Part shown: positions 1 to 64,000 of the stretch, piece after piece | How the letters are laid out: each line of letters begins with the position of its first letter | Position numbering within the stretch: position 1 is the stretch's first letter | Source of the DNA: Aggregicoccus sp. 17bor-14 | GTDB lineage: Bacteria; Myxococcota; Myxococcia; Myxococcales; Myxococcaceae | Direction: 5' to 3' | DNA: 64,000 nucleotides | Assembly: GCF_009659535.1 (NCBI RefSeq) | Contig: NZ_VJZZ01000004.1 | Location: 62,001-126,000, forward strand | Notes under the pieces: model-generated | Told to the model about the DNA's origin: nothing | The model's input: only the letters and a program-made list of their open reading frames with translations | The model's database searches: none | Translations under genes and position numbers: made by a program

Positions 1-124
1 GAAGATCCAGACCGGCACCTCGGTGGACCTGGAGCTCGTGCGCGTGGAGCGCCCGGTGGCAGCCGCCCAGGCGGACGGCGGCACCGCGAAGAAGGCGAAG
101 AAGAAGCGCGCCGTCGCCCAGTAG
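1..124 (+). CDS. C-terminal end of an unidentified protein (partial)
   Basis: The reading frame is open from base 2 to a TAG at 122-124 and encodes 40 residues. It ends in a lysine-rich tail (A-K-K-A-K-K-K-R) after a short stretch rich in Val and Glu. Codon choice (G or C in the third position) matches the other genes here, so it is probably the true end of a gene that begins before the window. Too little remains to assign a family. The next gene is convergent and its stop lies 10 bp away. Confidence 0.6.
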   Translation, partial: KIQTGTSVDLELVRVERPVAAAQADGGTAKKAKKKRAVAQ

Positions 125-133
125 CCCCGTGCT

Positions 134-2089
134 TCAGCGCCGGATGCGCCGGCGCACCACCCACACCGGCTGCACCGGCGCGCCCGCGCCCCCGTCCGGC
201 GCGAGCGCTGCGCCGCGCTGGACACCGAGCAGCACGCGGCTGTCCTCGGGGCCGCGGATGAGGCCCACGGCGCCGCTGAAGCCCACCTGCGCCACCGGCT
301 GGCCGTCGATGCTGAGGATGCCGTCGCCCGGCGAGAGCCCCGCCTCGGCGCCGCCGCCGCCCGCCATCACCTCGCCCACCACGAGCATGTCGTCGCGCGC
401 GGCGAGCACCACGCCGATGCCCATCAGCTCCACGCTGGGCTCCTCTCCGGGCTTCGTCGCCGTGAGCTCGATGCGCACCGGCGCGGAGGCCTGCCCACGC
501 TCCACCGGCACGCCGGAGAGGAGGCGGGTGTGGTGGCCCGCGAGCGAGGCCACCAGGGTCGCGCGGCCCGGGGCGAGCCCCTCCAGGGCAAAGGCGCCCG
601 AGGCGTCCGTGCGCGCGTCCAGGCGCACCGAGAGCGCGCCCCCACCCTGCCCGCTCTCGAGCGAGACGCGCGCGTCGGCGAGGGGCTTGCCGCTGTCCCG
701 CTCCACCACCGTGCCCGTGAGCCGCGCGCCCGGCTCGAGCGCGAAGTCCGCGGTGAGGGGACCCTTCGCCCCCTCGGGCACCTGCACGCGCGCCTCCGCG
801 GGGGCGTGACCCGGCGCGGCCACCTCCACTACCAGCTCGCCCGAGGGCACGCCCGCCACCCGGTAGCGCCCCTCGGGGTCCAGCACGGTCTGCTCCGCCA
901 CCCCTTCGCGCCGCAGCGGCCCCACCGCCTGGCTCACCGCCACGCTGAACGAGGGCAGCGGTGCACCGCTCGCGGCGTCCCGCACGCGGCCCGTGAGCAG
1001 CGCCCCCTCGGCGAGCACGAGGCGCAGGTCCGCGCGGCCCGCCGCCACGTCGTCGAGGCGCCCGGGCGCGAGCCCCTCGGCCTGGGCGTCCAGGTCGTAG
1101 GAGCCCTCGCGCACGCCCTCGAGCGCGAAGCGTCCCTGCTCGTCCGTGCTGGCCTGATAGCCCAGCTCGTCGCCGTAGCGCGTGGGGAAGCGCCGCGCGC
1201 TGGAGTGGGCCGTCACCAGGGCCCCGCCCACGGGCTGGCCCCGCGCGTCCACCACCTGCCCCGCGAGCGCCACCTCGCGCGCCTCCGTGCCCCCGTCCGC
1301 ACCGGGGGCGCGCGGACGCAGCCGCAGCTCCACCACGCGAGCGGCCCGGGCCACGGCGCCCACCACGGCGCGCCCCGCCTCGTAGTCCGGGTGGCGCGCC
1401 TCGAGCGCGGCCTGCTCGGGGGCGCGGAAGCGGAACTCCCCCTTCGCGTCCGACACGAAGCGGTCCGCCACCGGGTGCAGCACGGACTCGCCGGCGTGTC
1501 CCGTGGTGAGCCGCACCTGAGCGCCCGCCACCGGCGTGCCCTCGGGGGAGAGCACCCGCCCGAGCAGCTCCAGCTCCGGGGTGAGCGCGAGCAGGATGCC
1601 CTCCACGCGCTGCCCCGCCACCGCCGTGAGGCGCACCGGGCTCTGCCCCCACTCCGGGGCGAAGGGCAGGAAGCCCTCGGCGCTCACCGTGGCGAGCTGG
1701 TAGGGCCCGGGAGAAGGAGGGGCGAAGCGGAAGCGCCCGCCCGCGTCCGTGTGCACGCTGGCCGCCCCCGCGTCCGAGGCGAAGGTGAGCTCGGCCCCCG
1801 CGACGCCCGCGCCCGTCTCGGCGCTCACCACCTGCCCCGTGAAGGCGCCCGCCGCGGCCGAGGGCTCGGCGGCGAGGCGCGCGGGCACCAGGCGCACCGC
1901 GGGCGCCGAATCCTCGGGCTCGGTCAGGTGATGGGGGGCCGCGGGCGCGGCGGCAGGGGCACTGGCGGCCACCGGGGCCGAAGCCGCAGGCGGTGAGGCC
2001 GGACGCCGGGCGACGCGCAGGAGCAGCGCGAGCGCGAGGATCACCAGCACTGCGAGGAGAGCCAACCGCGGAGCACGCGAGGAACGCAT
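134..2089 (-). CDS. Membrane-anchored carboxypeptidase-regulatory-like/PDZ protein
   Basis: This 651-residue protein starts with Arg-rich residues and one hydrophobic segment (about residues 8-24), which is probably a signal anchor. An Ala/Pro linker follows. Then come about five beta-sandwich repeats of the carboxypeptidase regulatory-like type, recognisable by the recurring 'G.V.d..G.p...A.V......t.A.GrF.f.....G.Y.l' pattern (from about 82, 175, 290, 378 and 470). The C-terminal 80 residues form a PDZ-like domain with the pattern 'AGLSPGDGILSIDGQPV'. Such proteins are common in myxobacterial envelopes and usually have no assigned function; binding of peptides or carbohydrate is only an inference. 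The start chosen is the ATG directly before the Arg-rich anchor; the frame stays open upstream to 2236 but the extra residues look non-coding. Confidence 0.8.
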   Translation of the reverse strand: MRSSRAPRLALLAVLVILALALLLRVARRPASPPAASAPVAASAPAAAPAAPHHLTEPEDSAPAVRLVPARLAAEPSAAAGAFTGQVVSAETGAGVAGAELTFASDAGAASVHTDAGGRFRFAPPSPGPYQLATVSAEGFLPFAPEWGQSPVRLTAVAGQRVEGILLALTPELELLGRVLSPEGTPVAGAQVRLTTGHAGESVLHPVADRFVSDAKGEFRFRAPEQAALEARHPDYEAGRAVVGAVARAARVVELRLRPRAPGADGGTEAREVALAGQVVDARGQPVGGALVTAHSSARRFPTRYGDELGYQASTDEQGRFALEGVREGSYDLDAQAEGLAPGRLDDVAAGRADLRLVLAEGALLTGRVRDAASGAPLPSFSVAVSQAVGPLRREGVAEQTVLDPEGRYRVAGVPSGELVVEVAAPGHAPAEARVQVPEGAKGPLTADFALEPGARLTGTVVERDSGKPLADARVSLESGQGGGALSVRLDARTDASGAFALEGLAPGRATLVASLAGHHTRLLSGVPVERGQASAPVRIELTATKPGEEPSVELMGIGVVLAARDDMLVVGEVMAGGGGAEAGLSPGDGILSIDGQPVAQVGFSGAVGLIRGPEDSRVLLGVQRGAALAPDGGAGAPVQPVWVVRRRIRR

Positions 2090-2259
2090 GGGCCCGGATG
2101 CTAGCCCTGCCCCTCGATGGGCGGGCAAGCGCCGCGAGCAGGGGCGCCGGTGTTCAGTGGCCCGCCCCACGCCCCGCCGCCCCCTGCCAAGCGCCTTCCG
2201 CCCCTGCGAGGGAACCGGTAGAGGGCTGAGCCACACCCACCCGGACGGAGGAAGCGGCG

Positions 2260-3846
2260 ATGAGCGAGCGGCAGCAGTGGGAGCGCTACAAGAAGTACCT
2301 CTGCGTGTGCGAGCCCATCGGGCTGACGCTGGACGTGTCGCGCATGGGCTTCGACGACGCCTTCCTCTCTCGGATGCAGGCCCCGCTCGCGAGCGCCTTC
2401 GACGCGATGGAGGCCCTGGAGAAGGGCGCCATCGCGAACCCGGACGAGAAGCGGCGCGTGGGCCACTACTGGCTGCGCGCCCCGGAGCTGGCGCCCGAGC
2501 CCGGCCTCACCCGCGCCATCCAGGACACGGTCGCTTCCGTGCGCAGCTTCGCGGCGGACGTGCATGCGGGCCGCGTGAAGCCCGAGCGCGCCGCGCGCTT
2601 CACGCAGCTGCTGGTGGTGGGCATCGGCGGCTCGGCGCTGGGCCCGCAGCTGGTGGCGGACGCGCTGGGCGGCCCGCAGGACCGCATGGCCGTGCACTTC
2701 TTCGACAACACCGACCCGGACGGCTTCGACCGCACGCTCGGGGCACTGGGCGAGCGCCTCTCGGAGACGCTGGTGCTGGTCATCAGCAAGTCCGGCGGGA
2801 CGAAGGAGACGCGCAACGGAATGCTGGAGGCCGAGGCCGCGTACAAGGCCCGGGGCCTGGCGTTCGGGGCGCACGCGGTCGCCGTCACCGGCGAGGGCAG
2901 CGAGCTGGACCAGGTGGCGCGCAAGGGCGGCTGGCTGCGCACCTTCCCCATGTGGGACTGGGTCGGCGGCCGCACCTCGGTGCTCAGCGCGGTGGGGCTG
3001 CTGCCCGCGGCGCTGCAGGGCCTGGACATCGACGGACTGCTCGCGGGCGCGCGGGACACGGACGTGCTCACCCGCTCGCGCGACGCGCTGAAGAACCCGG
3101 CCGCCCTGCTCGCCCTCATGTGGCACCACGCGGGCGGCGGGAAGGGCGCGAAGGACATGGTCATCCTGCCCTACAAGGACCGGCTGCTCCTGATGTCGCG
3201 CTACCTGCAGCAGCTGGTGATGGAGAGCCTGGGCAAGGAGCTGGACCTCTCCGGCAAGCCGGTGATGCAGGGCATCGCCGTGTACGGCAACAAGGGCTCC
3301 ACCGACCAGCACGCGTACGTGCAGCAGCTGCGCGAGGGCGTGCACAACTTCTTCGCCACCTTCATCGAGGTGCTGAAGGATCGCCCCGCGGCCGGGATGG
3401 AGGTGGAGCCGGACATCACCAGCGGCGACTACCTGCTGGGCTTCCTGCTCGGCACGCGCCGCGCGCTGCACGAGAAGGGGCGCGAGTCGCTCACCCTCAC
3501 CGTGCGGGACGTGAGCGCGCGCACCGTGGGCAGCCTCATCGCCCTCTACGAGCGCGCGGTGGGCCTCTACGCCTCTCTCGTGAACATCAACGCCTACCAC
3601 CAGCCGGGCGTGGAGGCGGGCAAGAAGGCGGCGGGCGCCGTGCTCGCGCTGCAGCTCAAGCTGCTCGCCGAGCTGCGCCGCCCGGGCGCAGCCCCGCGCA
3701 CCGCGGAGCAGCTCGCCCAGGCGGTGGGCGCCCCCGACGAGGTGGAGACGGCCTTCAAGGTGCTCGAGCACCTGGCCGCGAACCCGGAGCACGGCGTGCG
3801 CCGCGAGCCGGGCGCCTCCTACTTCGAGGCGCGCTACCGCGTGTAA
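2260..3846 (+). CDS. pgi: Glucose-6-phosphate isomerase
   Basis: This cytoplasmic enzyme interconverts glucose 6-phosphate and fructose 6-phosphate in glycolysis and gluconeogenesis. It has 528 residues, within the family range (about 450-550). Visible motifs are the SIS-type phosphosugar loop 'GIGGSALGP' (about 121-129), 'SKSGGTKET' (about 174-182), the family signature 'WVGGRTS' (about 233; most relatives have Tyr in place of Thr) and '[17 protein letters not shown]' (about 344-360) carrying catalytic His and Gln residues. A GGAGGAAG ribosome site lies just before the ATG. It is transcribed away from the upstream PDZ protein and is followed by a thioesterase gene 30 bp downstream. Confidence 0.97.
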
Positions 3847-3876
3847 TCCCGGCGCGGCTCGGCACCTGGGAGGGCC

Positions 3877-4386
3877 ATGAGCCCTCCCCTCCGCAGCCGC
3901 ACCTTCCACTGGTCCGATCCCGCCGCCCTCACCCTTGCCGCCCGGGACACGGACGGCCTCTCCTTCCTGCGCGCCCTCATCGCGCGAGGCCCGGACGAGG
4001 GCTCGGCCCCTTCCGCGCAGTGCCTCGGCTTCCGGCTCGTGGAGGCGGAGCGCGGCCGCGCGGTGTTCGAGCTCACCCCGGCGGAGTTCCACTACAACCC
4101 GCTGAGCACGGTGCACGGCGGCATCCTCAGCACCCTGTGCGACTCCGCGATGGGCGCCGCGGTGCACTCCACGCTCGCGCCCGGCGAGGGCTACACCACG
4201 CTGGAGCTGAAGGTGAGCTTCCTGCGCCCGGTGACGGCGGCCACGGGCCCCGTGCGCTGCGAGGGGACGCTGCTCTCGCGAGGCAGCCGGGTGAGCAGCG
4301 CCCAGGCAAGCCTGCGCGACGCGGCAGGCACGCTGCTCGCGCACGCCACCAGCACCTGCCTCGTCTTCCCCGCGCCACAGCGCTAG
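3877..4386 (+). CDS. PaaI-type hotdog-fold thioesterase
   Basis: This 169-residue single hotdog domain has the PaaI-family core: 'F.LTP...YNPLSTVHGGILSTLCDSAMG' (about 67-92) with the HGG turn, then 'TTLELKVSFLRPV' (about 107-119). Members hydrolyse aryl- or acyl-CoA thioesters in the cytoplasm; the substrate here cannot be told from sequence. A GGGAGGG ribosome site lies 2-4 nt before the ATG. The stop is 9 bp before an ECF sigma factor gene, so the two are probably co-transcribed. The N-terminal 60 residues before the core are longer than in the shortest family members. Confidence 0.9.
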   Translation: MSPPLRSRTFHWSDPAALTLAARDTDGLSFLRALIARGPDEGSAPSAQCLGFRLVEAERGRAVFELTPAEFHYNPLSTVHGGILSTLCDSAMGAAVHSTLAPGEGYTTLELKVSFLRPVTAATGPVRCEGTLLSRGSRVSSAQASLRDAAGTLLAHATSTCLVFPAPQR

Positions 4387-4395
4387 GAAGAGCGC

Positions 4396-4962
4396 ATGCC
4401 GAAGCCCCGCCCTGCGCGTCCCCTGCCGCCCGCCCCTCCCCGCTTCCTCGCCTGGCTCAGCGAGCTCGTGCACGCGCAGCGCGCCCGCCTCGTGCGCCAG
4501 GTGCGCCGCGAGGGCCTGAGCGCCGAGGACGCGCTGGAGTGCGTGCAGGAGGCCTTCAGCAGCTTCCTCACCCTGCCCCAGGCCCGCCAGCTCGTGGAGG
4601 TGCCCGAGGATGCGGCGAAGCTGCTCAGCGTGCTCGCGCGAAACCTCGCCCGCAATCGCCGGCGCCTCCACGCGGTCGCACGCACGCACGCGCCCGCCGA
4701 GCTCGCCGCGCTCCCTTCGGAGGGGCCGTCGGTGGACGCGCTGATCGCCGCGGCGGAGGCGCACGCGGCGGCGGTGGGCTGCGTCGCGCACCTGGGCGAG
4801 GTGCAGCGCCGGGTGGTGACGCTGCGGCTGCTGGACGAGGTGCCCGGCGAGGACGTGGCGCGCCTCTTGGGCACGAGCGCGGGCAACGTGGCGGTGCTGC
4901 TGCACCGGGCGAAGGGCCAGCTGCGCACCTGCATGGCGAGCGCCGGCTACCGGGAGGCCTAG
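4396..4962 (+). CDS. ECF-type RNA polymerase sigma factor
   Basis: This 188-residue protein has the two helical modules of group 4 sigma factors. Region 2 (about 28-95) includes 'ALECVQEAFSSFLTL' and 'LLSVLARNLARNRRR'. Region 4 is a helix-turn-helix near the C-terminus (about 135-182) with 'VVTLRLLDEVPGEDVARLL' and 'SAGNVAVLLHRAKGQL'. No anti-sigma gene is adjacent, so its trigger is unknown. It lies 9 bp after the thioesterase gene and its stop is 7 bp from the convergent CNNM-type gene. A DNA-binding relative that is not a true sigma factor is possible but less likely. Confidence 0.88.
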   Translation: MPKPRPARPLPPAPPRFLAWLSELVHAQRARLVRQVRREGLSAEDALECVQEAFSSFLTLPQARQLVEVPEDAAKLLSVLARNLARNRRRLHAVARTHAPAELAALPSEGPSVDALIAAAEAHAAAVGCVAHLGEVQRRVVTLRLLDEVPGEDVARLLGTSAGNVAVLLHRAKGQLRTCMASAGYREA

Positions 4963-4969
4963 CGCTGCG

Positions 4970-6298
4970 CTACGTCGCCGCGGGCTTGGGCCCCGCGCCG
5001 GGCTCCACGCTCACGCGCACCACGCGCGGCCCGTCCACCTCCTCCACCTGGATGCGCCACATGTCCAGGCGCAGGGTGTCCCCCTTCTCGGGGATGCGGC
5101 CCAGCTTGGCCATGAGGTAGCCGCCGATGGTGGTGACCTCGCCCTCCTCGTCCTCGTCCAGCTCGAAGGAGACGTCCAGGCGGTCCTCGAGGTCGTCGAG
5201 CTGCGTGGTGCCGGGCAGCTCGAGGCGCCCGCCGGGCAGCACGCGCACCTCGCCCACGCGCCGGCCCAGCTCCGCCACGTCGCCCACGACCTCTGCGACC
5301 ACGTCCGCGAGCGTGACGAGGCCGCTGGTGCCTCCGTGCTCGTCCACCACCAGCGCCATCTGGCGGCGGCGGCGGCGGAACTCACTCAGCAGCTGCTCGA
5401 GCGTGGCCGTCTCGGGCACGAAGAGCACCGGGCGCTGCACCTGCGCGAGCGTGCGCAGCTCGTCGCGGCTGAGGAGGAAGAAGAGGTCCTTCGCGTTGAC
5501 CATCCCCTCCACGTGGTCCATGTCCCCGCGGCACACCGGCTGCCAGGTGTGCCCGGCCGCGCGCGCATCCGCGATGTTCTTCTCCAGGCTCTCCTCGAGG
5601 TCGAGGTAGCGCACCTGGCTGCGCGGGACCATCACCTGGCGCGCCGTCTTCTGGGCCATCTCCAGCGCGCGCTCGAGCAGCTCGGCGCGCGCCGTGGTGA
5701 TGGCGCCCGCCTGCGCGGAGCTGTGGAGGATGACGCGCAGCTCGTCCTCGTTGTGCGCCTCGTGGCTCTCGCCCGCCTGCTCCAGGCCGAAGAGGCGCAG
5801 CACCTTGCCGGCCATCCCGTTGAGCAGCCAGATGCCCGGGTAGAAGACGAAGTAGAAGGCGCGCATCGGCAGCGCCACGCCCAGCGTCACGGCCTCCGCG
5901 CGCTGGATGGCGAGGCTCTTGGGCGCGAGCTCCCCCATCACGATGTGCAGGAAGGTGATGATGGCGAAGCCGATGGCCACCGCGATGGAGTGGCTCAGGC
6001 CTTCCGCCGCGCTCGCGGGCACCACGCGCGCAATCAGCGGCTCGACCAGGTGCGCGAAGGCGGGCTCACCGAGCCAGCCCAGCCCCAGCGAGGCGAGCGT
6101 GATGCCGAACTGCGTGGCGGAGAGGTACGCGTCCAGCCGCTCGGTCATCTTGAGGGCGTTGGCCGCGCCGGGGCGCCCGTCGTCCGCGAGCGCCTGCAGG
6201 CGCGTGGAGCGCACCTTCACGATGGCGAACTCGGTCGCCACGAAGAAGCCGTTGGCCACCACGAGCAGGAGGGCCAGGCCGAGGAAGACCCATTCCAT
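4970..6298 (-). CDS. CNNM/CorC (hemolysin C)-family membrane protein
   Basis: This 442-residue inner-membrane protein has the order typical of the family: an N-terminal DUF21/CNNM transmembrane domain (about 1-190, opening 'LLLVVANGFFVATEFAIVKV'), paired CBS domains (about 210-335, with 'VVDEHGGTSGLVTLADV'), and a C-terminal CorC_HlyC domain (about 350-435). Relatives are linked to magnesium or cobalt transport and resistance; despite the old name, haemolysis is not established. Length is normal. The ATG at 6298 begins the first membrane helix. The TPR gene upstream ends 36 bp before this start in the same direction, so an operon is likely. Confidence 0.93.
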   Translation of the reverse strand: MEWVFLGLALLLVVANGFFVATEFAIVKVRSTRLQALADDGRPGAANALKMTERLDAYLSATQFGITLASLGLGWLGEPAFAHLVEPLIARVVPASAAEGLSHSIAVAIGFAIITFLHIVMGELAPKSLAIQRAEAVTLGVALPMRAFYFVFYPGIWLLNGMAGKVLRLFGLEQAGESHEAHNEDELRVILHSSAQAGAITTARAELLERALEMAQKTARQVMVPRSQVRYLDLEESLEKNIADARAAGHTWQPVCRGDMDHVEGMVNAKDLFFLLSRDELRTLAQVQRPVLFVPETATLEQLLSEFRRRRRQMALVVDEHGGTSGLVTLADVVAEVVGDVAELGRRVGEVRVLPGGRLELPGTTQLDDLEDRLDVSFELDEDEEGEVTTIGGYLMAKLGRIPEKGDTLRLDMWRIQVEEVDGPRVVRVSVEPGAGPKPAAT

Positions 6299-6334
6299 AG
6301 GATGCGCCGCCGGGAGGAGAGGCTGCGTGGAGCG

Positions 6335-7150
6335 CTAGAGCAGCGCCTCGTACTCGGGCTCGCCCTTGAGGGCGTCGAACATCGGGTCCGAGGCGAGCCA
6401 GCCGGTCACCTTGGCGCGGTCCGCGGCGATGGCGCGCTTGAGGTACTCGAGCGCCTCCTGCCGGCGGCCCCACAGCGCGTAGAGCGCGGCGAGGTTGTAG
6501 TTGAGCAGCAGGTCGTCCGGGGAGATGGCGCGGGCCTTCTCGTAGGCGCGCTCCGCCTCGGCGTAGAAGCCCTTCTGCGCGTAGCAGATGCCCAGGTCCA
6601 GCTGCGCCTCGAAGTTGTCCGCCTCCAGGCGCACCACTTCCTTCAGCTGGGTGATGGCCGAGCGGTAGTCGCCCTCGTCCATCAGCAGGGCCGCGAGCTC
6701 GTGGCGGGGGAAGGCGTCCGCGGGGTCCAGCTCCACCGCGGTCTGCAGCTCCTTCATCGCCTCCTCGATGCGCCCCTGGTCCGCGTAGGTGAGGCCGAGG
6801 TTCAAGTGGGCGTCCGGGTACTCCGGGTCCAGCTCGATGGCCTCCTTGTACTCGGCCACGGCGAACTCGCCGGCGTGGCTGGAGAGGAAGCAGGCGAGGT
6901 TGTAGTGGGCCGTGGCGCTGTCCGGCTCGAGCTTGAGCGCGGTGAGGTACTCGGCGAGCGCCTCGCGGAAGAGTTTCTTCTCCGCGTACACGGTCGCCAG
7001 GTTGTCGTGGGCGTGCGCGGAGTCGGGATCGAGGTCGATCGCCTTCTTGAACTCCTTGATCGCCTCGTCGAGCCAGCCGCGGTCCGCGAGCTCGATCCCC
7101 CGGGAGTTGTGCTCGTCGGAGAGCGCGATGTTGTCCTTGTCGCGGGCCAT
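6335..7150 (-). CDS. Tetratricopeptide repeat protein
   Basis: This 271-residue cytoplasmic protein is built almost wholly of TPR units (about six or seven 34-residue repeats, e.g. 'AIDLDPDSAHAHDNLATVYA', 'LKLEPDSATAHYNLACFL', 'IELDPEYPDAHLNLGLTYA'). TPR arrays are protein-binding scaffolds; the partner is unknown. The repeat array starts right after the ATG at 7150, which supports this start although the frame stays open far upstream. The last 25 residues ('GWLASDPMFDALKGEPEYEALL') form a capping motif often seen in myxobacterial TPR proteins. It precedes the CNNM-type gene by 36 bp. Confidence 0.9.
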   Translation of the reverse strand: MARDKDNIALSDEHNSRGIELADRGWLDEAIKEFKKAIDLDPDSAHAHDNLATVYAEKKLFREALAEYLTALKLEPDSATAHYNLACFLSSHAGEFAVAEYKEAIELDPEYPDAHLNLGLTYADQGRIEEAMKELQTAVELDPADAFPRHELAALLMDEGDYRSAITQLKEVVRLEADNFEAQLDLGICYAQKGFYAEAERAYEKARAISPDDLLLNYNLAALYALWGRRQEALEYLKRAIAADRAKVTGWLASDPMFDALKGEPEYEALL

Positions 7151-7162
7151 GAAATCGGCGCG

Positions 7163-7192
7163 AACATACGCGCCGCCCATTCGAGGGTGCAA
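7163..7192 (-). promoter_or_regulatory. Candidate promoter for the TPR gene
   Basis: On the minus strand TTGCAC (7187-7192) and TATGTT (7163-7168) are 18 bp apart, a housekeeping-type -35/-10 arrangement. Transcription would begin only about 6 nt before the ATG, so the message would be nearly leaderless. This is a pattern match only. Confidence 0.35.
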
Positions 7193-7307
7193 GGCAGAGT
7201 TTCCCCAGGGGACCCGCGCGGGGCCACGGCCGGAGGAGACGGAGAGACAGACGTCCCGGTGGGCTCTCTCCCCTGAAGAGGAGAGGAGAGAGCAGCCGAT
7301 CGGAGAG

Positions 7308-7328
7308 GGCCCGCGGAGGACGCGGGCC
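7308..7328 (-). terminator. Hairpin downstream of the 40-residue protein gene
   Basis: A perfect 8-bp stem (GGCCCGCG / CGCGGGCC) with a 5-nt loop lies 7 bp after the stop of the small basic protein gene on the minus strand. It is followed by a pyrimidine stretch (CTCTCC) rather than a U-run. A second 9-bp stem (GCTCTCTCC at 7263-7271 with GGAGAGAGC at 7285-7293) follows. Either could end transcription in this high-GC genome. Confidence 0.5.
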
Positions 7329-7335
7329 TGAGCCG

Positions 7336-7458
7336 CTAGATCTTGTTGTTCTTCTGGCCCTTCTTGGCGCGAGCGCGGCGGCGCTTGAGCACGCCCTTCT
7401 TGACCTTGGCGCGGCTGGACAGCTTCTTCTTCGAGCGGTTTCCCTTGGGGGTAGGCAT
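7336..7458 (-). CDS. 40-residue highly basic small protein
   Basis: The minus strand reads from ATG 7456-7458 to TAG 7336-7338 and encodes 40 residues, starting 'MPTPKGNRSKKKLSSRAKV' and ending 'KKGQKNNKI'. Twenty residues are Lys or Arg and none are acidic or cysteine. A GGAG lies about 13 nt before the ATG. Its position between a hairpin and the prfA promoter region, good codon use, and a composition typical of ribosomal or RNA-binding proteins suggest a real ribosome-associated or nucleic-acid-binding peptide. I do not recognise it as any named ribosomal protein (L34, L36 and THX are ruled out by sequence). Confidence 0.7.
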   Translation of the reverse strand: MPTPKGNRSKKKLSSRAKVKKGVLKRRRARAKKGQKNNKI

Positions 7459-7588
7459 CTCTATCGGACTCCGGTGAGGAAAGAGGGCGCCCTTCTTTCA
7501 TGGCCCCCCCTGAACATCCAAGGTTTTTCTTGACGGCGCTCTCCCTTGCCAGGCGGAGGCCAAAGGGGCAATACCCCCTCCCACTACG

Positions 7589-8673
<1,085 letters not shown>

Positions 8674-8677
<4 letters not shown>

Positions 8678-9555
8678 GCGACATCTGGACGGTGCGCCGC
8701 GTCCTCACCTGGACCACCGGCCACTTCGAGAAGCGGCACATCGACAGCCCCCGGCTCACCGCCGAGGTGCTGCTCGCCCACGTGCTGAAGGTGGGCCGGG
8801 TGCGGCTCTACGTGGACCTGGACCGCCCGCTCTCCAAGGAGGAGCTCGCCCTCTTCAAGGCGCTCATCGAGCGGCGCATGGCGGGTGAGCCCACCCAGTA
8901 CCTGACCGGGGTGCGCGAGTTCTACAACCGCCCCTTCAAGGTGGACCCGCGCGTGCTCATCCCGCGCCCCGAGACCGAGCTGCTGGTGGAGGCGGCGCTG
9001 CACGCGCTGCCCAAGGACGCCCCTGCGCGCGCGCTGGACCTGTGCACGGGCTCGGGCTGCATCGCCATCTCGCTCGCGGCCGAGCGGCCGCAGGCGGAGG
9101 TCGTCGCCGTGGACCTCTCCCCGGACGCCTGCGCGCTCGCGCGCGAGAACGCCGAGGCGCTGGGGGTGGGCGCCCGCGTGAGCGTGCTGCACGGGGACCT
9201 CTATGCGCCCCTGCCGCCCGCTCCGCGCTTCCGGCTGGTGGTCTCGAACCCGCCCTACGTGGGCACGGGGGAGATTGCGGGCCTGTCGGCGGAGGTGCGG
9301 CGCGAGCCGCGCATGGCGCTGGATGGCGGAGCGGACGGGCTGGCGCTCGTGCGCCGGGTCGTGACGGGCGCGCGCAAGTGGCTCGAGCCTGGCGGGCTGC
9401 TTGCACTGGAGATCGGGGAGACCCAGGGTGCGGCGCTCCTGGCACTGCTCACCGAGGCGGGCTTCGAGAGCCCGCGCGTGGAGCGCGACCTGGAGCGCCG
9501 CGAGCGCATGGCGTTCGGGACACAGCCTGCGGCCGCCGAGCCGCAGCCGAGCTAA
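8674..9555 (+). CDS. prmC: Release factor glutamine methyltransferase
   Basis: PrmC N5-methylates the glutamine of the GGQ motif in release factors using S-adenosylmethionine. The 293-residue protein has an N-terminal helical domain (about 1-85), the AdoMet-binding loop '[15 protein letters not shown]' (about 120-134) and the catalytic 'SNPPY' motif (about 191-195). The ATG overlaps the prfA stop codon; the frame is open further upstream but that part lies inside prfA. murA follows 14 bp later, making a prfA-prmC-murA transcription unit. Confidence 0.97.
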
Positions 9556-9568
9556 AGGATACGCAGAC

Positions 9569-10834
9569 GTGGACAAGATCATCGTGAAGGGCGGCGCGCG
9601 GCTGAAGGGCGAGGTGAACGTGTCGGGCGCGAAGAACGCGGCCCTGCCCATCCTCGCCTCGAGCCTGCTCGCGGACGGCACCAGCACCTACCGCAACGTG
9701 CCGGAGCTCGCGGACGTGGCCACCATGCTCAAGCTGCTGCGCATCATGGGCTGCGACACGGAGCGGCTCACGGGCGAGCACATCGACCGCTGCCGCGTGG
9801 GCGTGCACGGCCCCATCACCCCCGAGGCGCCCTACGATCTCGTGAAGACGATGCGCGCGAGCGTGCTGGTGCTCGGGCCCCTCGTCGCCCGCTACGGCCG
9901 CGCGCGCGTGTCCCTGCCGGGCGGCTGCGCCATCGGGGCGCGCCCCATCGATCAGCACCTCAAGGGGCTCAAGGCGCTGGGCGCCGAGATCACCCTCACC
10001 GAGGGCTACGTGGAGGCGCGCGCGGACCGGCTCCGGGGCGGCACGGTCAGCTTCGACGTGATCACCGTCACCGGCACCGAGAACGTGATGATGGCCGCCG
10101 CGCTCGCGAAGGGGCGCAGCGTGCTGGAGAACTGCGCGCGCGAGCCCGAGGTGGAGGAGCTCGCGCGGGTGCTCAACAAGATGGGCGCGCGCATCGAGGG
10201 CGCCGGCACCTCGGTCATCACCATCGAGGGCGTGGACGCGCTCAAGCCCGTGGAGCACGCCATCCTCCCGGACCGCATCGAGGCGGGCACACTCCTGGTC
10301 GCGGCCGCCATCACCGGCGGCGACGTGCTGGTGCGCCACGCCGTGCCCGAGCACCTGGACGCGGTCATCCTCAAGCTGCGCGAGGCCGGCTGCACGCTGA
10401 GCGCCGAGGCGGGCGGGCTGCGCTGCCAGGGCCCCGAGGTCATCCAGAGCGTGGACGTGAAGACCAGCGAGCACCCGGGCTTCCCCACCGACATGCAGGC
10501 CCAGCTCATGGTGCTGATGAGCGTGGCGAGCGGCACCTCGGTCATCAGCGAGAACATCTTCGAGAACCGCTTCATGCACGTGCCGGAGCTGGACCGCATG
10601 GGCGCGGACATCACCATCCGCGGGGCCAACGCCATCGTGAAGGGGGTCAAGCGCCTCTCGGGCGCCCCCGTCATGGCCACCGACCTGCGCGCCAGCGCGA
10701 GCCTCGTGCTCGCGGGGCTGCGCGCCGAGGGTAGGACCGAAGTCCAACGCGTCTATCACCTGGACCGCGGGTACGAGCACCTGGAGCGCAAGCTGCGCGG
10801 CCTGGGCGCGGACATCGAGCGCGTCAAGGCCTAG
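9569..10834 (+). CDS. murA: UDP-N-acetylglucosamine 1-carboxyvinyltransferase
   Basis: MurA transfers enolpyruvate from PEP to UDP-GlcNAc, the first committed step of peptidoglycan synthesis in the cytoplasm. The 421-residue length is normal. The N-terminus '[20 protein letters not shown]' and the loop '[15 protein letters not shown]' (about 115-129) with the PEP-reactive, fosfomycin-target cysteine are clear. The start is a GTG at 9569 preceded by AAGGA that overlaps the prmC stop, with about 9 nt spacing. It is the last gene of the prfA-prmC-murA group. Confidence 0.98.
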
Positions 10835-10868
10835 GGCGCACTTTCGCAACATCGACCGGGATGCCGGG

Positions 10869-10898
10869 TTGCATCCTCAAAATAGCGCGCCTTATCAT
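10869..10898 (+). promoter_or_regulatory. Candidate promoter for the zinc-ribbon protein gene
   Basis: TTGCAT (10869-10874) and TATCAT (10893-10898) are 18 bp apart in an AT-richer patch between murA and the next gene. This resembles a housekeeping sigma promoter; transcription would start near 10905. Confidence 0.45.
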
Positions 10899-10949
10899 CC
10901 TCTTCTCACCGGGAGCAGTGCTCCCCCTTTCAGGAGAATGACCCGCCCC

Positions 10950-11339
10950 ATGGATTGCCCCGGTTGCAACGTCGAGATGGCCGATCTCGAAGGGGAGGAG
11001 ATGACGTTGCGGAAGTGTGGAGAGTGCGGAGGCCTCTGGGTCGACGTCGCCGACCTCAACCGCCAGCTGCTCCACGCCAACCTGCCGGGGCTCGAGAGCC
11101 TGGGCGGCAAGGTGGACGCAAACGCACTGACCGGTCAGTGCCCCGAGTGCCAGGTGGACCTGGTGCGCGTGGACGGGGGGGATCGCCAGCACCCCCTGCA
11201 CTACGACACCTGCGAGTCCTGCGGCGGCATGTTCCTCGAGTCCGAGTTCCGCGACGCGAGCGACCAGAAGACCGCGAAGGACGAGATCATCCACTTCTTC
11301 CGCCACTTCAGCGCGAAGAAGAAGTCCGCGGCGCTCTAG
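10950..11339 (+). CDS. Double zinc-ribbon (TFIIB-like) protein
   Basis: This 129-residue protein carries two CxxC...CxxC zinc ribbons of the zf-TFIIB type: C3/C6 with C23/C26 ('KCGECGGLWVD') and C64/C67 with C88/C91 ('CESCGGMFLE'). The 'C..CGG.(W/F)' ends are typical of the family, whose function is unknown; a metal-bound protein or nucleic-acid contact is plausible. The tail is Lys-rich. AGGAG at 10932-10936 sits 13 nt before this ATG and only 1 nt before an in-frame ATG at 10938, so I prefer 10950. Confidence 0.85.
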   Translation: MDCPGCNVEMADLEGEEMTLRKCGECGGLWVDVADLNRQLLHANLPGLESLGGKVDANALTGQCPECQVDLVRVDGGDRQHPLHYDTCESCGGMFLESEFRDASDQKTAKDEIIHFFRHFSAKKKSAAL

Positions 11340-11349
11340 CGTCCGCGCG

Positions 11350-11375
11350 GCAGCCAGCGCTTCAGGGCTGGCTGC
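11350..11375. terminator. Hairpin between convergent genes
   Basis: A perfect 9-bp stem (GCAGCCAGC / GCTGGCTGC) with an 8-nt loop lies just after the zinc-ribbon gene and overlaps the last codons of the convergent gene. There is no T-run, so this would be a weak or Rho-assisted bidirectional terminator. Confidence 0.4.
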
Positions 11376-12273
11376 GGAAGGGCTCCCGGAGGGCCTCGAG
11401 TCCCTCGGGCGCCGTCCCGTCCAGCCGCAGCTGCTCGCCGCCGCCCTCGCGCGCCTCCCGGCGCAGCGCGAGCCGCACCTTGCCCCGCTTGGGGAGCTCC
11501 AGCGTGAGGTGGGTGCCGCTCACCGCGTAGCTGCCCACCACGTTGCGCTTGCCCGCCGCGTCCTCGAAGGGCTCGGCCACGTAGCGGAAGGTGCCGTCGA
11601 AGTAGAACGAGAGGAAGCGGTCCGGGGCGCCGTCGTAGCCGGCGAACCACGTGCCCAGCAGCGGCGCCACGCGCGCGTCCGGCTTGAGCCGCGGCGCGAG
11701 CCAGGGGCCGTTGAGCGCCTTGCCCTGCGAGACGAACACCACGTCCGTCACGCACACCGGGGCCTCGGGGTCCTGCGAGGGGTACTGGTCCAGCACCCAG
11801 AGGGTGAAGCGCGCGCCGCTCAGGGGCGGGTTGAGCTGCACCGTCTGCAGCCCGCGCTGATCCGCCACGCTGAAGCGCCGCGCGCCGTTCGCGCTCTCGA
11901 GCGAGAACTCGCGCGCACGGCTCGTGCCCTGGAAGCTCTTCTCGTCCGCGCCGTTGCCGGTGAAGACGCGCACCTCGTCCAGGGTGACGCTGTCCTTGAA
12001 GCCCACGGTGACGGGCACGTCCAGCGTGTCCGGCCCGGGCGTGCACCAGGCGCTCAGCTCGCGCCCGTCCAGCAGGTTGAGCACGCCGTAGCGCCCGGGC
12101 TTCTCCTCGCGCTGGTAGTAGTCGCGCACCTGCGCGTAGCCCACGCCCGCGGGCGCTCGCACGGCTGCGCTCGGAGCTGCGCTCGGGACGGAGGCCGCCC
12201 GGGGCGGCGCGGCGGCGACGGGCGCCGAGGCGAGGAGCAGGGCCAGGGGGAACGTGGGGAGAGAGGAGGCCAT
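11362..12273 (-). CDS. Secreted protein with NADase-type glycan-binding (discoidin-like) domain
   Basis: This 303-residue protein has an N-terminal signal peptide (hydrophobic to about residue 20, 'LALLLASAPVAAA'). A discoidin-like beta-sandwich follows at about 60-200. Its order 'LSAWCTPG... VTLDEVRVFTGNG... SFQGTSRAREFSLE... LNPPLSGARFTLWVLDQYP... CVTDVVF' matches what I know as the NADase-type glycan-binding domain; the two cysteines may pair. The last 90 residues ('LLGTWFAGYDGAPDRFLSFYFDGTF') look like a lipocalin-like barrel half. No enzymatic domain is seen, so a surface carbohydrate-binding role is an inference. AGGA lies 8 nt before the ATG. Confidence 0.8.
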   Translation of the reverse strand: MASSLPTFPLALLLASAPVAAAPPRAASVPSAAPSAAVRAPAGVGYAQVRDYYQREEKPGRYGVLNLLDGRELSAWCTPGPDTLDVPVTVGFKDSVTLDEVRVFTGNGADEKSFQGTSRAREFSLESANGARRFSVADQRGLQTVQLNPPLSGARFTLWVLDQYPSQDPEAPVCVTDVVFVSQGKALNGPWLAPRLKPDARVAPLLGTWFAGYDGAPDRFLSFYFDGTFRYVAEPFEDAAGKRNVVGSYAVSGTHLTLELPKRGKVRLALRREAREGGGEQLRLDGTAPEGLEALREPFRSQP

Positions 12274-12417
12274 GCGGGCATCCTGGATCACTTTGCCTAC
12301 ACCGCTCCAGTCCCCCACCCCTCGGCCCCCGGCGCAGGATGAAAGCGCGCGGCGCCCTGTTGGCGTCCTTGACACCACGGCACCACCGGAAAGAGTAGGC
12401 GGGTGCCAGGAGGACAC

Positions 12418-14322
12418 GTGACGCGACGTCTGGGCTGGGTGGGGTTGTGCGCGGTGCTGCTCGCCGCCGGCAGTGGCTGCCGCAAGGGCGCGAGCGAGGC
12501 GCCGGACGCGGGCGCTCCGGATGCGGGCCCCGCGGCCCTCAACGAGCAGGAGCCCAACGACCGGCCCGAGCAGGCGCTGAGCATCAGCGGCGACGCCGTG
12601 GTGACGGCGGGCCTCGCGGCGGACCCCTCGCGCGCGGACGAGGACTGGTACCGGCTCGCGCCGGGCAGCCCCCGCGTGGCCGACGTCAGCGTCTCGGGCA
12701 TCCCCGGCAGCGACGTCACGCTCGGCGTCTTCGACCGCGACCGCAACCCGCTGGTCACCGTGAACGGCGGCGGCGAGGGCCAGGGCGAGCACCTGCCCAA
12801 CCTGTACGTGGACGGCGAGCGCTGGGTGCGGGTGGCCGCCGCGCGCAAGGGCGCGGGCGGCGCCTACCGCCTCCAGGTCAGCTTCCGCGCCCCGGGCGAC
12901 GGCGAGGAGCGCGAGCCCAACGACCGCGCCGCGGATGCGACCCCGCTGCTGCTGGGCCAGGCGGTCGCCGCGTACATCGGCCACGCCGCGGACGAGGACT
13001 GGTACCGGCTCGAGCTGCAGCCAGGCGCAGGTGACGCGGGCAGCGGCGAGCCTGCGGCCCCCGCGCCTGCTCCGGCCGAGGCCACGGCGGATGCGGGCGG
13101 TGCGGCCGAGGCCAACGCTCCGCCGGCCCCGGCAGCCCCGGATCCCGACGAGGAGGCGCGCCGCGCCGAGGAGGCCGCGGCGCAGGCGGCCCAGGCGGGC
13201 GGCGCCGCCGCGGTGGTGCTGCCCGGAGCGACGCCCCCTCCCCCGCCCGAGCCCCCCGGCATCGCGCTGCGCATCGACCTGTCCGCCGTGCCCGGCGTGC
13301 GCCCCGAGCTCACCCTGCTCTCGGCCGCCGAGGCGCCGCTCTTCACCACGCGGGGCCAGGAGGGCCAGCCCCTCTCCCTGCGCAACATCGGCGTGCGCGC
13401 GAACGACCAGGTGGTCTACCTGGTGGTGAAGAGCGCCTGGAGCGGCACCGGCAAGGAGGCGAAGCGCGGCGCCAACACCGACACGCCCTACACGCTGAGC
13501 GTCACCCGCGAGCCCGCGGGCGCCAACGCCGAGCTCGAGCCCAACGACGCGCTCGCCAAGGCCACGCCCGTGCAGCTGCCCGGCCCCACTGGCACCGCGT
13601 ACAAGGAGGGCTTCCTCTCGCCCAAGGGCGACGTGGACACCTTCGTGCTGCACACCCAGGAGCCGCTGCGCGTGCGCGCGGAGCTCTCGGGCGTGGAGCG
13701 CCTGGACCTGATGCTCAGCGTCGTGGAGCCGCCGGCCACGGAGGGCGGCAGCGAGACCGTCACGCTGCGCGCCAACGACGGCGCCCTCAAGGAGCCCGAG
13801 CGCCTCAACGACGTCACCTGCCAGGGCGCCTGCTACTTCCGCGTGGAGGGCGCGCCGCGCAAGGTGGAGGGCAAGTGGGTGAAGGACTACGAGAACGCCG
13901 AGGTCCCCTACCGCCTCACCCTCACCGCTGCCCCGGATGATGGCAGCTACGAGCGCGAGCCGAACAACACCCCCGAGCGCGCGACGCCCATCACGATCGG
14001 CAAGCCGCTGCGTGGCACGGTGTTCCCGAAGAAGGACACCGACTTCTACCGCCTCGACCTGAGCGACCGCCCCGTGCGCACCTCGCTCAAGGTGACGCTG
14101 ATCGGCGTGCTCAAGGTGGACGTGGGGCTCTACCTCCACCGCCTCGGCGAGGACGGCAAGCCCCAGCTGGTGCAGACCAGCGACCGCGCCAAGGGCGATG
14201 CGCCCGAGTCCATCCGCTACAGCGCCGAGCCCGGTGTGTACCTGCTCGAGGTGCGCGACTCGAAGAACCGCGAGTCGAACTTCCAGGACCCCTACCAGCT
14301 CAGCGTGGAGGAGGAGGGCTAG
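12418..14322 (+). CDS. Lipoprotein with four pre-peptidase-like beta-sandwich repeats
   Basis: This protein of about 634 residues starts at a GTG 4 nt after a perfect AGGAGG; an earlier in-frame GTG at 12403 lacks a site. A signal sequence ends in 'AAGSGC', a slightly atypical lipobox. Four domains each open with 'EPND/EPNN....A..' (near residues 44, 163, 372 and 512) and contain 'DxDWYRL' or 'DTDFYRLDL', the hallmark of bacterial pre-peptidase C-terminal (PPC) domains. The second is split by an Ala/Pro-rich linker (about 202-285). No protease domain is present. PPC-type domains bind surface or matrix ligands; the exact role is unknown. Confidence 0.82.
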   Translation: MTRRLGWVGLCAVLLAAGSGCRKGASEAPDAGAPDAGPAALNEQEPNDRPEQALSISGDAVVTAGLAADPSRADEDWYRLAPGSPRVADVSVSGIPGSDVTLGVFDRDRNPLVTVNGGGEGQGEHLPNLYVDGERWVRVAAARKGAGGAYRLQVSFRAPGDGEEREPNDRAADATPLLLGQAVAAYIGHAADEDWYRLELQPGAGDAGSGEPAAPAPAPAEATADAGGAAEANAPPAPAAPDPDEEARRAEEAAAQAAQAGGAAAVVLPGATPPPPPEPPGIALRIDLSAVPGVRPELTLLSAAEAPLFTTRGQEGQPLSLRNIGVRANDQVVYLVVKSAWSGTGKEAKRGANTDTPYTLSVTREPAGANAELEPNDALAKATPVQLPGPTGTAYKEGFLSPKGDVDTFVLHTQEPLRVRAELSGVERLDLMLSVVEPPATEGGSETVTLRANDGALKEPERLNDVTCQGACYFRVEGAPRKVEGKWVKDYENAEVPYRLTLTAAPDDGSYEREPNNTPERATPITIGKPLRGTVFPKKDTDFYRLDLSDRPVRTSLKVTLIGVLKVDVGLYLHRLGEDGKPQLVQTSDRAKGDAPESIRYSAEPGVYLLEVRDSKNRESNFQDPYQLSVEEEG

Positions 14323-14337
14323 GCCCCACGCGCCGAG

Positions 14338-14369
14338 AGCCCGTTGCAACTGAGTTGCAACGGGCTTTC
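14338..14369. terminator. Strong hairpin terminator shared by convergent genes
   Basis: A perfect 13-bp stem (AGCCCGTTGCAAC / GTTGCAACGGGCT) with a 3-nt loop is followed by TTTCG on the plus strand. It lies 16 bp after the plus-strand lipoprotein stop and 10 bp before the minus-strand stop, so it can serve both genes. Confidence 0.8.
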
Positions 14370-14376
14370 GCGATGC

Positions 14377-15912
14377 TCAGGGCAGCAGCTGCAGGAAGAG
14401 CAGGCCCCGCTGGCGGAAGGTCTTCCCGTCGAACACCACCGGGTCTTCCAGCCGGCTGTTGAGCACGCCGTACACCACGGACCCATCCGGCTGCGGCGAG
14501 ATGCCGTAGACGAAGAAGGGCGAGCTGAAGCGGGTGTGGTTGCCGATGAGGCGCGACCAGACGTGGGCGCCGTCCTGCGCGGCGTAGCGGCCGAGGTACA
14601 GCTGGCCCTTGGGCTCGTTGCGCGGCGGCGGGACGAAGGTCTCCCCTCCCAGGTCCAGCGTCCCGTCCGAGACCACGGCGAGGGTGAGGTTCCCCTGCGC
14701 GTCGGAGACGAGCTTGGGCTCCACCTCGCGCGAGGAGCCCGCGAAGGCGCGCGCCCAGCGCGGCTCACCCCCGGGCCCCACGGCGAGCAGCAGCGCATCC
14801 AGGCCTCGGGGCGCTGCGACCTCGCGGCCCGCGAACTCGAACCCGCTGCGGCCGTAGTGGCCCGCGAGCGCGACGCCCCCTTCGGGCGTGCGCGCCACGG
14901 CGGTGAGCGCGCCCCGGGGCCCCTCGAGCAGCTGCGTCCAGCGAGGGCTCCCGTCCGCCGCGGCGAGGCTCAGGGCGTAGGGCGCCCCACCCTCGGTGTC
15001 CCAGGTGGAGTCGCCGCGCGGGGCGCCGGGAGGCGCGGCCGTGCCTCCCAGCACGAGGTTGCCGGCAGCGTCCGTGCCCAGCGCCTCCACGGAGACGTCG
15101 CCGCCTGCCGCTACGGCGTGCAGCGAGCGCGACCAGAGGTGCTGGCCCGCGGCATCGAAGCGCGCCGCGAAGAGGTAGGGACTGCGCGAGCCGGGCTCGA
15201 GCACCCCGCCGCCGAGATCCAGCGGGCCCGTGTGACGGCCGGCGAGCACGAGGTGGTCCGAGTCGTCCGCAGCGACGCGGAGCTGGAAGCTGCGCGGCGC
15301 GCCGCTCGGCTCCACGGGCGTGGGGGCGAAGCCGCGCGACCAGAGGTGCTGGCCGTCCGCGGAGAGCACGAGCAGGAAGAAGCCGCCGTCGACCGGAGGC
15401 CGGGGCACCTGCAGCGGACCGCCGCCGAAGTCCGGTGCGCCCGAGTAGTTGCCGGACATCACCACGCGGCCGCTCGCGGAGACCTCCAGGCTCAGCAGGC
15501 GCGCCGTGCGGGGGAAGTCCCGGGACCAGGAGAGCGTGCCGTCCGCGCGGAAGGCCTGCACCCGGTCCACGCGCGAGACGAGCGACCCCGTCTCGCCCGT
15601 GCAGTCGCGGAGGCAGAAGGTCCAGACGACGAAGCTGCCGTCCTTCGCGCCCTCCATCGCCCGCAGGTTCCAGGAGTCGCCCACGTAGCCCTGTTCGCGC
15701 GACCACCCGAGCTGGCCTCCGGTGCTGCCGTCGTCGCCCGGACCCGCGTCCGGCGCGGAGGGCCCCGCGTCCGGGAGGCCGGGGCCGGCGTCAGGAAGGT
15801 CCGGCGAGGGCTGCGGCGTCGGCGGCGCGTCCCCGTCCGAGCCGCCGCACGCGGCCAGCAGCCCCACCAACGCCAGCGCGCCGAGCCTCGTGCCCCAACG
15901 TCCCACGCCCAT
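14377..15912 (-). CDS. Lipoprotein with repeated 'DxGG..W.R' modules
   Basis: This 511-residue protein has a signal peptide and a good lipobox ('LVGLLAACGG'). A 'PDAGP'-rich linker to about residue 75 follows, the spacing tether typical of myxobacterial outer-membrane lipoproteins. The body contains about six repeats of the type 'LDLGGG.L..G...PYLFAARFDAAGQHLWSRS', a pattern seen in bacterial beta-propeller-like proteins (SBBP-like). No catalytic residues are obvious. GGAGGGGG precedes the ATG. Function is unknown; a surface-exposed propeller is the best structural guess. Confidence 0.8.
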   Translation of the reverse strand: MGVGRWGTRLGALALVGLLAACGGSDGDAPPTPQPSPDLPDAGPGLPDAGPSAPDAGPGDDGSTGGQLGWSREQGYVGDSWNLRAMEGAKDGSFVVWTFCLRDCTGETGSLVSRVDRVQAFRADGTLSWSRDFPRTARLLSLEVSASGRVVMSGNYSGAPDFGGGPLQVPRPPVDGGFFLLVLSADGQHLWSRGFAPTPVEPSGAPRSFQLRVAADDSDHLVLAGRHTGPLDLGGGVLEPGSRSPYLFAARFDAAGQHLWSRSLHAVAAGGDVSVEALGTDAAGNLVLGGTAAPPGAPRGDSTWDTEGGAPYALSLAAADGSPRWTQLLEGPRGALTAVARTPEGGVALAGHYGRSGFEFAGREVAAPRGLDALLLAVGPGGEPRWARAFAGSSREVEPKLVSDAQGNLTLAVVSDGTLDLGGETFVPPPRNEPKGQLYLGRYAAQDGAHVWSRLIGNHTRFSSPFFVYGISPQPDGSVVYGVLNSRLEDPVVFDGKTFRQRGLLFLQLLP

Positions 15913-16093
15913 GTCCCCCTCCGAGCAGCAGCCCTGCTCCGAGGGATGCGCACGCCGCCGCGCTCGCGCAGGACGGCCGGACTGCGCCCCGCGCGCTCGC
16001 CTGCACGGTGCGCGGCAGGCAGTCGCCGCGACGTCCGCTGCACACCGGTACGGCGTCGCGCAGTGGACATCGATTCCGCGCGCTCGTTCGGCG

Positions 16094-16122
16094 TTGACAA
16101 GGCAGGGGCTCGCCCCTAGTTT
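16094..16122 (+). promoter_or_regulatory. Promoter of tRNA-Gly
   Basis: TTGACA (16094-16099) and TAGTTT (16117-16122) are separated by exactly 17 bp and end 13 bp before the tRNA 5' end. This is a consensus -35 with a fair -10. Confidence 0.8.
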
Positions 16123-16135
16123 GGCGCCTGCTCAC

Positions 16136-16208
16136 GCGGTGGTAGCTCAGCTGGTAGAGCACGAGCTTCCCAAGCTCGGGGTCGCCGGTTCGAACCCGGT
16201 CCGCCGCT
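16136..16208 (+). tRNA. tRNA-Gly (anticodon CCC)
   Basis: The 73-nt sequence folds as a cloverleaf: acceptor GCGGTGG/CCGCCGC (with one G-T pair), D-arm GCTC/GAGC, anticodon stem CGAGC/GCTCG with loop TTCCCAA, and T-arm with TTCGAAC. The anticodon CCC reads GGG. The discriminator base is T, as usual for bacterial tRNA-Gly. CCA is not encoded. Confidence 0.97.
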
Positions 16209-16213
16209 CTCAA

Positions 16214-16253
16214 AGAAGGCCGGTCCTCCCTGGAGGGCCGGCCTTCTGTCTTT
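16214..16253 (+). terminator. Terminator of tRNA-Gly
   Basis: A long stem (AGAAGGCCGG at 16214-16223 with CCGGCCTTCT at 16238-16247, continued inside by CCTCC/GGAGG) starts 5 bp after the tRNA and is followed by GTCTTTG. Confidence 0.8.
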
Positions 16254-16267
16254 GCGGCCCAGTGCGC

Positions 16268-16287
16268 TTGACTGAACGCACGTTCAG
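16268..16287 (+). promoter_or_regulatory. Palindromic operator overlapping a -35 element
   Basis: CTGAACG-CA-CGTTCAG (16272-16287) is a perfect 7-bp inverted repeat with a 2-bp centre. It overlaps TTGACT (16268-16273), a likely -35 element, 16 bp before the radical SAM start codon. The size and spacing suit a TetR-family repressor site. No regulator gene is adjacent. Confidence 0.5.
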
Positions 16288-16302
16288 CCTCACCCTGGGT
16301 GT

Positions 16303-17337
16303 ATGCGCGCGCGTCCCATCGCCAATCCGCCCAACCCGTGGGCGAGCACGGAGGTGGAGTACCTGGAGGAGATCCCTCCCTCCACGCTCGAGGTCTACGA
16401 GGACCAGAGCCGCGAGGTGCTGGGCAAGAACGACAGCCCGGACGTGGGCTTCACCTGGAGCGTGAACCCGTACCGCGGCTGCCTCCACGCCTGCGCGTAC
16501 TGCTACGCACGCCCCACGCACGAGTACCTGAGCATGGGCGCGGGCACGGACTTCGAGACGAAGCTGGTGGTGAAGCCGCGCGCGCCAGACCTCCTGCGCG
16601 AGGCCTTCGAGCGGCCGCGCTGGCAGGGCGACACGGTCGTGTTCAGCGGCGTCACCGACTGCTACCAGCCGCTCGAGGCCAGCCTGCGGCTCACCCGGCG
16701 CTGCCTCGAGGTGTGCGCCGAGTACCGCAACCCCGTGGGCATCATCACCAAGGCGCCGCTCGTCGAGCGCGACATCGACGTGCTGCAGACGCTCTCGCGC
16801 GAGGCGCGGCTGTGGGTGGGCATCAGCGTGCCCTTCCACAACGCGGAGCTCGCGCGCGCGGTGGAGCCCTACGTCGCCACGCCGAAGCGGCGCCTGCAGA
16901 CCATCGAGCGTCTCGCGGCGGCGGGCATCGCGGTCTCCGTGTCCGTGTCGCCGCTCATCCCCGGGCTCAACGACGAGGACATCGCCCGGGTGCTCTCGGC
17001 CGCGAAGGACGCGGGCGCCACGAGCGCCTTCTACGGGCTCCTGCGGCTGCCGGGCCCGGTGGCCCAGGTCTTCGAGGAGCGGCTGCGCGCGCGCCTCCCC
17101 CTGCGCGCGGACCGCGTGCTGCACCGCATCCGCGAGACGCGCGGCGGCGAGCTCAACGACTCGCGCTTCGGCCACCGCATGCACGGCCAGGGCGTGTACG
17201 CGCGCGCCATCGACGCGCTGTTCAAGACCACGGCGCGCCGCCTGGGGCTGCTGCCCACGGAGATGGGGGACTCCGAGCCGGGGCCGAGCCCCTTCCGCCG
17301 CCCGGTGCGCGAGGGGCCCCAGCTCAGCCTCTTCTGA
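16303..17337 (+). CDS. PA0069-type radical SAM protein
   Basis: This 344-residue protein carries the radical SAM iron-sulfur motif C60-x3-C64-x2-C67 ('CLHACAYCYARP'), preceded by 'NPYRGC' and followed by 'VVFSGVTDCYQPLE'. This is the arrangement of the PA0069/SplB-related family, found widely but without a defined substrate. The C-terminus 'RRPVREGPQLSLF' is also family-typical. A perfect inverted repeat lies directly upstream, suggesting repressor control. No good ribosome site is seen before the ATG, so the exact start is moderately certain. It converges with the diheme cytochrome gene, 10 bp away. Confidence 0.9.
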   Translation: MRARPIANPPNPWASTEVEYLEEIPPSTLEVYEDQSREVLGKNDSPDVGFTWSVNPYRGCLHACAYCYARPTHEYLSMGAGTDFETKLVVKPRAPDLLREAFERPRWQGDTVVFSGVTDCYQPLEASLRLTRRCLEVCAEYRNPVGIITKAPLVERDIDVLQTLSREARLWVGISVPFHNAELARAVEPYVATPKRRLQTIERLAAAGIAVSVSVSPLIPGLNDEDIARVLSAAKDAGATSAFYGLLRLPGPVAQVFEERLRARLPLRADRVLHRIRETRGGELNDSRFGHRMHGQGVYARAIDALFKTTARRLGLLPTEMGDSEPGPSPFRRPVREGPQLSLF

Positions 17338-17347
17338 AGGCCGCCGC

Positions 17348-18442
17348 CTACCTGCAGCTGCCCGGCAGGCCGCGTATCCACGCCTCCACGAGCTGCACGC
17401 CCTCCGCGTGCACCACGCTGCGGCCCAGCTCGGGCATCGCCACCTTGGGGTCCACCGAGCGCAGCCGGTAGCTGAGGATGGACTCCTCGGGCTTGCCGGG
17501 CACCACGTCGAAGTCGTGGCCGCCAGAGCCCGCGCCCGCGGCCACCGGCGGCTTGCAGATGCCCAGGTGCAGGGGGTCCGTCTCGTCGACCGTGAGGTAC
17601 AGGCCGCTGGTGCGCGCGGGGCCGCTGGGGCTGTGGCAGTGGGCGCAGTTGGCCTGCAGGTAGGCGCGGGCGCGCGCCTCCACGCTCTCCCCGGGCGCAT
17701 CCCACGCGGCGAGGCGCGGGGCGGCCTCGGGGGCGGGAGCGCCCTCGAGCAGGCCCACCTGCGTCCAGTGCGCGAGCTGGTTCTCGGCGCCCTGGCCGTA
17801 GTCCAGCGTGCGGTTGAGCTGGCCCGCGGTGGGCCCGAGCAGGTGCATCGGCTGGCCCGCGGCGTCCTCGTGGCACTTCTTGCACTGGGTCTGGTTGGGG
17901 ACCAGGTACTGGGTGCGCTGCGGTGCGCCCGCGGCATCCGTCCAGGCCACGTCCACGATGGCGCCCGCGGGCTCCAGGGTCGCGTCCGTGCCCTCGGCAT
18001 TCCAGAGGTAGGGCAGCCCCACCCAGCCGGCCTCGGTGCGCATCAGGATGCGCGTCTCGACGCGGCGCTGCTGCGCGGCGGGCGCGCGCAGGTCCTGCGC
18101 GAAGGAGAAGGTCTTGGTCACCACGCTGCCCACCGGCAGGTCCATGGGGCCTGCGTCCCGGTAGGCGGCGCGCGTTCCGGGGGGAACCCACACGGTGCGG
18201 TACTTCTGCGCGTAGTCCGAGAACAGCGGCGTGTTGAGCTCGTAGGGCACGCTGCGGCCCAGGGGCTGGAGCACCCCACCGTCATTGCGCACGAGGCACC
18301 ACGCGGAGAGCTTCGGCGGCGGCGTCTGGAGGTAGCCCGCCGCGGGGCCGTCGCAGGCGGGCTGCTCCGGGTCGGACGGAGCGTCGCCCGCGCTGCAGCC
18401 CAGCAGCGCGAGCAGCAGGAGCAGCGCGCTACAGGCCCTCAA
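17348..18442 (-). CDS. SO2930-type diheme cytochrome c lipoprotein
   Basis: I start this gene at TTG 18442 because GGAGG lies exactly 6 nt upstream and the product then begins with a compact lipoprotein signal ('LLLLALLGC', Cys16). The ATG at 18478 would overlap the upstream gene by 50 bp and has no ribosome site. The 364-residue protein holds two heme-binding motifs, CKKCH (about 187-191) and CAHCH (about 266-270), with 'MPELGRS' near the end as a possible Met ligand region. It matches the conserved cytochrome partner (TIGR03806 type) of beta-helix proteins, and that partner is the preceding gene. Role: probably periplasmic or surface electron transfer; the electron donor is unknown. Confidence 0.88.
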   Translation of the reverse strand: MRACSALLLLLALLGCSAGDAPSDPEQPACDGPAAGYLQTPPPKLSAWCLVRNDGGVLQPLGRSVPYELNTPLFSDYAQKYRTVWVPPGTRAAYRDAGPMDLPVGSVVTKTFSFAQDLRAPAAQQRRVETRILMRTEAGWVGLPYLWNAEGTDATLEPAGAIVDVAWTDAAGAPQRTQYLVPNQTQCKKCHEDAAGQPMHLLGPTAGQLNRTLDYGQGAENQLAHWTQVGLLEGAPAPEAAPRLAAWDAPGESVEARARAYLQANCAHCHSPSGPARTSGLYLTVDETDPLHLGICKPPVAAGAGSGGHDFDVVPGKPEESILSYRLRSVDPKVAMPELGRSVVHAEGVQLVEAWIRGLPGSCR

Positions 18443-19715
18443 AGGACACCTCCGGCAGCGCAGCGCGGGTGCAGGCATAGGGGGCCACGTCCGTGTCGAA
18501 GTGGGTGAAGAGCCCGTGCTCGTCCGGAGCGTCCGCGTGCAGGTTCACGAAGCTGGCGGTCGCGCTGCCCAGGCACAGCTCGAGCGGGTTCGCGCCGCTG
18601 GCGCCCGGCGGCACGAGGCCGTCCGTCACCACGTCGGCGGTGCGCTTGCCGGGCATGTGGGAGCGCAGCGGCGAGAGCATCTGGCCCAGCGAGGTCGCCG
18701 TGTCCGGCGCCGAGCCGTTGCCGGAGAAGCTGTTGTCGTGGAGGTACACGCCCCGCGCGTAGGGGTCGTAGGCGGGCTCGCCGAGCTCCAGCCCGGTGAG
18801 CAGGTAGCTGAGGACCGCCATGGCCACCGAGTGGTGGTTGGACACCGTGTTGTCAAACAGCTCCACGTCCGCGTGCGCCAGCACCAGCACGCCCGTGCCC
18901 GCGGGCACGAGGGCCGCCGTGTTTCCGCCCGCCGCGAAGTTGGCCAGGTTGTTGTCGTGGATCTGGTTGCGGTAGGCGCGCACCTGGCGTGCGTTGCCCA
19001 CCTGCAGCAGTGGCAGCGAGGAGAGGAGCAGGCCGCCGGTGTTGCCGTGCAGCGCGTTCTCGTACACGTCGGCGCGCTGCGAGTTCTCGATCTCGATGCC
19101 CACCGCGTTGCCCGTGGCCTCGTTGCGCCGCACGACGATGTCCCGACTCTGTCCCACGTAGATGCCCGCGTCCGAGGCGCCGCGCACGTAGCTGTCCTGG
19201 ACGAGCACGCGGGTGCACTGCACGGGGTACAGGCCGTAGGCGCCGTGCTCCGCGGCGTTTGGACTCGTCCACTCCACGCGCACGCGCTCGAAGCGCACGT
19301 CCGAGGAGCCCACCACCTTGATGCCGTCCCCCTTCGGGTCCTTCAAGCCCAGGTCCCGCACGCGCAGGCGGCTGGTGGTCTCTGCCGAGAGGCCCTCGCT
19401 GCCGGCCACCTGCCCCGAGAAGTCGAGCACCGTCCGCTCGCGCCCTGCGCCCTGGAGCGTGACGCCCGCCACGTTCACCAGCGCGAGCGCATTCTGGAAG
19501 GAGAAGGTGCCCTCGCCGAAGACGAAGGTGCTGTCCGGCGTTGCGGCCACGAGCGCGCGCTGGATGTCCTGCTCGCTCGTCCCCGCGGCGAACGCCGTGC
19601 AGGTGCCCGCGACGCCGCTGCACAGCGGGTCCACGGCGGGCTGCGGTGGACTGCCGCCTCCGCAGCCCCAGCACGCGCCGCACAACACGGACAGCCACAG
19701 CGCACGCCTGAACAT
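18429..19715 (-). CDS. Parallel beta-helix lipoprotein, partner of the diheme cytochrome
   Basis: This 428-residue protein has a signal sequence with Cys at 15 and 18 that could be lipidated, followed by right-handed beta-helix coils. The coils show as recurrent 'GI.V..s.dv....N....n..GI.....' strings (e.g. 'GIYVGQSRDIVVRRNEATGN', 'RGVYLHDNSFSGNG'). It belongs with the TIGR03805-like beta-helix family, which is repeatedly found beside SO2930-type cytochromes; the cytochrome gene overlaps its stop by 14 bp. Such helices often bind or cleave polysaccharides, but no catalytic signature is evident. Confidence 0.86.
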   Translation of the reverse strand: MFRRALWLSVLCGACWGCGGGSPPQPAVDPLCSGVAGTCTAFAAGTSEQDIQRALVAATPDSTFVFGEGTFSFQNALALVNVAGVTLQGAGRERTVLDFSGQVAGSEGLSAETTSRLRVRDLGLKDPKGDGIKVVGSSDVRFERVRVEWTSPNAAEHGAYGLYPVQCTRVLVQDSYVRGASDAGIYVGQSRDIVVRRNEATGNAVGIEIENSQRADVYENALHGNTGGLLLSSLPLLQVGNARQVRAYRNQIHDNNLANFAAGGNTAALVPAGTGVLVLAHADVELFDNTVSNHHSVAMAVLSYLLTGLELGEPAYDPYARGVYLHDNSFSGNGSAPDTATSLGQMLSPLRSHMPGKRTADVVTDGLVPPGASGANPLELCLGSATASFVNLHADAPDEHGLFTHFDTDVAPYACTRAALPEVSFEGL

Positions 19716-19891
19716 CGGCCCCCCAGAGTCTCCCGGCGGCCATTCGCCGGCCCTGCAGGGGAGAATTCGGATGGCCTGGAAAAGCGGGACCCGCCCAGCG
19801 GGTGGGCGCGTCCTCTCGCGGACAGCCGTTTCGGCGACCGGGCTGATTCCTGCGACCCGGGTACGTCCCTCGTGACGGTGGGCGGAAAGAG

Positions 19892-19943
19892 CGCGCCCCG
19901 CCCCACCCCGCGCCGTGAGGGCGGCGGGGCGAAGCGGGGCGCG
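19892..19943 (-). terminator. Terminator of the chalcone-isomerase-like gene
   Basis: A perfect 10-bp stem (CGCGCCCCGC / GCGGGGCGCG) lies about 25 bp past the stop of the minus-strand gene and is followed on that strand by CTCTTTCC. Confidence 0.6.
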
Positions 19944-19968
19944 GGCCCTGCGGGAAGTCGGGGTCGGG

Positions 19969-20532
19969 CTAGCCCTTCTTGCCGAGCATCTCGTCGCGCA
20001 GGCCGCCGTCCACCGGGTTCTGGCCCAGCCACACGGAGAAGAGCGCGTCGCCGAAGTCCTTGCCCGGCACGGTCACGACCTGGCCGGCCTTGTTCGTCAT
20101 CGTCACGCCCTTGCCGGGCAGGTAGGTGATGACGAAGGACTCGCCCTTCTTGAAGTCCGGAATCTCGGCGACGAGGTTGTCCAGGCGCTCCTTCAGCGCG
20201 GGCATCTTCTCCTTGTTGTTCTTCTCGAAGCCGTTGCGCACCGCCTCGGCGACCTTCTCCTTCTCCAAGTCGCGCAGCATCACCATCTGCACGCGCTTGA
20301 CCTGGTCGGAGTGGATGACCTGCTCGGCGTTGTTGGACGGGTTCTCGAGGTAGAGGCCGGCCACGTAGACCTTGAAGATGAGCTTGGTGCGCAGGCCGAT
20401 GCCGTTGAGCGTGAGGTTCTTGCCCTCCACCGTGACGCGGTCCGGCAGGTTCACGCCGGCCTTCTCCTTGGCCAGGGCAGGCAGGGCGAGCGCGAGCGAC
20501 AGGAGCAGCACGGGAACCGACAGCTTCTTCAT
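19969..20532 (-). CDS. Secreted chalcone-isomerase-like protein
   Basis: This 187-residue protein has a Sec signal peptide ('VPVLLLSLALALPALAKE', cleavage after about residue 21). Its domain matches the bacterial chalcone isomerase-like family: 'GVNLPDRVTVEGKNLTLNGI', 'LIFKVYVAGLYLENPS' and 'FVITYLPGKGV'. Bacterial members are periplasmic or secreted, and isomerase activity is not established; they more likely bind lipids or act in envelope upkeep. A TTGACT and GGAGAG lie upstream. The gene stands alone. Confidence 0.88.
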   Translation of the reverse strand: MKKLSVPVLLLSLALALPALAKEKAGVNLPDRVTVEGKNLTLNGIGLRTKLIFKVYVAGLYLENPSNNAEQVIHSDQVKRVQMVMLRDLEKEKVAEAVRNGFEKNNKEKMPALKERLDNLVAEIPDFKKGESFVITYLPGKGVTMTNKAGQVVTVPGKDFGDALFSVWLGQNPVDGGLRDEMLGKKG

Positions 20533-20642
20533 GGGGTTCTCTCCGGGGTTGGGGCGACAGGTCTAGTCAAACGCGGGACGGCGCGTCGAGGGGGACGCCG
20601 CGCCCGGGGCCATATTCATCGTGCGGGGGAACACTGCGCCCG

Positions 20643-21731
20643 CTAGCCGTGCGTGCGGGCGAAGGCCTCCATGAAGTCCACCAGGGTGCGCACGTCCTGC
20701 ACGCTCACCGCGTTGTAGAGCGAGGCGCGGATGCCGCCGGTGCTGCGGTGGCCCTTGAGCCCCACCATGCCGGCCTTCTGGGCCTCGGCGACGAAGGTGG
20801 CCTCCAGCGCCTCGGTGGGCAGGCGGAACACCACGTTCATCACCGAGCGGCTCTCGCGCTCCACCGGCGCGCGGTAGAACCCGGAGAGCCGGTCCAGCGT
20901 GCCGTAGAGCAGCGCCGCCTTCTCGCGGTTCCAGCGCTCCAGCTGCGCGAGGCCCCCCACGCCCTTGGCCCACGCGAGCACGTTGCGGCACAGGTAGATG
21001 GCGAAGGTCGGCGGGGTGTTGAAGAGCGAGTCGTTCGCCGCGTGCACGCCGTACTGGAAGATCTTGGGGATGTCCTTGCGGCCGCGCGCGAGGAAGTCCC
21101 GGTGCGCGAGCACGATGACGAGGCCCGAGGGGCCCACGTTCTTCTGCGCACCCGCGTAGATGAGGGCGAAGCGGCCCACGTCCGTGGGGCGCCACAGGAA
21201 GTCGCTGCTCATGTCCGCCACCAGCGGCACGCTGCCCACGTCCGGGAAGGTGTGGAACTGCGAGCCGAACAGGGTGTTGTTGCTGGTGAGGTGCACGTAG
21301 GCGGCCTTCGGGTCCAGCTGCAGCTCCCCCTGGCGGGGCACGCGGGTGTAGCGGCCGTCCGGCCCGGCGGTGCTCGCGGCCACGCGGGGGCTTCCGTAGC
21401 AGCGCGCCTCCTCGAGCGCGCCCTCGCTCCAGGTGTCCGTGAGCAGGTAGTCCGCGCTGCCGCCGGGCGGCAGGAAGTTCATGGGCACCTGGGCGAAGTG
21501 CTGGCGCGCGCCACCCTGCAGGAAGAGCACCTGGTGGGTCTCGGGCACCCCCAGCAGCTCGCGCAGGAGCGCCTGGGCCTCGGCGTGCACGGCCTCGTAC
21601 ACCTTGCCGCGGTGGCTCTGCTCCATGATCGACATGCCGCTGCCCGCGTAGTCGAGCAGCTCGTCGCGGGCGCGCTCGAGCGCCGGCAGGGGGAGGCCGG
21701 CAGGGCCGGCGCTGAAATTGATGGCGCGCAT
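20643..21731 (-). CDS. serC: Phosphoserine aminotransferase
   Basis: SerC converts 3-phosphohydroxypyruvate and glutamate to phosphoserine, in serine (and sometimes pyridoxal) synthesis. The 362-residue length is standard. The opening '[11 protein letters not shown]', '[10 protein letters not shown]' (about 34-43), '[17 protein letters not shown]' and the PLP-lysine segment '[11 protein letters not shown]' (Lys near 197) are diagnostic. The ATG at 21731 matches the family N-terminus. It is divergent from the sigma factor gene that begins 138 bp away. Confidence 0.97.
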
Positions 21732-21869
21732 GGGGCGTCCTCGTGGCAGGAAGGGGGGCTGGCGGGAGGGCATTGTGTCCCACCTGGGGCAGCGGGCCAG
21801 CAGGAACTGGCGCCCGGCGTCCGGCAGGCGCCTGTGGCCGCTGGGCCGCTCGGGAGGTCAGGAGAGCAA

Positions 21870-22445
21870 GTGGGTCCCACGGAGGAGCTGACGCACTGGG
21901 TCCGGCGCGCGGTGGACGGGCATGCGCCTGCCTTCAGTGAGCTGTACCGACGCACGCGCCCGCTGGTGGGGCGTGCGGTGGCGGCGTTCGCTCCGCTGGA
22001 CCCGGACGAGGTGGAAGACGTGATCCAGGAGAGCTACGTGCGGGCCTTCAAGGCCCTGCCCCGGCTGAAGGAGCCGGCCGCCTTCGAGGCGTGGCTGCTC
22101 TCCATCGCGCGCAACCGCGCCCGCACCCGGCTGGAGCGCCGGGGCCAGGCGCGGCGGATGGACGAGGAGCTGGCGGACGCGGAGCCGGACAGCGTGCCGC
22201 ACCTGCCCCCCGCCCTGCAGCTCGAGCGCGACATCGCCGTGGTGCGCGAGCTCATCGAGCGGCTGCCCGAGGGCGAGGAGAAGCGCACGGTGCAGCTCTT
22301 CTACGTCGAGGGCGAGCTGAGCGCGCGCGAGATCGCCGAGAAGCTCGGCGTGGGCAAGAGTGCGGTGACGATGCGCCTGGAGCGCTTTCGCGCACGCATC
22401 AAGCGCGAGCTGCTGCGCCAGGTGCTCGCAGGACGCAGGGAGTGA
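21870..22445 (+). CDS. ECF sigma factor of the caspase operon
   Basis: This 191-residue group 4 sigma factor has region 2 'EDVIQESYVRAFKALPRL' with 'AWLLSIARNRARTRLERR' (about 46-92), and region 4 'LSAREIAEKLGVGKSAVTMRLERFRARIKREL' split across about 150-182. It starts at a GTG with GGAG 5 nt upstream; the frame is open further back but that part overlaps serC. It is the first gene of a run with an anti-sigma factor (3 bp gap), a caspase-like lipoprotein and a Cys-rich lipoprotein. Autoregulation of this operon is likely but inferred. Confidence 0.92.
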   Translation: MGPTEELTHWVRRAVDGHAPAFSELYRRTRPLVGRAVAAFAPLDPDEVEDVIQESYVRAFKALPRLKEPAAFEAWLLSIARNRARTRLERRGQARRMDEELADAEPDSVPHLPPALQLERDIAVVRELIERLPEGEEKRTVQLFYVEGELSAREIAEKLGVGKSAVTMRLERFRARIKRELLRQVLAGRRE

Positions 22446-22448
22446 GCC

Positions 22449-23264
22449 ATGGGGGATGAGACGATGGGCCGGAACATGAGCGAGCACCTGAGCGCAGAAG
22501 CCCTGCGCGCCCTCGAGGCGGGCGACGAGGCGACGCGCGCCCACTTCGCGCGCCACCTCGCCGAGGAGTGCGAGGTGTGCGAGCGCTTCCTGCAGGAGAG
22601 CGCGGGCCCCGGCCTGCTGGACGGCCAGGTGGACCGGCTGCTGCTCTCGCTCGCCCCGCCCGCAGAGCGCCCCCTGGACGAGGTGGGCTTCGCGCGCATC
22701 CGCCGCGCGCTTGCCCCGCCTGCGCGCCGCCGCTGGGTGGGCGCGGGCGCCGCCGCGCTCGCCGCGGGCCTGGTGGCGATGGTCGCCGTGCGCCAGCTGC
22801 AGCCCCCTCCCCTCGCCCCGCAGGAGCAGGGGGTGAAGGGCGCGGGCCGCCTGGAGCTGGAGCTCTCGGTGGCTGCGCGCTCGCGCTCGGGCGCGCTGCG
22901 CCGGCTGGACGCGGGCGCCCCGGTGCAGGACGCGGACGTCCTCCTGCTGCGCTACCACGCCACCGAGGCGGGCACCGCCCTGCTCTTCCAGCAGCGCGCG
23001 GGCAGCGCCCCCGAGCTGCTCGGGCGCTTCCCGCTCGAGGCGGGCACGCACGACCTGGCGGGCGACGCGGGCCTCGCCGGCGTGGGGCTGCAGGGCGAGC
23101 GCGGTCCCCTGCGCCTGCTGCTCGTGGGGCTGCCGGCCGGCCAGCCGGTCGAGCCCGAGGCGGTACGCCGCGCCCTGGCAGGTGACACTTCCGCCCCCCG
23201 CGACCTGGGCCTGCAGGTCTCCCGGTTCGACGTGCGGGTGGGATCTGGAGAGAATGCGCGCTGA
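22449..23264 (+). CDS. Anti-sigma factor with zinc-finger-like head and one membrane helix
   Basis: This 271-residue protein follows the sigma gene by 3 bp. The N-terminal 'HFARHLAEECEVCERFL' (H32, H36, C41, C44) resembles the anti-sigma zinc motif HxxxCxxC, with one extra residue before the first Cys. A single transmembrane helix lies near 98-116 ('VGAGAAALAAGLVAMVAV'). The C-terminal part would be outside the cytoplasm and contains a beta-rich region with 'LFQQRAGSAPELLGRFPLEAGTHDL'. It probably tethers the sigma factor until an envelope signal arrives. Family assignment rests on context plus the motif. Confidence 0.82.
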   Translation: MGDETMGRNMSEHLSAEALRALEAGDEATRAHFARHLAEECEVCERFLQESAGPGLLDGQVDRLLLSLAPPAERPLDEVGFARIRRALAPPARRRWVGAGAAALAAGLVAMVAVRQLQPPPLAPQEQGVKGAGRLELELSVAARSRSGALRRLDAGAPVQDADVLLLRYHATEAGTALLFQQRAGSAPELLGRFPLEAGTHDLAGDAGLAGVGLQGERGPLRLLLVGLPAGQPVEPEAVRRALAGDTSAPRDLGLQVSRFDVRVGSGENAR

Positions 23265-23267
23265 CCT

Positions 23268-24941
23268 GTGACGCGCGCCCTCCTCCCCCTCCTCCTCCTC
23301 GCGTGGCTGGCCGCCTGTGGCGCGCCGGCGGCCTCCGTGCGCGCGCAGGGGAGCGGGGGTGAGAAGGGAGGGCTCGTCCCGCTGCAGGTAGACGAGGGGG
23401 CACTCGCGAGCGCCTACGCGCCGCGCCGCTTCGCCCTGCTGGTGGGCATCGGCCACCCGGACGACCCGCAGTGGCGCGCCCTGCGCTACGCGGAGAAGGA
23501 CGCAACGGACCTCGCCGCCGCGCTGAAGGACCCCGCGCGCGGCGCCTTCCAGAGCGTGCGGGTGCTCGCCACGCCCGGCGAGACGGGGCGCGCCGCGGTG
23601 CTCGCGGCGGTGCGGCAGCTCGCGCGCGAGGCCACCCGGCCCGACGACATCGTGGTGGTGTACCTCTCGGGCCACGGCACGCTCGCGCGCGACGAGCGGG
23701 GCGAGCTGCGCCGCTACCTCGTCACCCGCGACGCCTCCTTCCGCGCCATCCCGCAGACGGCGCTCTCCATGGACGCGCTGGAGGCGGAGTTCGACCAGCT
23801 GCCCAGCCGCCGGCGCCTGCTGGTGCTCGCCACCTGCCACTCGGGCAGCGGGAAGAGCCTCCTGCCGCAGGCGCTGGAGAAGGAGCTCGCGGGCATCAAG
23901 GCCGGCTTCTTCACCCGGCCGCTCGAGGACTCGAGCCGCGCGGCGCTGAAGTTCGCGGCCGCCGACTGGGGCGAGACGGCGCGCGAGGACGACACCCTCC
24001 AGAACGACATCTACACGCACTTCCTCATCGAGGGGCTCTCCGGCGAGGCGGACCGCAACGTGGACGGGGCGGTCACCGCCACCGAGGCCCACGACTACGC
24101 GCGCCGCCGCACCTTCGCCTTCACCGAGGGGCGCCAGCGCCCCAGCGCGGAGATCCTCGAGGTGGGCGCGGACCCGGTGGTGCTCGCCGGCAGCGTGCGG
24201 CGCACGGGGCGCCCCGAGCTCTACTCCTACAACCCGCGCCTGGACGGCTTCACGCTCAAGGTGGACGGCGAGCAGCGGGTGGAGCTGCCGGGCGGCGCGG
24301 CGGTGGCCCCGGGCAAGCGCACGGTGCAGCTGGAGAAGGGCGGCAGCGTGCTGCTCACCCGCGAGGTGGACCTGCTCGCCGGCCAGCGCCTGCCGCTCGA
24401 GCAGCTGGTGCAGCAGTCCCAGGCGCAGCGCACGGTGAGCCTGATGGGCGGGGTGTTCGCATTCGTCGACCGCCACAGCCGCGAGCAGCTCCTGCCGGCG
24501 AGCCCCCAGCTGGGGGTGGCCTTCCGCTGGGAGCACCGCCCGCTCGAGGACTTCAGCCTGCTCCTGGACGTGAGCGCGGGCACGGGCAGCCACGCGCTCG
24601 CGCTGGACCCGGGCAGCGCCCCGGTGCCCTTCCGCTACCGCACCCTCTCGCTCGGTATGGCGGTTCCCTACACCTGGCGCTTCGAGCGCCTGAGCCTCTT
24701 TGCCGGCCCGCGCGTGGCCGCCCTCTCCCTGCAGAGGTCCTTCCAGCTGGAGGCCTACCACGGGGCGCAGAGCTACCTCACAGTGAGCCCCGGCGTGGTG
24801 GGCGGGGTGGTGTGGCGCCTGACGGAGCGGCTGGAGCTCAGCTCCCAGGCGCACCTGATGGTCACGTACGTGATGACGGATGGCCAGGCCCAGGCGGTGG
24901 GTTACACCGGCGGCTGGGCAGGCGTGGGGTACCGGTTCTGA
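23268..24941 (+). CDS. Caspase-like (peptidase C14) lipoprotein with C-terminal beta-barrel
   Basis: This 557-residue protein starts at GTG 23268, 3 bp after the anti-sigma stop. A lipobox 'WLAAC' gives Cys17. A caspase-fold domain spans about 50-290: 'FALLVGIGHP', 'LRYAEKDATDLAAALKD', catalytic His136 in 'YLSGHGT' and catalytic Cys190 in 'LATCHSGSGKS'. It ends with 'ADRNVDGAVTATEAHDYARR', usual for bacterial C14 proteins. A short beta domain follows (about 320-375). The last 170 residues alternate hydrophobic and polar residues and finish in 'GGWAGVGYRF', as outer-membrane barrels do. The enzyme is probably at the cell envelope; the substrate is unknown. Confidence 0.88.
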   Translation: MTRALLPLLLLAWLAACGAPAASVRAQGSGGEKGGLVPLQVDEGALASAYAPRRFALLVGIGHPDDPQWRALRYAEKDATDLAAALKDPARGAFQSVRVLATPGETGRAAVLAAVRQLAREATRPDDIVVVYLSGHGTLARDERGELRRYLVTRDASFRAIPQTALSMDALEAEFDQLPSRRRLLVLATCHSGSGKSLLPQALEKELAGIKAGFFTRPLEDSSRAALKFAAADWGETAREDDTLQNDIYTHFLIEGLSGEADRNVDGAVTATEAHDYARRRTFAFTEGRQRPSAEILEVGADPVVLAGSVRRTGRPELYSYNPRLDGFTLKVDGEQRVELPGGAAVAPGKRTVQLEKGGSVLLTREVDLLAGQRLPLEQLVQQSQAQRTVSLMGGVFAFVDRHSREQLLPASPQLGVAFRWEHRPLEDFSLLLDVSAGTGSHALALDPGSAPVPFRYRTLSLGMAVPYTWRFERLSLFAGPRVAALSLQRSFQLEAYHGAQSYLTVSPGVVGGVVWRLTERLELSSQAHLMVTYVMTDGQAQAVGYTGGWAGVGYRF

Positions 24942-26017
24942 TGCGCAACGCACTCCTCTTCGCCCTCGCGCTCCTCACGGGCCCGCTGAGCGGCTGTGGC
25001 AGCATCGACAACGCGCCCCTGCGCGTGGGCACCGTGCGCGGCCGGCTCACCCAGAGCGACCCCACGCTCGCCGTCGTCGCGGTGGTGGGCGCGCCGGAGA
25101 TCTCCACCGCGGTGGGGCCGGACGGCCACTGGGAGCTCGCGGGCGTGCCCGCCGGTGAGTCCGAGCTCTTCGTGCTGGCGAGCTCCGACTCGGCCACCCG
25201 CATCCCCGTGCACGTGGACGGCGCGCGCGCCGTGGAGCTGGGGGACGTGGCGCCGCGCCCCGGCGGCTTCCTGCAGCTGGAGGTGGCCACGCCCGGCCAG
25301 ATGGCGCTGAGCAACGCGAGCGTGTCCGTGGAGGGCACGCCCTTGCGCAAGCTGAAGCTGGAGAAGACGGGCCGCGCGCGCGTGGGCCCCCTGCCCGAGG
25401 GCTGCTACGAGATCGCCGTGACGGCCGCGGGCTTCCCGGTGAGCGCCCAGCAGAGCTGCGTCACGCCGGGCGAGCAGAAGCCCCTCAAGGTGGAGCTCGC
25501 GGACGACCCCAGCTACGCCCAGCGCGGCTGCCAGTACTCGGGCTGCGTGGCTGGCGCGGTGTGCGCCGCGGACGGGCGCTGCGTGGAGTGCACCGGCGAC
25601 ACGCAGTGCGCCGCGGGCTTCAAGTGCAAGAACGACCGCTGCGAGGGCAGCGGCAAGCTGTGCGCGGCCTGCAGCGGGGACTGGCAGTGCGGCAAGAACA
25701 CCCTGTGCCGCCCCCTGCCCGAGGGCGGCTCGGCCTGCCTCGTGCCCTGCACCGGCGCGGGCACCTGCTCGAGCGCGGGCTTCGCCTGCGTCGAGGGGAG
25801 CTGCGTTCCGGACGGCAGCCGCCGCCCCGCCACCTGCGCGGGCTACCAGGTGCTCGGCGGCGCGTGCACCGAGGACGCCGAGTGCCAGGCGCGGGGCCTG
25901 GAGGGCGGGGTATGCGCCTCCGGGAGCTGCGGCCTCTCCTGCACCGACAACGCGCAGTGCCCGGACGGCAGCAGCTGCGGCAAGGGCAGCACCCCGGTGT
26001 GCAGCGCCCTGCCCTAG
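24941..26017 (+). CDS. Cys-rich lipoprotein with carboxypeptidase-regulatory-like domains
   Basis: This 358-residue protein has a start that overlaps the caspase gene stop by 1 bp (TGATG), so the two are translationally coupled. Signal and lipobox 'GPLSGC' (Cys19). Two beta-sandwich regions follow (about 25-180, with 'GPDGHWELAGVPAGESELFV'). The C-terminal half then holds closely spaced cysteines in repeats such as 'CAADGRCVECTGDTQCAAGFKC', typical of myxobacterial disulfide-rich surface proteins. No enzyme signature is seen. It may be a surface partner or substrate of the caspase-like protein. Confidence 0.85.
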   Translation: MRNALLFALALLTGPLSGCGSIDNAPLRVGTVRGRLTQSDPTLAVVAVVGAPEISTAVGPDGHWELAGVPAGESELFVLASSDSATRIPVHVDGARAVELGDVAPRPGGFLQLEVATPGQMALSNASVSVEGTPLRKLKLEKTGRARVGPLPEGCYEIAVTAAGFPVSAQQSCVTPGEQKPLKVELADDPSYAQRGCQYSGCVAGAVCAADGRCVECTGDTQCAAGFKCKNDRCEGSGKLCAACSGDWQCGKNTLCRPLPEGGSACLVPCTGAGTCSSAGFACVEGSCVPDGSRRPATCAGYQVLGGACTEDAECQARGLEGGVCASGSCGLSCTDNAQCPDGSSCGKGSTPVCSALP

Positions 26018-26050
26018 CGGGCGCGGGGATGGCGTGATAGCGCAGGGCGC

Positions 26051-27694
26051 GTGAGCGCTACCTTCGAGTCCCTCGGGCTGTCCCCGGAGTCCCTCGCCAC
26101 GCTGCGGCGAGCCCGCTTCGAGGCCCCCACCCCCATCCAGTCCCAGGCCATCCCGCCGGCCCTCGCCGGCCGCGACGTGGTGGGCTGCGCAGCCACGGGC
26201 ACCGGCAAGACGGCCGCCTTCCTGCTGCCGCTGATGGAGCGCTTTCGCGGGCAGGAGGGCACGCGGGGCCTGGTGCTCGCCCCCACGCGCGAGCTGGTGA
26301 TGCAGATCGCCGAGCAGGCGCGCTTCTTCGGCGAGGCACACGGCCTCCGCCACGCGGTGGTCATCGGCGGCGAGGACATGAACGCGCAGGTGGAGGCGCT
26401 CAAGCAGCAGCCCACCTTCATCCTCGCCACGCCCGGGCGGCTCGTGGACCTGCTCTCCACGAAGTCGGTGAACCTCTCGCGCGTCGAGGGCCTGGTGCTC
26501 GACGAGGCCGACCGCATGCTGGACATGGGCTTCCAGCAGCAGCTCGAGGAGATCCTGAAGGTGCTGCCCAAGCAGCACCAGACGCTGCTCTTCTCCGCCA
26601 CGCTGGGCCACGACGTGACCGAGTTCGCCCAGCGCCAGCTGCGCAAGCCGGTGCGCGTGGAGGTGACGCCCAGCGGCACGCCTGCGGCGCGCGCCGCGCA
26701 GAAGCTCTACGTCGTGAAGCAGGACGAGAAGTACGCGATGCTGCTCACCCTGCTCAAGCGCGACGAGGCCAGCGTGCTGGTGTTCGCCGCGACGAAGCAG
26801 CGCGCGGACAAGGTGCTCAAGGCGCTCAAGCGCGAGGGCTACAAGGCCGCGGCCATCCACTCCGACCGCACCCAGAACCAGCGCAAGCAGGCGCTGGAGG
26901 GCTTCTCGCGCGGCCAGTACCGCTGCCTCGTGGCCACCGACATCGCGGCGCGCGGCCTGGACGTGGAGGAGATCGGCCACGTCATCAACTTCGACCTCCC
27001 CCACTCGCCCGAGGACTACGTGCACCGCATCGGGCGCACCGCGCGCGCTGGCGCGAGCGGGCTCGCCTCCACCTTCGCCACCGAGGACGACGCCGAGCGG
27101 CTCAAGGAGATCGAGCGCATCATCCGCGCCCGCATCCCGCGCGCCGAGGTGCCGCGCCGCGATGCCACCTTCGTCGCCGAGCTCGAGCGCTTCTACGCCG
27201 CGCAGAAGGACCCCGGCCCTCCGCAGCCGGACCACGGCGTGTCCGGCAAGCGCCCGGGAGAGCCGCTCGGGCGCCACGCGCGCAGCCACGGCAAGCCGCA
27301 GGCGCAGGCCCCCGCGAAGCCCGAGCGCCGCGTGCGCACGAGCGACGAGGACGAGGGCCGAGCCCCGCGGCGCGCGCCCCTGCCGCCCGGCCGCATGGAT
27401 GCGCGCCAGCAGCGCGATGCGCGGGGGGCCTCGCCCCGCAGGCTCGAAGCCGCGGAGGGCCGCAGCGAGGGGCGCCGCCAGGGCGTGCGCGGCGAGGGCC
27501 GCGGAGCGCTGGGCAAGGCGCGCGGTGGGGGCAAGCCGGGCAAGTCCTTCGCCGCAGGCGGCGGCAGCAAGGGCTTCGGCGCACGCGGCGCAGGCGGTGG
27601 TCCGCGGCGCTCGGGGCCTGCTTCCGGCGGGCCGCGCAAGGGCCCGGGCGGTGGTGGACGCGGCGGTGGCCGGGCGCCGGGCGGGCGCCGCTAG
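26051..27694 (+). CDS. DEAD-box RNA helicase with long basic Gly/Arg-rich tail
   Basis: This 547-residue ATP-dependent RNA helicase is of the RhlE type. Motifs in order: Q motif ('FESLGLSPESLATL' with 'PTPIQSQAIP'), motif I 'ATGTGKT' (about 48-54), 'PTRELVMQI', 'LDEADRMLDMGF' (about 150-161), 'SATL', 'VFAATKQRADKV', 'ATDIAARGLD' and 'HRIGRTARAG' (about 325-334). From about residue 380 the sequence becomes Arg/Gly/Ala-rich and disordered, ending in GG-R repeats that usually add RNA affinity or phase separation. It starts at GTG 26051. The gene is single; roles in ribosome assembly or RNA decay are inferred. Confidence 0.95.
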   Translation: MSATFESLGLSPESLATLRRARFEAPTPIQSQAIPPALAGRDVVGCAATGTGKTAAFLLPLMERFRGQEGTRGLVLAPTRELVMQIAEQARFFGEAHGLRHAVVIGGEDMNAQVEALKQQPTFILATPGRLVDLLSTKSVNLSRVEGLVLDEADRMLDMGFQQQLEEILKVLPKQHQTLLFSATLGHDVTEFAQRQLRKPVRVEVTPSGTPAARAAQKLYVVKQDEKYAMLLTLLKRDEASVLVFAATKQRADKVLKALKREGYKAAAIHSDRTQNQRKQALEGFSRGQYRCLVATDIAARGLDVEEIGHVINFDLPHSPEDYVHRIGRTARAGASGLASTFATEDDAERLKEIERIIRARIPRAEVPRRDATFVAELERFYAAQKDPGPPQPDHGVSGKRPGEPLGRHARSHGKPQAQAPAKPERRVRTSDEDEGRAPRRAPLPPGRMDARQQRDARGASPRRLEAAEGRSEGRRQGVRGEGRGALGKARGGGKPGKSFAAGGGSKGFGARGAGGGPRRSGPASGGPRKGPGGGGRGGGRAPGGRR

Positions 27695-27762
27695 GCCGTG
27701 TCCGGAAGCGCGCTCGGCCCTCTGGCGGGACCGGGCGCTTGCACCGGCGTCGGGGTGCACGC

Positions 27763-28716
27763 TCAGGGCCTGAGCTGGCCCGCCTCGTCCAGCAGCCCCG
27801 CCTGGCGCGCGACGGCGAGCTTCTTCCACTCCACGCGCAGCGTGGCCGCGTCCACCATCTCGTCCTCGTACACGATGGCGCCCGTGCCCTGCTCCACGTC
27901 CGCCTTGCGGTAGGCCTCGAGGATGCCGAGCGCGCGGGTGAGCTCCTCGCGCGTGGGCGTGTAGGCCGCGTGGATCGGCTCGATGTGCGAGGGGTGGATG
28001 GCCCACTTGCCGTCGAAGCCAAGCCGGCTGCCCGCCTCCGCGTCGCGGCGCACCTGCTCGAGGTCGCGGAAGTGCACCGTCACGTTGTCGATGACGTCGA
28101 TGCCGGCGGCGCGCGCGGCCGCGATGATGTGGCTCTTGGGGTAGTGGAAGGTCTGGAACTCCGCCTCGGTGAAGCGCCGCGCCCCGGTGTCCCCCGCGTA
28201 GTCCGCGATGCCGAAGATGAGCGAGGCCATGCGCGGGGAGCACGCGGCGATCTCCTCTGCGCGCAGGAGCGCCTGCGCGCTCTCGATGAGCACCTCGAGC
28301 CGGATGCGCCCCACCGGCAGCCCACTCGCCTGCTCGACGCCGGTGAGCAGCCGGTCCACGAAGCGCACGTCGTCCGCGGTGTACACCTTGGGCACCACCA
28401 CCACGTCCACGAAGGCGCCTGCCGCCTCCACCACCTCGATGAGGTCCCGGTAGAAGTACTTCGTGTTCACCGCGTTCGGCCGGAACGCGCGCACCTTCCC
28501 TCCGAAGTCCAGCGTGCGCAGCGCCTCGATCAGCGTGGCGCGCGCCGCCACCTTCTGGGACACCGCGCACGCGTCCTCGAGATCGAAGATGACCTCGTCG
28601 GCCGCGCTCGCCGCGGCCTTGGCCATCATCTTCAGCGAGTGCGCGGGGCAGGTGAGCTCGGAGCGCCGGACCCGGAAGTCCTTCGCGATCGTCAGCTGGG
28701 CGGTGGGGGAGGCCAT
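27763..28716 (-). CDS. CitE/malyl-CoA-lyase-like CoA-ester lyase
   Basis: This 317-residue protein is of the HpcH/HpaI aldolase fold. Visible family points are 'ADEVIFDLEDACAVSQK' (about 39-55, metal/CoA region), 'VRAFRPNAVNTKYFYRDL', 'LEVLIESAQALLRAEEIA' with the metal-binding Glu, 'FGIADYAGDTG' and 'DGKWAIHPSHIEPIH' (about 237-251). Such enzymes cleave or form malyl-, methylmalyl- or citramalyl-CoA, linking glyoxylate or propionyl-CoA to central metabolism; the exact substrate cannot be fixed. The ATG at 28716 is chosen over upstream non-coding-like residues. It is divergent from an ScfR/RamB-type regulator gene. Confidence 0.9.
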   Translation of the reverse strand: MASPTAQLTIAKDFRVRRSELTCPAHSLKMMAKAAASAADEVIFDLEDACAVSQKVAARATLIEALRTLDFGGKVRAFRPNAVNTKYFYRDLIEVVEAAGAFVDVVVVPKVYTADDVRFVDRLLTGVEQASGLPVGRIRLEVLIESAQALLRAEEIAACSPRMASLIFGIADYAGDTGARRFTEAEFQTFHYPKSHIIAAARAAGIDVIDNVTVHFRDLEQVRRDAEAGSRLGFDGKWAIHPSHIEPIHAAYTPTREELTRALGILEAYRKADVEQGTGAIVYEDEMVDAATLRVEWKKLAVARQAGLLDEAGQLRP

Positions 28717-28930
28717 GGCGCCGGATTCTGCCCCCGCCCCACCCCACCCGCGTGCCTTTTCACCGACACGGGTAAAAATTGACCGAAGAATCAGGCCAGA
28801 CGCCTGCCTGCCCATTCGTATGACAAACGGGAGTCATTACCCACGCTTGGGGGAGCCGCCGGCCCGCCCGCGGCCCGCGGAGCACGCGGCCGCTCGCCCT
28901 GCAACGCGCCTGTCAATCCTGCACACCTTT

Positions 28931-28941
28931 GATTGCAAATC
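28931..28941. promoter_or_regulatory. Near-palindromic TTGCAAA box between lyase and ScfR-type regulator
   Basis: GATTGCAAATC is one base short of the perfect palindrome GATTTGCAAATC. Its core TTGCAAA (28933-28939) is like the half-site reported for RamB-type regulators. It lies 31 bp before the regulator ATG in the shared intergenic region. Only one copy was seen. Confidence 0.4.
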
Positions 28942-28972
28942 CGTAAATCGCCCCGCACAGTGGGGAGCAACC

Positions 28973-30520
28973 ATGAACGAGAATGCCCTCAACGCGAACG
29001 TGGGGCTGAAGCTCCGCAGCCTGCGGCTCGCGCGCAACATCAAGCAGACGGACGCCGCGAAGGACCTGGGGGTCAGCCCCGCGTACCTGAACCTCATCGA
29101 GAAGGGGAAGCGCGTGATGCCCTTCCCGCTGCTCTGGAAGGCGCTGCGCTACTTCGACCAGGACCCCGAGCAGTTCATGGGCACGCTGGGAGAGGGCCGC
29201 GTGGACGAGGCGCTCGCGAAGCTGCTGGACGAGCCGCTGCTCAAGAGCCTCGACATCGATCCGGAGAGCCTGCAGAGCCTGTCCGCCGAGCCGAAGCTCG
29301 CCGGCACCGTGGCCGCGCTCTTCAACCTGTACAAGAACACGCGCACCCAGCTCGAGAACGTGCTCGCGCAGCTCTCCGCCGAGGAGCGCGCGCGCACCCA
29401 GAGCGGCACCGCGCCGGGCTCGAGCGGCCTGCGCTTCGACTACTCGCCCTTCGACGAGGTGACGGACTTCCTCGAGAGCCACCGCAACTTCTTCCCCGAG
29501 CTGGAGGAGCAGGCGGAGGCGCTGCGGCGCGACTTCCGGCTCGAGCGCCAGGTGACGAGCCTGCAGCTGGCGCGCGCGCTGGAGGAGCGCTTCGGCTACC
29601 GCGTCTCCTTCGAGCCGGCGGCCGGCGGCTCCAGCGTGGTGCGCCGGCTGGACCCGGAGACGCAGACGCTCAACCTCTCGCCGGACCTCACCGAGCAGCC
29701 GCTCAAGTTCCAGCTCGCCGCGAGCGCGGGCCTGCTCACCCTGGACCGCGAGCGCCTGGTGGAGCGCATCGTGGGCGGCGCGCGCACGCGCCACGCCGAG
29801 ACGCTGCGGCTCATCAAGGTGAACCTCGCCAACTACTTCGCCGGCGCGCTGATGCTGCCCTACGGGGACTTCTTCAAGGAGGTGCAGCGCACGCGCTACG
29901 ACGTGGAGCTGCTCAGCAACATCTTCGGCACCACCTACGAGACCGTCGCGCACCGGCTGTGCAACCTCTCGGACCCCAAGCGCTCGGGGCTGCCCTTCCA
30001 CTTCCTGCGCTCGGACATCGCCGGCAACATCAGCAAGCGCTACAGCGGCACGGGGCTCAAGTTCGCGAGCGGCGGCAGCGGCAGCTGCGGCAAGTGGGCC
30101 GTGCACCTGGCCTTCTTGAACCCCTCGCAGATCACCCGCCAGTACTCGATCATGCCGGACGGGCAGACCTACTTCTGCTTCGCCAAGGTGCAGCTGCAGC
30201 CGGTGGAGGGCTCCATCGTCAAGGGGACCGCCTACTCCATCGGCCTGGGCACCCACGCAGAGAACGCGAAGTACCTCGCGTACGGCCTGCCCACCAACGA
30301 CCTGAAGAAGGACGCGGTGCCCAGCGGTGTCAGCTGCCGCTTCTGCGAGCGCACCGACTGCAACCAGCGCGCGGCCGCCAGCTACCGCTTCGCCTTCTCC
30401 TTCGACGAGTACACGAAGAAGGACTGCTTCTTCAGTCCCCTCCTCGTGCACGAGCACGGGCAGGCGGAAAGCCTGGACAAGAGCCCCCGGCGCCGCAACA
30501 AGGGCGAGCCGGAAGCCTGA
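28973..30520 (+). CDS. ScfR/RamB-type XRE regulator of short-chain acyl metabolism
   Basis: This 515-residue cytoplasmic regulator has an N-terminal XRE helix-turn-helix (about 10-65, 'AARN..QTDAAKDLGVSPAYLNLIEKGKR'-like), a helical linker, an IrrE/DUF955-like middle region (about 160-300) and a C-terminal DUF2083-like domain with the conserved Cys cluster 'CRFCERTDC' (about 458-466). The HExxH zinc-protease motif of true IrrE proteins is missing at the matching place, so peptidase activity is unlikely. Family members sense acyl-CoA and control glyoxylate or methylcitrate genes. GGGGAG precedes the ATG. Its divergent neighbour is a CoA-ester lyase, a plausible target. Confidence 0.88.
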   Translation: MNENALNANVGLKLRSLRLARNIKQTDAAKDLGVSPAYLNLIEKGKRVMPFPLLWKALRYFDQDPEQFMGTLGEGRVDEALAKLLDEPLLKSLDIDPESLQSLSAEPKLAGTVAALFNLYKNTRTQLENVLAQLSAEERARTQSGTAPGSSGLRFDYSPFDEVTDFLESHRNFFPELEEQAEALRRDFRLERQVTSLQLARALEERFGYRVSFEPAAGGSSVVRRLDPETQTLNLSPDLTEQPLKFQLAASAGLLTLDRERLVERIVGGARTRHAETLRLIKVNLANYFAGALMLPYGDFFKEVQRTRYDVELLSNIFGTTYETVAHRLCNLSDPKRSGLPFHFLRSDIAGNISKRYSGTGLKFASGGSGSCGKWAVHLAFLNPSQITRQYSIMPDGQTYFCFAKVQLQPVEGSIVKGTAYSIGLGTHAENAKYLAYGLPTNDLKKDAVPSGVSCRFCERTDCNQRAAASYRFAFSFDEYTKKDCFFSPLLVHEHGQAESLDKSPRRRNKGEPEA

Positions 30521-30571
30521 GTCCCTCGCCCTCCCCCTCCTCTCCGACGACCCTGTCGAACGACTCCGAAG

Positions 30572-31432
30572 ATGGAACACGATCGCTCCGCCCTGCAGGA
30601 CGCCCTCCAGAAGCAGCGCACCCAGCTCGCCACCGTGCGCTTCGGGGGGGACCCCGCGGCCATCGGCAAGGAGCTGCTCGAGCTCGCCGAGCTGCACGGC
30701 CTGCTCGAGGAGCACGCCGAGAGCCGCCAGCACTACGAGGAGGCCCTGGGCCACTTCCGCGCCGCGAAGGACAAGCGGGGCGAGGCGCAGGCGCTGTTCG
30801 GCCTGGGCGTCGTGCGAGCGAACTTCGAGGATCACAAGGGCGCGATGGAGCACATCGCCAAGGCCGCCCTGCTCTTCAACGAGAGCAAGGACCGCGAGGG
30901 CGAGGCGCTGTGCCGCGCGGGCATCGGCGAGTCGCTGCGCGCGATCGGCCAGAAGGAGGCGGCGGCCGAGAAGTACCAGGAGGCGCTCATCCTCTTCCGC
31001 CAGCTCAAGAACCGGCAGCGCATCACCGCCCTGCTGATGGACCTGGGCGACCTGCGCATGGAGGGCGGCGACTACGCGGCCGCCCGCGGGCGCTTCCTCG
31101 AGGCGCTCCCGCTCGCCGAGGAGGACGAGGACCCGCTGCCCGCGGCGCTGTGCCAGCTGCTGCTGGGCGAGTGCGAGGGGCTGCTGGGTAACCCCGAGGC
31201 AGCGCGCCCCCACCTGCTGTCCGCGGTGAAGGCCTACGAGGCCCTGCACGATCACCTCTACGAGGCGCGCGCGCGCTGGGACCTGGGGCTCGCCTGCTAC
31301 CACTCCCAGGACTGGGCTGCTGCGCGCGAGCAGTTCGAGGCCGTGCTCCCGCTCTACGAGGACCAGGGCCGCACCGAGGAGGCTGCGAAGGTGCGCAGCG
31401 TGCTCGCGCACTTCAGCGCCCGCGGCGTCTAG
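30572..31432 (+). CDS. Tetratricopeptide repeat protein
   Basis: This 286-residue soluble protein consists of about six TPR-type helical hairpins ('ESRQHYEEALGHFRAAKDKR', 'AAAEKYQEALILFRQLKNRQ', 'WAAAREQFEAVLPLYEDQGR'), with the 40-residue spacing of Rapsyn/LGN-like TPRs rather than the strict 34. It is 51 bp downstream of the ScfR-type regulator gene in the same direction. It is a protein-interaction scaffold with unknown partner. Confidence 0.88.
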   Translation: MEHDRSALQDALQKQRTQLATVRFGGDPAAIGKELLELAELHGLLEEHAESRQHYEEALGHFRAAKDKRGEAQALFGLGVVRANFEDHKGAMEHIAKAALLFNESKDREGEALCRAGIGESLRAIGQKEAAAEKYQEALILFRQLKNRQRITALLMDLGDLRMEGGDYAAARGRFLEALPLAEEDEDPLPAALCQLLLGECEGLLGNPEAARPHLLSAVKAYEALHDHLYEARARWDLGLACYHSQDWAAAREQFEAVLPLYEDQGRTEEAAKVRSVLAHFSARGV

Positions 31433-31448
31433 AACAGCGGAGGCGCCG

Positions 31449-31931
31449 CTACGCAGCGACGCCCGCGCCCACCGCGAGCGCGAGCAGCCCGAGCACGCCC
31501 GCAGCGTACAGCGTGTAGCGCCACTCGCCCCGCAGCCCCAGCGCGACGCCCGCCACCGCGAGCCGCGCCACGGGCGTCACCAGCAGGAGCGAGGCCCCGG
31601 CCTTCCGCAGTGAGTCGATGGCCACGCTGGTGCCCTGGCTCGCCGGCAGCAGCTCGAGCGCAAGCGAGCTGAGGAAGAGGCCGCCGCTGAGCACCGCGCC
31701 CGTGCGCAGCACGCGCGCGATCCACCGCTCGCCGGCGATCACCTCGCCGCGGGCGCGCACGCCTCCCTTGGCCGATGCGCCCCGTGTCACCGCGTCCGGC
31801 GCGTCATCGAGCGCGTCCTCCAGCGCGGGGTCGCCCAGCGATCCCCCGCGCAGCGGCGGCGCAGACTCGTCCGCGCCCACCGGCACGCTGACTGCGATGA
31901 CCTTCTCCCCTACCTCGCCAGGCTCGGCCAC
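31449..31931 (-). CDS. DUF1634 membrane protein
   Basis: This protein of about 160 residues has a charged, disordered first 60 residues and three transmembrane helices (about 72-92, 106-126 and 138-158), the DUF1634 arrangement with 'ISRVLRTGAVLSGGLFL'-like helix 1 (here 'IARVLRTGAVLSGGLFL'). DUF1634 genes commonly follow TauE/SafE transporters, as here. The start is uncertain: I use the GTG at 31931, which has AGGGGGG 9 nt upstream and makes the gene overlap the transporter stop by about 22 bp; later GTGs near 31890 are possible. Confidence 0.8.
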   Translation of the reverse strand: MAEPGEVGEKVIAVSVPVGADESAPPLRGGSLGDPALEDALDDAPDAVTRGASAKGGVRARGEVIAGERWIARVLRTGAVLSGGLFLSSLALELLPASQGTSVAIDSLRKAGASLLLVTPVARLAVAGVALGLRGEWRYTLYAAGVLGLLALAVGAGVAA

Positions 31932-32707
31932 AGGACGTGTCCCCCCTTCCACAGCATCTGCGCAGCGACCCACAGCAGCACCAGGGCGAAGAGCCGCTTG
32001 AGCACGCGCGTGGGCACGCGCGGCATCACCCGGCTGCCCGCCCAGGCCCCGCCGAGCACGCCCACCACCAGCGGCGCCACCAGCCCCAGCTGCAGGTGGC
32101 CGCGAAACGCGTACGCCGCCACGCTCGCTGCGCCGGTGACGCCCACCATGAGGTTGCTCGTCGCGGCCGCCACCTTGAAGGGCACGCGCATCCCGTACGC
32201 CATGAGCGGCACCTTCACCGGCCCGCCGCCCACGCCCAGGAGCGCCGAGAGCCCGCCGGCCACCAGCGAGCCGCCGATGCCCAGCGGGTAGTTCTCCACA
32301 CGGTAGCCCTCGGTCGCCTCGGCCTCCGAAGCGTGCTCCGGCGAGGGCTGCGCGCGCGTGAGCAGGATCTGCAGCGCGACGTAGAGGCAGAAGAGCCCGA
32401 AGGCCACCGCGAGCCCCGCCGGCGCGATGAGCCCCGCGGCGAGCCCGCCGAGGATGGCGCCCGCCACCGTGGCCAGCTCCAGCGTGAGGCCCAGCCGCAG
32501 GTCGCTCAGGTGGTGCTCCACGTAGCTCGCCGCCGCGGCGCAGCTGCTCGCGACCACGCACATCAGGCTCGCGGGCACCGCGTTCTCGAGCGGCACACCG
32601 AAGCCGAGCACCAGGATCGGCACGAGCACGATGCCGCCGCCGATGCCGAGCAGGGCCCCCGCCCCGCCAGAGAGCGCCCCCGAGCCGATGAGCAGCAGAA
32701 CCGTCAT
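31910..32707 (-). CDS. TauE/SafE-family anion exporter
   Basis: This 265-residue inner-membrane protein has about eight transmembrane helices and the two inverted TauE/SafE repeats, each with a Gly-rich loop: 'GALSGGAGALLGIGGGIVLVP' split at about 10-29, and 'GGLSALLGVGGGPVKVP' (about 146-162). The family exports or imports sulfite, sulfoacetate and related organosulfonates; the substrate is not predictable. The start at 32707 begins the first helix; the frame is open upstream without helix-like content. It is co-transcribed with DUF1634. Confidence 0.92.
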   Translation of the reverse strand: MTVLLLIGSGALSGGAGALLGIGGGIVLVPILVLGFGVPLENAVPASLMCVVASSCAAAASYVEHHLSDLRLGLTLELATVAGAILGGLAAGLIAPAGLAVAFGLFCLYVALQILLTRAQPSPEHASEAEATEGYRVENYPLGIGGSLVAGGLSALLGVGGGPVKVPLMAYGMRVPFKVAAATSNLMVGVTGAASVAAYAFRGHLQLGLVAPLVVGVLGGAWAGSRVMPRVPTRVLKRLFALVLLWVAAQMLWKGGHVLWPSLAR

Positions 32708-33393
32708 TGCGCACGAGCATAGGGCGCGCCCTGCAACCCGGACAGCGGCGTGCCAACGCGCGCGCGCCGCGGCTCGTCCGCACGGCTGCTTCTGCATCGG
32801 CTCACGCGACTTGCGCTGTCCACAACTCGGCAACCCACGGCGCGAGGCCGCCTCGCCTGCGCGGAGCAAGCGCGTGCGAAGCGCGCAGTTGCTGCGAACG
32901 AGCGGCGGCTTCGGCCGCGCGAGTACCCCAGTGCTCCGCGTGCGCGCGCTCCACGTCTGCCGCGAAGTCCATGTCTGGCTCACAGTCGAGCGCTTCGCGC
33001 CGGGCGCGGAGCTCTGACGCGGAGGCAGAGCACCCTGCGCATGACGGCAGCCGCAGCGGCTCACAGCGCCGCGGGACGGCCCGCGCCGCGCGGGAGCGTG
33101 GACGGGCCTTCCGACGTGAGCTTGCCTGCTCGCTCAGCGGGCCCGGGCCCCGCGCGCTGCACCTGCGCGCGCCGCGCCGCCGGGTCCTCGCCCGACACGC
33201 GCGCGGCCACAGCGCCCGCCGCGAGGCGCGCGTCCCTCCATTGCACCGCGTCAACGCCGCGAGAAGCGGTGTGTGGGCGGCAGGCTTCGCTTGGCGCACA
33301 ACAGGCGGAACGTTACAGTCCGCGACCCCATTTTCTCTGGATCGGCCTGCGGTGAAGGCCGTCCCCGAATCCTCCGTCATGAAGGCCCCGTCC
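32708..33393. other. Intergenic stretch without recognisable gene
   Basis: These 686 bp separate the TauE-type gene from pepA, which point away from each other. Long open frames exist on both strands, but their translations are Arg/Ala/Ser-rich, show no family motif, and lack the very high third-position GC of real genes here. The only ordered signals are CpG-rich alternating runs. Promoters for both flanking genes must lie here, but I see no convincing -35/-10 pair. Confidence 0.6.
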
Positions 33394-35001
33394 ATGAACC
33401 TCGGTTTCCTCAGCGGCGACGCCGCCCGCGCGAGCGGTGAGCTGCTCGTCATCCCCCTCTTCGAAGGCGAGCTCGGCGCGTCCGGCGCCGCTGCGGCGCT
33501 GGCGCAGGTGGACACGGCGCTCGACGGCGTGCTGCGCGAGGCCGCGACCCAGGAGGGCTTCAAGGGCAAGGCGGAGCAGTCGCTGGTGCTGCACACCCAC
33601 GGCAAGCTGAAGGTGGGGCGCGTGCTGCTGCTGGGGCTCGGCGCGCCCGCGCGCTTCACGCCCGAGGTGCTGCGGCTCGCGGCGGGCCGTGCGGCGAAGA
33701 CGGCGCTGCGGCTGAAGGCGGCGCAGCTCACGCTCGCGCTGCCCGCGGCGGCCGAGCCGCGCGAGGCCTGCGTGCAGGCGGTGGCGGAGGGGCTGGTGCT
33801 CGGCGCCTACCGCTTCGACCGCTACAAGACCCAGGGCCGCGACGCGCAGGGCCTCGCCACGGTGCGCGTGCTGCTGCCCGAGGGCGTGGAGAAGGACCGC
33901 GCGCTGCAGGCAGCGCTGGACCACGGCGTGCGCGTGGCCGAGGCGACGAACTGGGCGCGCGACCTGGTGAACGAGCCGCCCAACGTGGTGAACCCCACCC
34001 GCCTCGCGGAGGCCGCGCAGGAGGCGGCGCGCGAGGGCGGGCTCAAGGCCACCATCGGCGGGCGCCGCGAGATCGAGCGCATGAAGATGGGCATGTTCCT
34101 GGGCGTCACCCAGGGCAGCGCCGAGGAGCCGCGGCTCATCCAGGTGAGCTACGTGCCCAAGGACCCGACCGCGGCCAAGCGCGCGCCGCTCGCGCTGGTG
34201 GGCAAGGCCATCACGTTCGACTCGGGCGGCCTCTCGCTCAAGACGGCCGAGGGCATGGTGGACATGAAGACGGACATGGCGGGCAGCGCCGCCGTGCTCG
34301 GCGCGATGAAGGTCATCGCGCAGCTCAAGCCCCCCTTCCCCGTGCACGCCTTCATCGGCGCCTGCGAGAACATGCCCTCGGGCACCGCGTACCGCCCCGG
34401 CGACGTGCTCACCAGCCGGCTGGGCAAGACGGTGGAGATCACCAACACGGACGCCGAGGGGCGGCTCGTGCTCGGTGACATCCTCACCTGGGCGGCCGAG
34501 CACCAGCCCGCGCAGATCGTCGACCTGGCCACGCTCACCGGCGCCTGCATCGTGGCGCTGGGCAACTACATCGTCGGCGCCTTCGGCGACGACGAGGGCG
34601 CGATGGAGGCCGTGCTCTCGGCGGCCTGGAGCGCGGGCGAGGAGCTGTGGCGCATGCCCATCCACGAGCTGCAGAAGGACGCGCTGCGCTCGGAGATCGC
34701 GGACATGAAGAACTCGGGCGAGCGCTGGGGCGGCGCGATCAACGCGGCCCACTTCCTGCGCGAGTTCGTGGGCGAGACGCCCTGGGTGCACCTGGACATC
34801 GCCGGGCCCAGCCAGAGCCCCAAGGAGCGCGGCTACCACGGCAAGGGCGCCACCGGCGTGGGCGTGCGCACGCTCGTGGAGCTGGTGCGCCGGCGCACCA
34901 GCGAACTCGAGTCGGAGCTCGGAGAGCCCGGGGCCGGGGGCACGCAGGCCCCGGCGCGCGCCAAGGGCAAGAAGGGCGCGCGCGCGGGCCGCAGCGCCTA
35001 G
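33394..35001 (+). CDS. pepA: Leucyl aminopeptidase (family M17)
   Basis: This cytosolic two-metal aminopeptidase is about 535 residues long. The catalytic domain holds 'LVGKAITFDSGGLSLK' (Lys271, Asp276 in the metal centre), 'MKTDMAGSAAVLGAM', and the signature 'NTDAEGRLVLGD' (about 351-362). The N-terminal macro-like domain begins 'LGFLSGDAARASGELLVIP'. I start at ATG 33394, which has AAGG 8 nt upstream; an in-frame ATG at 33379 and GTG at 33352 are alternatives. The tail is Lys/Arg-rich ('KGKKGARAGRSA'), longer than usual. Its TAG shares the CTAG palindrome with the stop of the convergent gene. Confidence 0.95.
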   Translation: MNLGFLSGDAARASGELLVIPLFEGELGASGAAAALAQVDTALDGVLREAATQEGFKGKAEQSLVLHTHGKLKVGRVLLLGLGAPARFTPEVLRLAAGRAAKTALRLKAAQLTLALPAAAEPREACVQAVAEGLVLGAYRFDRYKTQGRDAQGLATVRVLLPEGVEKDRALQAALDHGVRVAEATNWARDLVNEPPNVVNPTRLAEAAQEAAREGGLKATIGGRREIERMKMGMFLGVTQGSAEEPRLIQVSYVPKDPTAAKRAPLALVGKAITFDSGGLSLKTAEGMVDMKTDMAGSAAVLGAMKVIAQLKPPFPVHAFIGACENMPSGTAYRPGDVLTSRLGKTVEITNTDAEGRLVLGDILTWAAEHQPAQIVDLATLTGACIVALGNYIVGAFGDDEGAMEAVLSAAWSAGEELWRMPIHELQKDALRSEIADMKNSGERWGGAINAAHFLREFVGETPWVHLDIAGPSQSPKERGYHGKGATGVGVRTLVELVRRRTSELESELGEPGAGGTQAPARAKGKKGARAGRSA

Positions 35002-35660
35002 CGCAGCGCGAGCGGCGGCGCGGGCACCTGCAGCGCAGGCACCGCGTCCGCCGGCAGCGCGTGCACGCTGCCGATGATGGCGTCCACGCTCGCCAGCACG
35101 GCGGCCGGCGCGCTCGCGGGCCAGGTGGCCATCATCATGAAGACGCGGTCCTCGCCGCCGTCGAGCACCGCCACCTTCCCGTGCACCGCCTCGCCCATGG
35201 TGAAGTGGAAGCCCACCGCGCTGTCGGAGAGCGGCAGGGGCTCGGGGTCGGTGGTGGTGAAGCCCGGCTGGGTGCGCAGGCCGTCCGTGAGCCGCTCGGC
35301 GAACTGCGCCGGGGTGGCCACCGCCGGCGCCACCTGCAGCACCACCTGCGCGCCGGTGGCGCGGTTGCGCAGGATGACCGGGATGACCAGCCCCTCGGGG
35401 GTGCGCTCGTCCGTCTCGTCCAGCTGCCACTCCGCGGACGGGCGGGAGATCTCGAAGCCCAGCACCTCGTCCACGTAGCGCGCGGGCGTGGTGGCCGCAG
35501 CCGCCGCGGCAGCGCCGACCGAGGGCGCCCCGGCGGGGCTCGCGCGCTGCAGGGGCCGCGCGCTGCTGCAGCCCGTGAGCCCCACCAGCGCTCCGAGCGC
35601 GACGAGGCCTCCGCGCGCCATCTGCCCCATCCACCGCCGCTGCCGCCGTGCGCCGCCCAT
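34998..35660 (-). CDS. Unknown lipoprotein
   Basis: This 220-residue protein has a signal peptide and lipobox 'ALVGLTGC' (Cys near 31). After an Ala-rich linker, the domain opens 'YVDEVLGFEISRPSAEWQ', a form seen in many bacterial proteins with a PsbP/DUF-like fold ('GF.i..P..W'). No catalytic residues are apparent. GGGAGG lies 5 nt before ATG 35660, which favours it over in-frame ATGs at 35630 and 35621. The stop overlaps that of pepA on the other strand. I do not recognise the family with confidence. Confidence 0.75.
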   Translation of the reverse strand: MGGARRQRRWMGQMARGGLVALGALVGLTGCSSARPLQRASPAGAPSVGAAAAAAATTPARYVDEVLGFEISRPSAEWQLDETDERTPEGLVIPVILRNRATGAQVVLQVAPAVATPAQFAERLTDGLRTQPGFTTTDPEPLPLSDSAVGFHFTMGEAVHGKVAVLDGGEDRVFMMMATWPASAPAAVLASVDAIIGSVHALPADAVPALQVPAPPLALR

Positions 35661-35793
35661 CCGGGCCTCCCGGGGCCCCACACGTCCCGCTGCGCCCTCG
35701 GGGGAGCGCAGGCAGGGAGGCCCGCTCCCCCAACGCTGCGCACGCGGGCGCCTCGCGGCCAGGGGCCCTGCGGGCCGGGGTACAGGAGGGCTG

Positions 35794-36546
35794 TCAGCCG
35801 GCGGAAACTTCCTCGGCGATGGCGCGCGCCGCGGCGAGCGGCTCGGGGGCGGCGTAGATGGGCCGGCCCACCACGAGCAGGTCCGCGCCGGCCTTTACGG
35901 CATAGGCGGGCGTCTCGGCGCGCGCCTGGTCGCCGCGCGCCGCCCCCTCGGGGCGGATGCCCGGCGTGCACAGGTAGGGCGCGGGGCCGAGGCTGCGGCG
36001 CAGGCCCTCCACCTCGCGCGGCGAGCACACCAGCCCGTCCACGCCCGCGCCCACGGCCAGCGCCGCGAGCCGCGCCGCGGCCGCCTCGGGCCCGCCCTCG
36101 AGCCCCACCGCCTGCAGCTCCGGGGGCGAGAAGGAGGTGAGCACCGTGACGGCGAGCACCCGCGGCGGCGCGCAGCCGGCGGCCTGCGCCCCCGCCCTCA
36201 CGCCGCGCATCGCGGCGCGCAGCATCGGGTCTCCCCCCGAGGCGTGCACCGTGAGGAAGGCCACGCCGAGCGCGGCCGCGCGCGCGGCCGCGAGCTCCAC
36301 GGTGTTGGGGATGTCGTGCAGCTTCAGGTCGAGGAACACCTGCGCGCCCCGCTCCTGGAAGGCGCGCACGGCGGCGGGCCCGTGCTCCACGAAGAGGCTG
36401 AGCCCCACCTTCGCGTAGCCCACGTGGGGCGCCACCCGGGCGTAGAGCGCGAGCCCCTCGGCGAGCGGGAGGTCCGCGGCGAGCGCGATGCGCGAGCGCG
36501 CGGCGGCGCGGGAGTCCGGCGCGGACGGGGGCGGCGGCGGCGGCAT
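35794..36546 (-). CDS. pyrF: Orotidine-5'-phosphate decarboxylase
   Basis: PyrF makes UMP from OMP, the last step of de novo pyrimidine synthesis. The 250 residues hold the catalytic tetrad Lys46, Asp73, Lys75 and Asp78 ('[13 protein letters not shown]'), and the phosphate-binding end '[16 protein letters not shown]' (about 223-238). The Pro-rich first ten residues are unusual, so a slightly later start cannot be excluded. The ATG overlaps the stop of the DUF4388 gene by 1 bp, so it is translated from a shared message. Confidence 0.96.
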
Positions 36547-37787
36547 CAGGGGCTTCCTTCCTGGAGCGCGCGGTAGGCGCGGGCGAGCGCGGCGGCCTCC
36601 TGCTCGGAGAGCAGGTTGCGCGCGGAGAAGAGGGCGTAGGCGGCGAAGGCGTCCAGCGCCTCGAGCGTGCGGGCGCGCGCCAGCACCGGCGCGCGCGCGG
36701 CCACATTCTGCTTCAGGCGCTCCACGTCCAGCAGCCCCTCCTCGGAGAGCGTGACGCCCTCGAAGGCCGCCTGCAGCGTGGGCGGCGGGGTGAGCAGGAA
36801 GCCGCGCAGCGACTCGAGCCCCAGCCCCGCGCGGCGCATCGCCTCGGCCACGCGCGCGATGAGCGCGGCGTAGCGCGCCTCGGGCCCCAGGGCCGCGGCT
36901 CCCAGCCCCTCGCCCGCGAGCTCCGGGGGCCCGGGCTCTGGCAGCAGCGCCACCTCGAAGGTGCCGTCGCGCACGCGCTCGTCCAGCCAGTGCAGGTAGC
37001 CGTAGAGGCTGCCCTCGAAGTGCGTGCGCAGCTCGCCCACCGTGGGGCGCGCGGCCGCGCGCGTGAGGAGCCGCTCCTCGCCCGGCGCGCCCATGGCGTC
37101 CGGCAGGGGCTGCACGCGCGCCGAGTCCGGGAAGCGCTCGCGCAGCCTCAGCACGCCCTCCGCGCGCTTCATCCCCTCCAGCACCAGCTCGCGCGTGCGC
37201 TCCGGCAGCTTGAGGCTGTCGCCCTCGGGGGGCGGGGCGCCCTCGAGGAAGAGGAAGTCCCCGTCCGGGAGCTCGAAGAGGTCCACCACCACCTCGCGCA
37301 CGAGGTAGGTCATGGCGTTGTAGAGGTTCGCCTCGGTGAGGTAGCCCGCGCGCGTGAGCGCCTGCCCCAGGCGCACCCCGGGCGCGACTGCCCGCAGGCC
37401 CTCGGCGAGCTGCTCGGTGCTCACCAGCCCCAGGCGCGTGAGCACGCTGCCCAGGCGCTCATGGGCCTCCGTGGAGGTGGCGAACACCACCTGCGCGTCG
37501 CGGAAGTGCACGCTCTTGCGCAGCGCCCCGCGGCGCACCACCAGCACGCCCGAGCGGATGCCGCTCAGCACGTGGCCGAACACCTCCGCGAGCGAGAGCG
37601 CCGGCAGGCTGCCGGCGAAGTAGCCCCCGGGGGCGAGCTCCTCCTGCAGGAGGACGAGGCCCTCGGGGGCGTAGAAGTGGGCGGCGAAGGGGCGCGCCGA
37701 GCGCAGGGCCGCCGCGAGCGGCAGCTCCAGCTCGAGCGCCGCGGCCTCGCCGCCCAGCCGCGGCGTCGCTCGGGGACGGGAGGCCAC
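36546..37787 (-). CDS. DUF4388 protein
   Basis: This 413-residue protein starts at GTG 37787, 20 bp after the stop of the DsbA-like gene. The N-terminal DUF4388 domain (about 35-160) reads '[24 protein letters not shown]... [15 protein letters not shown]... [10 protein letters not shown]', the PATAN-like form found in gliding, polarity and two-component proteins of myxobacteria and cyanobacteria. The rest is helical with no known domain. DUF4388 proteins are thought to be interaction modules. Its close coupling with pyrF is probably operon economy, not function. Confidence 0.85.
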
Positions 37788-37807
37788 GCGCCGGTCGCCC
37801 CGCCCGC

Positions 37808-38911
37808 CTACTTCTTCGCCTGCAGCTCTTCGTCGATGACCTTCTTGAACTCGTCGAAGGGCTGCGCGCCGGAGAGCATCACGCCGTTGATGAAGAAGGC
37901 AGGGGTGCCGGTCACGCCCACCGCGGAGCCGGCCTTCTGGTCCGCGTCCACCGTGGCCTTCATCTTCCCGGAGTCGAGGCACTCGGCGAACTTCTTGCCG
38001 TCCAGCCCCACGCTGCCGGCGTGCTTCTTCAGGTCATCCACGGAGAGCGCCTGCTGATTCTTGAAGAGCGTGTCGTGGTACTGCCAGAACTTGCCCTGCT
38101 CGTTCGCGCACAGCGCCGCCTCGGCCGCCTTGGGCGCGTCCTTGTGCATCTCGAGCGGGAACTGGCGGAACACGAGCCGGATCTTGTCCGGGTAGGCCTG
38201 CATCACCTGCTCCACGGTGCCCACCGCGCGGCCGCAGAAGGGGCACTGGAAGTCGCTGAACTCCACCATCGTGATGGGCGCGTTCTCGGGGCCGCGCGCG
38301 GGGCCCGTGGCCGCCACCTCCTTGCGCTCCACCGGGGGCTTGGGCAGCGTCACCTGGACGTTGTTGTCCTTGCGCAGCTTCTCGAAGAAGGCCTGCGCGA
38401 GCTCGCGCTTCTTGCCCTGCTGCAGAAAGTTGATGATCTGCGGCTTCACCTGCTCGAGCGTGGTGCCCGGGGGCAGCTGGCCGCCGCTCTGCGCCTGCTC
38501 GAAGAGCTTCTTCACCTCGGCGTCCGAGGGCACCGGCGCCTTGTCCTCGACCTCGGCCTTGATCAGCTGCTCCTCGGTGAGGTTGCGCTTCTTGGCCTCC
38601 GCCTGCACCAGCCGCTCGGTGATCATCCCCTCGAGGCCCTGCTCGCGCATCTGCTGCTTCTGCTTGCGGTACTCGGACTCCATGTTCGCGAGCGGCTCCT
38701 TCAGCCGCTCGTTGAGCTGGCCGAAGGTGATCTTCTCGTTGCCGTAGGTGGCGACCACCGTGTCCGCCGAGGGCTCCCCCTGGGTGGCCGGCGCGGCCGA
38801 GGTGCTGGGCGTGGCGGCCGGGGTCTTCTCCTTGTTGCAGCCGGCGGTAAAGGACAGGGCCAGGAGGGCGGCCAGGGCGGTGGGGGCGAAGCGGCGAGGC
38901 GAGAAGGACAT
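37808..38911 (-). CDS. DsbA-like thiol-disulfide lipoprotein with SurA-like N-terminal part
   Basis: This 367-residue protein has a signal peptide and lipobox 'LSFTAGC' (Cys25), so it is lipid-anchored. Residues about 50-190 form a helical region resembling the N-terminal domain of SurA/PpiD chaperones ('TYGNEKITFGQLNERL', 'EGMITERLVQAEAKKR') without a PPIase domain. Residues about 195-367 are a thioredoxin/DsbA domain with redox motif C223-P-F-C226 and cis-Pro segment 'VGVTGTPAFFINGV'. It is likely a periplasmic oxidase or isomerase for secreted proteins, first gene of an operon with the DUF4388 gene and pyrF. Confidence 0.9.
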   Translation of the reverse strand: MSFSPRRFAPTALAALLALSFTAGCNKEKTPAATPSTSAAPATQGEPSADTVVATYGNEKITFGQLNERLKEPLANMESEYRKQKQQMREQGLEGMITERLVQAEAKKRNLTEEQLIKAEVEDKAPVPSDAEVKKLFEQAQSGGQLPPGTTLEQVKPQIINFLQQGKKRELAQAFFEKLRKDNNVQVTLPKPPVERKEVAATGPARGPENAPITMVEFSDFQCPFCGRAVGTVEQVMQAYPDKIRLVFRQFPLEMHKDAPKAAEAALCANEQGKFWQYHDTLFKNQQALSVDDLKKHAGSVGLDGKKFAECLDSGKMKATVDADQKAGSAVGVTGTPAFFINGVMLSGAQPFDEFKKVIDEELQAKK

Positions 38912-38957
38912 GGTCTGGACGGTCTAGTGCGAGGATGTGGGGGGCGGCAAAGAAATT

Positions 38958-38994
38958 CGGCTCCCTCCGACCGCCGGGCGGTCAAAGGGAGCCG
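38958..38994 (-). terminator. Terminator of lpxC
   Basis: A 9-bp stem (CGGCTCCCT / AGGGAGCCG) encloses a second 7-bp stem (GACCGCC / GGCGGTC). On the minus strand, 29 bp past the lpxC stop, it is followed by AATTTCTTT. It insulates lpxC from the DsbA-like operon. Confidence 0.8.
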
Positions 38995-39023
38995 AGGGGC
39001 GCGGCGCTCTGCCGAGCGGCCAG

Positions 39024-39962
39024 CTAACCGACGAGCGGCTGGAGGATTCCCGCCAGGTCCGGCAGGCGCAGATCCATGTGCTCCACGTCGCGCTTGCAGG
39101 CGTGCACGACGGCGTAGTTCGCGGGGTCGCTGAGCACCTTGGCCACCAGCTTCTGGTTGAGCGCGTGGCCGGTCTTGAAGACCTTCAGGTGGCCGATGAC
39201 CGGGCGGCCGAAGAGCGAGGTGTCGCCGATGGCGTCCAGGATCTTGTGGCGCACGAACTCGTCCGCGAAGCGCAGGCCGTCCGGGTTGAGGATGCTGAAC
39301 TCGTCCACCACGATGGCGTTGTCCAGCGAGCCGCCCTTGGCGAGCCCCATCTTCTTGAGCATCTCCACGTCGCGCAGGAAGCAGAAGGTGCGCGCGCGGG
39401 CGATCTCGCGGTTGAAGCAGCGGTCGCTGAACTCGAGCTCGAAGGACTGGTCGCTGATGAGCGGGTGCTTGAAGTCGATGGTGGCGCTCACCTTGAAGCG
39501 GTTGGCCGGGGCGAAGGTGGCCTCCTTGTCCCCCTCCATCACCGTGACCGGGCGCTTGATGACCACGAAGCTCTTGGGCGTGTCCTGCACGCGCACGCCC
39601 GCGGTCTTCACCAGGTAGGCGAAGGGGGCCGCGCTGCCGTCCATGATCGGCACCTCGGGCCCGTCCAGCTCGATGCGCACGTTGTCGATGCCGAGGCCCG
39701 CGAGCGCCGCGAGCAGGTGCTCCACCGTGCCCACCCGCACGCCGTCCTTGCCCAGCGTCGTGGCGAGCGAGGTGTCGACGACGTACTCGCTCAGCGCGGG
39801 GATGCTCACCGGCCGCGCGAGGTCCGTCCGCACGAACACGATGCCGTGGTTGGCGGGCGCGGGCCGCAGCGTGAGCGTCACCGGCGCACCCGAGTGCAGC
39901 CCCACGCCCTGCGTGGAGACCACCGTGTTGAGCGTGCGCTGATTGAATGAGGACACGGACAT
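39024..39962 (-). CDS. lpxC: UDP-3-O-acyl-N-acetylglucosamine deacetylase
   Basis: LpxC removes the N-acetyl group in the first committed step of lipid A synthesis, confirming a lipopolysaccharide-making cell. The 312-residue protein has the zinc ligands His82 ('GTVEHLLAALAGLGIDN'), and His and Asp in 'DEFVRHKILDAIGD' (about 229-242), plus the N-terminal 'GVGLHSGAPVTLTLRPAP'. Length is standard. The ATG at 39962 matches the family start. The gene is monocistronic, with a sigma-54 type promoter about 100 bp upstream and a strong terminator. Confidence 0.98.
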   Translation of the reverse strand: MSVSSFNQRTLNTVVSTQGVGLHSGAPVTLTLRPAPANHGIVFVRTDLARPVSIPALSEYVVDTSLATTLGKDGVRVGTVEHLLAALAGLGIDNVRIELDGPEVPIMDGSAAPFAYLVKTAGVRVQDTPKSFVVIKRPVTVMEGDKEATFAPANRFKVSATIDFKHPLISDQSFELEFSDRCFNREIARARTFCFLRDVEMLKKMGLAKGGSLDNAIVVDEFSILNPDGLRFADEFVRHKILDAIGDTSLFGRPVIGHLKVFKTGHALNQKLVAKVLSDPANYAVVHACKRDVEHMDLRLPDLAGILQPLVG

Positions 39963-40059
39963 GTCGCAGTTGCCTCTCGTGACTTCCGATTCCTGCCCGG
40001 GCGACGCCTGCCCGCCGGCCAGAAACGTTCGCTGCTGATCTGATGCGCCGCGCAATTTG

Positions 40060-40076
40060 AGCAATCGATGTGCCAG
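40060..40076 (-). promoter_or_regulatory. Sigma-54 (-24/-12) promoter upstream of lpxC
   Basis: On the minus strand CTGGCAC-N5-TTGCT fits the RpoN consensus (TGGCAC-N5-TTGC) at every conserved position, with TGGCAC at 40070-40075 and TTGCT at 40060-40064. Transcription would start near 40049, leaving an 86-nt leader before the ATG. An enhancer-binding activator would be required; no site for it was identified. Confidence 0.7.
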
Positions 40077-40407
40077 GGGGCCCGCTCGCCGTCTACTTTT
40101 TGCCCACCCCGGAGTCCGCCACAAGCACTCGTTATCAGGAGGGTTCTGCGGCCCACCCTCCCCCGCCGCCCGGGCCCCACGCCGCTCCCCGCCTCAGGGT
40201 CCCGCCACACCCACCGCGGACCGCGACATGCGTGTCCCGGTTCTCCGCCGGGCCACCGTCCCGCAGGGCGATGGCGCAATGCGGCGCGTGTTTAGCCCAG
40301 CCAAGGTCCACAAGGCAACGCGCTCGCCGACGAATGCCGGAAAGTCCGACATTCGCGCGCAACGTGTGACGGGGTGGGCAGGGACGGCGCCCGGGGGCGC
40401 AGCGCCG
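40077..40407. other. Intergenic stretch, no gene seen
   Basis: This 331-bp stretch lies between the lpxC promoter and the end of the 537-residue protein gene. It contains no frame with family similarity or good codon bias. A short GC stem (CGGCGC/GCGCCG) just before 40408 could help end the minus-strand operon. Activator sites for the sigma-54 promoter would be expected here but I could not define any. Confidence 0.5.
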
Positions 40408-42021
40408 CTACGCCGGGGGCGGCAGGTAGCGGTCGCGCAGCGCCTCGGCCTCGGCACGCTCGAAGGCGCGCTCGCGCAGGAGCGCGCGCCGGCTCACCGC
40501 GCGGAAGGTGCTCTCGAGCACCTTGCCGAAGAGGCGCAGGTCCTCCGCGAGGCGCTGGCGCATGCCGGGGCCCTCGGGGGGCCAGGGCAGCTCGGTGAGC
40601 AGCGCGGCGAAGCGGTCGAAGGGCTCGAAGTCCCCGTAGCGCAGCAGCTGGTAGCTCACGGCGTGGAAGTCCGCGAGGAAGCGCCCCAGCGCGGCGAGGT
40701 GCGCGTCCGCGCGGCGCGCCGTGTCCGAGGCGTCCGGGCCCGGAGCGCCTGCCGCGCCCGCTGCTTCGTCGCGCCGCAGCGCCCCTTCCGTCGCGCGGCA
40801 CAGCTGGGCGAACACCCACAGGTCCTGGCGCAGCCGGTGCGCGCGCTCCTCGGGGGAGACGAGCGCCTCGAAGGCGTCCTCGGGCGAGCTGTGGCCGTTG
40901 GCGCCGAGCGCCGCGGCGAGCGCCACCACCTGCTCGCGGAACAGGGTGCGGAAGGCGGCGGCCGCGTGGGCGGGGGCCTCCGGATCGCGGTCCAGGTCCA
41001 CGAGCACGCGGCGCGAGATGCGCTCGCACTCCTTGGCGAGGTCTCTCGCCGCGCGCAGCGCCGCGGCCTTGAGGCGCTTGGGCCCCGCGCGCGGGGCGAG
41101 CTCCGCGTTGAGGAAGCCCACCAGGCTCACCGCCTCGCTGCGCACCAGCGCGAGCACCACGCGCACGCGGCGCGGGAACGCGCCCGCAGCCGGGGCCGCG
41201 GCGGCGCCCGCGTCACGCCCCTCCTTCGCCTCGCGTGGGTCGCGCGGCTCCACGTAGGAGAGGTAGTGCAGCACGCGGAACAGCGCGAGGAAGGCGGTGG
41301 AGTACAGCGGCCGGTCCGTCTCCGGCATCTCCGCGAGCAGCTCGAGCAGGCGCACCGACTTGATGCGGTCGTACTCGATGCGGAACTCGAGCGGCCGGAA
41401 GGGGCGGAAGTAGCGGTTGAGCACGATCTCGCGCAGCGCGAGGTTGCCCACGTCGGTGAAGAGGTTGAGCGCGCAGGCGGGCAGCTTGAGCAGGTGATCG
41501 ATCACCGTGCGCAGCGCATCGAAGCTCTGGCGCAGCACGAAGAGGCTCTCCTGCGGGCTGTCCTGGTCCAGCGCCTCCTCGAGCAGCGCGCGGCGCACGC
41601 GGTCGTCCGCGAGCTGGCTCTCCACGTACTTGCGGAAGACCATCTTCTGGTCGCTGTCCGGGTCCAGCAGCTGGCGCGCGAGCCGGATGCAGTGGTTGAT
41701 GGCGTCGCGCACGTCCGCGAGCTCCTCGCGGAAGTCCCGGGTGACGAGCGGGCGCTCGCGCGCATCCACCGTGATGTTGTGCAGGTTGAAGTAGCGCTCC
41801 ACCCCGCGCAGCAGCATCTCCAGCTCGAAGAGCAGCTCCTCGCGCCCGTCCACCTGCACGCTGCGCAGCCAGCGCTCGCGCTCGGCGAGGTAGCCGGCGC
41901 GGCTCGCCTGGCTGCTGCGCATCAGGTCCGCGTAGAAGTCCGCGGCGAGGCGCGGCGGGCCGCCCGAGCGCGCGAGCGCGCCCGGCGTGCTGCGGGGGGC
42001 GGCGGGAGGCGGAGGGCTCAA
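40408..42021 (-). CDS. Unknown 537-residue helical protein coupled to ruvB
   Basis: This long, mostly helical, soluble protein has no recognised domain. It is rich in Arg and Leu, with acidic stretches such as '[20 protein letters not shown]' and '[20 protein letters not shown]'. There is no signal peptide or membrane helix. The likely start is TTG 42021, which overlaps the ruvB TGA; the next in-frame Met is at residue 35, within conserved-looking sequence ('[15 protein letters not shown]'). High third-position GC supports a real gene. It may be a myxobacterial-specific protein that rides on the ruv operon. Function unknown. Confidence 0.75.
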
Positions 42022-43043
42022 AAGAGGGTCCCCTGGGGCGTCGCGGGCGGCGCCTTGCCGAAGTACTGGTAGGCGCGGTGGGTGGCGAGGCGGCCGCGCG
42101 GCGTGCGCTGCAGGAAGCCCTCCTGCAGGAGGAAGGGCTCGTACACGTCCTCGATGGTGTCGCGCTGCTCGCCCACGCTCGCGGCGATGGTCTCCACGCC
42201 CACGGGGCCCCCGCCGAACTTCTCGATGATGGTGAGCAGGATGCGCCGGTCCATCGCGTCCAGGCCGCTCTTGTCCACGCCGAGCCGGTCGAGCGACTGC
42301 GCCGCCACTTCCCGGGTGATGCGCCCGTCGCCCTCCACCTGCGCGAAGTCGCGGATGCGGCGCAGCAGCCGGTTCGCGATGCGCGGCGTGCCGCGCGAGC
42401 GATGGCTGATCTCCTGCGAGCCGCCCCGGTCCAGCTTCACCCCGAGGATGCGCGCGGAGCGGTCCAGGATCTGCTCGAGGAACTTGGGCTCGTAGAACTC
42501 GAGCCGCTCCTGAATCTGGAAGCGGTCGCGCAGGGGGCTGGTGAGCAGGCCCGTGCGGGTGGTGGCCCCGATGAGCGTGAACGGCGGCAGCTCGATCTTC
42601 ATCGCGCGCGCGGCCGGCCCCGTGTCGATGGTGACGTCCAGCCGGAAGTCCTCCATCGCCGGGTAGAGGTACTCCTCGATCGCCGCGTTGAGGCGGTGCA
42701 CCTCGTCGATGAAGAGCACGTCGCGCGGGTTGAGGTTCGTGAGCAGGCCCGCGAGGTCGCCCTTGCGCTCGATGGCCGGGCCGCTCGTCACGTGCACGCC
42801 CACCCCCAGCTCCGCCGCGATGATGAACGCGAGGCTCGTCTTGCCCAGGCCGGGGGGGCCCGAGAAGAGGCAGTGGTCCAGCGCCTCCTGGCGCCCCTGG
42901 GCCGCCTGCACGTAGACCTTGAGCTTCTGGACCACCGCCGTCTGGCCCACGTACTCGTCGAAGCTGCGCGGGCGCAGCGAGGCCTCGACCCGCACCTCCT
43001 CGCTCTGCTGCTGGCCCGACAGGGTGTCTTCCTTCCTCGCCAT
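42018..43043 (-). CDS. ruvB: Holliday junction branch migration ATPase RuvB
   Basis: RuvB is the hexameric AAA+ motor that drives branch migration with RuvA. The 341 residues include Walker A 'GPPGLGKTS' (about 61-69), Walker B 'LFIDEVHRL' (about 109-117), sensor '[18 protein letters not shown]' and the C-terminal winged helix ending '[17 protein letters not shown]'. Length is normal. The start codon is ATG 43043. It is separated from ruvA by a DUF2378 gene, an unusual arrangement, but all lie in one direction with short gaps. Confidence 0.98.
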
Positions 43044-43116
43044 ATCGCCCAGCACCCTACCAAAGACCTCCCACGCTCCGGGCGCCGTTCTCGCGGCCCC
43101 GCACACGCCCGCCTGC

Positions 43117-43659
43117 CTAGGCGATCCAGCTCACGCGCAGCACGTAGGCGCTCGCGCTCTGCAGCTCCACCTCCACCCGCGGCAGCACCCGGGTGAGACG
43201 CAGCACCGCCTCCACCGAGCCCGCCACGAACTCGGGCAGCGGGTCGGGGTCGTGGACCTCCACCTCCCAGAGCCGCAGCTCGAGCGCGCGCACGTGCACG
43301 CGGACGTCCTCGCGGCTCGAGCGCAGGTAGGTGGGCATCTTCGCCACGCAGCGCGCCGGGCCCAGCATCGGCGCCGCGAGCGCGAAGACGCGCCCCACCA
43401 GCGTGTGGCTCAGCCCCTGGATGACCTGGCGCCCCAGCTCCCGGTAGGCCTGGGCCTCGGTGAGCTGCGGGTGCGCATGCGCCCGCGCCACCCGCAGCGC
43501 CTCCCGCCACACGCCCAGCGGGTAGCTCTCGCGCGGGTCGGCGGCGTCGTAGCCCGCCCGGCGCAGCGCCTCGCGGAAGGCCCCATCCGGCTGGAGCACG
43601 TGCTCGAAGAGGCCCTCGAAGTTGCGCCGCGGCACCGGAGCGCCCTGAGAGCCATCCAT
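43117..43659 (-). CDS. DUF2378 (TIGR02265) myxobacterial protein
   Basis: This 180-residue protein matches the myxobacteria-restricted DUF2378 family: '[20 protein letters not shown]', '[16 protein letters not shown]', '[22 protein letters not shown]' and the end 'YVLRVSWIA'. The family has many copies per myxobacterial genome and no known function; some are thought to resemble heme-NO-binding folds, which I could not verify. It begins 11 bp after the ruvA stop and ends 73 bp before ruvB, so it is inside the ruv operon. A second ATG at 43655 is not in this frame. Confidence 0.9.
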
Positions 43660-43670
43660 CCGACCTCACC

Positions 43671-44291
43671 TCATGCGCTGGAGCGCACGGACTTGAGTGC
43701 CTCGCGGAACAGCTGCTGGAAGGGGGCCTCGGGCCCGAGCCGCTCGCTCGCGAGATCTGCTGCCTTCTCGGCCTGGGGACCCTTGTACCCGAGGTTGAGC
43801 AATGCGGACACGAGATCACTCTTCGCCCCGCTCGCGGGCGCCGGAGCGCTCGCACCGCCCAGGGAGCTGGCGACCGCCTCCAGGTGCAGCTCCTTCACCT
43901 TCTCCTTCAGCTCCAGCACCAGGCGCTCGGCCGTCTTCTTGCCCACGCCGTGGATCTTGGTCAGCCGGCTCACCTCGCCGCGCCCCAGCGCCACCGCGAG
44001 CTCGGGGACCTCGAGGCCGGAGAGCACGTTGAGCGCGAGCTTCGGCCCCACGCCCGAGACGCTGGTGAGCAGCAGGAACATCTCCTCCTCGCCGCGGGTG
44101 AGGAAGCCGTAGAGGTCCAGCGCGTCCTCGCGCACCACGGTGCGCACGCGCACCTGCACGCCCTCCCCCTCGGGCGGCAGCCGCCCGAGCGCGAGGTTGG
44201 AGAAGGCGACGCGGTAGCCCACGCCCTGCACGTCGATGACGGCCTCGCCGAGGCTCTTCTCGGCCACCCGTCCGTTCAGCGCTGCGATCAT
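43671..44291 (-). CDS. ruvA: Holliday junction DNA-binding protein RuvA
   Basis: RuvA binds four-way junctions as a tetramer and loads RuvB. The 206-residue protein has an N-terminal OB domain ('MIAALNGRVAEKSLGEAVID', 'VQVRVRTVVREDALDLYGFL'), two helix-hairpin-helix motifs ('LTSVSGVGPKLALNVLSGL' and 'LTKIHGVGKKTAERLVLELK', about 70-135) and the C-terminal RuvB-contact domain with 'SALLNLGYKGPQAEKA'. The ATG overlaps the ruvC stop (ATGA). Confidence 0.98.
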   Translation of the reverse strand: MIAALNGRVAEKSLGEAVIDVQGVGYRVAFSNLALGRLPPEGEGVQVRVRTVVREDALDLYGFLTRGEEEMFLLLTSVSGVGPKLALNVLSGLEVPELAVALGRGEVSRLTKIHGVGKKTAERLVLELKEKVKELHLEAVASSLGGASAPAPASGAKSDLVSALLNLGYKGPQAEKAADLASERLGPEAPFQQLFREALKSVRSSA

Positions 44292-44881
44292 CCGGCCTCC
44301 GGGCGCTTGTAGGAGGGGCTGAGCCGGCCCTCCAGGTGCGCGAAAGCCCCCTTCTTACCGCGCGCCCCTGACTTCTGCGCGGGCTGCGCAGCGCCACTCG
44401 CGAGCGCGCCGCGGTGCAGGTTCAGGTGGCAGAGCGCGACGGCGAGCGCGTCGCTCGAGTCCGCGCGCTCGTGCGCGAGCTCGGGCATCTGCAGCACGAT
44501 GCGCACCATGCGCGCCACCGCGTCCTTGCCGTCCGCGCCGCCCGCGCCCACCGCCTTCTTCACGCGGCTGGGCGCGTACTCGTGCACGCTCAGGCCCGCC
44601 TGCGAGGCGGCGAGCAGCGCGACCCCGCGCGCGTGCCCCAGCACCAGGGCGCTGCGCGCGTTGCGGAAGGTGAAGAGCCCCTCCACCGCCACGGCCGCGG
44701 GCTTGTAGAGCGCGATGGCGTGCGCGAGCTCCGTGTGCAGCACCATGAGCCGCTGCTCGAGCGGCGCGTCGGGGTCCACCTTGATGACGCCGTGGCCCAC
44801 GTGCACGAGCCGGCCGCGCCGCTCCTCCACGACGCCGTAGCCCATGAAGCGACTGCCGGGATCCACCCCTAGAACGCGCAA
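44288..44881 (-). CDS. ruvC: Crossover junction endodeoxyribonuclease RuvC
   Basis: RuvC resolves Holliday junctions by paired nicks. The 197 residues carry acidic metal ligands: Asp7 in 'VLGVDPGS', Glu in 'VAVEGLFTFRNARSALVLG' (about 66), and Asp residues in 'HERADSSDALAVALCHLN' (about 136-153). The start is TTG 44881 with GGAG 6 nt upstream; no ATG or GTG lies early enough to keep Asp7. The C-terminal 35 residues are a basic extension beyond the usual end. ruvA overlaps its stop; yebC ends 95 bp upstream. Confidence 0.96.
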   Translation of the reverse strand: MRVLGVDPGSRFMGYGVVEERRGRLVHVGHGVIKVDPDAPLEQRLMVLHTELAHAIALYKPAAVAVEGLFTFRNARSALVLGHARGVALLAASQAGLSVHEYAPSRVKKAVGAGGADGKDAVARMVRIVLQMPELAHERADSSDALAVALCHLNLHRGALASGAAQPAQKSGARGKKGAFAHLEGRLSPSYKRPEAG

Positions 44882-44976
44882 GGTCCACTCCGAGCGAAGA
44901 CGGAACGGATGTTCACATCCGCCCCCGGAGGCTTGTACCGCGCGCGGGGCGCCTCGGGCTAGAGGCCTGGGAGGCC

Positions 44977-45726
44977 CTAGGAGCTGAGCGCCTCCAGCTC
45001 CGCCTCGTCGATCTCGAAGTTCGCGTGCACGTTCTGCACGTCGTCGTTCTCCTCGAGCGCCTCCAGCAGCTTGAGCATCTTCTTGGCGGCCTCGCCGGAG
45101 AGCCGCACGGTGGTCGAGGGGAAGTAGGCCCACTTCTGCTCGGCGAGCGCCAGGCCCGCGGCCTCGAGCGCGCTGGCCACCTGGTGCAGGTCCGCCGGCG
45201 CGGTCCTCACCTCGAAGCCTTCGTCCCCGTGGGGCACCACGTCCTCGGCGCCCGCCTCGATGGCGCGCTCCATCACCTGGTCCTCGCTGGGGCCGGGCTT
45301 CACGCCGATGACGCCCTTCTTGGCGAACAGCCAGCCGACCGCACCCTCGGAGCCGAGGTTTCCGCCCTCCTTGCCGAAGGTGCTGCGCACGTCCGCCGAG
45401 GTGCGGTTGCGGTTGTCGGTGACGCACTCGACCATCACCGCCACGCCGCCGGGGCCGTAGCCCTCGTACATGACCTCCTCGTAGTGCGCTCCCTCCAGCT
45501 CGCCGGTGCCCTTCTTGATGGCGCGCTGGATGGAGTCGCCGGGCATGTTCGCGTCGCGCGCGGCGGAGATGGCCACGCGCAGCCGCGCGTTGCCCGCGGG
45601 GTCGCCACCGCCCAGGCGCGCGGCCACCGTGATCTCCTTGATGACCTTGCTGAACAGCTTGCCCTTGCTCGCGCCCATCGCCGCCTTCTGGCGCTTGATC
45701 TTGGACCAGCGATTGTGACCGGACAT
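44977..45726 (-). CDS. yebC: YebC/PmpR-family regulator or translation factor
   Basis: This 249-residue protein has the family start 'GHNRWSKIKRQKAAMGASKG', the 'NMPGDSIQRAIKKGTGEL' region (about 60-77) and 'YEGYGPGGVAVMVECVTDN' (about 89-107). Family members have been described as DNA-binding regulators, and more recently as factors that ease ribosome stalling at proline tracts. It precedes ruvC, an arrangement conserved across many bacteria, and probably heads the operon. Confidence 0.96.
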   Translation of the reverse strand: MSGHNRWSKIKRQKAAMGASKGKLFSKVIKEITVAARLGGGDPAGNARLRVAISAARDANMPGDSIQRAIKKGTGELEGAHYEEVMYEGYGPGGVAVMVECVTDNRNRTSADVRSTFGKEGGNLGSEGAVGWLFAKKGVIGVKPGPSEDQVMERAIEAGAEDVVPHGDEGFEVRTAPADLHQVASALEAAGLALAEQKWAYFPSTTVRLSGEAAKKMLKLLEALEENDDVQNVHANFEIDEAELEALSS

Positions 45727-45854
45727 GCCGCGTCTTCTGCCCCGAGCCGCGGGCGCTCGTCAAACCCGCGCGGCGGCGAGCGCGGGGAAAATTGCTCAAG
45801 CGCAACGGAAGAATTCGACGCCGTGTGCGGAGGGCGGCAAGTTGCGCCCTCGCC

Positions 45855-46538
45855 ATGACGCGCTTCCCCCTGCTGCCGCTGCTGCTGCTCGCCCTCTCCA
45901 CCGTGCCCGCGAGGGCCCGCGCCCAGGCGCCCGTGCACCTGCCCGGCGCCGCCGAGCGGCAGGAGCAGTTCGGCGGCGCGGTGGCGCCCGCGGTGCTGCC
46001 CGACGGCGGCATGTCCTGGTACGGCTTCGTGGGCGCGCCGGAGCTCGCGGCCGGGGTGCGCAGCGGCCACTCGCTCTTCGAACTCGAGGGGCGCGCGCGC
46101 CTGGACTACTTCCGCATCTCGCTCGCGCTCGAGGGGCTGGTGCGCGCGCGCGTGTACGAGCGCGGCCCGCTCTCGGTGGCCCCCAGCCTCGGCGCGGGCC
46201 TGGTGCTGGACGCGGGTGCCACCTACCTGGACGAGGACAACTTCGACGCAGTGTTCGCGCGCGTCACGCCGGGGCTGGTGGCGAGCTACCGGCTCAGCGA
46301 GACGGTGTACGCGCTGGGGCTCGTGGACCTGCCGCTGGACCTCGGGCTCAGCCCCGGCGGCGCGCGGCGCTTCCAGGCGCTGGGCGGCGGCGGCATCGAG
46401 GCCTACCTCGGGGAGGACGTGAGCCTGCTGGTGGCCGGTCAGCTGGGCGTGGACGCGCTGCGCGAGCGCCCCGCCGAGGACTGGACCACGCGGCTCGGCT
46501 ACACCCTGCGCCTGGGCGTGGGCTTCCGCCTCTTCTAG
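45855..46538 (+). CDS. Predicted outer-membrane beta-barrel protein
   Basis: This 227-residue protein has a Sec signal peptide ('LLPLLLLALSTVPARARAQA', cleavage near 24). Beyond it are alternating strands with aromatic ends, finishing 'TLRLGVGFRLF', a typical barrel closing strand with C-terminal Phe. The frame is open from 45792 but the ATG at 45855 starts the signal peptide. It is divergent from yebC and ends 3 bp before the stop of the convergent UGA-containing gene. Specific function unknown. Confidence 0.82.
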   Translation: MTRFPLLPLLLLALSTVPARARAQAPVHLPGAAERQEQFGGAVAPAVLPDGGMSWYGFVGAPELAAGVRSGHSLFELEGRARLDYFRISLALEGLVRARVYERGPLSVAPSLGAGLVLDAGATYLDEDNFDAVFARVTPGLVASYRLSETVYALGLVDLPLDLGLSPGGARRFQALGGGGIEAYLGEDVSLLVAGQLGVDALRERPAEDWTTRLGYTLRLGVGFRLF

Positions 46539-46541
46539 CGA

Positions 46542-46889
46542 CTAGTCGCCGGTGCCCCACTCCGACTCGAGCGCCGCGCGCACGTCCGCGGTGAAGCCGC
46601 CCAGCAGCTGCCGCCCCGTGTCCACCAGGGGCCTGCGCACGTGGTTCGGGTTCTCGGCGAGGTGGCGCGCGAGCGCCTCGTCCGGGATCTCGGCCAGCTC
46701 CTTGCGGCGCTTGGGCGCGACGAGCTCGCGCACGCCGCCGATGCGCTCAGCGAGCGCGCGCAGCTCGGCCTCCGTCAGGGGCTGCTTCATCAGCTCCCGG
46801 ACCGTGTGGGGCACCTGCTTGTGCGCGAGAAACTCCCGCGCTGACTTGCAGCCCGTTCAACCGTTCTTGACGTAGAGCGTGGTCGCCAT
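46542..46889 (-). CDS. ArsC/Spx-family selenoprotein with in-frame UGA (Sec11)
   Basis: From ATG 46887-46889 the minus strand reads ten codons (MATTLYVKNG), then TGA at 46857-46859, then 'TGCKSAREFLAHKQVPHTV' and on without another stop to TAG 46542-46544, 115 residues in all. ArsC/Spx proteins have 'LY....C..C..A..(F/W)L' at this exact place, so UGA stands where the first redox Cys belongs, giving U11-x-x-C14. Further down, 'ENPNHVRRPLVDTGRQLLGGF' matches the family's cis-Pro region. A SECIS-like hairpin follows the UGA. I read it as selenocysteine in a thiol-redox protein; a nonsense mutation is the alternative. A GTG at 46814 would start a form lacking the active site. No clear ribosome site precedes the ATG. 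Confidence 0.8.
46823..46841 (-). promoter_or_regulatory. Candidate bacterial SECIS hairpin
   Basis: Starting 16 nt after the UGA, the RNA can form stem GCGCG/CGCGC around a 9-nt loop GGAGUUUCU. The loop begins 21 nt after UGA with G at its first two positions. A stem, a small apical loop with an early G, and a 16-37 nt distance are the known features of bacterial SECIS elements read by SelB. Inner A-U and G-C pairs with a GG bulge are an alternative fold. Confidence 0.6.
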
Positions 46890-47031
46890 GGGGTCGCGGG
46901 TCTAGCAGGCGGGCGCCCGCGGCTCAATCTCCGTGTAGGAGGCCAGGCAGGGCTTGCACGCCGGGGCGTTCGCGGGTCTTCTTCGCCCCCGCCGCGGCCC
47001 GTCGCCGTGGCCCCTCCCGCCGATTCTCCGC

Positions 47032-47583
47032 ATGGACACCGCCGTCAACAGCCGTGAGTACCGGGTCCTGTTCTTCTGCCCGGCCGCGAGTGCGCACGAG
47101 AAGCGCCTCGAGGCGCCCGTGCGCCGCCTGCTCTCGCGCATCGAGGGCCCGCCCGCGGAGCTCGCGCCGGTGTCCGGGGGCGCGGAGATCAAGGCGGGCG
47201 GCTGGCACGCCTACGAGGTGCGCTCCACCTCCGAGCGCTCGGCGGCGCACGCGCTCGCGGCGTACGTGGCCGAGGTCACCTGCGCCATCGCCGCGGAGCT
47301 GGACGCGGAGGTGCTGGGGCTCTACGTGGACGTGGAGAGCGACGGGGCGCGCCTGTGCCGCTGCGGCCCCGCCGAGGGCCCCGAGACCTTCGCCGGCCGC
47401 CGCGAGCCGGTGCTGCTGCGCGCCGGCGAGTGGCTGGGGCTGCCGGCCACCGCCCTCACCGAGCTGTTCGCGATCGAGGCGGACGAGGAGACGGACGCGG
47501 ACGACCGCTTCGTCGAGGAGAAGCTCAAGGAGGCCCGGGCGCTGATGCAGCGCTACCGCGACGCCCGGCGCGAGCGCTCATGA
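47032..47583 (+). CDS. Unknown 183-residue protein upstream of a DTW-domain gene
   Basis: This soluble, acidic protein ('EYRVLFFCPAASAHEKRLEA' near the start, 'FAIEADEETDADDRFVEEKL' near the end) has no signal peptide or membrane helix. No family is recognised. Codon bias is that of a real gene. Its stop overlaps the ATG of the DTW-domain gene (ATGA), so the two are made together. A role in RNA modification would be guesswork. Confidence 0.75.
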   Translation: MDTAVNSREYRVLFFCPAASAHEKRLEAPVRRLLSRIEGPPAELAPVSGGAEIKAGGWHAYEVRSTSERSAAHALAAYVAEVTCAIAAELDAEVLGLYVDVESDGARLCRCGPAEGPETFAGRREPVLLRAGEWLGLPATALTELFAIEADEETDADDRFVEEKLKEARALMQRYRDARRERS

Positions 47584-48197
47584 GGAGCTCCACCCCGGCG
47601 GACCTGGCCGGACGCTGCAAGCACTGCTGGGTGCAGGAGCGCTTCTGCTTCTGCGCAGATGTCCCCCGCGTGGAGACGCGCACGCGCTTCCTCGTGGTGC
47701 GCCACGGGCGCGAGACCTGGAAGACGAGCAACACCGCGCGCATCGCGCTGCTCGCCCTCACCCGCGGGCGGCTGCTGCCCTACAGCGTGCCCGGCGAGCC
47801 CTTCGACGCGGCGGCGCTCGAGGCGCCCAACACCTGGCTGCTCTATCCCGGAGCCTCGGGCCCTCCCGCCCATGCGCCGCCCCCCGAGCAGGTGGTGGTC
47901 ATCGACGGCAGCTGGAGCCAGGCGCGGCGCATGGTGCACCGGCTGCCGCAGCTGCGCGGGCTGCCCCGCCTGTCCCTGCCCCCGCCGGTCCCGGGCACGA
48001 AGCGGCTTCGCCAGCCCCCGCACGCGGACGGCATGTCCACGCTGGAGGCCATCGCCGAGGCGGTGGCGCTGCTGGAGGGCGAGGAGAAGGCCGCCCCCTT
48101 GCGCGCGCTGCACCAGCGCATGGTGCAGGCGGTGTGGGAGGGGCGAGGCGGGATGGAGGCGGCGATCGCCGCCCTGCGCGGCAACGCGGCCCCTTAG
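47580..48197 (+). CDS. DTW-domain tRNA aminocarboxypropyltransferase
   Basis: This 205-residue protein is of the DTW family, whose members (E. coli TapT type) transfer the 3-amino-3-carboxypropyl group of AdoMet to uridine in tRNA (acp3U). It has the N-terminal zinc cluster 'CKHCWVQERFCFCADVPRV' (about 13-31), 'VVVIDGSWSQARRMVHRLPQL' split around residues 105-124, and a C-terminal helix bundle. The signature here is D-G-S-W rather than D-[ST]-W; this falls within known variation. The start overlaps the upstream stop codon. Confidence 0.88.
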   Translation: MRSSTPADLAGRCKHCWVQERFCFCADVPRVETRTRFLVVRHGRETWKTSNTARIALLALTRGRLLPYSVPGEPFDAAALEAPNTWLLYPGASGPPAHAPPPEQVVVIDGSWSQARRMVHRLPQLRGLPRLSLPPPVPGTKRLRQPPHADGMSTLEAIAEAVALLEGEEKAAPLRALHQRMVQAVWEGRGGMEAAIAALRGNAAP

Positions 48198-48454
48198 CCC
48201 TCCCTCTCCCGCCCGCGTCCCATGGCACCCAGCAGGCCCCCTTCTGCACGGCGTGCAGGGCGGGCGGGCGCTCACGAGGAGAGGCCCTGCGGTGACCCCC
48301 TCGGAGCTCCTGGACGCGCAACGCCGTGCCCCCTCCCGCGTCCTAGAGAGGGGCCGCCGGGGTGCATCCGCGCGCCGCTTGGTGTAGGGAGTCGCCGGGT
48401 CTTCCCAGTCGGACCGGACGCCTGCCCGCCAGCCGCGAACGGGCTTATGTCTGC

Positions 48455-48482
48455 TTGACCCTGGGGGACGGATTTTTATAAT
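48455..48482 (+). promoter_or_regulatory. Promoter of the isc operon
   Basis: TTGACC (48455-48460) and a perfect TATAAT (48477-48482) are 16 bp apart, in an AT-rich patch that stands out from the surrounding GC-rich DNA. Start of transcription is expected near 48489. Confidence 0.85.
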
Positions 48483-48498
48483 AGACCAGTTTGGTCCA
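48482..48498. promoter_or_regulatory. Rrf2/IscR-like operator at the isc promoter
   Basis: TAGACCAGTTTGGTCCA contains a perfect inverted repeat GACCA-GTT-TGGTC (48484-48488 and 48492-48496). It abuts the -10 and covers the transcription start, an ideal place for repression. The GACC/GGTC arms resemble sites of the Rrf2 family (IscR-like), which commonly control isc operons. Confidence 0.6.
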
Positions 48499-48575
48499 CA
48501 TTCGGTGGGAGCCGGTAGGAGCCCCTCCGGAGCGGACGCTCGCGCGGGGACCCGCGCGGTAAGGACTCGAGAGCG

Positions 48576-49937
48576 ATGAAGCTGCCCATCTACATGGACA
48601 ACAACGCCACCACGCCGCTCGACCCGCGCGTGCTGGAGGCCATGCTGCCGTACCTGCGCGAGGACTTCGGCAACGCGGCGAGCCGCAACCACGCCTTCGG
48701 CTGGAAGGCCGAGGCCGCGGTGGAGAAGGCGCGCAAGCAGGTGGCGGCGCTCATCGGGGCGTCCGACAAGGAGATCGTCTTCACCTCGGGCGCCACCGAG
48801 AGCGACAACCTCGCCATCAAGGGCGTGGTGGAGTTCTACCGCTCCAAGGGCGACCACATCATCACCCTGAAGACCGAGCACAAGGCGGTGCTGGACACCT
48901 GCAAGCGCCTGGAGCGCGTGCGCCAGGAGCGCCTGGACGAGCTGAAGATGCTGCGGCTCGCGCAGCTGAGCGGCCAGGACGTGACCCAGGACAACCTCGC
49001 CGAGCTCAGCCTCAAGCACGGCATCGAGGGGGACGAGACCTACCGCAAGTGGGCGGAGCTGCCCACGGGCGGCGCGCGCGTGACCTACCTGGACGTGGAG
49101 CAGGACGGCCGGGTGAGCCTCGAGAAGCTCGAGGCGGCGATGACCGAGCGCACCATCCTCGTGTCCATCATGCACGGCAACAACGAGATCGGCGTGCTGC
49201 AGCCCGTCGCCGAGATCGGCGCGCTGTGCCGCAAGAAGGGCATCCTCTTCCACTGCGACGCGGTGCAGAGCGTGGGCAAGGTCCCCTTCAACGTGGACGA
49301 GTTCAAGGTGGACCTGGTCTCCATGAGCGGCCACAAGATGTACGGCCCCAAGGGCGTGGGCGCGCTCTACGTGCGCCGCAAGCCGCGCGTGCGCATCGCC
49401 CCCATCATCGACGGCGGCGGCCACGAGCGCGGCATGCGCTCGGGCACCCTGAACGTGGCCTCCATCGTGGGCTTCGGCGCCGCGGCCGAGATTGCGCAGC
49501 AGGACATGGCCGCGGAGAGCGCGAAGACCTACCGCCTGCGCGAGCGGCTGCGCACCGGCATCATGGAGCAGCTGGACATGGTGACGGTGAACGGCAGCCT
49601 CGAGCACCGGCTGCCGGGCAACCTCAACATCTCCTTCGCCTTCGTCGAGGGCGAGGCGCTGATGATGGCGATCAAGGACGTGGCGGTGAGCAGCGGCTCC
49701 GCCTGCACCTCGGCCTCGCTCGAGCCCAGCTACGTGCTGCGCGCCTGCGGCGTCGAGGAGGACATGGCGCACAGCTCCATCCGCTTCGGCATCGGGCGCT
49801 TCAACACCGAGGAGGAGGTGGACTACGTCATCCGCCTCATGGTGGACAAGGTGCGGCGCCTGCGCGAGATGAGCCCGCTGTACGAGATGGCCAAGGAAGG
49901 CATCGACCTCAAGAGCATCGAGTGGACGGCGCACTAG
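48576..49937 (+). CDS. iscS: Cysteine desulfurase with an internal insertion
   Basis: IscS takes sulfur from cysteine, via PLP, for Fe-S clusters and tRNA thiolation. The 453 residues align well with IscS ('[19 protein letters not shown]', '[16 protein letters not shown]'), with PLP-Lys254 ('[16 protein letters not shown]') and persulfide Cys377 ('[19 protein letters not shown]'). E. coli IscS has 404 residues with Lys206 and Cys328. The extra 48-49 residues sit at about 113-165, between '[12 protein letters not shown]' and '[10 protein letters not shown]', and are mainly helical and charged. It is the first gene of the isc operon. Confidence 0.97.
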
Positions 49938-49986
49938 CGCGGCCGCCCCAACCCGCGTTTACGCACACGCATCAGGGAGCAAGACC

Positions 49987-50385
49987 ATGGCTTACAGCGA
50001 CAAGGTCATCGACCACTACGAGAACCCCCGCAACGTGGGGACCCTGGACAAGGCGGACCCGAACGTGGGCACCGGCCTGGTGGGCGCGCCCGCCTGCGGC
50101 GACGTGATGCGCCTGCAGCTGAAGATCAGCGACGAGGGCATCATCGAGGACGCGAAGTTCAAGACCTTCGGCTGCGGCTCCGCCATCGCCTCCAGCTCGC
50201 TCGTGACCGAGTGGGTGAAGGGCAAGAGCGTGGACCAGGCCATGGAGATCTCGAACAAGGACGTGGCGCGCGAGCTCGCGCTGCCCCCGGTCAAGATCCA
50301 CTGCTCCGTGCTCGCCGAGGACGCGATCAAGGCGGCCGTGGCGGACTTCAAGAAGAAGCGCGAGGCCCGCGCTCAGAAGGCGTAA
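49987..50385 (+). CDS. iscU: Fe-S cluster scaffold protein IscU
   Basis: This 132-residue scaffold assembles new 2Fe-2S clusters. The three cluster cysteines are visible in 'GAPACGDVMRLQL', 'FGCGSAIASSSLVTEW' and 'PVKIHCSVLAEDAI', together with the Asp after the first Cys and the LPPVK-type motif ('ALPPVK') recognised by HscA. AGGGAGC lies upstream of the ATG. Gap from iscS is 49 bp. Confidence 0.98.
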   Translation: MAYSDKVIDHYENPRNVGTLDKADPNVGTGLVGAPACGDVMRLQLKISDEGIIEDAKFKTFGCGSAIASSSLVTEWVKGKSVDQAMEISNKDVARELALPPVKIHCSVLAEDAIKAAVADFKKKREARAQKA

Positions 50386-50397
50386 GGCGTGCTGACG

Positions 50398-50787
50398 ATG
50401 AGCGACGCGGCGACCCAGACCCAGAGCACTCCCCCGCAGGCCCCGGCCGCGAAGCCCGCACGCGGCGTGAGCGTGGCGGACAGCGCGGTGAAGCGCCTGC
50501 AGCTGCTGCTCGCCGAGCGCAACACGCCCGAGGCCGGCCTGCGCATCGCGGTGAAGGGCGGCGGCTGCTCGGGGCTCGCCTACTCCATGGAGTGGGCGGA
50601 GCGCCCTCGCGAGCGCGACAAGATCTTCGAGCGCGACGGGGTGCGCGTGTTCGTGGACCCCAAGAGCTACCTGTACCTCATCGGCACCGAGCTCGTGTAC
50701 GAGGAGGGGCTGATGGCGAGCGGCTTCAAGCTGCAGAACCCCAACGTCAAGGCGGCGTGCGGCTGCGGCGAGAGCTTCGCGATCTGA
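50398..50787 (+). CDS. iscA: A-type Fe-S carrier IscA
   Basis: This 129-residue A-type carrier has the three conserved cysteines in 'VKGGGCSGLAYSM' and 'AACGCGESF'. The first 25 residues (Ala/Gln/Pro-rich) extend the usual start. I use ATG 50398, which has TAAGG 10 nt upstream at the iscU stop; a GTG at 50389 is the alternative. It delivers clusters to target proteins. Confidence 0.95.
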   Translation: MSDAATQTQSTPPQAPAAKPARGVSVADSAVKRLQLLLAERNTPEAGLRIAVKGGGCSGLAYSMEWAERPRERDKIFERDGVRVFVDPKSYLYLIGTELVYEEGLMASGFKLQNPNVKAACGCGESFAI

Positions 50788-50886
50788 GCCCGGGGGTGGC
50801 TCACGCGCCCCCGTAAGGTTTCGAGGCTCGGCCCGTCTGCAGGGTCGGGCCTCTCGTCTTTGGAGCCCCTGCTCCCGGAGCGACTT

Positions 50887-51528
50887 GTGAAGTGCTGGAA
50901 CTGCCACAGTGACCCGGGCGCGAGCCCCTTCTGCCCCGCCTGCGGGAAGATCGCCGCGCGCCCCGCCGGCGCCACCCACTTCGACGTGTTCGGCCTGCCG
51001 CGCGCCTACGACGTGGACGCGCCGGCGCTCGAGCGCAGCTACCGCGAGCTGAGCCTCAAGCTGCACCCGGACCGCTTCGCACAGGCGGAGGCGAAGGAGC
51101 GCCGGCTCTCGCTCGAGCAGACCACCGCGCTCAACGAGGCCTTCAAGACGCTGAAGGACCCGGTGCGGCGCGCCTTCTACCTGCTCAAGCTGCAGGGCGT
51201 GGACCTGGACCGCGACGACGCGAGCGCGCAGAAGAACATGCCCCTCGACTTCCTCGAGGAGGTGATGGAGCTGCGCGAGGCGCTCGACGAGGCGATGGAG
51301 GCGAAGGACCTCACGCGCGCGCAAGGCATGGCGGTGGACGTGACGGCGCGCCAGAAGGAGGCGCTCGCGCAGGCGGTGGCGGCGCTGCACGCGCTGGGCT
51401 CGGCGCCCGCGGGCAGCGAGGAAGCGGCCGCGGCGCTCACAAAGGCCTCGCATGGGCTCGGACGCGTGAGGTACTTCACGCGCTTCCTCGAGCAGGTGGA
51501 AGCCTTCGAGGAGGAGGCACTGGGCTGA
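50887..51528 (+). CDS. hscB: Fe-S co-chaperone HscB with N-terminal zinc-ribbon
   Basis: HscB is a J-protein that brings IscU to HscA. The 213-residue protein opens with C3-x2-C6...C16-x2-C19 ('[20 protein letters not shown]'), then a J-domain ('[20 protein letters not shown]') with HPD in '[10 protein letters not shown]' (about 53-62), and the C-terminal helical bundle. The N-terminal CxxC pair is known from human HSC20 and some bacteria but is absent in E. coli HscB. Start GTG 50887 has CGGAG 6 nt upstream; the frame stays open to 50860. Confidence 0.95.
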
Positions 51529-51529
51529 C

Positions 51530-53380
51530 ATGAGCAAGAACGGCTATCTGCAGATTCACGACCCGCTCAAGCCCAAGGGCCACGCGGTGGGCATCGACCT
51601 GGGCACCACCAACTCGCTCGTGGCGGCGGTCATCGGCGGCAAGCCCCAGTGCCTGCCCGCGGACGAGGGCGAGGCCCTGCTGCTCCCCTCCGTCGTGCAC
51701 TACGCGAAGGACGGCGGCGTGGTGGTGGGCGCGCGCGCGCGCAGGCTCGCGCCCGAGGCCCCCACGGACACCATCGTCAGCGTGAAGCGCTTCATGGGGC
51801 GCTCGCCGGACGACCCCGAGACCCGCAAGCTGGGCAGCTACCGCTTCATCGAGGGCAGCCACTCCGTGGTGCGCTTCGACGTGGCGGGCGGCCAGCCGGT
51901 GACGCCCATCGAGGTGTCCGGAGAGATCCTGCGCACGCTCAAGCGCCGCGCGGAGAGCCACTTCGCGGGCAAGGTGGAGCAGGCGGTCATCACCGTGCCC
52001 GCCTACTTCGACGACGCCCAGCGCCAGGCCACGAAGGACGCGGGCCGCCTCGCGGGGCTCGAGGTGCTGCGGCTCATCAACGAGCCCACGGCGGCGGCGC
52101 TCGCGTACGGCCTGGACAAGAACAGCCAGGGCACCTTCGCCGTCTACGACCTGGGCGGCGGCACCTTCGACGTCTCCATCCTGAAGCTGGTGGACGGGGT
52201 GTTCGAGGTGAAGAGCACCGGCGGCGACTCGGCGCTCGGCGGCGACGACTTCGACCGCGCCATCGCCGAGCACGTGCTCGAGACCCTGGGCGAGAAGAAG
52301 CCCTCCCCTGCCCTCGTCTCCAAGGCGCTCGCGGCGGCGCGCAGCGCGAAGGAGGCGCTCACCGAGGCGGAGGAGGTGGAGCTTGCGCTCGGCGACGGGC
52401 ACCGCCAGCGCATCACGCGCGCACAGCTGGACGCGTGGATCCAGCCCTACATCCAGCGCACGGGCCTGGTGTGCCGCCGCGCCCTCAAGGACGCGGGCGT
52501 CACGCCGGCGGAGCTGGACGGCGTCATCCTCGTGGGCGGCAGCACCCGCGTGCCCGCGGTGCGCGCGTTCGTGAAGCAGCTGTTCGGCAAGGAGCCGCTC
52601 GGGGACATCGACCCCGACCAGGTGGTGGCGCTGGGCGCCGCGGTGCAGGCGGACCTGCTCACCAACGCGGACCGCGCGGACGAGGTCCTGCTGCTGGACG
52701 TCATCCCGCTCTCGCTGGGGCTGGAGACCATGGGCGGGATCGTGGAGAAGGTCATCCCGCGCAACAGCACCATCCCCACCGCGGCGGCCCAGGTCTTCAC
52801 CACCTTCAAGGACGCGCAGACCGGCCTGGACGTGCACGTGCTGCAGGGGGAGCGCGAGCTGGTCGAGGACTGCCGCAGCCTCGCGCGCTTCCGCCTCTCG
52901 GGGATTCCCGCGATGCCCGCGGGCATGGCGCGCATCGAGGTGCGCTTCCAGGTGGACGCGGACGGCATCCTCAGCGTGAGCGCGCAGGAGCAGAGCACGG
53001 GCGTCACGCAGGCGATCACGGTGAAGCCCAGCCACGGCCTCACCGACGAGGAGATCGAGCGCATGCTGCTCGACTCCATCGAGCACGCGGAGGACGACAT
53101 CCAGGCGCGCCAGCTGCGCGAGCAGCGGGTGGACGCCGAGCGCGTGCTCACCGAGGCCGAGCGCCAGCTCTCCCAGCACGGCGACCTGCTTCAGCCCCAC
53201 GAGCGGCAGCAGATCGACGCCGCCATGGCGCACGTGCGCGAGGTGGCCAAGGGACAGGATCACCTGGCCCTCAAGGAGAGCGTCCACGCGCTGGACGAGA
53301 CGAGCAAGCCCTTCATCGAGCGCGTGATGAACCGCGCCCTCACCCAGGCCGTGAGCGGCCACTCTGTCGAAGAGTACTGA
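51530..53380 (+). CDS. hscA: Hsp70-type Fe-S chaperone HscA
   Basis: HscA is the Hsp70 that drives cluster release from IscU. The 616 residues show the Hsp70 signatures: '[18 protein letters not shown]' (about 22-39), '[20 protein letters not shown]' (about 203-222) and '[20 protein letters not shown]' (about 333-352). The substrate-binding domain follows from about 395. Length equals HscA rather than DnaK (about 640). Its ATG lies 1 bp after the hscB stop. Confidence 0.98.
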
Positions 53381-53397
53381 GCCGAGGAGCCCCGAGC

Positions 53398-53775
53398 GTG
53401 CCCAAGGTCCATTTCAAGAGCCCCCTCAACGACGTGACGGTGGAGGTGCCCGCGGGCACCACCCTGCTGGACGCCGCCGAGCAGTGCGGCGCCCAGGTGG
53501 GCCACAGCTGCGGCGGGGTGTGCGCCTGCTCCACCTGCCACGTGTGGGTGCGCAAGGGCCTGGAGTCGCTGAGCGAGCAGAGCGACGCGGAGATGGACCG
53601 GCTGGACCAGGCGTTCGACGTGCGCCCCTACTCGCGGCTCGCCTGCCAGTCGGAGGCCGGGAATGAGGAGCTCCTGGTGGAGATTACCGAGGAGTCCCTC
53701 ACCGCGTTCATGGACGAGAACCCGGCGCTGCGGCACCAGCTGGAGGCCGAGGGAAAGTGGCCGCTCAAGAAGTAG
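53398..53775 (+). CDS. fdx: isc-type 2Fe-2S ferredoxin
   Basis: This 125-residue adrenodoxin-type ferredoxin donates electrons for cluster assembly. Cluster cysteines follow the pattern C-x5-C-x2-C in 'GHSCGGVCACSTCHVWV' (about 38-54), plus a fourth Cys in 'YSRLACQSEAG' (about 80-90). Start is GTG 53398 with GAGGAG about 8 nt upstream. It is the last gene of the isc operon. The C-terminus ('QLEAEGKWPLKK') is a little longer than in E. coli Fdx. Confidence 0.96.
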   Translation: MPKVHFKSPLNDVTVEVPAGTTLLDAAEQCGAQVGHSCGGVCACSTCHVWVRKGLESLSEQSDAEMDRLDQAFDVRPYSRLACQSEAGNEELLVEITEESLTAFMDENPALRHQLEAEGKWPLKK

Positions 53776-53797
53776 CCGGGCGGCCCCACAACAGTGC

Positions 53798-53826
53798 TTG
53801 ACGGAGCGGGCGCGCTTCCCTATACA
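53798..53826 (+). promoter_or_regulatory. Promoter of tRNA-Leu
   Basis: TTGACG (53798-53803) and TATACA (53821-53826) are exactly 17 bp apart and end 29 bp before the tRNA, so a short 5' leader is expected before RNase P cleavage. Confidence 0.8.
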
Positions 53827-53855
53827 CCGACCCCGCTTCGCGCTTCACCCCACCT

Positions 53856-53939
53856 GCCCAGGTGGTGGAATTGGTAGACACACTAGATTCAGGGTCTAGC
53901 GCCTGCAAGGGCATGGAGGTTCGAGTCCTCTCCTGGGCA
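53856..53939 (+). tRNA. tRNA-Leu (anticodon CAG)
   Basis: 84 nt with acceptor GCCCAGG/CCTGGGC, anticodon stem CTAGA/TCTAG around loop TTCAGGG (anticodon CAG, reads CUG), a long variable arm typical of tRNA-Leu, T-loop TTCGAGT and discriminator A. CCA is not encoded. Confidence 0.97.
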
Positions 53940-53944
53940 CAGAG

Positions 53945-53984
53945 AAGGGACCCGGCGATTTCGCCGGGTCCCTTTTCGCTTTTC
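53945..53984 (+). terminator. Terminator of tRNA-Leu
   Basis: A 14-nt arm AAGGGACCCGGCGA (53945-53958) pairs with TCGCCGGGTCCCTT (53961-53974) and is followed by TTCGCTTTT. This is the strongest intrinsic terminator in the window. Confidence 0.9.
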
Positions 53985-53989
53985 AGGGC

Positions 53990-55030
53990 TCAGGCGCTCG
54001 CGGGTGAGGGCTCGTCCACGTGGGCCACCTCGCTCGCCGCGTCGCGCGCGAGCCGGCCGCCCCGGCGCAGGTCACGCAGGCGGATGCCGCGCTTGTGCAC
54101 GCACCAGCCGCCCAGGGACACGTGCGCGATGACCACCCCCAGGTGGGTGAGCGTGGCGTAGGCGGCCGCGTCCTCGGCGGAGGCGCCGAGGCTGCGCGCC
54201 GCCCAGCTGGTGACGAAGTAGTAGATGCCCATGCCGGCGGGCACCCCGGGGGTGGACTGGCCCAGCGACACGGCGCCCAGCACCACGGCGCCGGCGAAGA
54301 GCCCGCCCTGGATGCCCAGCCCGTGCAGGCCGAGGCCGTAGCCCAGCGCGCTCGCGAGCACCGGCCCCACGCTGAAGAGCAGCGCCACCGCCATGCCCCG
54401 GAAGCTGCGCGCGGTGCCCAGCCCGTCGTACAGGTGGCTGAGGAAGTGCTGCAGCCGGGGCGAGCGGTGGCGGCGCGCGAGCGCGCGGGAGAAGTGGCCG
54501 CTGTAGTGCGCGAGCAGCACCACGAGCGCCACCAGCCCGACGCACACGGACACCGCCACCCTCAGCGCGTTGCGGTAGTGCGCCATCGTCTCGCCGAAGG
54601 GCCCGGCGAAGGAGAGCGCCACCAGGAGCATGAGGCTCGCGAACTCGAGCAGCTTGCACACCGCCACCGAGCCCAGGCACTGCACGAAGGGGATGCGCTC
54701 GGTGCGCGAGAGCAGGAAGGAGCGCATCAGGTCTCCCAGCTTGCCGGGCACCGCGTTGTGGGTGAACGCGCCGATGCCCACCAGGTGGAAGCGCTCCTTC
54801 AGCGGCACGGGCCGGCGCAGCGTGCGCTGCCACTGCAGCGCGCGCAGCGGGATGATCGCCGCCTGCAGCAGGATGAACGGGACCAGCCACTTCAGGTGGT
54901 TGGGGAGGTCCGCGACGAACTTCTGGAAGGAGAAGCGCGGCACGAGGTGCGGGCCCGGCCCCGAGAGGTGCCACTGGAAGAAGGCCGTGGAGAGCAGCGC
55001 CGCGGAGAGCACCAGGCCCACCACGCCCAT
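53990..55030 (-). CDS. Flippase-like (LPG synthase TM-region/UPF0104) membrane protein
   Basis: This 346-residue inner-membrane protein has about eight helices and the family landmarks 'ALQWQRTLRRPVPLKERFHL', 'GAFTHNAVPGKLGDLMRSFLL' (about 100-120) and 'SLGQSTPGVPAGMGIYYFV' (about 245-263). This is the transmembrane region shared by lysyl-phosphatidylglycerol synthases and glycan-lipid flippase candidates, without a synthase domain. ATG 55030 is used; a CTG 12 nt earlier with GGGGGG upstream is possible. The phosphatase gene stops 65 bp before it in the same direction, so they may act together on lipid intermediates. Confidence 0.88.
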   Translation of the reverse strand: MGVVGLVLSAALLSTAFFQWHLSGPGPHLVPRFSFQKFVADLPNHLKWLVPFILLQAAIIPLRALQWQRTLRRPVPLKERFHLVGIGAFTHNAVPGKLGDLMRSFLLSRTERIPFVQCLGSVAVCKLLEFASLMLLVALSFAGPFGETMAHYRNALRVAVSVCVGLVALVVLLAHYSGHFSRALARRHRSPRLQHFLSHLYDGLGTARSFRGMAVALLFSVGPVLASALGYGLGLHGLGIQGGLFAGAVVLGAVSLGQSTPGVPAGMGIYYFVTSWAARSLGASAEDAAAYATLTHLGVVIAHVSLGGWCVHKRGIRLRDLRRGGRLARDAASEVAHVDEPSPASA

Positions 55031-55095
55031 GAGCAGCTTCAGCGCGGCGCCCCCCGCGTCTGGACGGCGGCGGCCGCGGGCACCTGCGCCCGCGC

Positions 55096-56670
55096 TCAGC
55101 ACCGGTACACCTCGCACAGCCGCTCGTGCAGCTGGCTCGCGTGGCTCAAGGCGCGCAGGTCCAGCGGCGCGTGCGCGGGCCAGCACACCAGGCTGTCCGT
55201 CTCGGTGTGGGTGAGCCCGCCGTGCGAGCCGAACTCCCACGCGAAGCCCACGGTGCGGTCCTCGCCCACCTCGCGCCCGTAGAGGATGAGGTCTCCCGCG
55301 TTGGGCATGTGGGGCAGCTCGCGCAGCAGGTCCGCCAGCGCCTCGCGCGAGAAGCCCGGGGAGAGGGGCGCCTGCGCGACGTCATCCGGTCCGTACACGC
55401 CGCCGCCCACCACCGCCACGAAGCCCTCGCCCCGCCGCAGCACGACGATGGCCAGGTCCGGGTGCGCGAGCGCGCGGCCCAGCGCCTCGGGGAAGTGGGC
55501 GAGCAGCACCTCGGCCTCCATCGGCCGCGGCTCGCGCGCGAGGTACACGTGCGCGAAGTTGCCCGCCTCCACCACCACGGGCGCGCCGGGCACCGGCCCC
55601 GGCACGTCCACCGGCGTGGGGCGTCCGTCGCGAAGCCCCCGCACCACCTCGGGCGGCACCTTGCGCGGCGGGCCCTCGAGCAGCGCGGCCGCGAGCCGGC
55701 GGCCCCCGCGCTGCTCGAGCGGCTCGGCCTCCACGTGGCCGTGGTCGGTGACGAGGACGATGTCGTAAGGCTGCTCGAGCGCGCGCGACACGGCGTCCAG
55801 GTCCGCGAGCGAGGCGTCCACGCACTGCAGCTCCGCGAGCGCGAGCGGCGAGCGCGGCCCGCGCCGGTGCGCCGTCTCGTCGTAGTTGCCGAAGACGAGG
55901 TAGATGAGCGGCACGCCTCGCGCCATGTCCACCACCGCCTTGGTGTGCGCGAAGCCCCAGCCCAGCCGCTGCAAGAGCACGCGCGAGACGAGGAAGCCCG
56001 GCTCGTGGCGCCAGTCCCCCAGCGCGCGCGCCCAGCGGCTCACCTCACCCAGCGCGCGCCCCGTCTCGCGCGCGAGCGTGCCTGCCGCCCGCAGCGCGCC
56101 GTCGCGCCGGCCCGCGAGCACGCCGCGAAACTCCGGCACCAGCCCGCGCGCCATCCGCTCGGCGCTGCCCAGCGTGCTCATGCACAGCTGGTTGCCCGCG
56201 TCCCCGCGAAAGAGGCTGAAGTAGGTGTGGCCTCCACCCTCCAGCAGCCGGCTGCTCGAGCGCCGCCCGAGCCGCGCCTCGATGGCGCGCGTGTCCTGCG
56301 GGTGGTTCATCGCGACCTCGCGTCCCAGCGCGCGGTCGAACCAGGAGTAGCCCGGGAGATCCGGATGCCGCAGCCCGTAGAGCAGCCCCGCCTGGAAGGC
56401 CGGGGTGGCGGCGGGGCTTCCCCAGAAGGCGCGCTCCAGGTGGTAGGCGCCCGAGCGCACCAGTCCCGCGAGGAAGGGCATGCTCCCCGAGCGCAGCGCC
56501 GTGTCCAGCACCGCGCGCGGCACGCCGTCCAGGTGCACCAGGAGCAGGCGGCGCGCCCCGGCGCGAGGGCCCGCGGGCACCGGGGTGAGATGTCGGCGCA
56601 CCCGCTCGACGCGCGCGCGCGCCCAGGCCGCCACCTGGCTGTCCGGCTCGGGTCTCGGGGCTGCGCTCAC
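55096..56670 (-). CDS. Type I phosphodiesterase/alkaline phosphatase-superfamily protein
   Basis: This 524-residue protein is of the alkaline phosphatase/nucleotide pyrophosphatase superfamily: 'RLLLVHLDGVPRAVLDTALRSG' split around residues 41-62 (metal Asp), 'GSPAATPAFQAGLLYG' (about 84-99, position of the nucleophile), 'YDIVLVTDHGHVE' (metal Asp-His, about 300-312) and 'FGSHGGLTHTE' near the C-terminus. No signal peptide is obvious, so it may be cytoplasmic or membrane-associated. GTG 56670 has GGAGGAG 7 nt upstream. Substrate is unknown; a phosphodiester of lipid or glycan is plausible given the flippase-like neighbour. Confidence 0.86.
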   Translation of the reverse strand: MSAAPRPEPDSQVAAWARARVERVRRHLTPVPAGPRAGARRLLLVHLDGVPRAVLDTALRSGSMPFLAGLVRSGAYHLERAFWGSPAATPAFQAGLLYGLRHPDLPGYSWFDRALGREVAMNHPQDTRAIEARLGRRSSSRLLEGGGHTYFSLFRGDAGNQLCMSTLGSAERMARGLVPEFRGVLAGRRDGALRAAGTLARETGRALGEVSRWARALGDWRHEPGFLVSRVLLQRLGWGFAHTKAVVDMARGVPLIYLVFGNYDETAHRRGPRSPLALAELQCVDASLADLDAVSRALEQPYDIVLVTDHGHVEAEPLEQRGGRRLAAALLEGPPRKVPPEVVRGLRDGRPTPVDVPGPVPGAPVVVEAGNFAHVYLAREPRPMEAEVLLAHFPEALGRALAHPDLAIVVLRRGEGFVAVVGGGVYGPDDVAQAPLSPGFSREALADLLRELPHMPNAGDLILYGREVGEDRTVGFAWEFGSHGGLTHTETDSLVCWPAHAPLDLRALSHASQLHERLCEVYRC

Positions 56671-56787
56671 GCTGCCACTCCTCCTCCCCTCCTATTGGGA
56701 ATCGCCGGGCGGGATGTCCACCCACCTGTCCTCACGCGCACCTCCCAAGCGTTGAGTACGAGGGAGCGGGCTCGCGGTGACCCCCCA

Positions 56788-56815
56788 TTGCCGATCCGAT
56801 AAGTCGACCTATCCT
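56788..56815 (+). promoter_or_regulatory. Candidate promoter of the BamA-like gene
   Basis: TTGCCG (56788-56793) and TATCCT (56810-56815) are 16 bp apart. Transcription would begin at about 56822, practically at the ATG (56824), so the message may be leaderless. This is a pattern match only. Confidence 0.35.
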
Positions 56816-56823
56816 TGCCCGCG

Positions 56824-58221
56824 ATGACTTATTCCCTCGTGCTGCTCGCCGCGCTCGCCACGACGGCCTCCTCGAGGGACGGACACGCCCCGGCTGCACC
56901 GCGCGAGGCGCCCGAGGCGCCGGTGCGGGTCGCCCGGGCCGAGCCGACGGCGGTGCAGCCTCCCGCGCTCGCCCAGGGTGCACTGGCTTCGACTCTCGGT
57001 GTGACTCCGGCCCCGGCGCCGGGTGCCGCGCTCGAGGCGGCGACGGTAGGTGCGCAGGCGGCGCTCCTGCCCGTGCGCCCGGTGCCCTCCGGCGCCCCGC
57101 CCGTTGCGCCGGAAGGCGCGCACCGCAGCGAGGGCGTGCGCCAGCACGGCGTGGACATGCTTGCGCTGCCGATCGTGTCCTTCAGCTCCGACCAGGGCAT
57201 GGGCTACGGCGTGGTGGGCGGCGCGTACGTGTACGGCGAGGGCTACGCGCCCTACCGCCACGCGCTGGGCCTGCAGATGTTCGTCACCCAGCGCGGCAGC
57301 CAGAGCCACTTCATCCGCTACGACGGGCCGCGCCTGCTGGGCCCCCTTCGGGTGGAGGCGCGGGTGGAGTTTCGCCGCGAGACGCTCAGCCCCTACTTCG
57401 GCGGGGGCAACGAGTCCGCGCCGCAGTTCAGCGGCGACATGACCGACCAGCGCTTCAACTACGCGCGCCTGTCGCCGGGCGCGTGGGTGCGGCTGCGCGG
57501 CAAGCCGCTCGGGGAGCAGAGCCCGCTGCAGGCGTACGTGGGCTACAACTGGCACACCACGCAGGTGCGCGTGTACGAGGGCTCGGTGCTGAGCGAGACG
57601 CAGCCGCCCGGCAGCAACGGCGGCTGCAGCGCGCAGCTGCTGTCCGGCCTGCTCTGGGACACGCGCGACAACGAGGTGGACCCCACGCGCGGCGGCGTCG
57701 AGGAGCTGAGCGTGCGCGTCAGCGCGATGCCCACCGGCAGCAGCTTCGACTACGCGGGCGTCACCCTGGGCGAGCGGCGCTACGCGCGCATCAGCTCGCG
57801 GGTGCTCTTCGCGCAGCGGCTCTCGCTCGACGTGCTCTTCGGCGAGGTGCCCTTCTTCGAGTGGGCGCAGACCGGCGGCATCACCTCCTCGGAGGGGGTG
57901 GGCGGCATGACGAGCGTGCGCGGCATCGAGCGCAACCGCTTCGCGGGCTACATCAAGGCCTTCAGCAACTCCGAGCTGCGCGTGCACGCCACCGAGTTCC
58001 ACCTGCTGGGCGAGGCGAACCGGCTCGGAGTGGTGGGCTTCCTCGACCTCGGCCGCGTGTGGCACCCGGGCGCACAGGACGGCAAGTGGTACGCGTGGCA
58101 CCCGGGGGTGGGCGGCGGGCTGCGGCTCGCGCGCCGCGCCGCGGTGGTGCGCATGGACTACGCGCTCTCCACCGAGACGGGGCGTCAGGGGCTCTACTTC
58201 AGCGTGGGGCAGATGTTCTAG
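56824..58221 (+). CDS. BamA/D15-type outer-membrane barrel protein
   Basis: This 465-residue protein has a short signal peptide ('YSLVLLAALATTASS'), an Ala/Pro-rich stretch to about residue 105, then a 16-strand type barrel domain with surface-antigen D15 features: 'LLWDTRDNEVDPTRGGVEEL' (about 278-297), 'GGMTSVRGIERNRFAGY' (about 360-376; the VRG..R segment of Omp85 barrels) and C-terminal 'LYFSVGQMF' ending in Phe. POTRA domains are missing, so it is not BamA itself; it may be a transport or lipid-associated barrel. It is divergent from the phosphatase gene. Confidence 0.88.
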   Translation: MTYSLVLLAALATTASSRDGHAPAAPREAPEAPVRVARAEPTAVQPPALAQGALASTLGVTPAPAPGAALEAATVGAQAALLPVRPVPSGAPPVAPEGAHRSEGVRQHGVDMLALPIVSFSSDQGMGYGVVGGAYVYGEGYAPYRHALGLQMFVTQRGSQSHFIRYDGPRLLGPLRVEARVEFRRETLSPYFGGGNESAPQFSGDMTDQRFNYARLSPGAWVRLRGKPLGEQSPLQAYVGYNWHTTQVRVYEGSVLSETQPPGSNGGCSAQLLSGLLWDTRDNEVDPTRGGVEELSVRVSAMPTGSSFDYAGVTLGERRYARISSRVLFAQRLSLDVLFGEVPFFEWAQTGGITSSEGVGGMTSVRGIERNRFAGYIKAFSNSELRVHATEFHLLGEANRLGVVGFLDLGRVWHPGAQDGKWYAWHPGVGGGLRLARRAAVVRMDYALSTETGRQGLYFSVGQMF

Positions 58222-58235
58222 GCTCGCGCGCCCCG

Positions 58236-59423
58236 ATGACCGCGCCCCGCACCGAGAGCTCCCCTGCCCCGCAGCACCTGCACGGCCTCGACACGCTGCG
58301 CGCGCTGGCGATCCTGCTGGTCTTCGCCTTCCACTACCAGGTGTTCGTGAGCCGCGAGCCCACCTTCGGCTGGGCGAGCACCGTGGGCTGGACGGGGGTG
58401 GACCTCTTCTTCGTGCTCAGCGGCTACCTCATCGGCCGCCAGCTGATGAAGGGCGCCACGGCGCCGCAGGGGCTCTCCATCCCGCGCTTCTACGCACGGC
58501 GCTTCCTGCGCACGCTGCCCAACTACTACGGGGTGCTCGCGCTCTACCTCGCCTTCCCGGCGGTGCTCGGCGGCCGCGAGCCGCCCGCGCTGTGGCGCTT
58601 CCTCACCTTCACGCAGAACCTGGGGCTCGAGCCCGGCACGGCCTTCTCGCACGCGTGGTCCTTGTGCGTGGAGGAGCAGTTCTACGTGCTGCTGCCGCTC
58701 GCGGTCGTCGCGGCCGTGCAGCTGCGCCCCCCGCGCTGGGCGGCATGGGCGCTGATGGGCGGGCTCGTGGCCGCCGGCATCGCGGTGCGCAGACTTCTCT
58801 GGGTGCGCTACGGCCGCGAGGCAGGAGGCGGCATCGAGGGCTACCACCCGAACATCTACTACTCCTCGCTGTGCCGCTTCGACGAGTTCCTGCCCGGGGT
58901 GGCGGTGGCCTTCCTGCAGACCTTCCACCCCCAGCTGTGGCAGCGCCTCACCCGCTACCGCCGCGCGCTGCTCGCTGCCGGGCTGCTCGCGGTGACCGGG
59001 GCGCTCGCGCTCGTGCTCACGCGCTACCAGTTCGAGGGCTACGGCTACGGCTACTTCATGACCGGCTTCGGCTACTCGCTCGTCGCGTGCGCGTTCGCGC
59101 TGCTGGTGGTGGCGGCGCTGTGTCCCGGCTCCCTGCTCCACCGCGTGCGCGTGCCCGGGGCGGAGCGCCTCGCGGCGTGGTCCTACGCCATCTACCTCAC
59201 CCACAAGCCCATCGCCTTCGCGCTGCACCGGCGGCTCGGAACGGAGGCGCTGGTGGGCAAGGCGGGAGAGGTGGCGCTCATCGCTGCGGCCTGCCTCGTC
59301 GGAGGCTGGCTGCTGTACCGCTTCGTGGAGCAACCCTTCATGCGGCTGCGCGAGCGTTACGTCCCCTCGCACCTCGCGCCGCCCACGCCGGCCGAGGTTG
59401 CCAGCATCGCCTCCGCGCCGTAG
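58236..59423 (+). CDS. Acyltransferase family 3 membrane protein
   Basis: This 395-residue inner-membrane protein has about ten helices. It belongs to acyltransferase family 3 (OafA/ExoZ type): 'GLDTLRALAILLVFAFHY' (about 17-34, catalytic His), 'GVDLFFVLSGYLIGRQL' (about 52-68), 'RRFLRTLPNYYGVL' and 'HAWSLCVEEQFYVLLPL' (about 138-154). It acetylates or acylates surface sugars. The SGNH hydrolase extension of some members is absent. ATG 58236 lies 14 bp after the BamA-like stop, so they may form one transcript. Confidence 0.93.
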   Translation: MTAPRTESSPAPQHLHGLDTLRALAILLVFAFHYQVFVSREPTFGWASTVGWTGVDLFFVLSGYLIGRQLMKGATAPQGLSIPRFYARRFLRTLPNYYGVLALYLAFPAVLGGREPPALWRFLTFTQNLGLEPGTAFSHAWSLCVEEQFYVLLPLAVVAAVQLRPPRWAAWALMGGLVAAGIAVRRLLWVRYGREAGGGIEGYHPNIYYSSLCRFDEFLPGVAVAFLQTFHPQLWQRLTRYRRALLAAGLLAVTGALALVLTRYQFEGYGYGYFMTGFGYSLVACAFALLVVAALCPGSLLHRVRVPGAERLAAWSYAIYLTHKPIAFALHRRLGTEALVGKAGEVALIAAACLVGGWLLYRFVEQPFMRLRERYVPSHLAPPTPAEVASIASAP

Positions 59424-59757
59424 CGCGGGCGCGGCGCTGCTTCTCGCTGAGCCCGGGCGTGCCGCAGCGCAGCGCGGCCGTGCAGCGCTCCGGGCATGAG
59501 CCTGCCTCCGGTTCGCCACGCTCCACGGGAGCCGGGCAGGGCTCCCGGTCCGCAGCGAGACGCAGCGCGGTGTAGCGAGCCGCACGCATGAAGCGCTGCG
59601 GCGTCACGCAGCGGACAGCGGGCGAGCGCCTCCGTGCTTCCGCTGCGCAGCAGAGATCCAGCGCAGGTGTGTGCAGACAAGGCACGTGCAGCGCGCGGGT
59701 GTGGCCTCTCAGCGGGGCACGCGCGCGCAGGCAACGCAGCACCTGCACGGAGACGTC
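59424..59757 (+). other. Intergenic stretch before the subtilase gene
   Basis: 334 bp without a supportable gene. A 7-bp stem (GGGAGCC at 59527-59533 with GGCTCCC at 59540-59546) could weakly end the acyltransferase transcript; no T-run follows. No clear promoter for the protease was found. Both strands have open frames, but their translations are Arg/Ala-rich without motifs. Confidence 0.5.
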
Positions 59758-62289
59758 ATGGCACAGGGATGGAAGCGGTGGTTCGGCGCAGCGGGGCTCG
59801 GCCTGCTGCTGGCAGGCAGTGGGGCGGAAGCGGCCACGGTGGGCAAGGCGCTGCAGCGGCGGCTCGCCCCGCTGACGGACGAGGTCAGCGTGGGGACGGT
59901 GATCGTCACCTTCCAGGGCTCCCGGGGGCTCCTGCCCGAGCACCTGGACCTGCTGCGCGCGCTGGGCCTGAAGACGGGCACCACGCTGCCCACGCTGGGC
60001 ATGGTGGCGCTGCCGGCGACCGCGGGCCAGGTGCGCCGGCTCGCGGCAGACCCGGCGGTGCGCAGCGTGTGGAGCAACGAGCGGCTGCAGTACTTCGACG
60101 CGGAGATCCGCACCCTCACGGGCGTGGAGCGCGTGCGCTCGGACGCGGAGATGACGCGGGCGAACGGCGGCCTACCCTTCACCGGCAGGGGCATCGGCGT
60201 GGTCATCAACGACAGCGGCATCGACGCGCGCCACGACGACCTCAAGCTGGGCAGCCACGTCGTTCAGAACGTGCAGATCCTCACCGACACGAGCACCCAG
60301 GAGGGCTTCACGCCGCTGCTCGCGGTAGAGAACCTGCCGGACACGGATCTCAACGTGGGCCACGGCACGCACTGCGCGGGCATCGTGGGCGGCACGGGCC
60401 AGGACTCCGGCGGCCGCTACGCGGGCGTGGCCCCGGGCGCGAGCCTCATCGGCACGGGCTCGGGCGCGGTGCTCTTCGTGCTCAACGCGCTGGGGGGCTT
60501 CGAGTACACGCTCGCCAACCAGGCCCGCTACGGCATCCGCGTCATCTCCAACAGCTACGGCGGCAGCGGCCCCTTCGAGCCGGAGGACCCGGTGGCGCTC
60601 GCCTCGAAGCTCGCGCACGACCGCAACATCACCGTGGTGTTCGCCGCGGGCAACAGCGGCCCGGGCAAGGACACGCTCAACCCGTACGCGAAGGCGCCCT
60701 GGGTCATCGGCGTGGCGGCGGGGACGAAGGAGGGCGGGCTCGCCTCCTTCTCCAGCCGCGGCACCCCGGCCTCGCAGCGGCTGGGCAACGCGGACCCGCT
60801 CGATGACGGCGATGCGCCGACGATCACCGCCCCCGGTGCCGGGCGCGAGTTCGACCCGGCCGTGAGCTCCATCAGCCAGAAGTTCAGCGCCGCCTACGTG
60901 AGCACGCGCTCCATCACCAACGTCTTCGCCAATGGCCAGACGGACGACCTCGAGCTGCCGCTCGCGTACCTGCCCTTCTACACGCAGATCTCCGGCACCT
61001 CGATGGCCACGCCCCACATCGCCGGCGTGGCCGCGCTGATGCTCGAGGCGGACCCCACCCTCACGCCCGATGACATCAAGGGCATCCTCACCCGCACCGC
61101 GAGCCGCATGCCGGGCTACGAGGACTTCGAGGTGGGCGCCGGCTACGTGAACGTGTACGCGGCGATCGACCAGGTGCTGCACCGCACCCGTGCCTACGGC
61201 AGCTTCAGCGTGCCGGCCTTCAACGCGCGCTACACCGTGAGCGGCCCAGCCCCGCTCGCCCTGCACGTGGACTACAGCCCGCTCGCCCTGCCCGGCGCGG
61301 GCTCCGCCAACGCGCGCACCCTCACCGTGGAGGCAGGCGTGAACGTGCTGGACGTGTTCGCCACCTTCGACACGGCGCTCGAAGACGGCGAGGGCAACAC
61401 GGTGGGCCTGCTGCTCACCAGCCCCAGCGGCGCGACCTACAGCTCCGGCATCGCCCTGCCGGTGCTCGATGCGCCGAGCCGCGAGGTGGTGGTGAAGAAC
61501 CCCGAGGCGGGCACCTGGCTGCTCGAGGTGCGCGGCGTGCGCAGCCTCGCCGCGGCGCCCGGCGTGAGCCTGCCCACCAGCGGCGCCGCGGCGCCCGGTC
61601 CCGTGGACATCACGGTGACCCAGCAGCGCTTCACGCTGGAGCCCGTGGCGGACATCCAGGGCCACCCCGCCCAGGCGGAGATCGAGAGCGCGCTGAAGGG
61701 CCGCCTCATGGACACCTTCGCGGACGGCACCTTCCGGCCGGACCGCGCGGTGACGCGGATGGATCTCGCGCGCAACCTGGTGCTCAACACCGCGCTGCGC
61801 CAGTCGCTCGCGGCGAGCCCGCGCTTCACGGACCTGAGCGGCGCGGACGAGGCCGTGGCCGAGGCGGTGACGGCGAGCGGCTCCACGCTGCGCGACTGGG
61901 ACTTCGGCCCCGCGGGGATGATGGGCGCGAGCGGCTCGAGCTTCAATCCGAAGAGCAACGTGTCGCGGCTCGACGTGGCCGTGGCCCTGGTGCGCGCGCT
62001 CGGCCTGGACACGCTCGCGCGCAGCAAGGCCGGCTCCCCCGTGACGGTGCAGTACTCGGGGCAGACGCTGGTGCTCGCCGACAACGCGCAGATCCCGCTC
62101 GCGCTGCGCGGCTACGTGCAGCTCGCGCTGGACCGCGGCATTCTGCAGGCCAGCTACTCTCTCGAGCAGGGTCCCTTCGACTTCCAGCCCACGCTCACCG
62201 CGCGGGTGAAGCCGACGGACACCCTCACCCGCGCGCTGCTCGCCTACGCGCTCACGCACTACCGCGAGCACTTCGTCGCGGGCGACTAG
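59758..62289 (+). CDS. Secreted subtilisin-like protease with SLH-type C-terminal repeats
   Basis: This 843-residue protein has a signal peptide ('FGAAGLGLLLAGSGAEAA', cleavage near 26), an inhibitor-like propeptide (about 40-120), and an S8 catalytic domain (about 130-480) with Asp152 ('INDSGID'), His202 ('GHGTHCAG') and Ser415 ('GTSMATPHIAG'). A P-domain-like beta region (about 490-630) follows. From about 640 come S-layer-homology-like repeats ('FADGTFRPDRAVTRMDLARN', 'FNPKSNVSRLDVAVALVRAL'). GGAG precedes the ATG by 6-7 nt. SLH repeats usually bind cell-wall polymers in Gram-positives, so their use here is unexpected. It probably acts outside the cell. Confidence 0.92.
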   Translation: MAQGWKRWFGAAGLGLLLAGSGAEAATVGKALQRRLAPLTDEVSVGTVIVTFQGSRGLLPEHLDLLRALGLKTGTTLPTLGMVALPATAGQVRRLAADPAVRSVWSNERLQYFDAEIRTLTGVERVRSDAEMTRANGGLPFTGRGIGVVINDSGIDARHDDLKLGSHVVQNVQILTDTSTQEGFTPLLAVENLPDTDLNVGHGTHCAGIVGGTGQDSGGRYAGVAPGASLIGTGSGAVLFVLNALGGFEYTLANQARYGIRVISNSYGGSGPFEPEDPVALASKLAHDRNITVVFAAGNSGPGKDTLNPYAKAPWVIGVAAGTKEGGLASFSSRGTPASQRLGNADPLDDGDAPTITAPGAGREFDPAVSSISQKFSAAYVSTRSITNVFANGQTDDLELPLAYLPFYTQISGTSMATPHIAGVAALMLEADPTLTPDDIKGILTRTASRMPGYEDFEVGAGYVNVYAAIDQVLHRTRAYGSFSVPAFNARYTVSGPAPLALHVDYSPLALPGAGSANARTLTVEAGVNVLDVFATFDTALEDGEGNTVGLLLTSPSGATYSSGIALPVLDAPSREVVVKNPEAGTWLLEVRGVRSLAAAPGVSLPTSGAAAPGPVDITVTQQRFTLEPVADIQGHPAQAEIESALKGRLMDTFADGTFRPDRAVTRMDLARNLVLNTALRQSLAASPRFTDLSGADEAVAEAVTASGSTLRDWDFGPAGMMGASGSSFNPKSNVSRLDVAVALVRALGLDTLARSKAGSPVTVQYSGQTLVLADNAQIPLALRGYVQLALDRGILQASYSLEQGPFDFQPTLTARVKPTDTLTRALLAYALTHYREHFVAGD

Positions 62290-62304
62290 GCACGTCCCTG
62301 GCCG

Positions 62305-63384
62305 CTACTCCGCGGCCTCGAGCCACTGCGTGAGCCGCGGGTCGGCGTGCGCCTCACCGCGCACGCCGGCCTCCGGCTCCAGCGGCAGGGCATAGAGGCC
62401 GCGCGCGGCGAGGCCCTCGAGCAGCTCCGCGCGCGCTTCCTGCGAGGGCGCGAAGAGGATGCAGCCGTCGCCTCCGCCTGCGCCGGAGAGCTTCCCCGCG
62501 CAGCCGTAGCTGCCCGCGAGCGCGAGCACGCGGCGCATGCCTTCCGTCTCCAGCGGGCCCAACTCGAGCAGCAGCGCGTGCTGGGCCTCCACCGCCTCGC
62601 GGAAGGCGCGGAAGTCTCCGCCCGCGAGCCCCTCCTCCACCGCGAGCCCCAGCGCATCCGAGCGCTGCATGAAGCGCGCGCGGCCCTCGGCCTCGAGCTG
62701 CGTCTCCACCTGCGTAATGAGCACCCGCGTGCTCGCCGACGCGCCCGTGAAGGCGTACGCCATCGCCACGCGCGGCGCGGGCAGCCGCCACAGGTCCACC
62801 GGCGGGGCCTCGAGCAGCGCGGCGCCGTAGCGCGAGGAGTTGCTCGCGGAGAGCAGCGCCGCCACGTCGTAGCGGCGGTAGCGCAGCACGCCTCCCGCGA
62901 AGCTCGCCGCCACGTCCCCGCCGCTGCCCTTGCCGCCCTGTCCCGCCGCGTGTGAGGCGAGCGCGAGCTTGAGCGCATCGAAGCGCTCGGAGAGCACCGA
63001 GCGCGCCCCTTCCGCCGCGAGCACCGTGGCGCAGGCGCTGCCGCCCATGCCCAGCTTGTGCCCGTTCGCCCCCACGGCAGAGGGAGCCACCGCGAGCTGC
63101 AGGCCCAGCGCGTCGCGGCCGTGCGCGCGCAAGGCCTCGTCCAGCGTGCGCGCGACGAAGGCGAAGCCCGCGGGCACCGCGCCCTCCCAGGCGACCCCGA
63201 AGGGCGTGGCGCGCCCCTCCAGCCGCCCCTCCTCCAGCACCACCTGCACGCGCGTGTCCTGGCGGCGGCGCACGAGCGCGTGGGTGCGCGGGCCCACCGC
63301 GAGCACGCGGGCGACGCCGCCCCACAGCACGGCGTACTCGCCGCTGAGGAAGAGCTTGCCGGGGGCCGAGAGGGCGCGCTCCAT
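62305..63384 (-). CDS. GHMP kinase of the mevalonate pathway, probably phosphomevalonate kinase
   Basis: This 359-residue GHMP kinase opens with 'LSAPGKLFLSGEYAVLWGGVA', split at about 5-24 (typical of phosphomevalonate kinase). It has the ATP-loop 'GHKLGMGGSACATVLAAEG' (about 107-125), 'GQGGKGSGGDVAASFAGGV' (about 145-163) and 'KLSGAGGGDGCILFA' (about 305-319). Phosphomevalonate kinase makes diphosphomevalonate, the substrate of the next enzyme upstream (mvaD). Its ATG overlaps the mvaD stop by 1 bp. Mevalonate kinase cannot be fully excluded on motifs alone, but the N-terminus favours the phosphomevalonate enzyme. Confidence 0.85.
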   Translation of the reverse strand: MERALSAPGKLFLSGEYAVLWGGVARVLAVGPRTHALVRRRQDTRVQVVLEEGRLEGRATPFGVAWEGAVPAGFAFVARTLDEALRAHGRDALGLQLAVAPSAVGANGHKLGMGGSACATVLAAEGARSVLSERFDALKLALASHAAGQGGKGSGGDVAASFAGGVLRYRRYDVAALLSASNSSRYGAALLEAPPVDLWRLPAPRVAMAYAFTGASASTRVLITQVETQLEAEGRARFMQRSDALGLAVEEGLAGGDFRAFREAVEAQHALLLELGPLETEGMRRVLALAGSYGCAGKLSGAGGGDGCILFAPSQEARAELLEGLAARGLYALPLEPEAGVRGEAHADPRLTQWLEAAE

Positions 63385-64000
63385 CAGAAGAGGTGCTCGG
63401 AGAGCAGCTCGGCGTCTCCGCCCGGCACGCAGCGCACCACGTCCTGGGCGCCGCAGGCGCGGGCGAGCGCCTCCGCGGCCACCTCGTGCGCCGCGTCCGT
63501 GATGAGGACGGGGTTGGGGCCGGCGTCCAGCGTGAACCACACCGGCACGCCCTTCTTGCGCTGCTCCTTGAGCGAGCCCACCAGCGCGAGCGTGCCCGGC
63601 AGCAGGTAGCAGAGCGGCGGATCCGCGGCGAGCGCGCTCGCGTGCATGCGCCACGCGTTGCGCTCGGCGAGCGCGCCCAGTCCCTCGAGGTCGCGCGCCT
63701 GGATGAGCGAGCGCGCGCGGGCGAGCTCCCCTTCCGCGTCCGCGCACCAGGCCGGGTAGTAGGGCGAGCTGTCCACGGTGTGCTTCATGCCGTCGCGGCT
63801 CTTCACGTCCTTCTCGTCGCGGCTCACGATGGCCACGACCATGCGCAGCTCCGGCCAGTGCGCGGCCGGGAAGTCCTGCACCGCGTAGCTGTCCTCGCCG
63901 TCCGCGCGGCTGCCGCGCAGCCAGCTGCAGAAGCCGCCCTGGATGCTGCGGCAGGCGCTGCCGCTGCCCAGGCGCGCGAGCAGGCTCGCCGCGCGCGGCT
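63384..64000 (-). CDS. mvaD: Diphosphomevalonate decarboxylase (partial, start beyond the window)
   Basis: The last 204 codons or so of MvaD, running off the right edge. Family segments are 'SACRSIQGGFCSW' and 'SYAVQDFPAAHWPELRMVVA' just inside the edge, 'SSPYYPAWCADAE', 'NAWRMHASALAADPP' and 'VPVWFTLDAGPNPVLIT'. The enzyme decarboxylates diphosphomevalonate to isopentenyl diphosphate. The stop overlaps the following kinase ATG (TGATG). The N-terminal GHMP part is outside the window. Confidence 0.95.
   Translation of the reverse strand, partial: PRAASLLARLGSGSACRSIQGGFCSWLRGSRADGEDSYAVQDFPAAHWPELRMVVAIVSRDEKDVKSRDGMKHTVDSSPYYPAWCADAEGELARARSLIQARDLEGLGALAERNAWRMHASALAADPPLCYLLPGTLALVGSLKEQRKKGVPVWFTLDAGPNPVLITDAAHEVAAEALARACGAQDVVRCVPGGDAELLSEHLF

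Follow-up and report, generated by a model that had tools for sequence, protein, structure and literature searches.

A probable myxobacterial selenoprotein of Spx/ArsC-type fold with an in-frame UGA at its redox site

The gene and its surroundings

The window (the whole stretch of 64,000 nucleotides that was analysed) carries on its minus strand, from 46889 down to 46542, a frame that starts with ATG, has its sole internal stop, a UGA, at codon 11 and is then open to a TAG, for a length of 115 residues. The translated product is MATTLYVKNG-UGA-TGCKSAREFLAHK...NPNHVRRPLVDTGRQLLGGF...WGTGD-TAG. The preliminary description of this DNA had proposed the frame as a selenoprotein gene whose active site a simple gene call misses; both the frame and the mechanical open reading frame of 90 aa that begins at GTG 46814 were found exactly as it gave them. 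The features of the locus are listed here.

46542..46889, minus strand: predicted selenoprotein gene of 115 codons with UGA as Sec at codon 11, from the frame and its homologs; TAG at 46542-46544
46857..46859, minus strand: codon 11, a UGA predicted to specify selenocysteine as the first residue of U-T-G-C; TGA in all 20 members of the family
46848..46850, minus strand: codon of Cys14, the presumed resolving residue of the UxxC site; invariant and aligned with the second Cys of the Spx CxxC
46823..46841, minus strand: predicted bacterial SECIS hairpin GCGCGGGA-GUU-UCUCGCGC with an 8-bp stem and its loop at 46831-46833, from conservation and bSECIS criteria
46812..46814, minus strand: GTG (Val26), start of the mechanical gene call; not a conserved start
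46632..46637, minus strand: R85-R86 of the V-R-R-P motif, both invariant; in alignments, R86 matches the Arg in R-P-I of ArsC and the RRP motif of Spx
46899..46904, minus strand: -10-like hexamer TAGACC, 9 nt before the ATG; points to a putative leaderless transcript

Conservation extends to the residues encoded upstream of the UGA (with K8 and G10 invariant in the alignment), so the reading frame is in use before as well as after this codon. The GTG at 46814 (codon 26), on the other hand, is not conserved, and relatives have other residues there.

For the promoter region, we compared 16 loci, one per close group. A strict TATAAT-like hexamer stood 6-9 nt before the ATG in 8 of them and at other offsets from 0 to 29 in none, while shuffled sequences gave a mean of 0.26 and a maximum of 3/16. 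Shine-Dalgarno sequences were mostly absent from the family loci. From the position of the hexamer and the scarcity of Shine-Dalgarno sequences, it is reasonable to infer a leaderless mRNA for the selenoprotein gene. A -10-like hexamer was observed at the same place in most members (e.g., L018-L031, L053 and L061).

The divergent neighbour at 47032-47583 (plus strand; MDTAVNSREYRVLFFC...) adjoins the selenoprotein gene in Archangium too, and it is the sole neighbour shared with Archangium. Past the divergent genes lies, by sequence, an Isc-type iron-sulfur cluster set (48576-53775, plus strand) with IscS, IscU, IscA, HscB, HscA and a ferredoxin; the Archangium loci read showed no such set next to the gene. 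The gene neighbourhoods read held no conserved operon and no pointer to a pathway or substrate. In one MAG (L106:899-1222, on G005:C453), the selenoprotein gene is positioned antisense inside an apparent NADH-quinone oxidoreductase gene cluster.

Conservation of the UGA and of the SECIS hairpin; the selenocysteine machinery

A protein-to-genome search of 144 genomes (the host and its relatives) gave a match in 15, the host included; the 14 others were 48-72% identical to the window protein. Each of the 15 matching frames was interrupted once, by TGA alone, and once aligned the TGA fell at the same codon in all. By this comparison, the in-frame UGA is not a product of chance. When 84,980 species genomes were scanned with a profile, 14 loci resulted, each with TGA at codon 11. 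The source records were without exception myxobacterial or ‘Deltaproteobacteria’, among them Archangium violaceum Cb vi76 and A. lansinium; several of these loci came from the same genomes as in the 144-genome search. The contig scan returned nothing with the single sequence as query and returned family loci with the alignment as query. Its peptide patterns, GCx[KS]AREFLA and L[VI]APKR[RK][AGK]E, are both outside codon 11, so that Cys forms bearing them would have been retrieved; none was found among the 84,980 species genomes. A plasmid search retrieved Spx-like proteins alone, at 26-33% identity.

For the codon analysis we used a set of 20 sequences, 40-72% identical to the window protein, in which codon counts are not independent as six of the sequences came from one genus. 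UGA was present at codon 11 in 20/20, and a Cys codon, another stop or a frameshift in 0/20. The preliminary description had named homologs with Cys at position 11, or UGA at this codon in related myxobacteria, as support. The UGA part was borne out in full, but no Cys ortholog appeared: the usual Cys/Sec pairing was seen solely with distant relatives, at 26-32% identity. Random stops or frameshifts in close relatives, which it had named as evidence against a selenoprotein, were looked for and not seen.

Across 195 genomes of the phylum, the family profile gave at least 166 bits to each of the 15 UGA members, while the next best proteins, which are Cys-containing paralogs of another ArsC-type group, scored at most 57 bits. 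We delimited the family by this gap (166 vs 57 bits) because a phylogeny with other ArsC-type proteins was unreliable, with outgroup branches of 1-3 changes per site attaching inside the family. The presence of the gene is patchy; it was found in all six Archangium-group genomes, the host genus, two further genera of Myxococcaceae and, within the order, part of another family. Judged from these searches, the family is a UGA-only subfamily, confined to Myxococcota among the genomes searched.

The conservation extends to the nucleotides downstream of the UGA, where GCGCGGGAGTTTCTCGCGC, starting 15 nt past it, is nearly invariant across the family. The mean synonymous entropy of codons 17-22 (A-R-E-F-L-A) was 0.18 bits compared to 1.05 bits in 29 other conserved codons (Mann-Whitney p 1e-4, indicative only, since the sequences are related). 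Phe20 is coded by TTT in 18/20 sequences, whereas the other Phe codons of the family are TTC in 28/32 and TTT in 4/32 cases (Fisher p 3e-8, again indicative only for related sequences); for example, Phe99 is TTC in 17/20. An 8-bp stem with a GUU triloop is predicted in most members and in the consensus, with 15 nt from the UGA to the stem and 23 nt to the loop. A covariation count used 20 sequences, 18 from the family and two NF041106-type UGA genes (discussed below); 98.8% of cells were paired and two pairs had a double compensatory change, A-U to G-C in L052 and C-G to U-A in L032; this level was matched by 4/500 shuffles. The fold energy of the single sequence was moderately unusual (z -2.1; 7/200 shuffles as good).

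Published criteria for bacterial SECIS elements (PMC13188914) are a loop of 3-9 nt, an upper stem of 4-16 bp, an MFE of at most -7.5 kcal/mol, a G within the first two nucleotides of the loop (with G or U mostly next) and 16-37 nt from UGA to loop. The window hairpin, with its GUU loop, 8 bp, 23 nt and about -13 kcal/mol, lies within all of these limits. Its core GGGAGUUUCUC is common to the window family and the NF041106-type UGA genes L032 and L062. Near-invariant and common to a separate UxxC subfamily, the hairpin could serve as a seed for SECIS searches in high-GC Myxococcota.

The host genome (6.9 Mb, 99.95% complete) has all the components for which a search had been suggested, namely selA, selB, selD and tRNA-Sec. 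One tRNA-Sec is above the Rfam cut-off (75.1 bits; anticodon TCA by ARAGORN), SelB scored 326.9 bits against a cut-off of 242, SelA 567 bits and SelD 382.5 bits. Family searches for further selenoprotein genes of this genome showed that SelD itself has an internal UGA (SHCAG-U-AAKL), as have two formate dehydrogenases (QARI-U-HSS).

G000:C4:375067-375993 (L064): UGA-containing SelD
G000:C24:68384-70084 (L069) and G000:C7:327525-329066 (L070): UGA-containing formate dehydrogenases

On all genomic criteria, this is a selenocysteine-using organism. The formate dehydrogenase UGAs are followed by GGUGCCC-GGUCU-GGGCAUC hairpins with a GGUCU loop. The exact SECIS pattern of the window gene, searched genome-wide, had that gene as its single match, so the other selenoprotein genes of the genome use different hairpins. 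SelA was above the cut-off in 15/15 ortholog-carrying genomes, which is weak evidence since 122 of the 144 genomes have SelA. Taken with the conservation of codon 11 and of the hairpin, we consider it very likely that the window gene encodes a selenoprotein in which UGA 11 specifies selenocysteine, within a redox site Sec11-T-G-Cys14.

Fold and family placement

The AlphaFold2 model, built with a 15-row alignment, had a pLDDT of 89.6. Its best Foldseek match was Spx 3gfk (E 8e-9, TM 0.78), followed by ArsC-related proteins and ArsC; phmmer also gave a match to Spx (E 2e-8). The Pfam ArsC model PF03960 scored 24.2 against a cut-off of 24, and 15/15 members matched it at E <= 0.001. These results agree with the ArsC/Spx fold that had been proposed from the translation, and in the alignment the UGA stands where Spx and the Cys paralogs have their first Cys, the first redox cysteine, as had also been proposed. 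Besides K8 and G10, the invariant residues of the alignment include U11, G13, C14, A17, R18, F20, L21, R31, K35, P37, R85, R86, P87, G98 and F99.

More specific models scored well below their cut-offs: 42.8 vs 75 bits for TIGR01617 (Spx/MgsR), about 42 bits (42.1) vs 123 for NF002459 (Spx) and 23.9 vs 106 for TIGR00014 (ArsC). On NF041106, the window protein had 28.4 bits against a cut-off of 85, L052 and L061 had 22.7 and 22.0, and other members had 23-30 among those listed, which is no better than the myxobacterial Cys paralogs. As a positive control, the true member L062 scored 90.1 bits. Because the scores are far below the NF041106, Spx/MgsR and ArsC cut-offs, we regard the subfamily as uncatalogued. 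Current annotation models will probably shorten or overlook such a gene.

Selenoproteins of the ArsC superfamily, a kind that the preliminary description had also mentioned, are already on record with UxxS (PMC1088965) and with UxxC (PMC2398784, cd03032; PMC13188914, NF041106). It was right on the kind of protein, and its ‘ArsC-like selenoprotein’ can be refined to a separate subfamily outside NF041106. The open literature searched had no myxobacterial ArsC/Spx selenoprotein. The NF041106 proteins (ArsC_rel_Se_1, ‘Arsenate reductase-like protein’; PMC13188914) resemble the window family in fold class and in Sec as the first residue of UxxC, but differ in having R-A-P in place of R-R-P and no APKRR segment. 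‘Arsenate reductase 2’ of the ocean survey (cd03032; PMC2398784) is likewise an ArsC-superfamily selenoprotein with UxxC; it is known as metagenomic reads, which we compared by description only, and it may be the same or a different branch. Spx of Bacillus subtilis (PDB 3gfk/1z3e) has the fold, the CxxC position and the RRP motif in common with the window protein, which differs in having Sec for Cys, a shorter middle segment and scores below both Spx cut-offs. The glutaredoxin-coupled ArsC (TIGR00014; E. coli ArsC, PDB 1i9d) is alike in fold and in the position of the nucleophile, while two of its three catalytic Arg are not retained in the window protein, which is also far below the family cut-off.

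On these comparisons, with ‘Arsenate reductase 2’ taken by description only, the window family is a new subfamily of the known ArsC-like selenoprotein kind and no new category. It adds a well-supported selenoprotein subfamily for myxobacteria, named Archangium species included.

Proposed function and alternative explanations

We propose, at a rough probability of 0.65, that the protein is a cytosolic Sec-based thiol/selenol oxidoreductase, with the presumed substrate and reductant given here. SelB with Sec-tRNA-Sec would bind the hairpin 15 nt downstream, and the ribosome would decode UGA 11 as Sec. The product would fold as a Spx/ArsC-type thioredoxin-fold protein with the U-T-G-C redox site at the start of helix 1. 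The Sec11 selenolate would then attack an oxidised substrate (a disulfide, a peroxide or similar), Cys14 would resolve this adduct by forming a selenenylsulfide, which some thiol system would presumably re-reduce. As all members have UGA and Spx-like Cys relatives exist, the family makes a clean test case for the benefit of Sec in a CxxC oxidoreductase.

The main functional rival is a Spx-like redox switch on RNA polymerase, where the selenoprotein would be a transcription regulator and oxidation of Sec11-Cys14 would alter binding of the RNA polymerase alpha subunit. In its favour, Spx proteins lead both the sequence and the fold matches and the RRP motif is kept, but the scores on TIGR01617 and NF002459 speak against a Spx-like regulator. 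Spx, moreover, is best known from Bacillota, and Sec is usually selected for catalysis over switching; we therefore think a regulator of this type improbable. The chance is still smaller for an ArsC-type, glutaredoxin-coupled arsenate reductase with selenocysteine. The catalytic Arg of R773 ArsC are residues 60, 94 and 107. Alignment to the ArsC-like protein L045 puts R86 at the place of Arg94, but Ala58 and Phe99 at the two remaining positions; K60/R61 close by could shift this alignment. With one of the three catalytic Arg kept, arsenate reduction is not the favoured function and appears unlikely. The Pfam ArsC match just above its cut-off, the Sec at the position of the ArsC catalytic Cys and the precedent of ArsC selenoproteins (PMC1088965, PMC2398784) would fit such an enzyme; the TIGR00014 score would not, and we recognised no adjacent ars genes, either in the window or at the other loci read.

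If the UGA were instead an ordinary stop, the locus would be a pseudogene or the real gene would start at GTG 46814, where the mechanical 90 aa ORF begins. That ORF has to be set against a UGA kept at the same codon in every family member without other disruption, codons conserved upstream of the UGA and not at the GTG, a SECIS hairpin constrained at synonymous sites and a complete Sec machinery. The pseudogene and GTG-start readings were rejected on conservation, and we see scarcely any chance for either. Returning to the Sec-based oxidoreductase, a bolder and rather doubtful extension is that the family exists in the Sec form alone, as an enzyme of Spx/ArsC fold that is specific to Myxococcota and chemically dependent on selenium, which would lead lineages to lose the gene rather than swap Sec for Cys; its mRNA would probably be leaderless, with Sec 11 codons from the 5' end.

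Other candidate UGA genes of ArsC type were observed along the way. The protein L045 (G135:C18:13443-13751), from a genome of the same class, is near true ArsC (TIGR00014 95.4 vs cut-off 106) and has UGA at the catalytic Cys, in UxxC; it is possibly a separate selenocysteine arsenate reductase. L032 (G110:C191) and L062 (Planctomycetota MAG JARGOJ010000696.1) are UxxC proteins of the NF041106 type, and L034/L111 is a Cys form of it. Two further UGA-interrupted ArsC-type frames, G183:C20:54755-55063 and G183:C8:861428-861727, were seen in one genome of the phylum.
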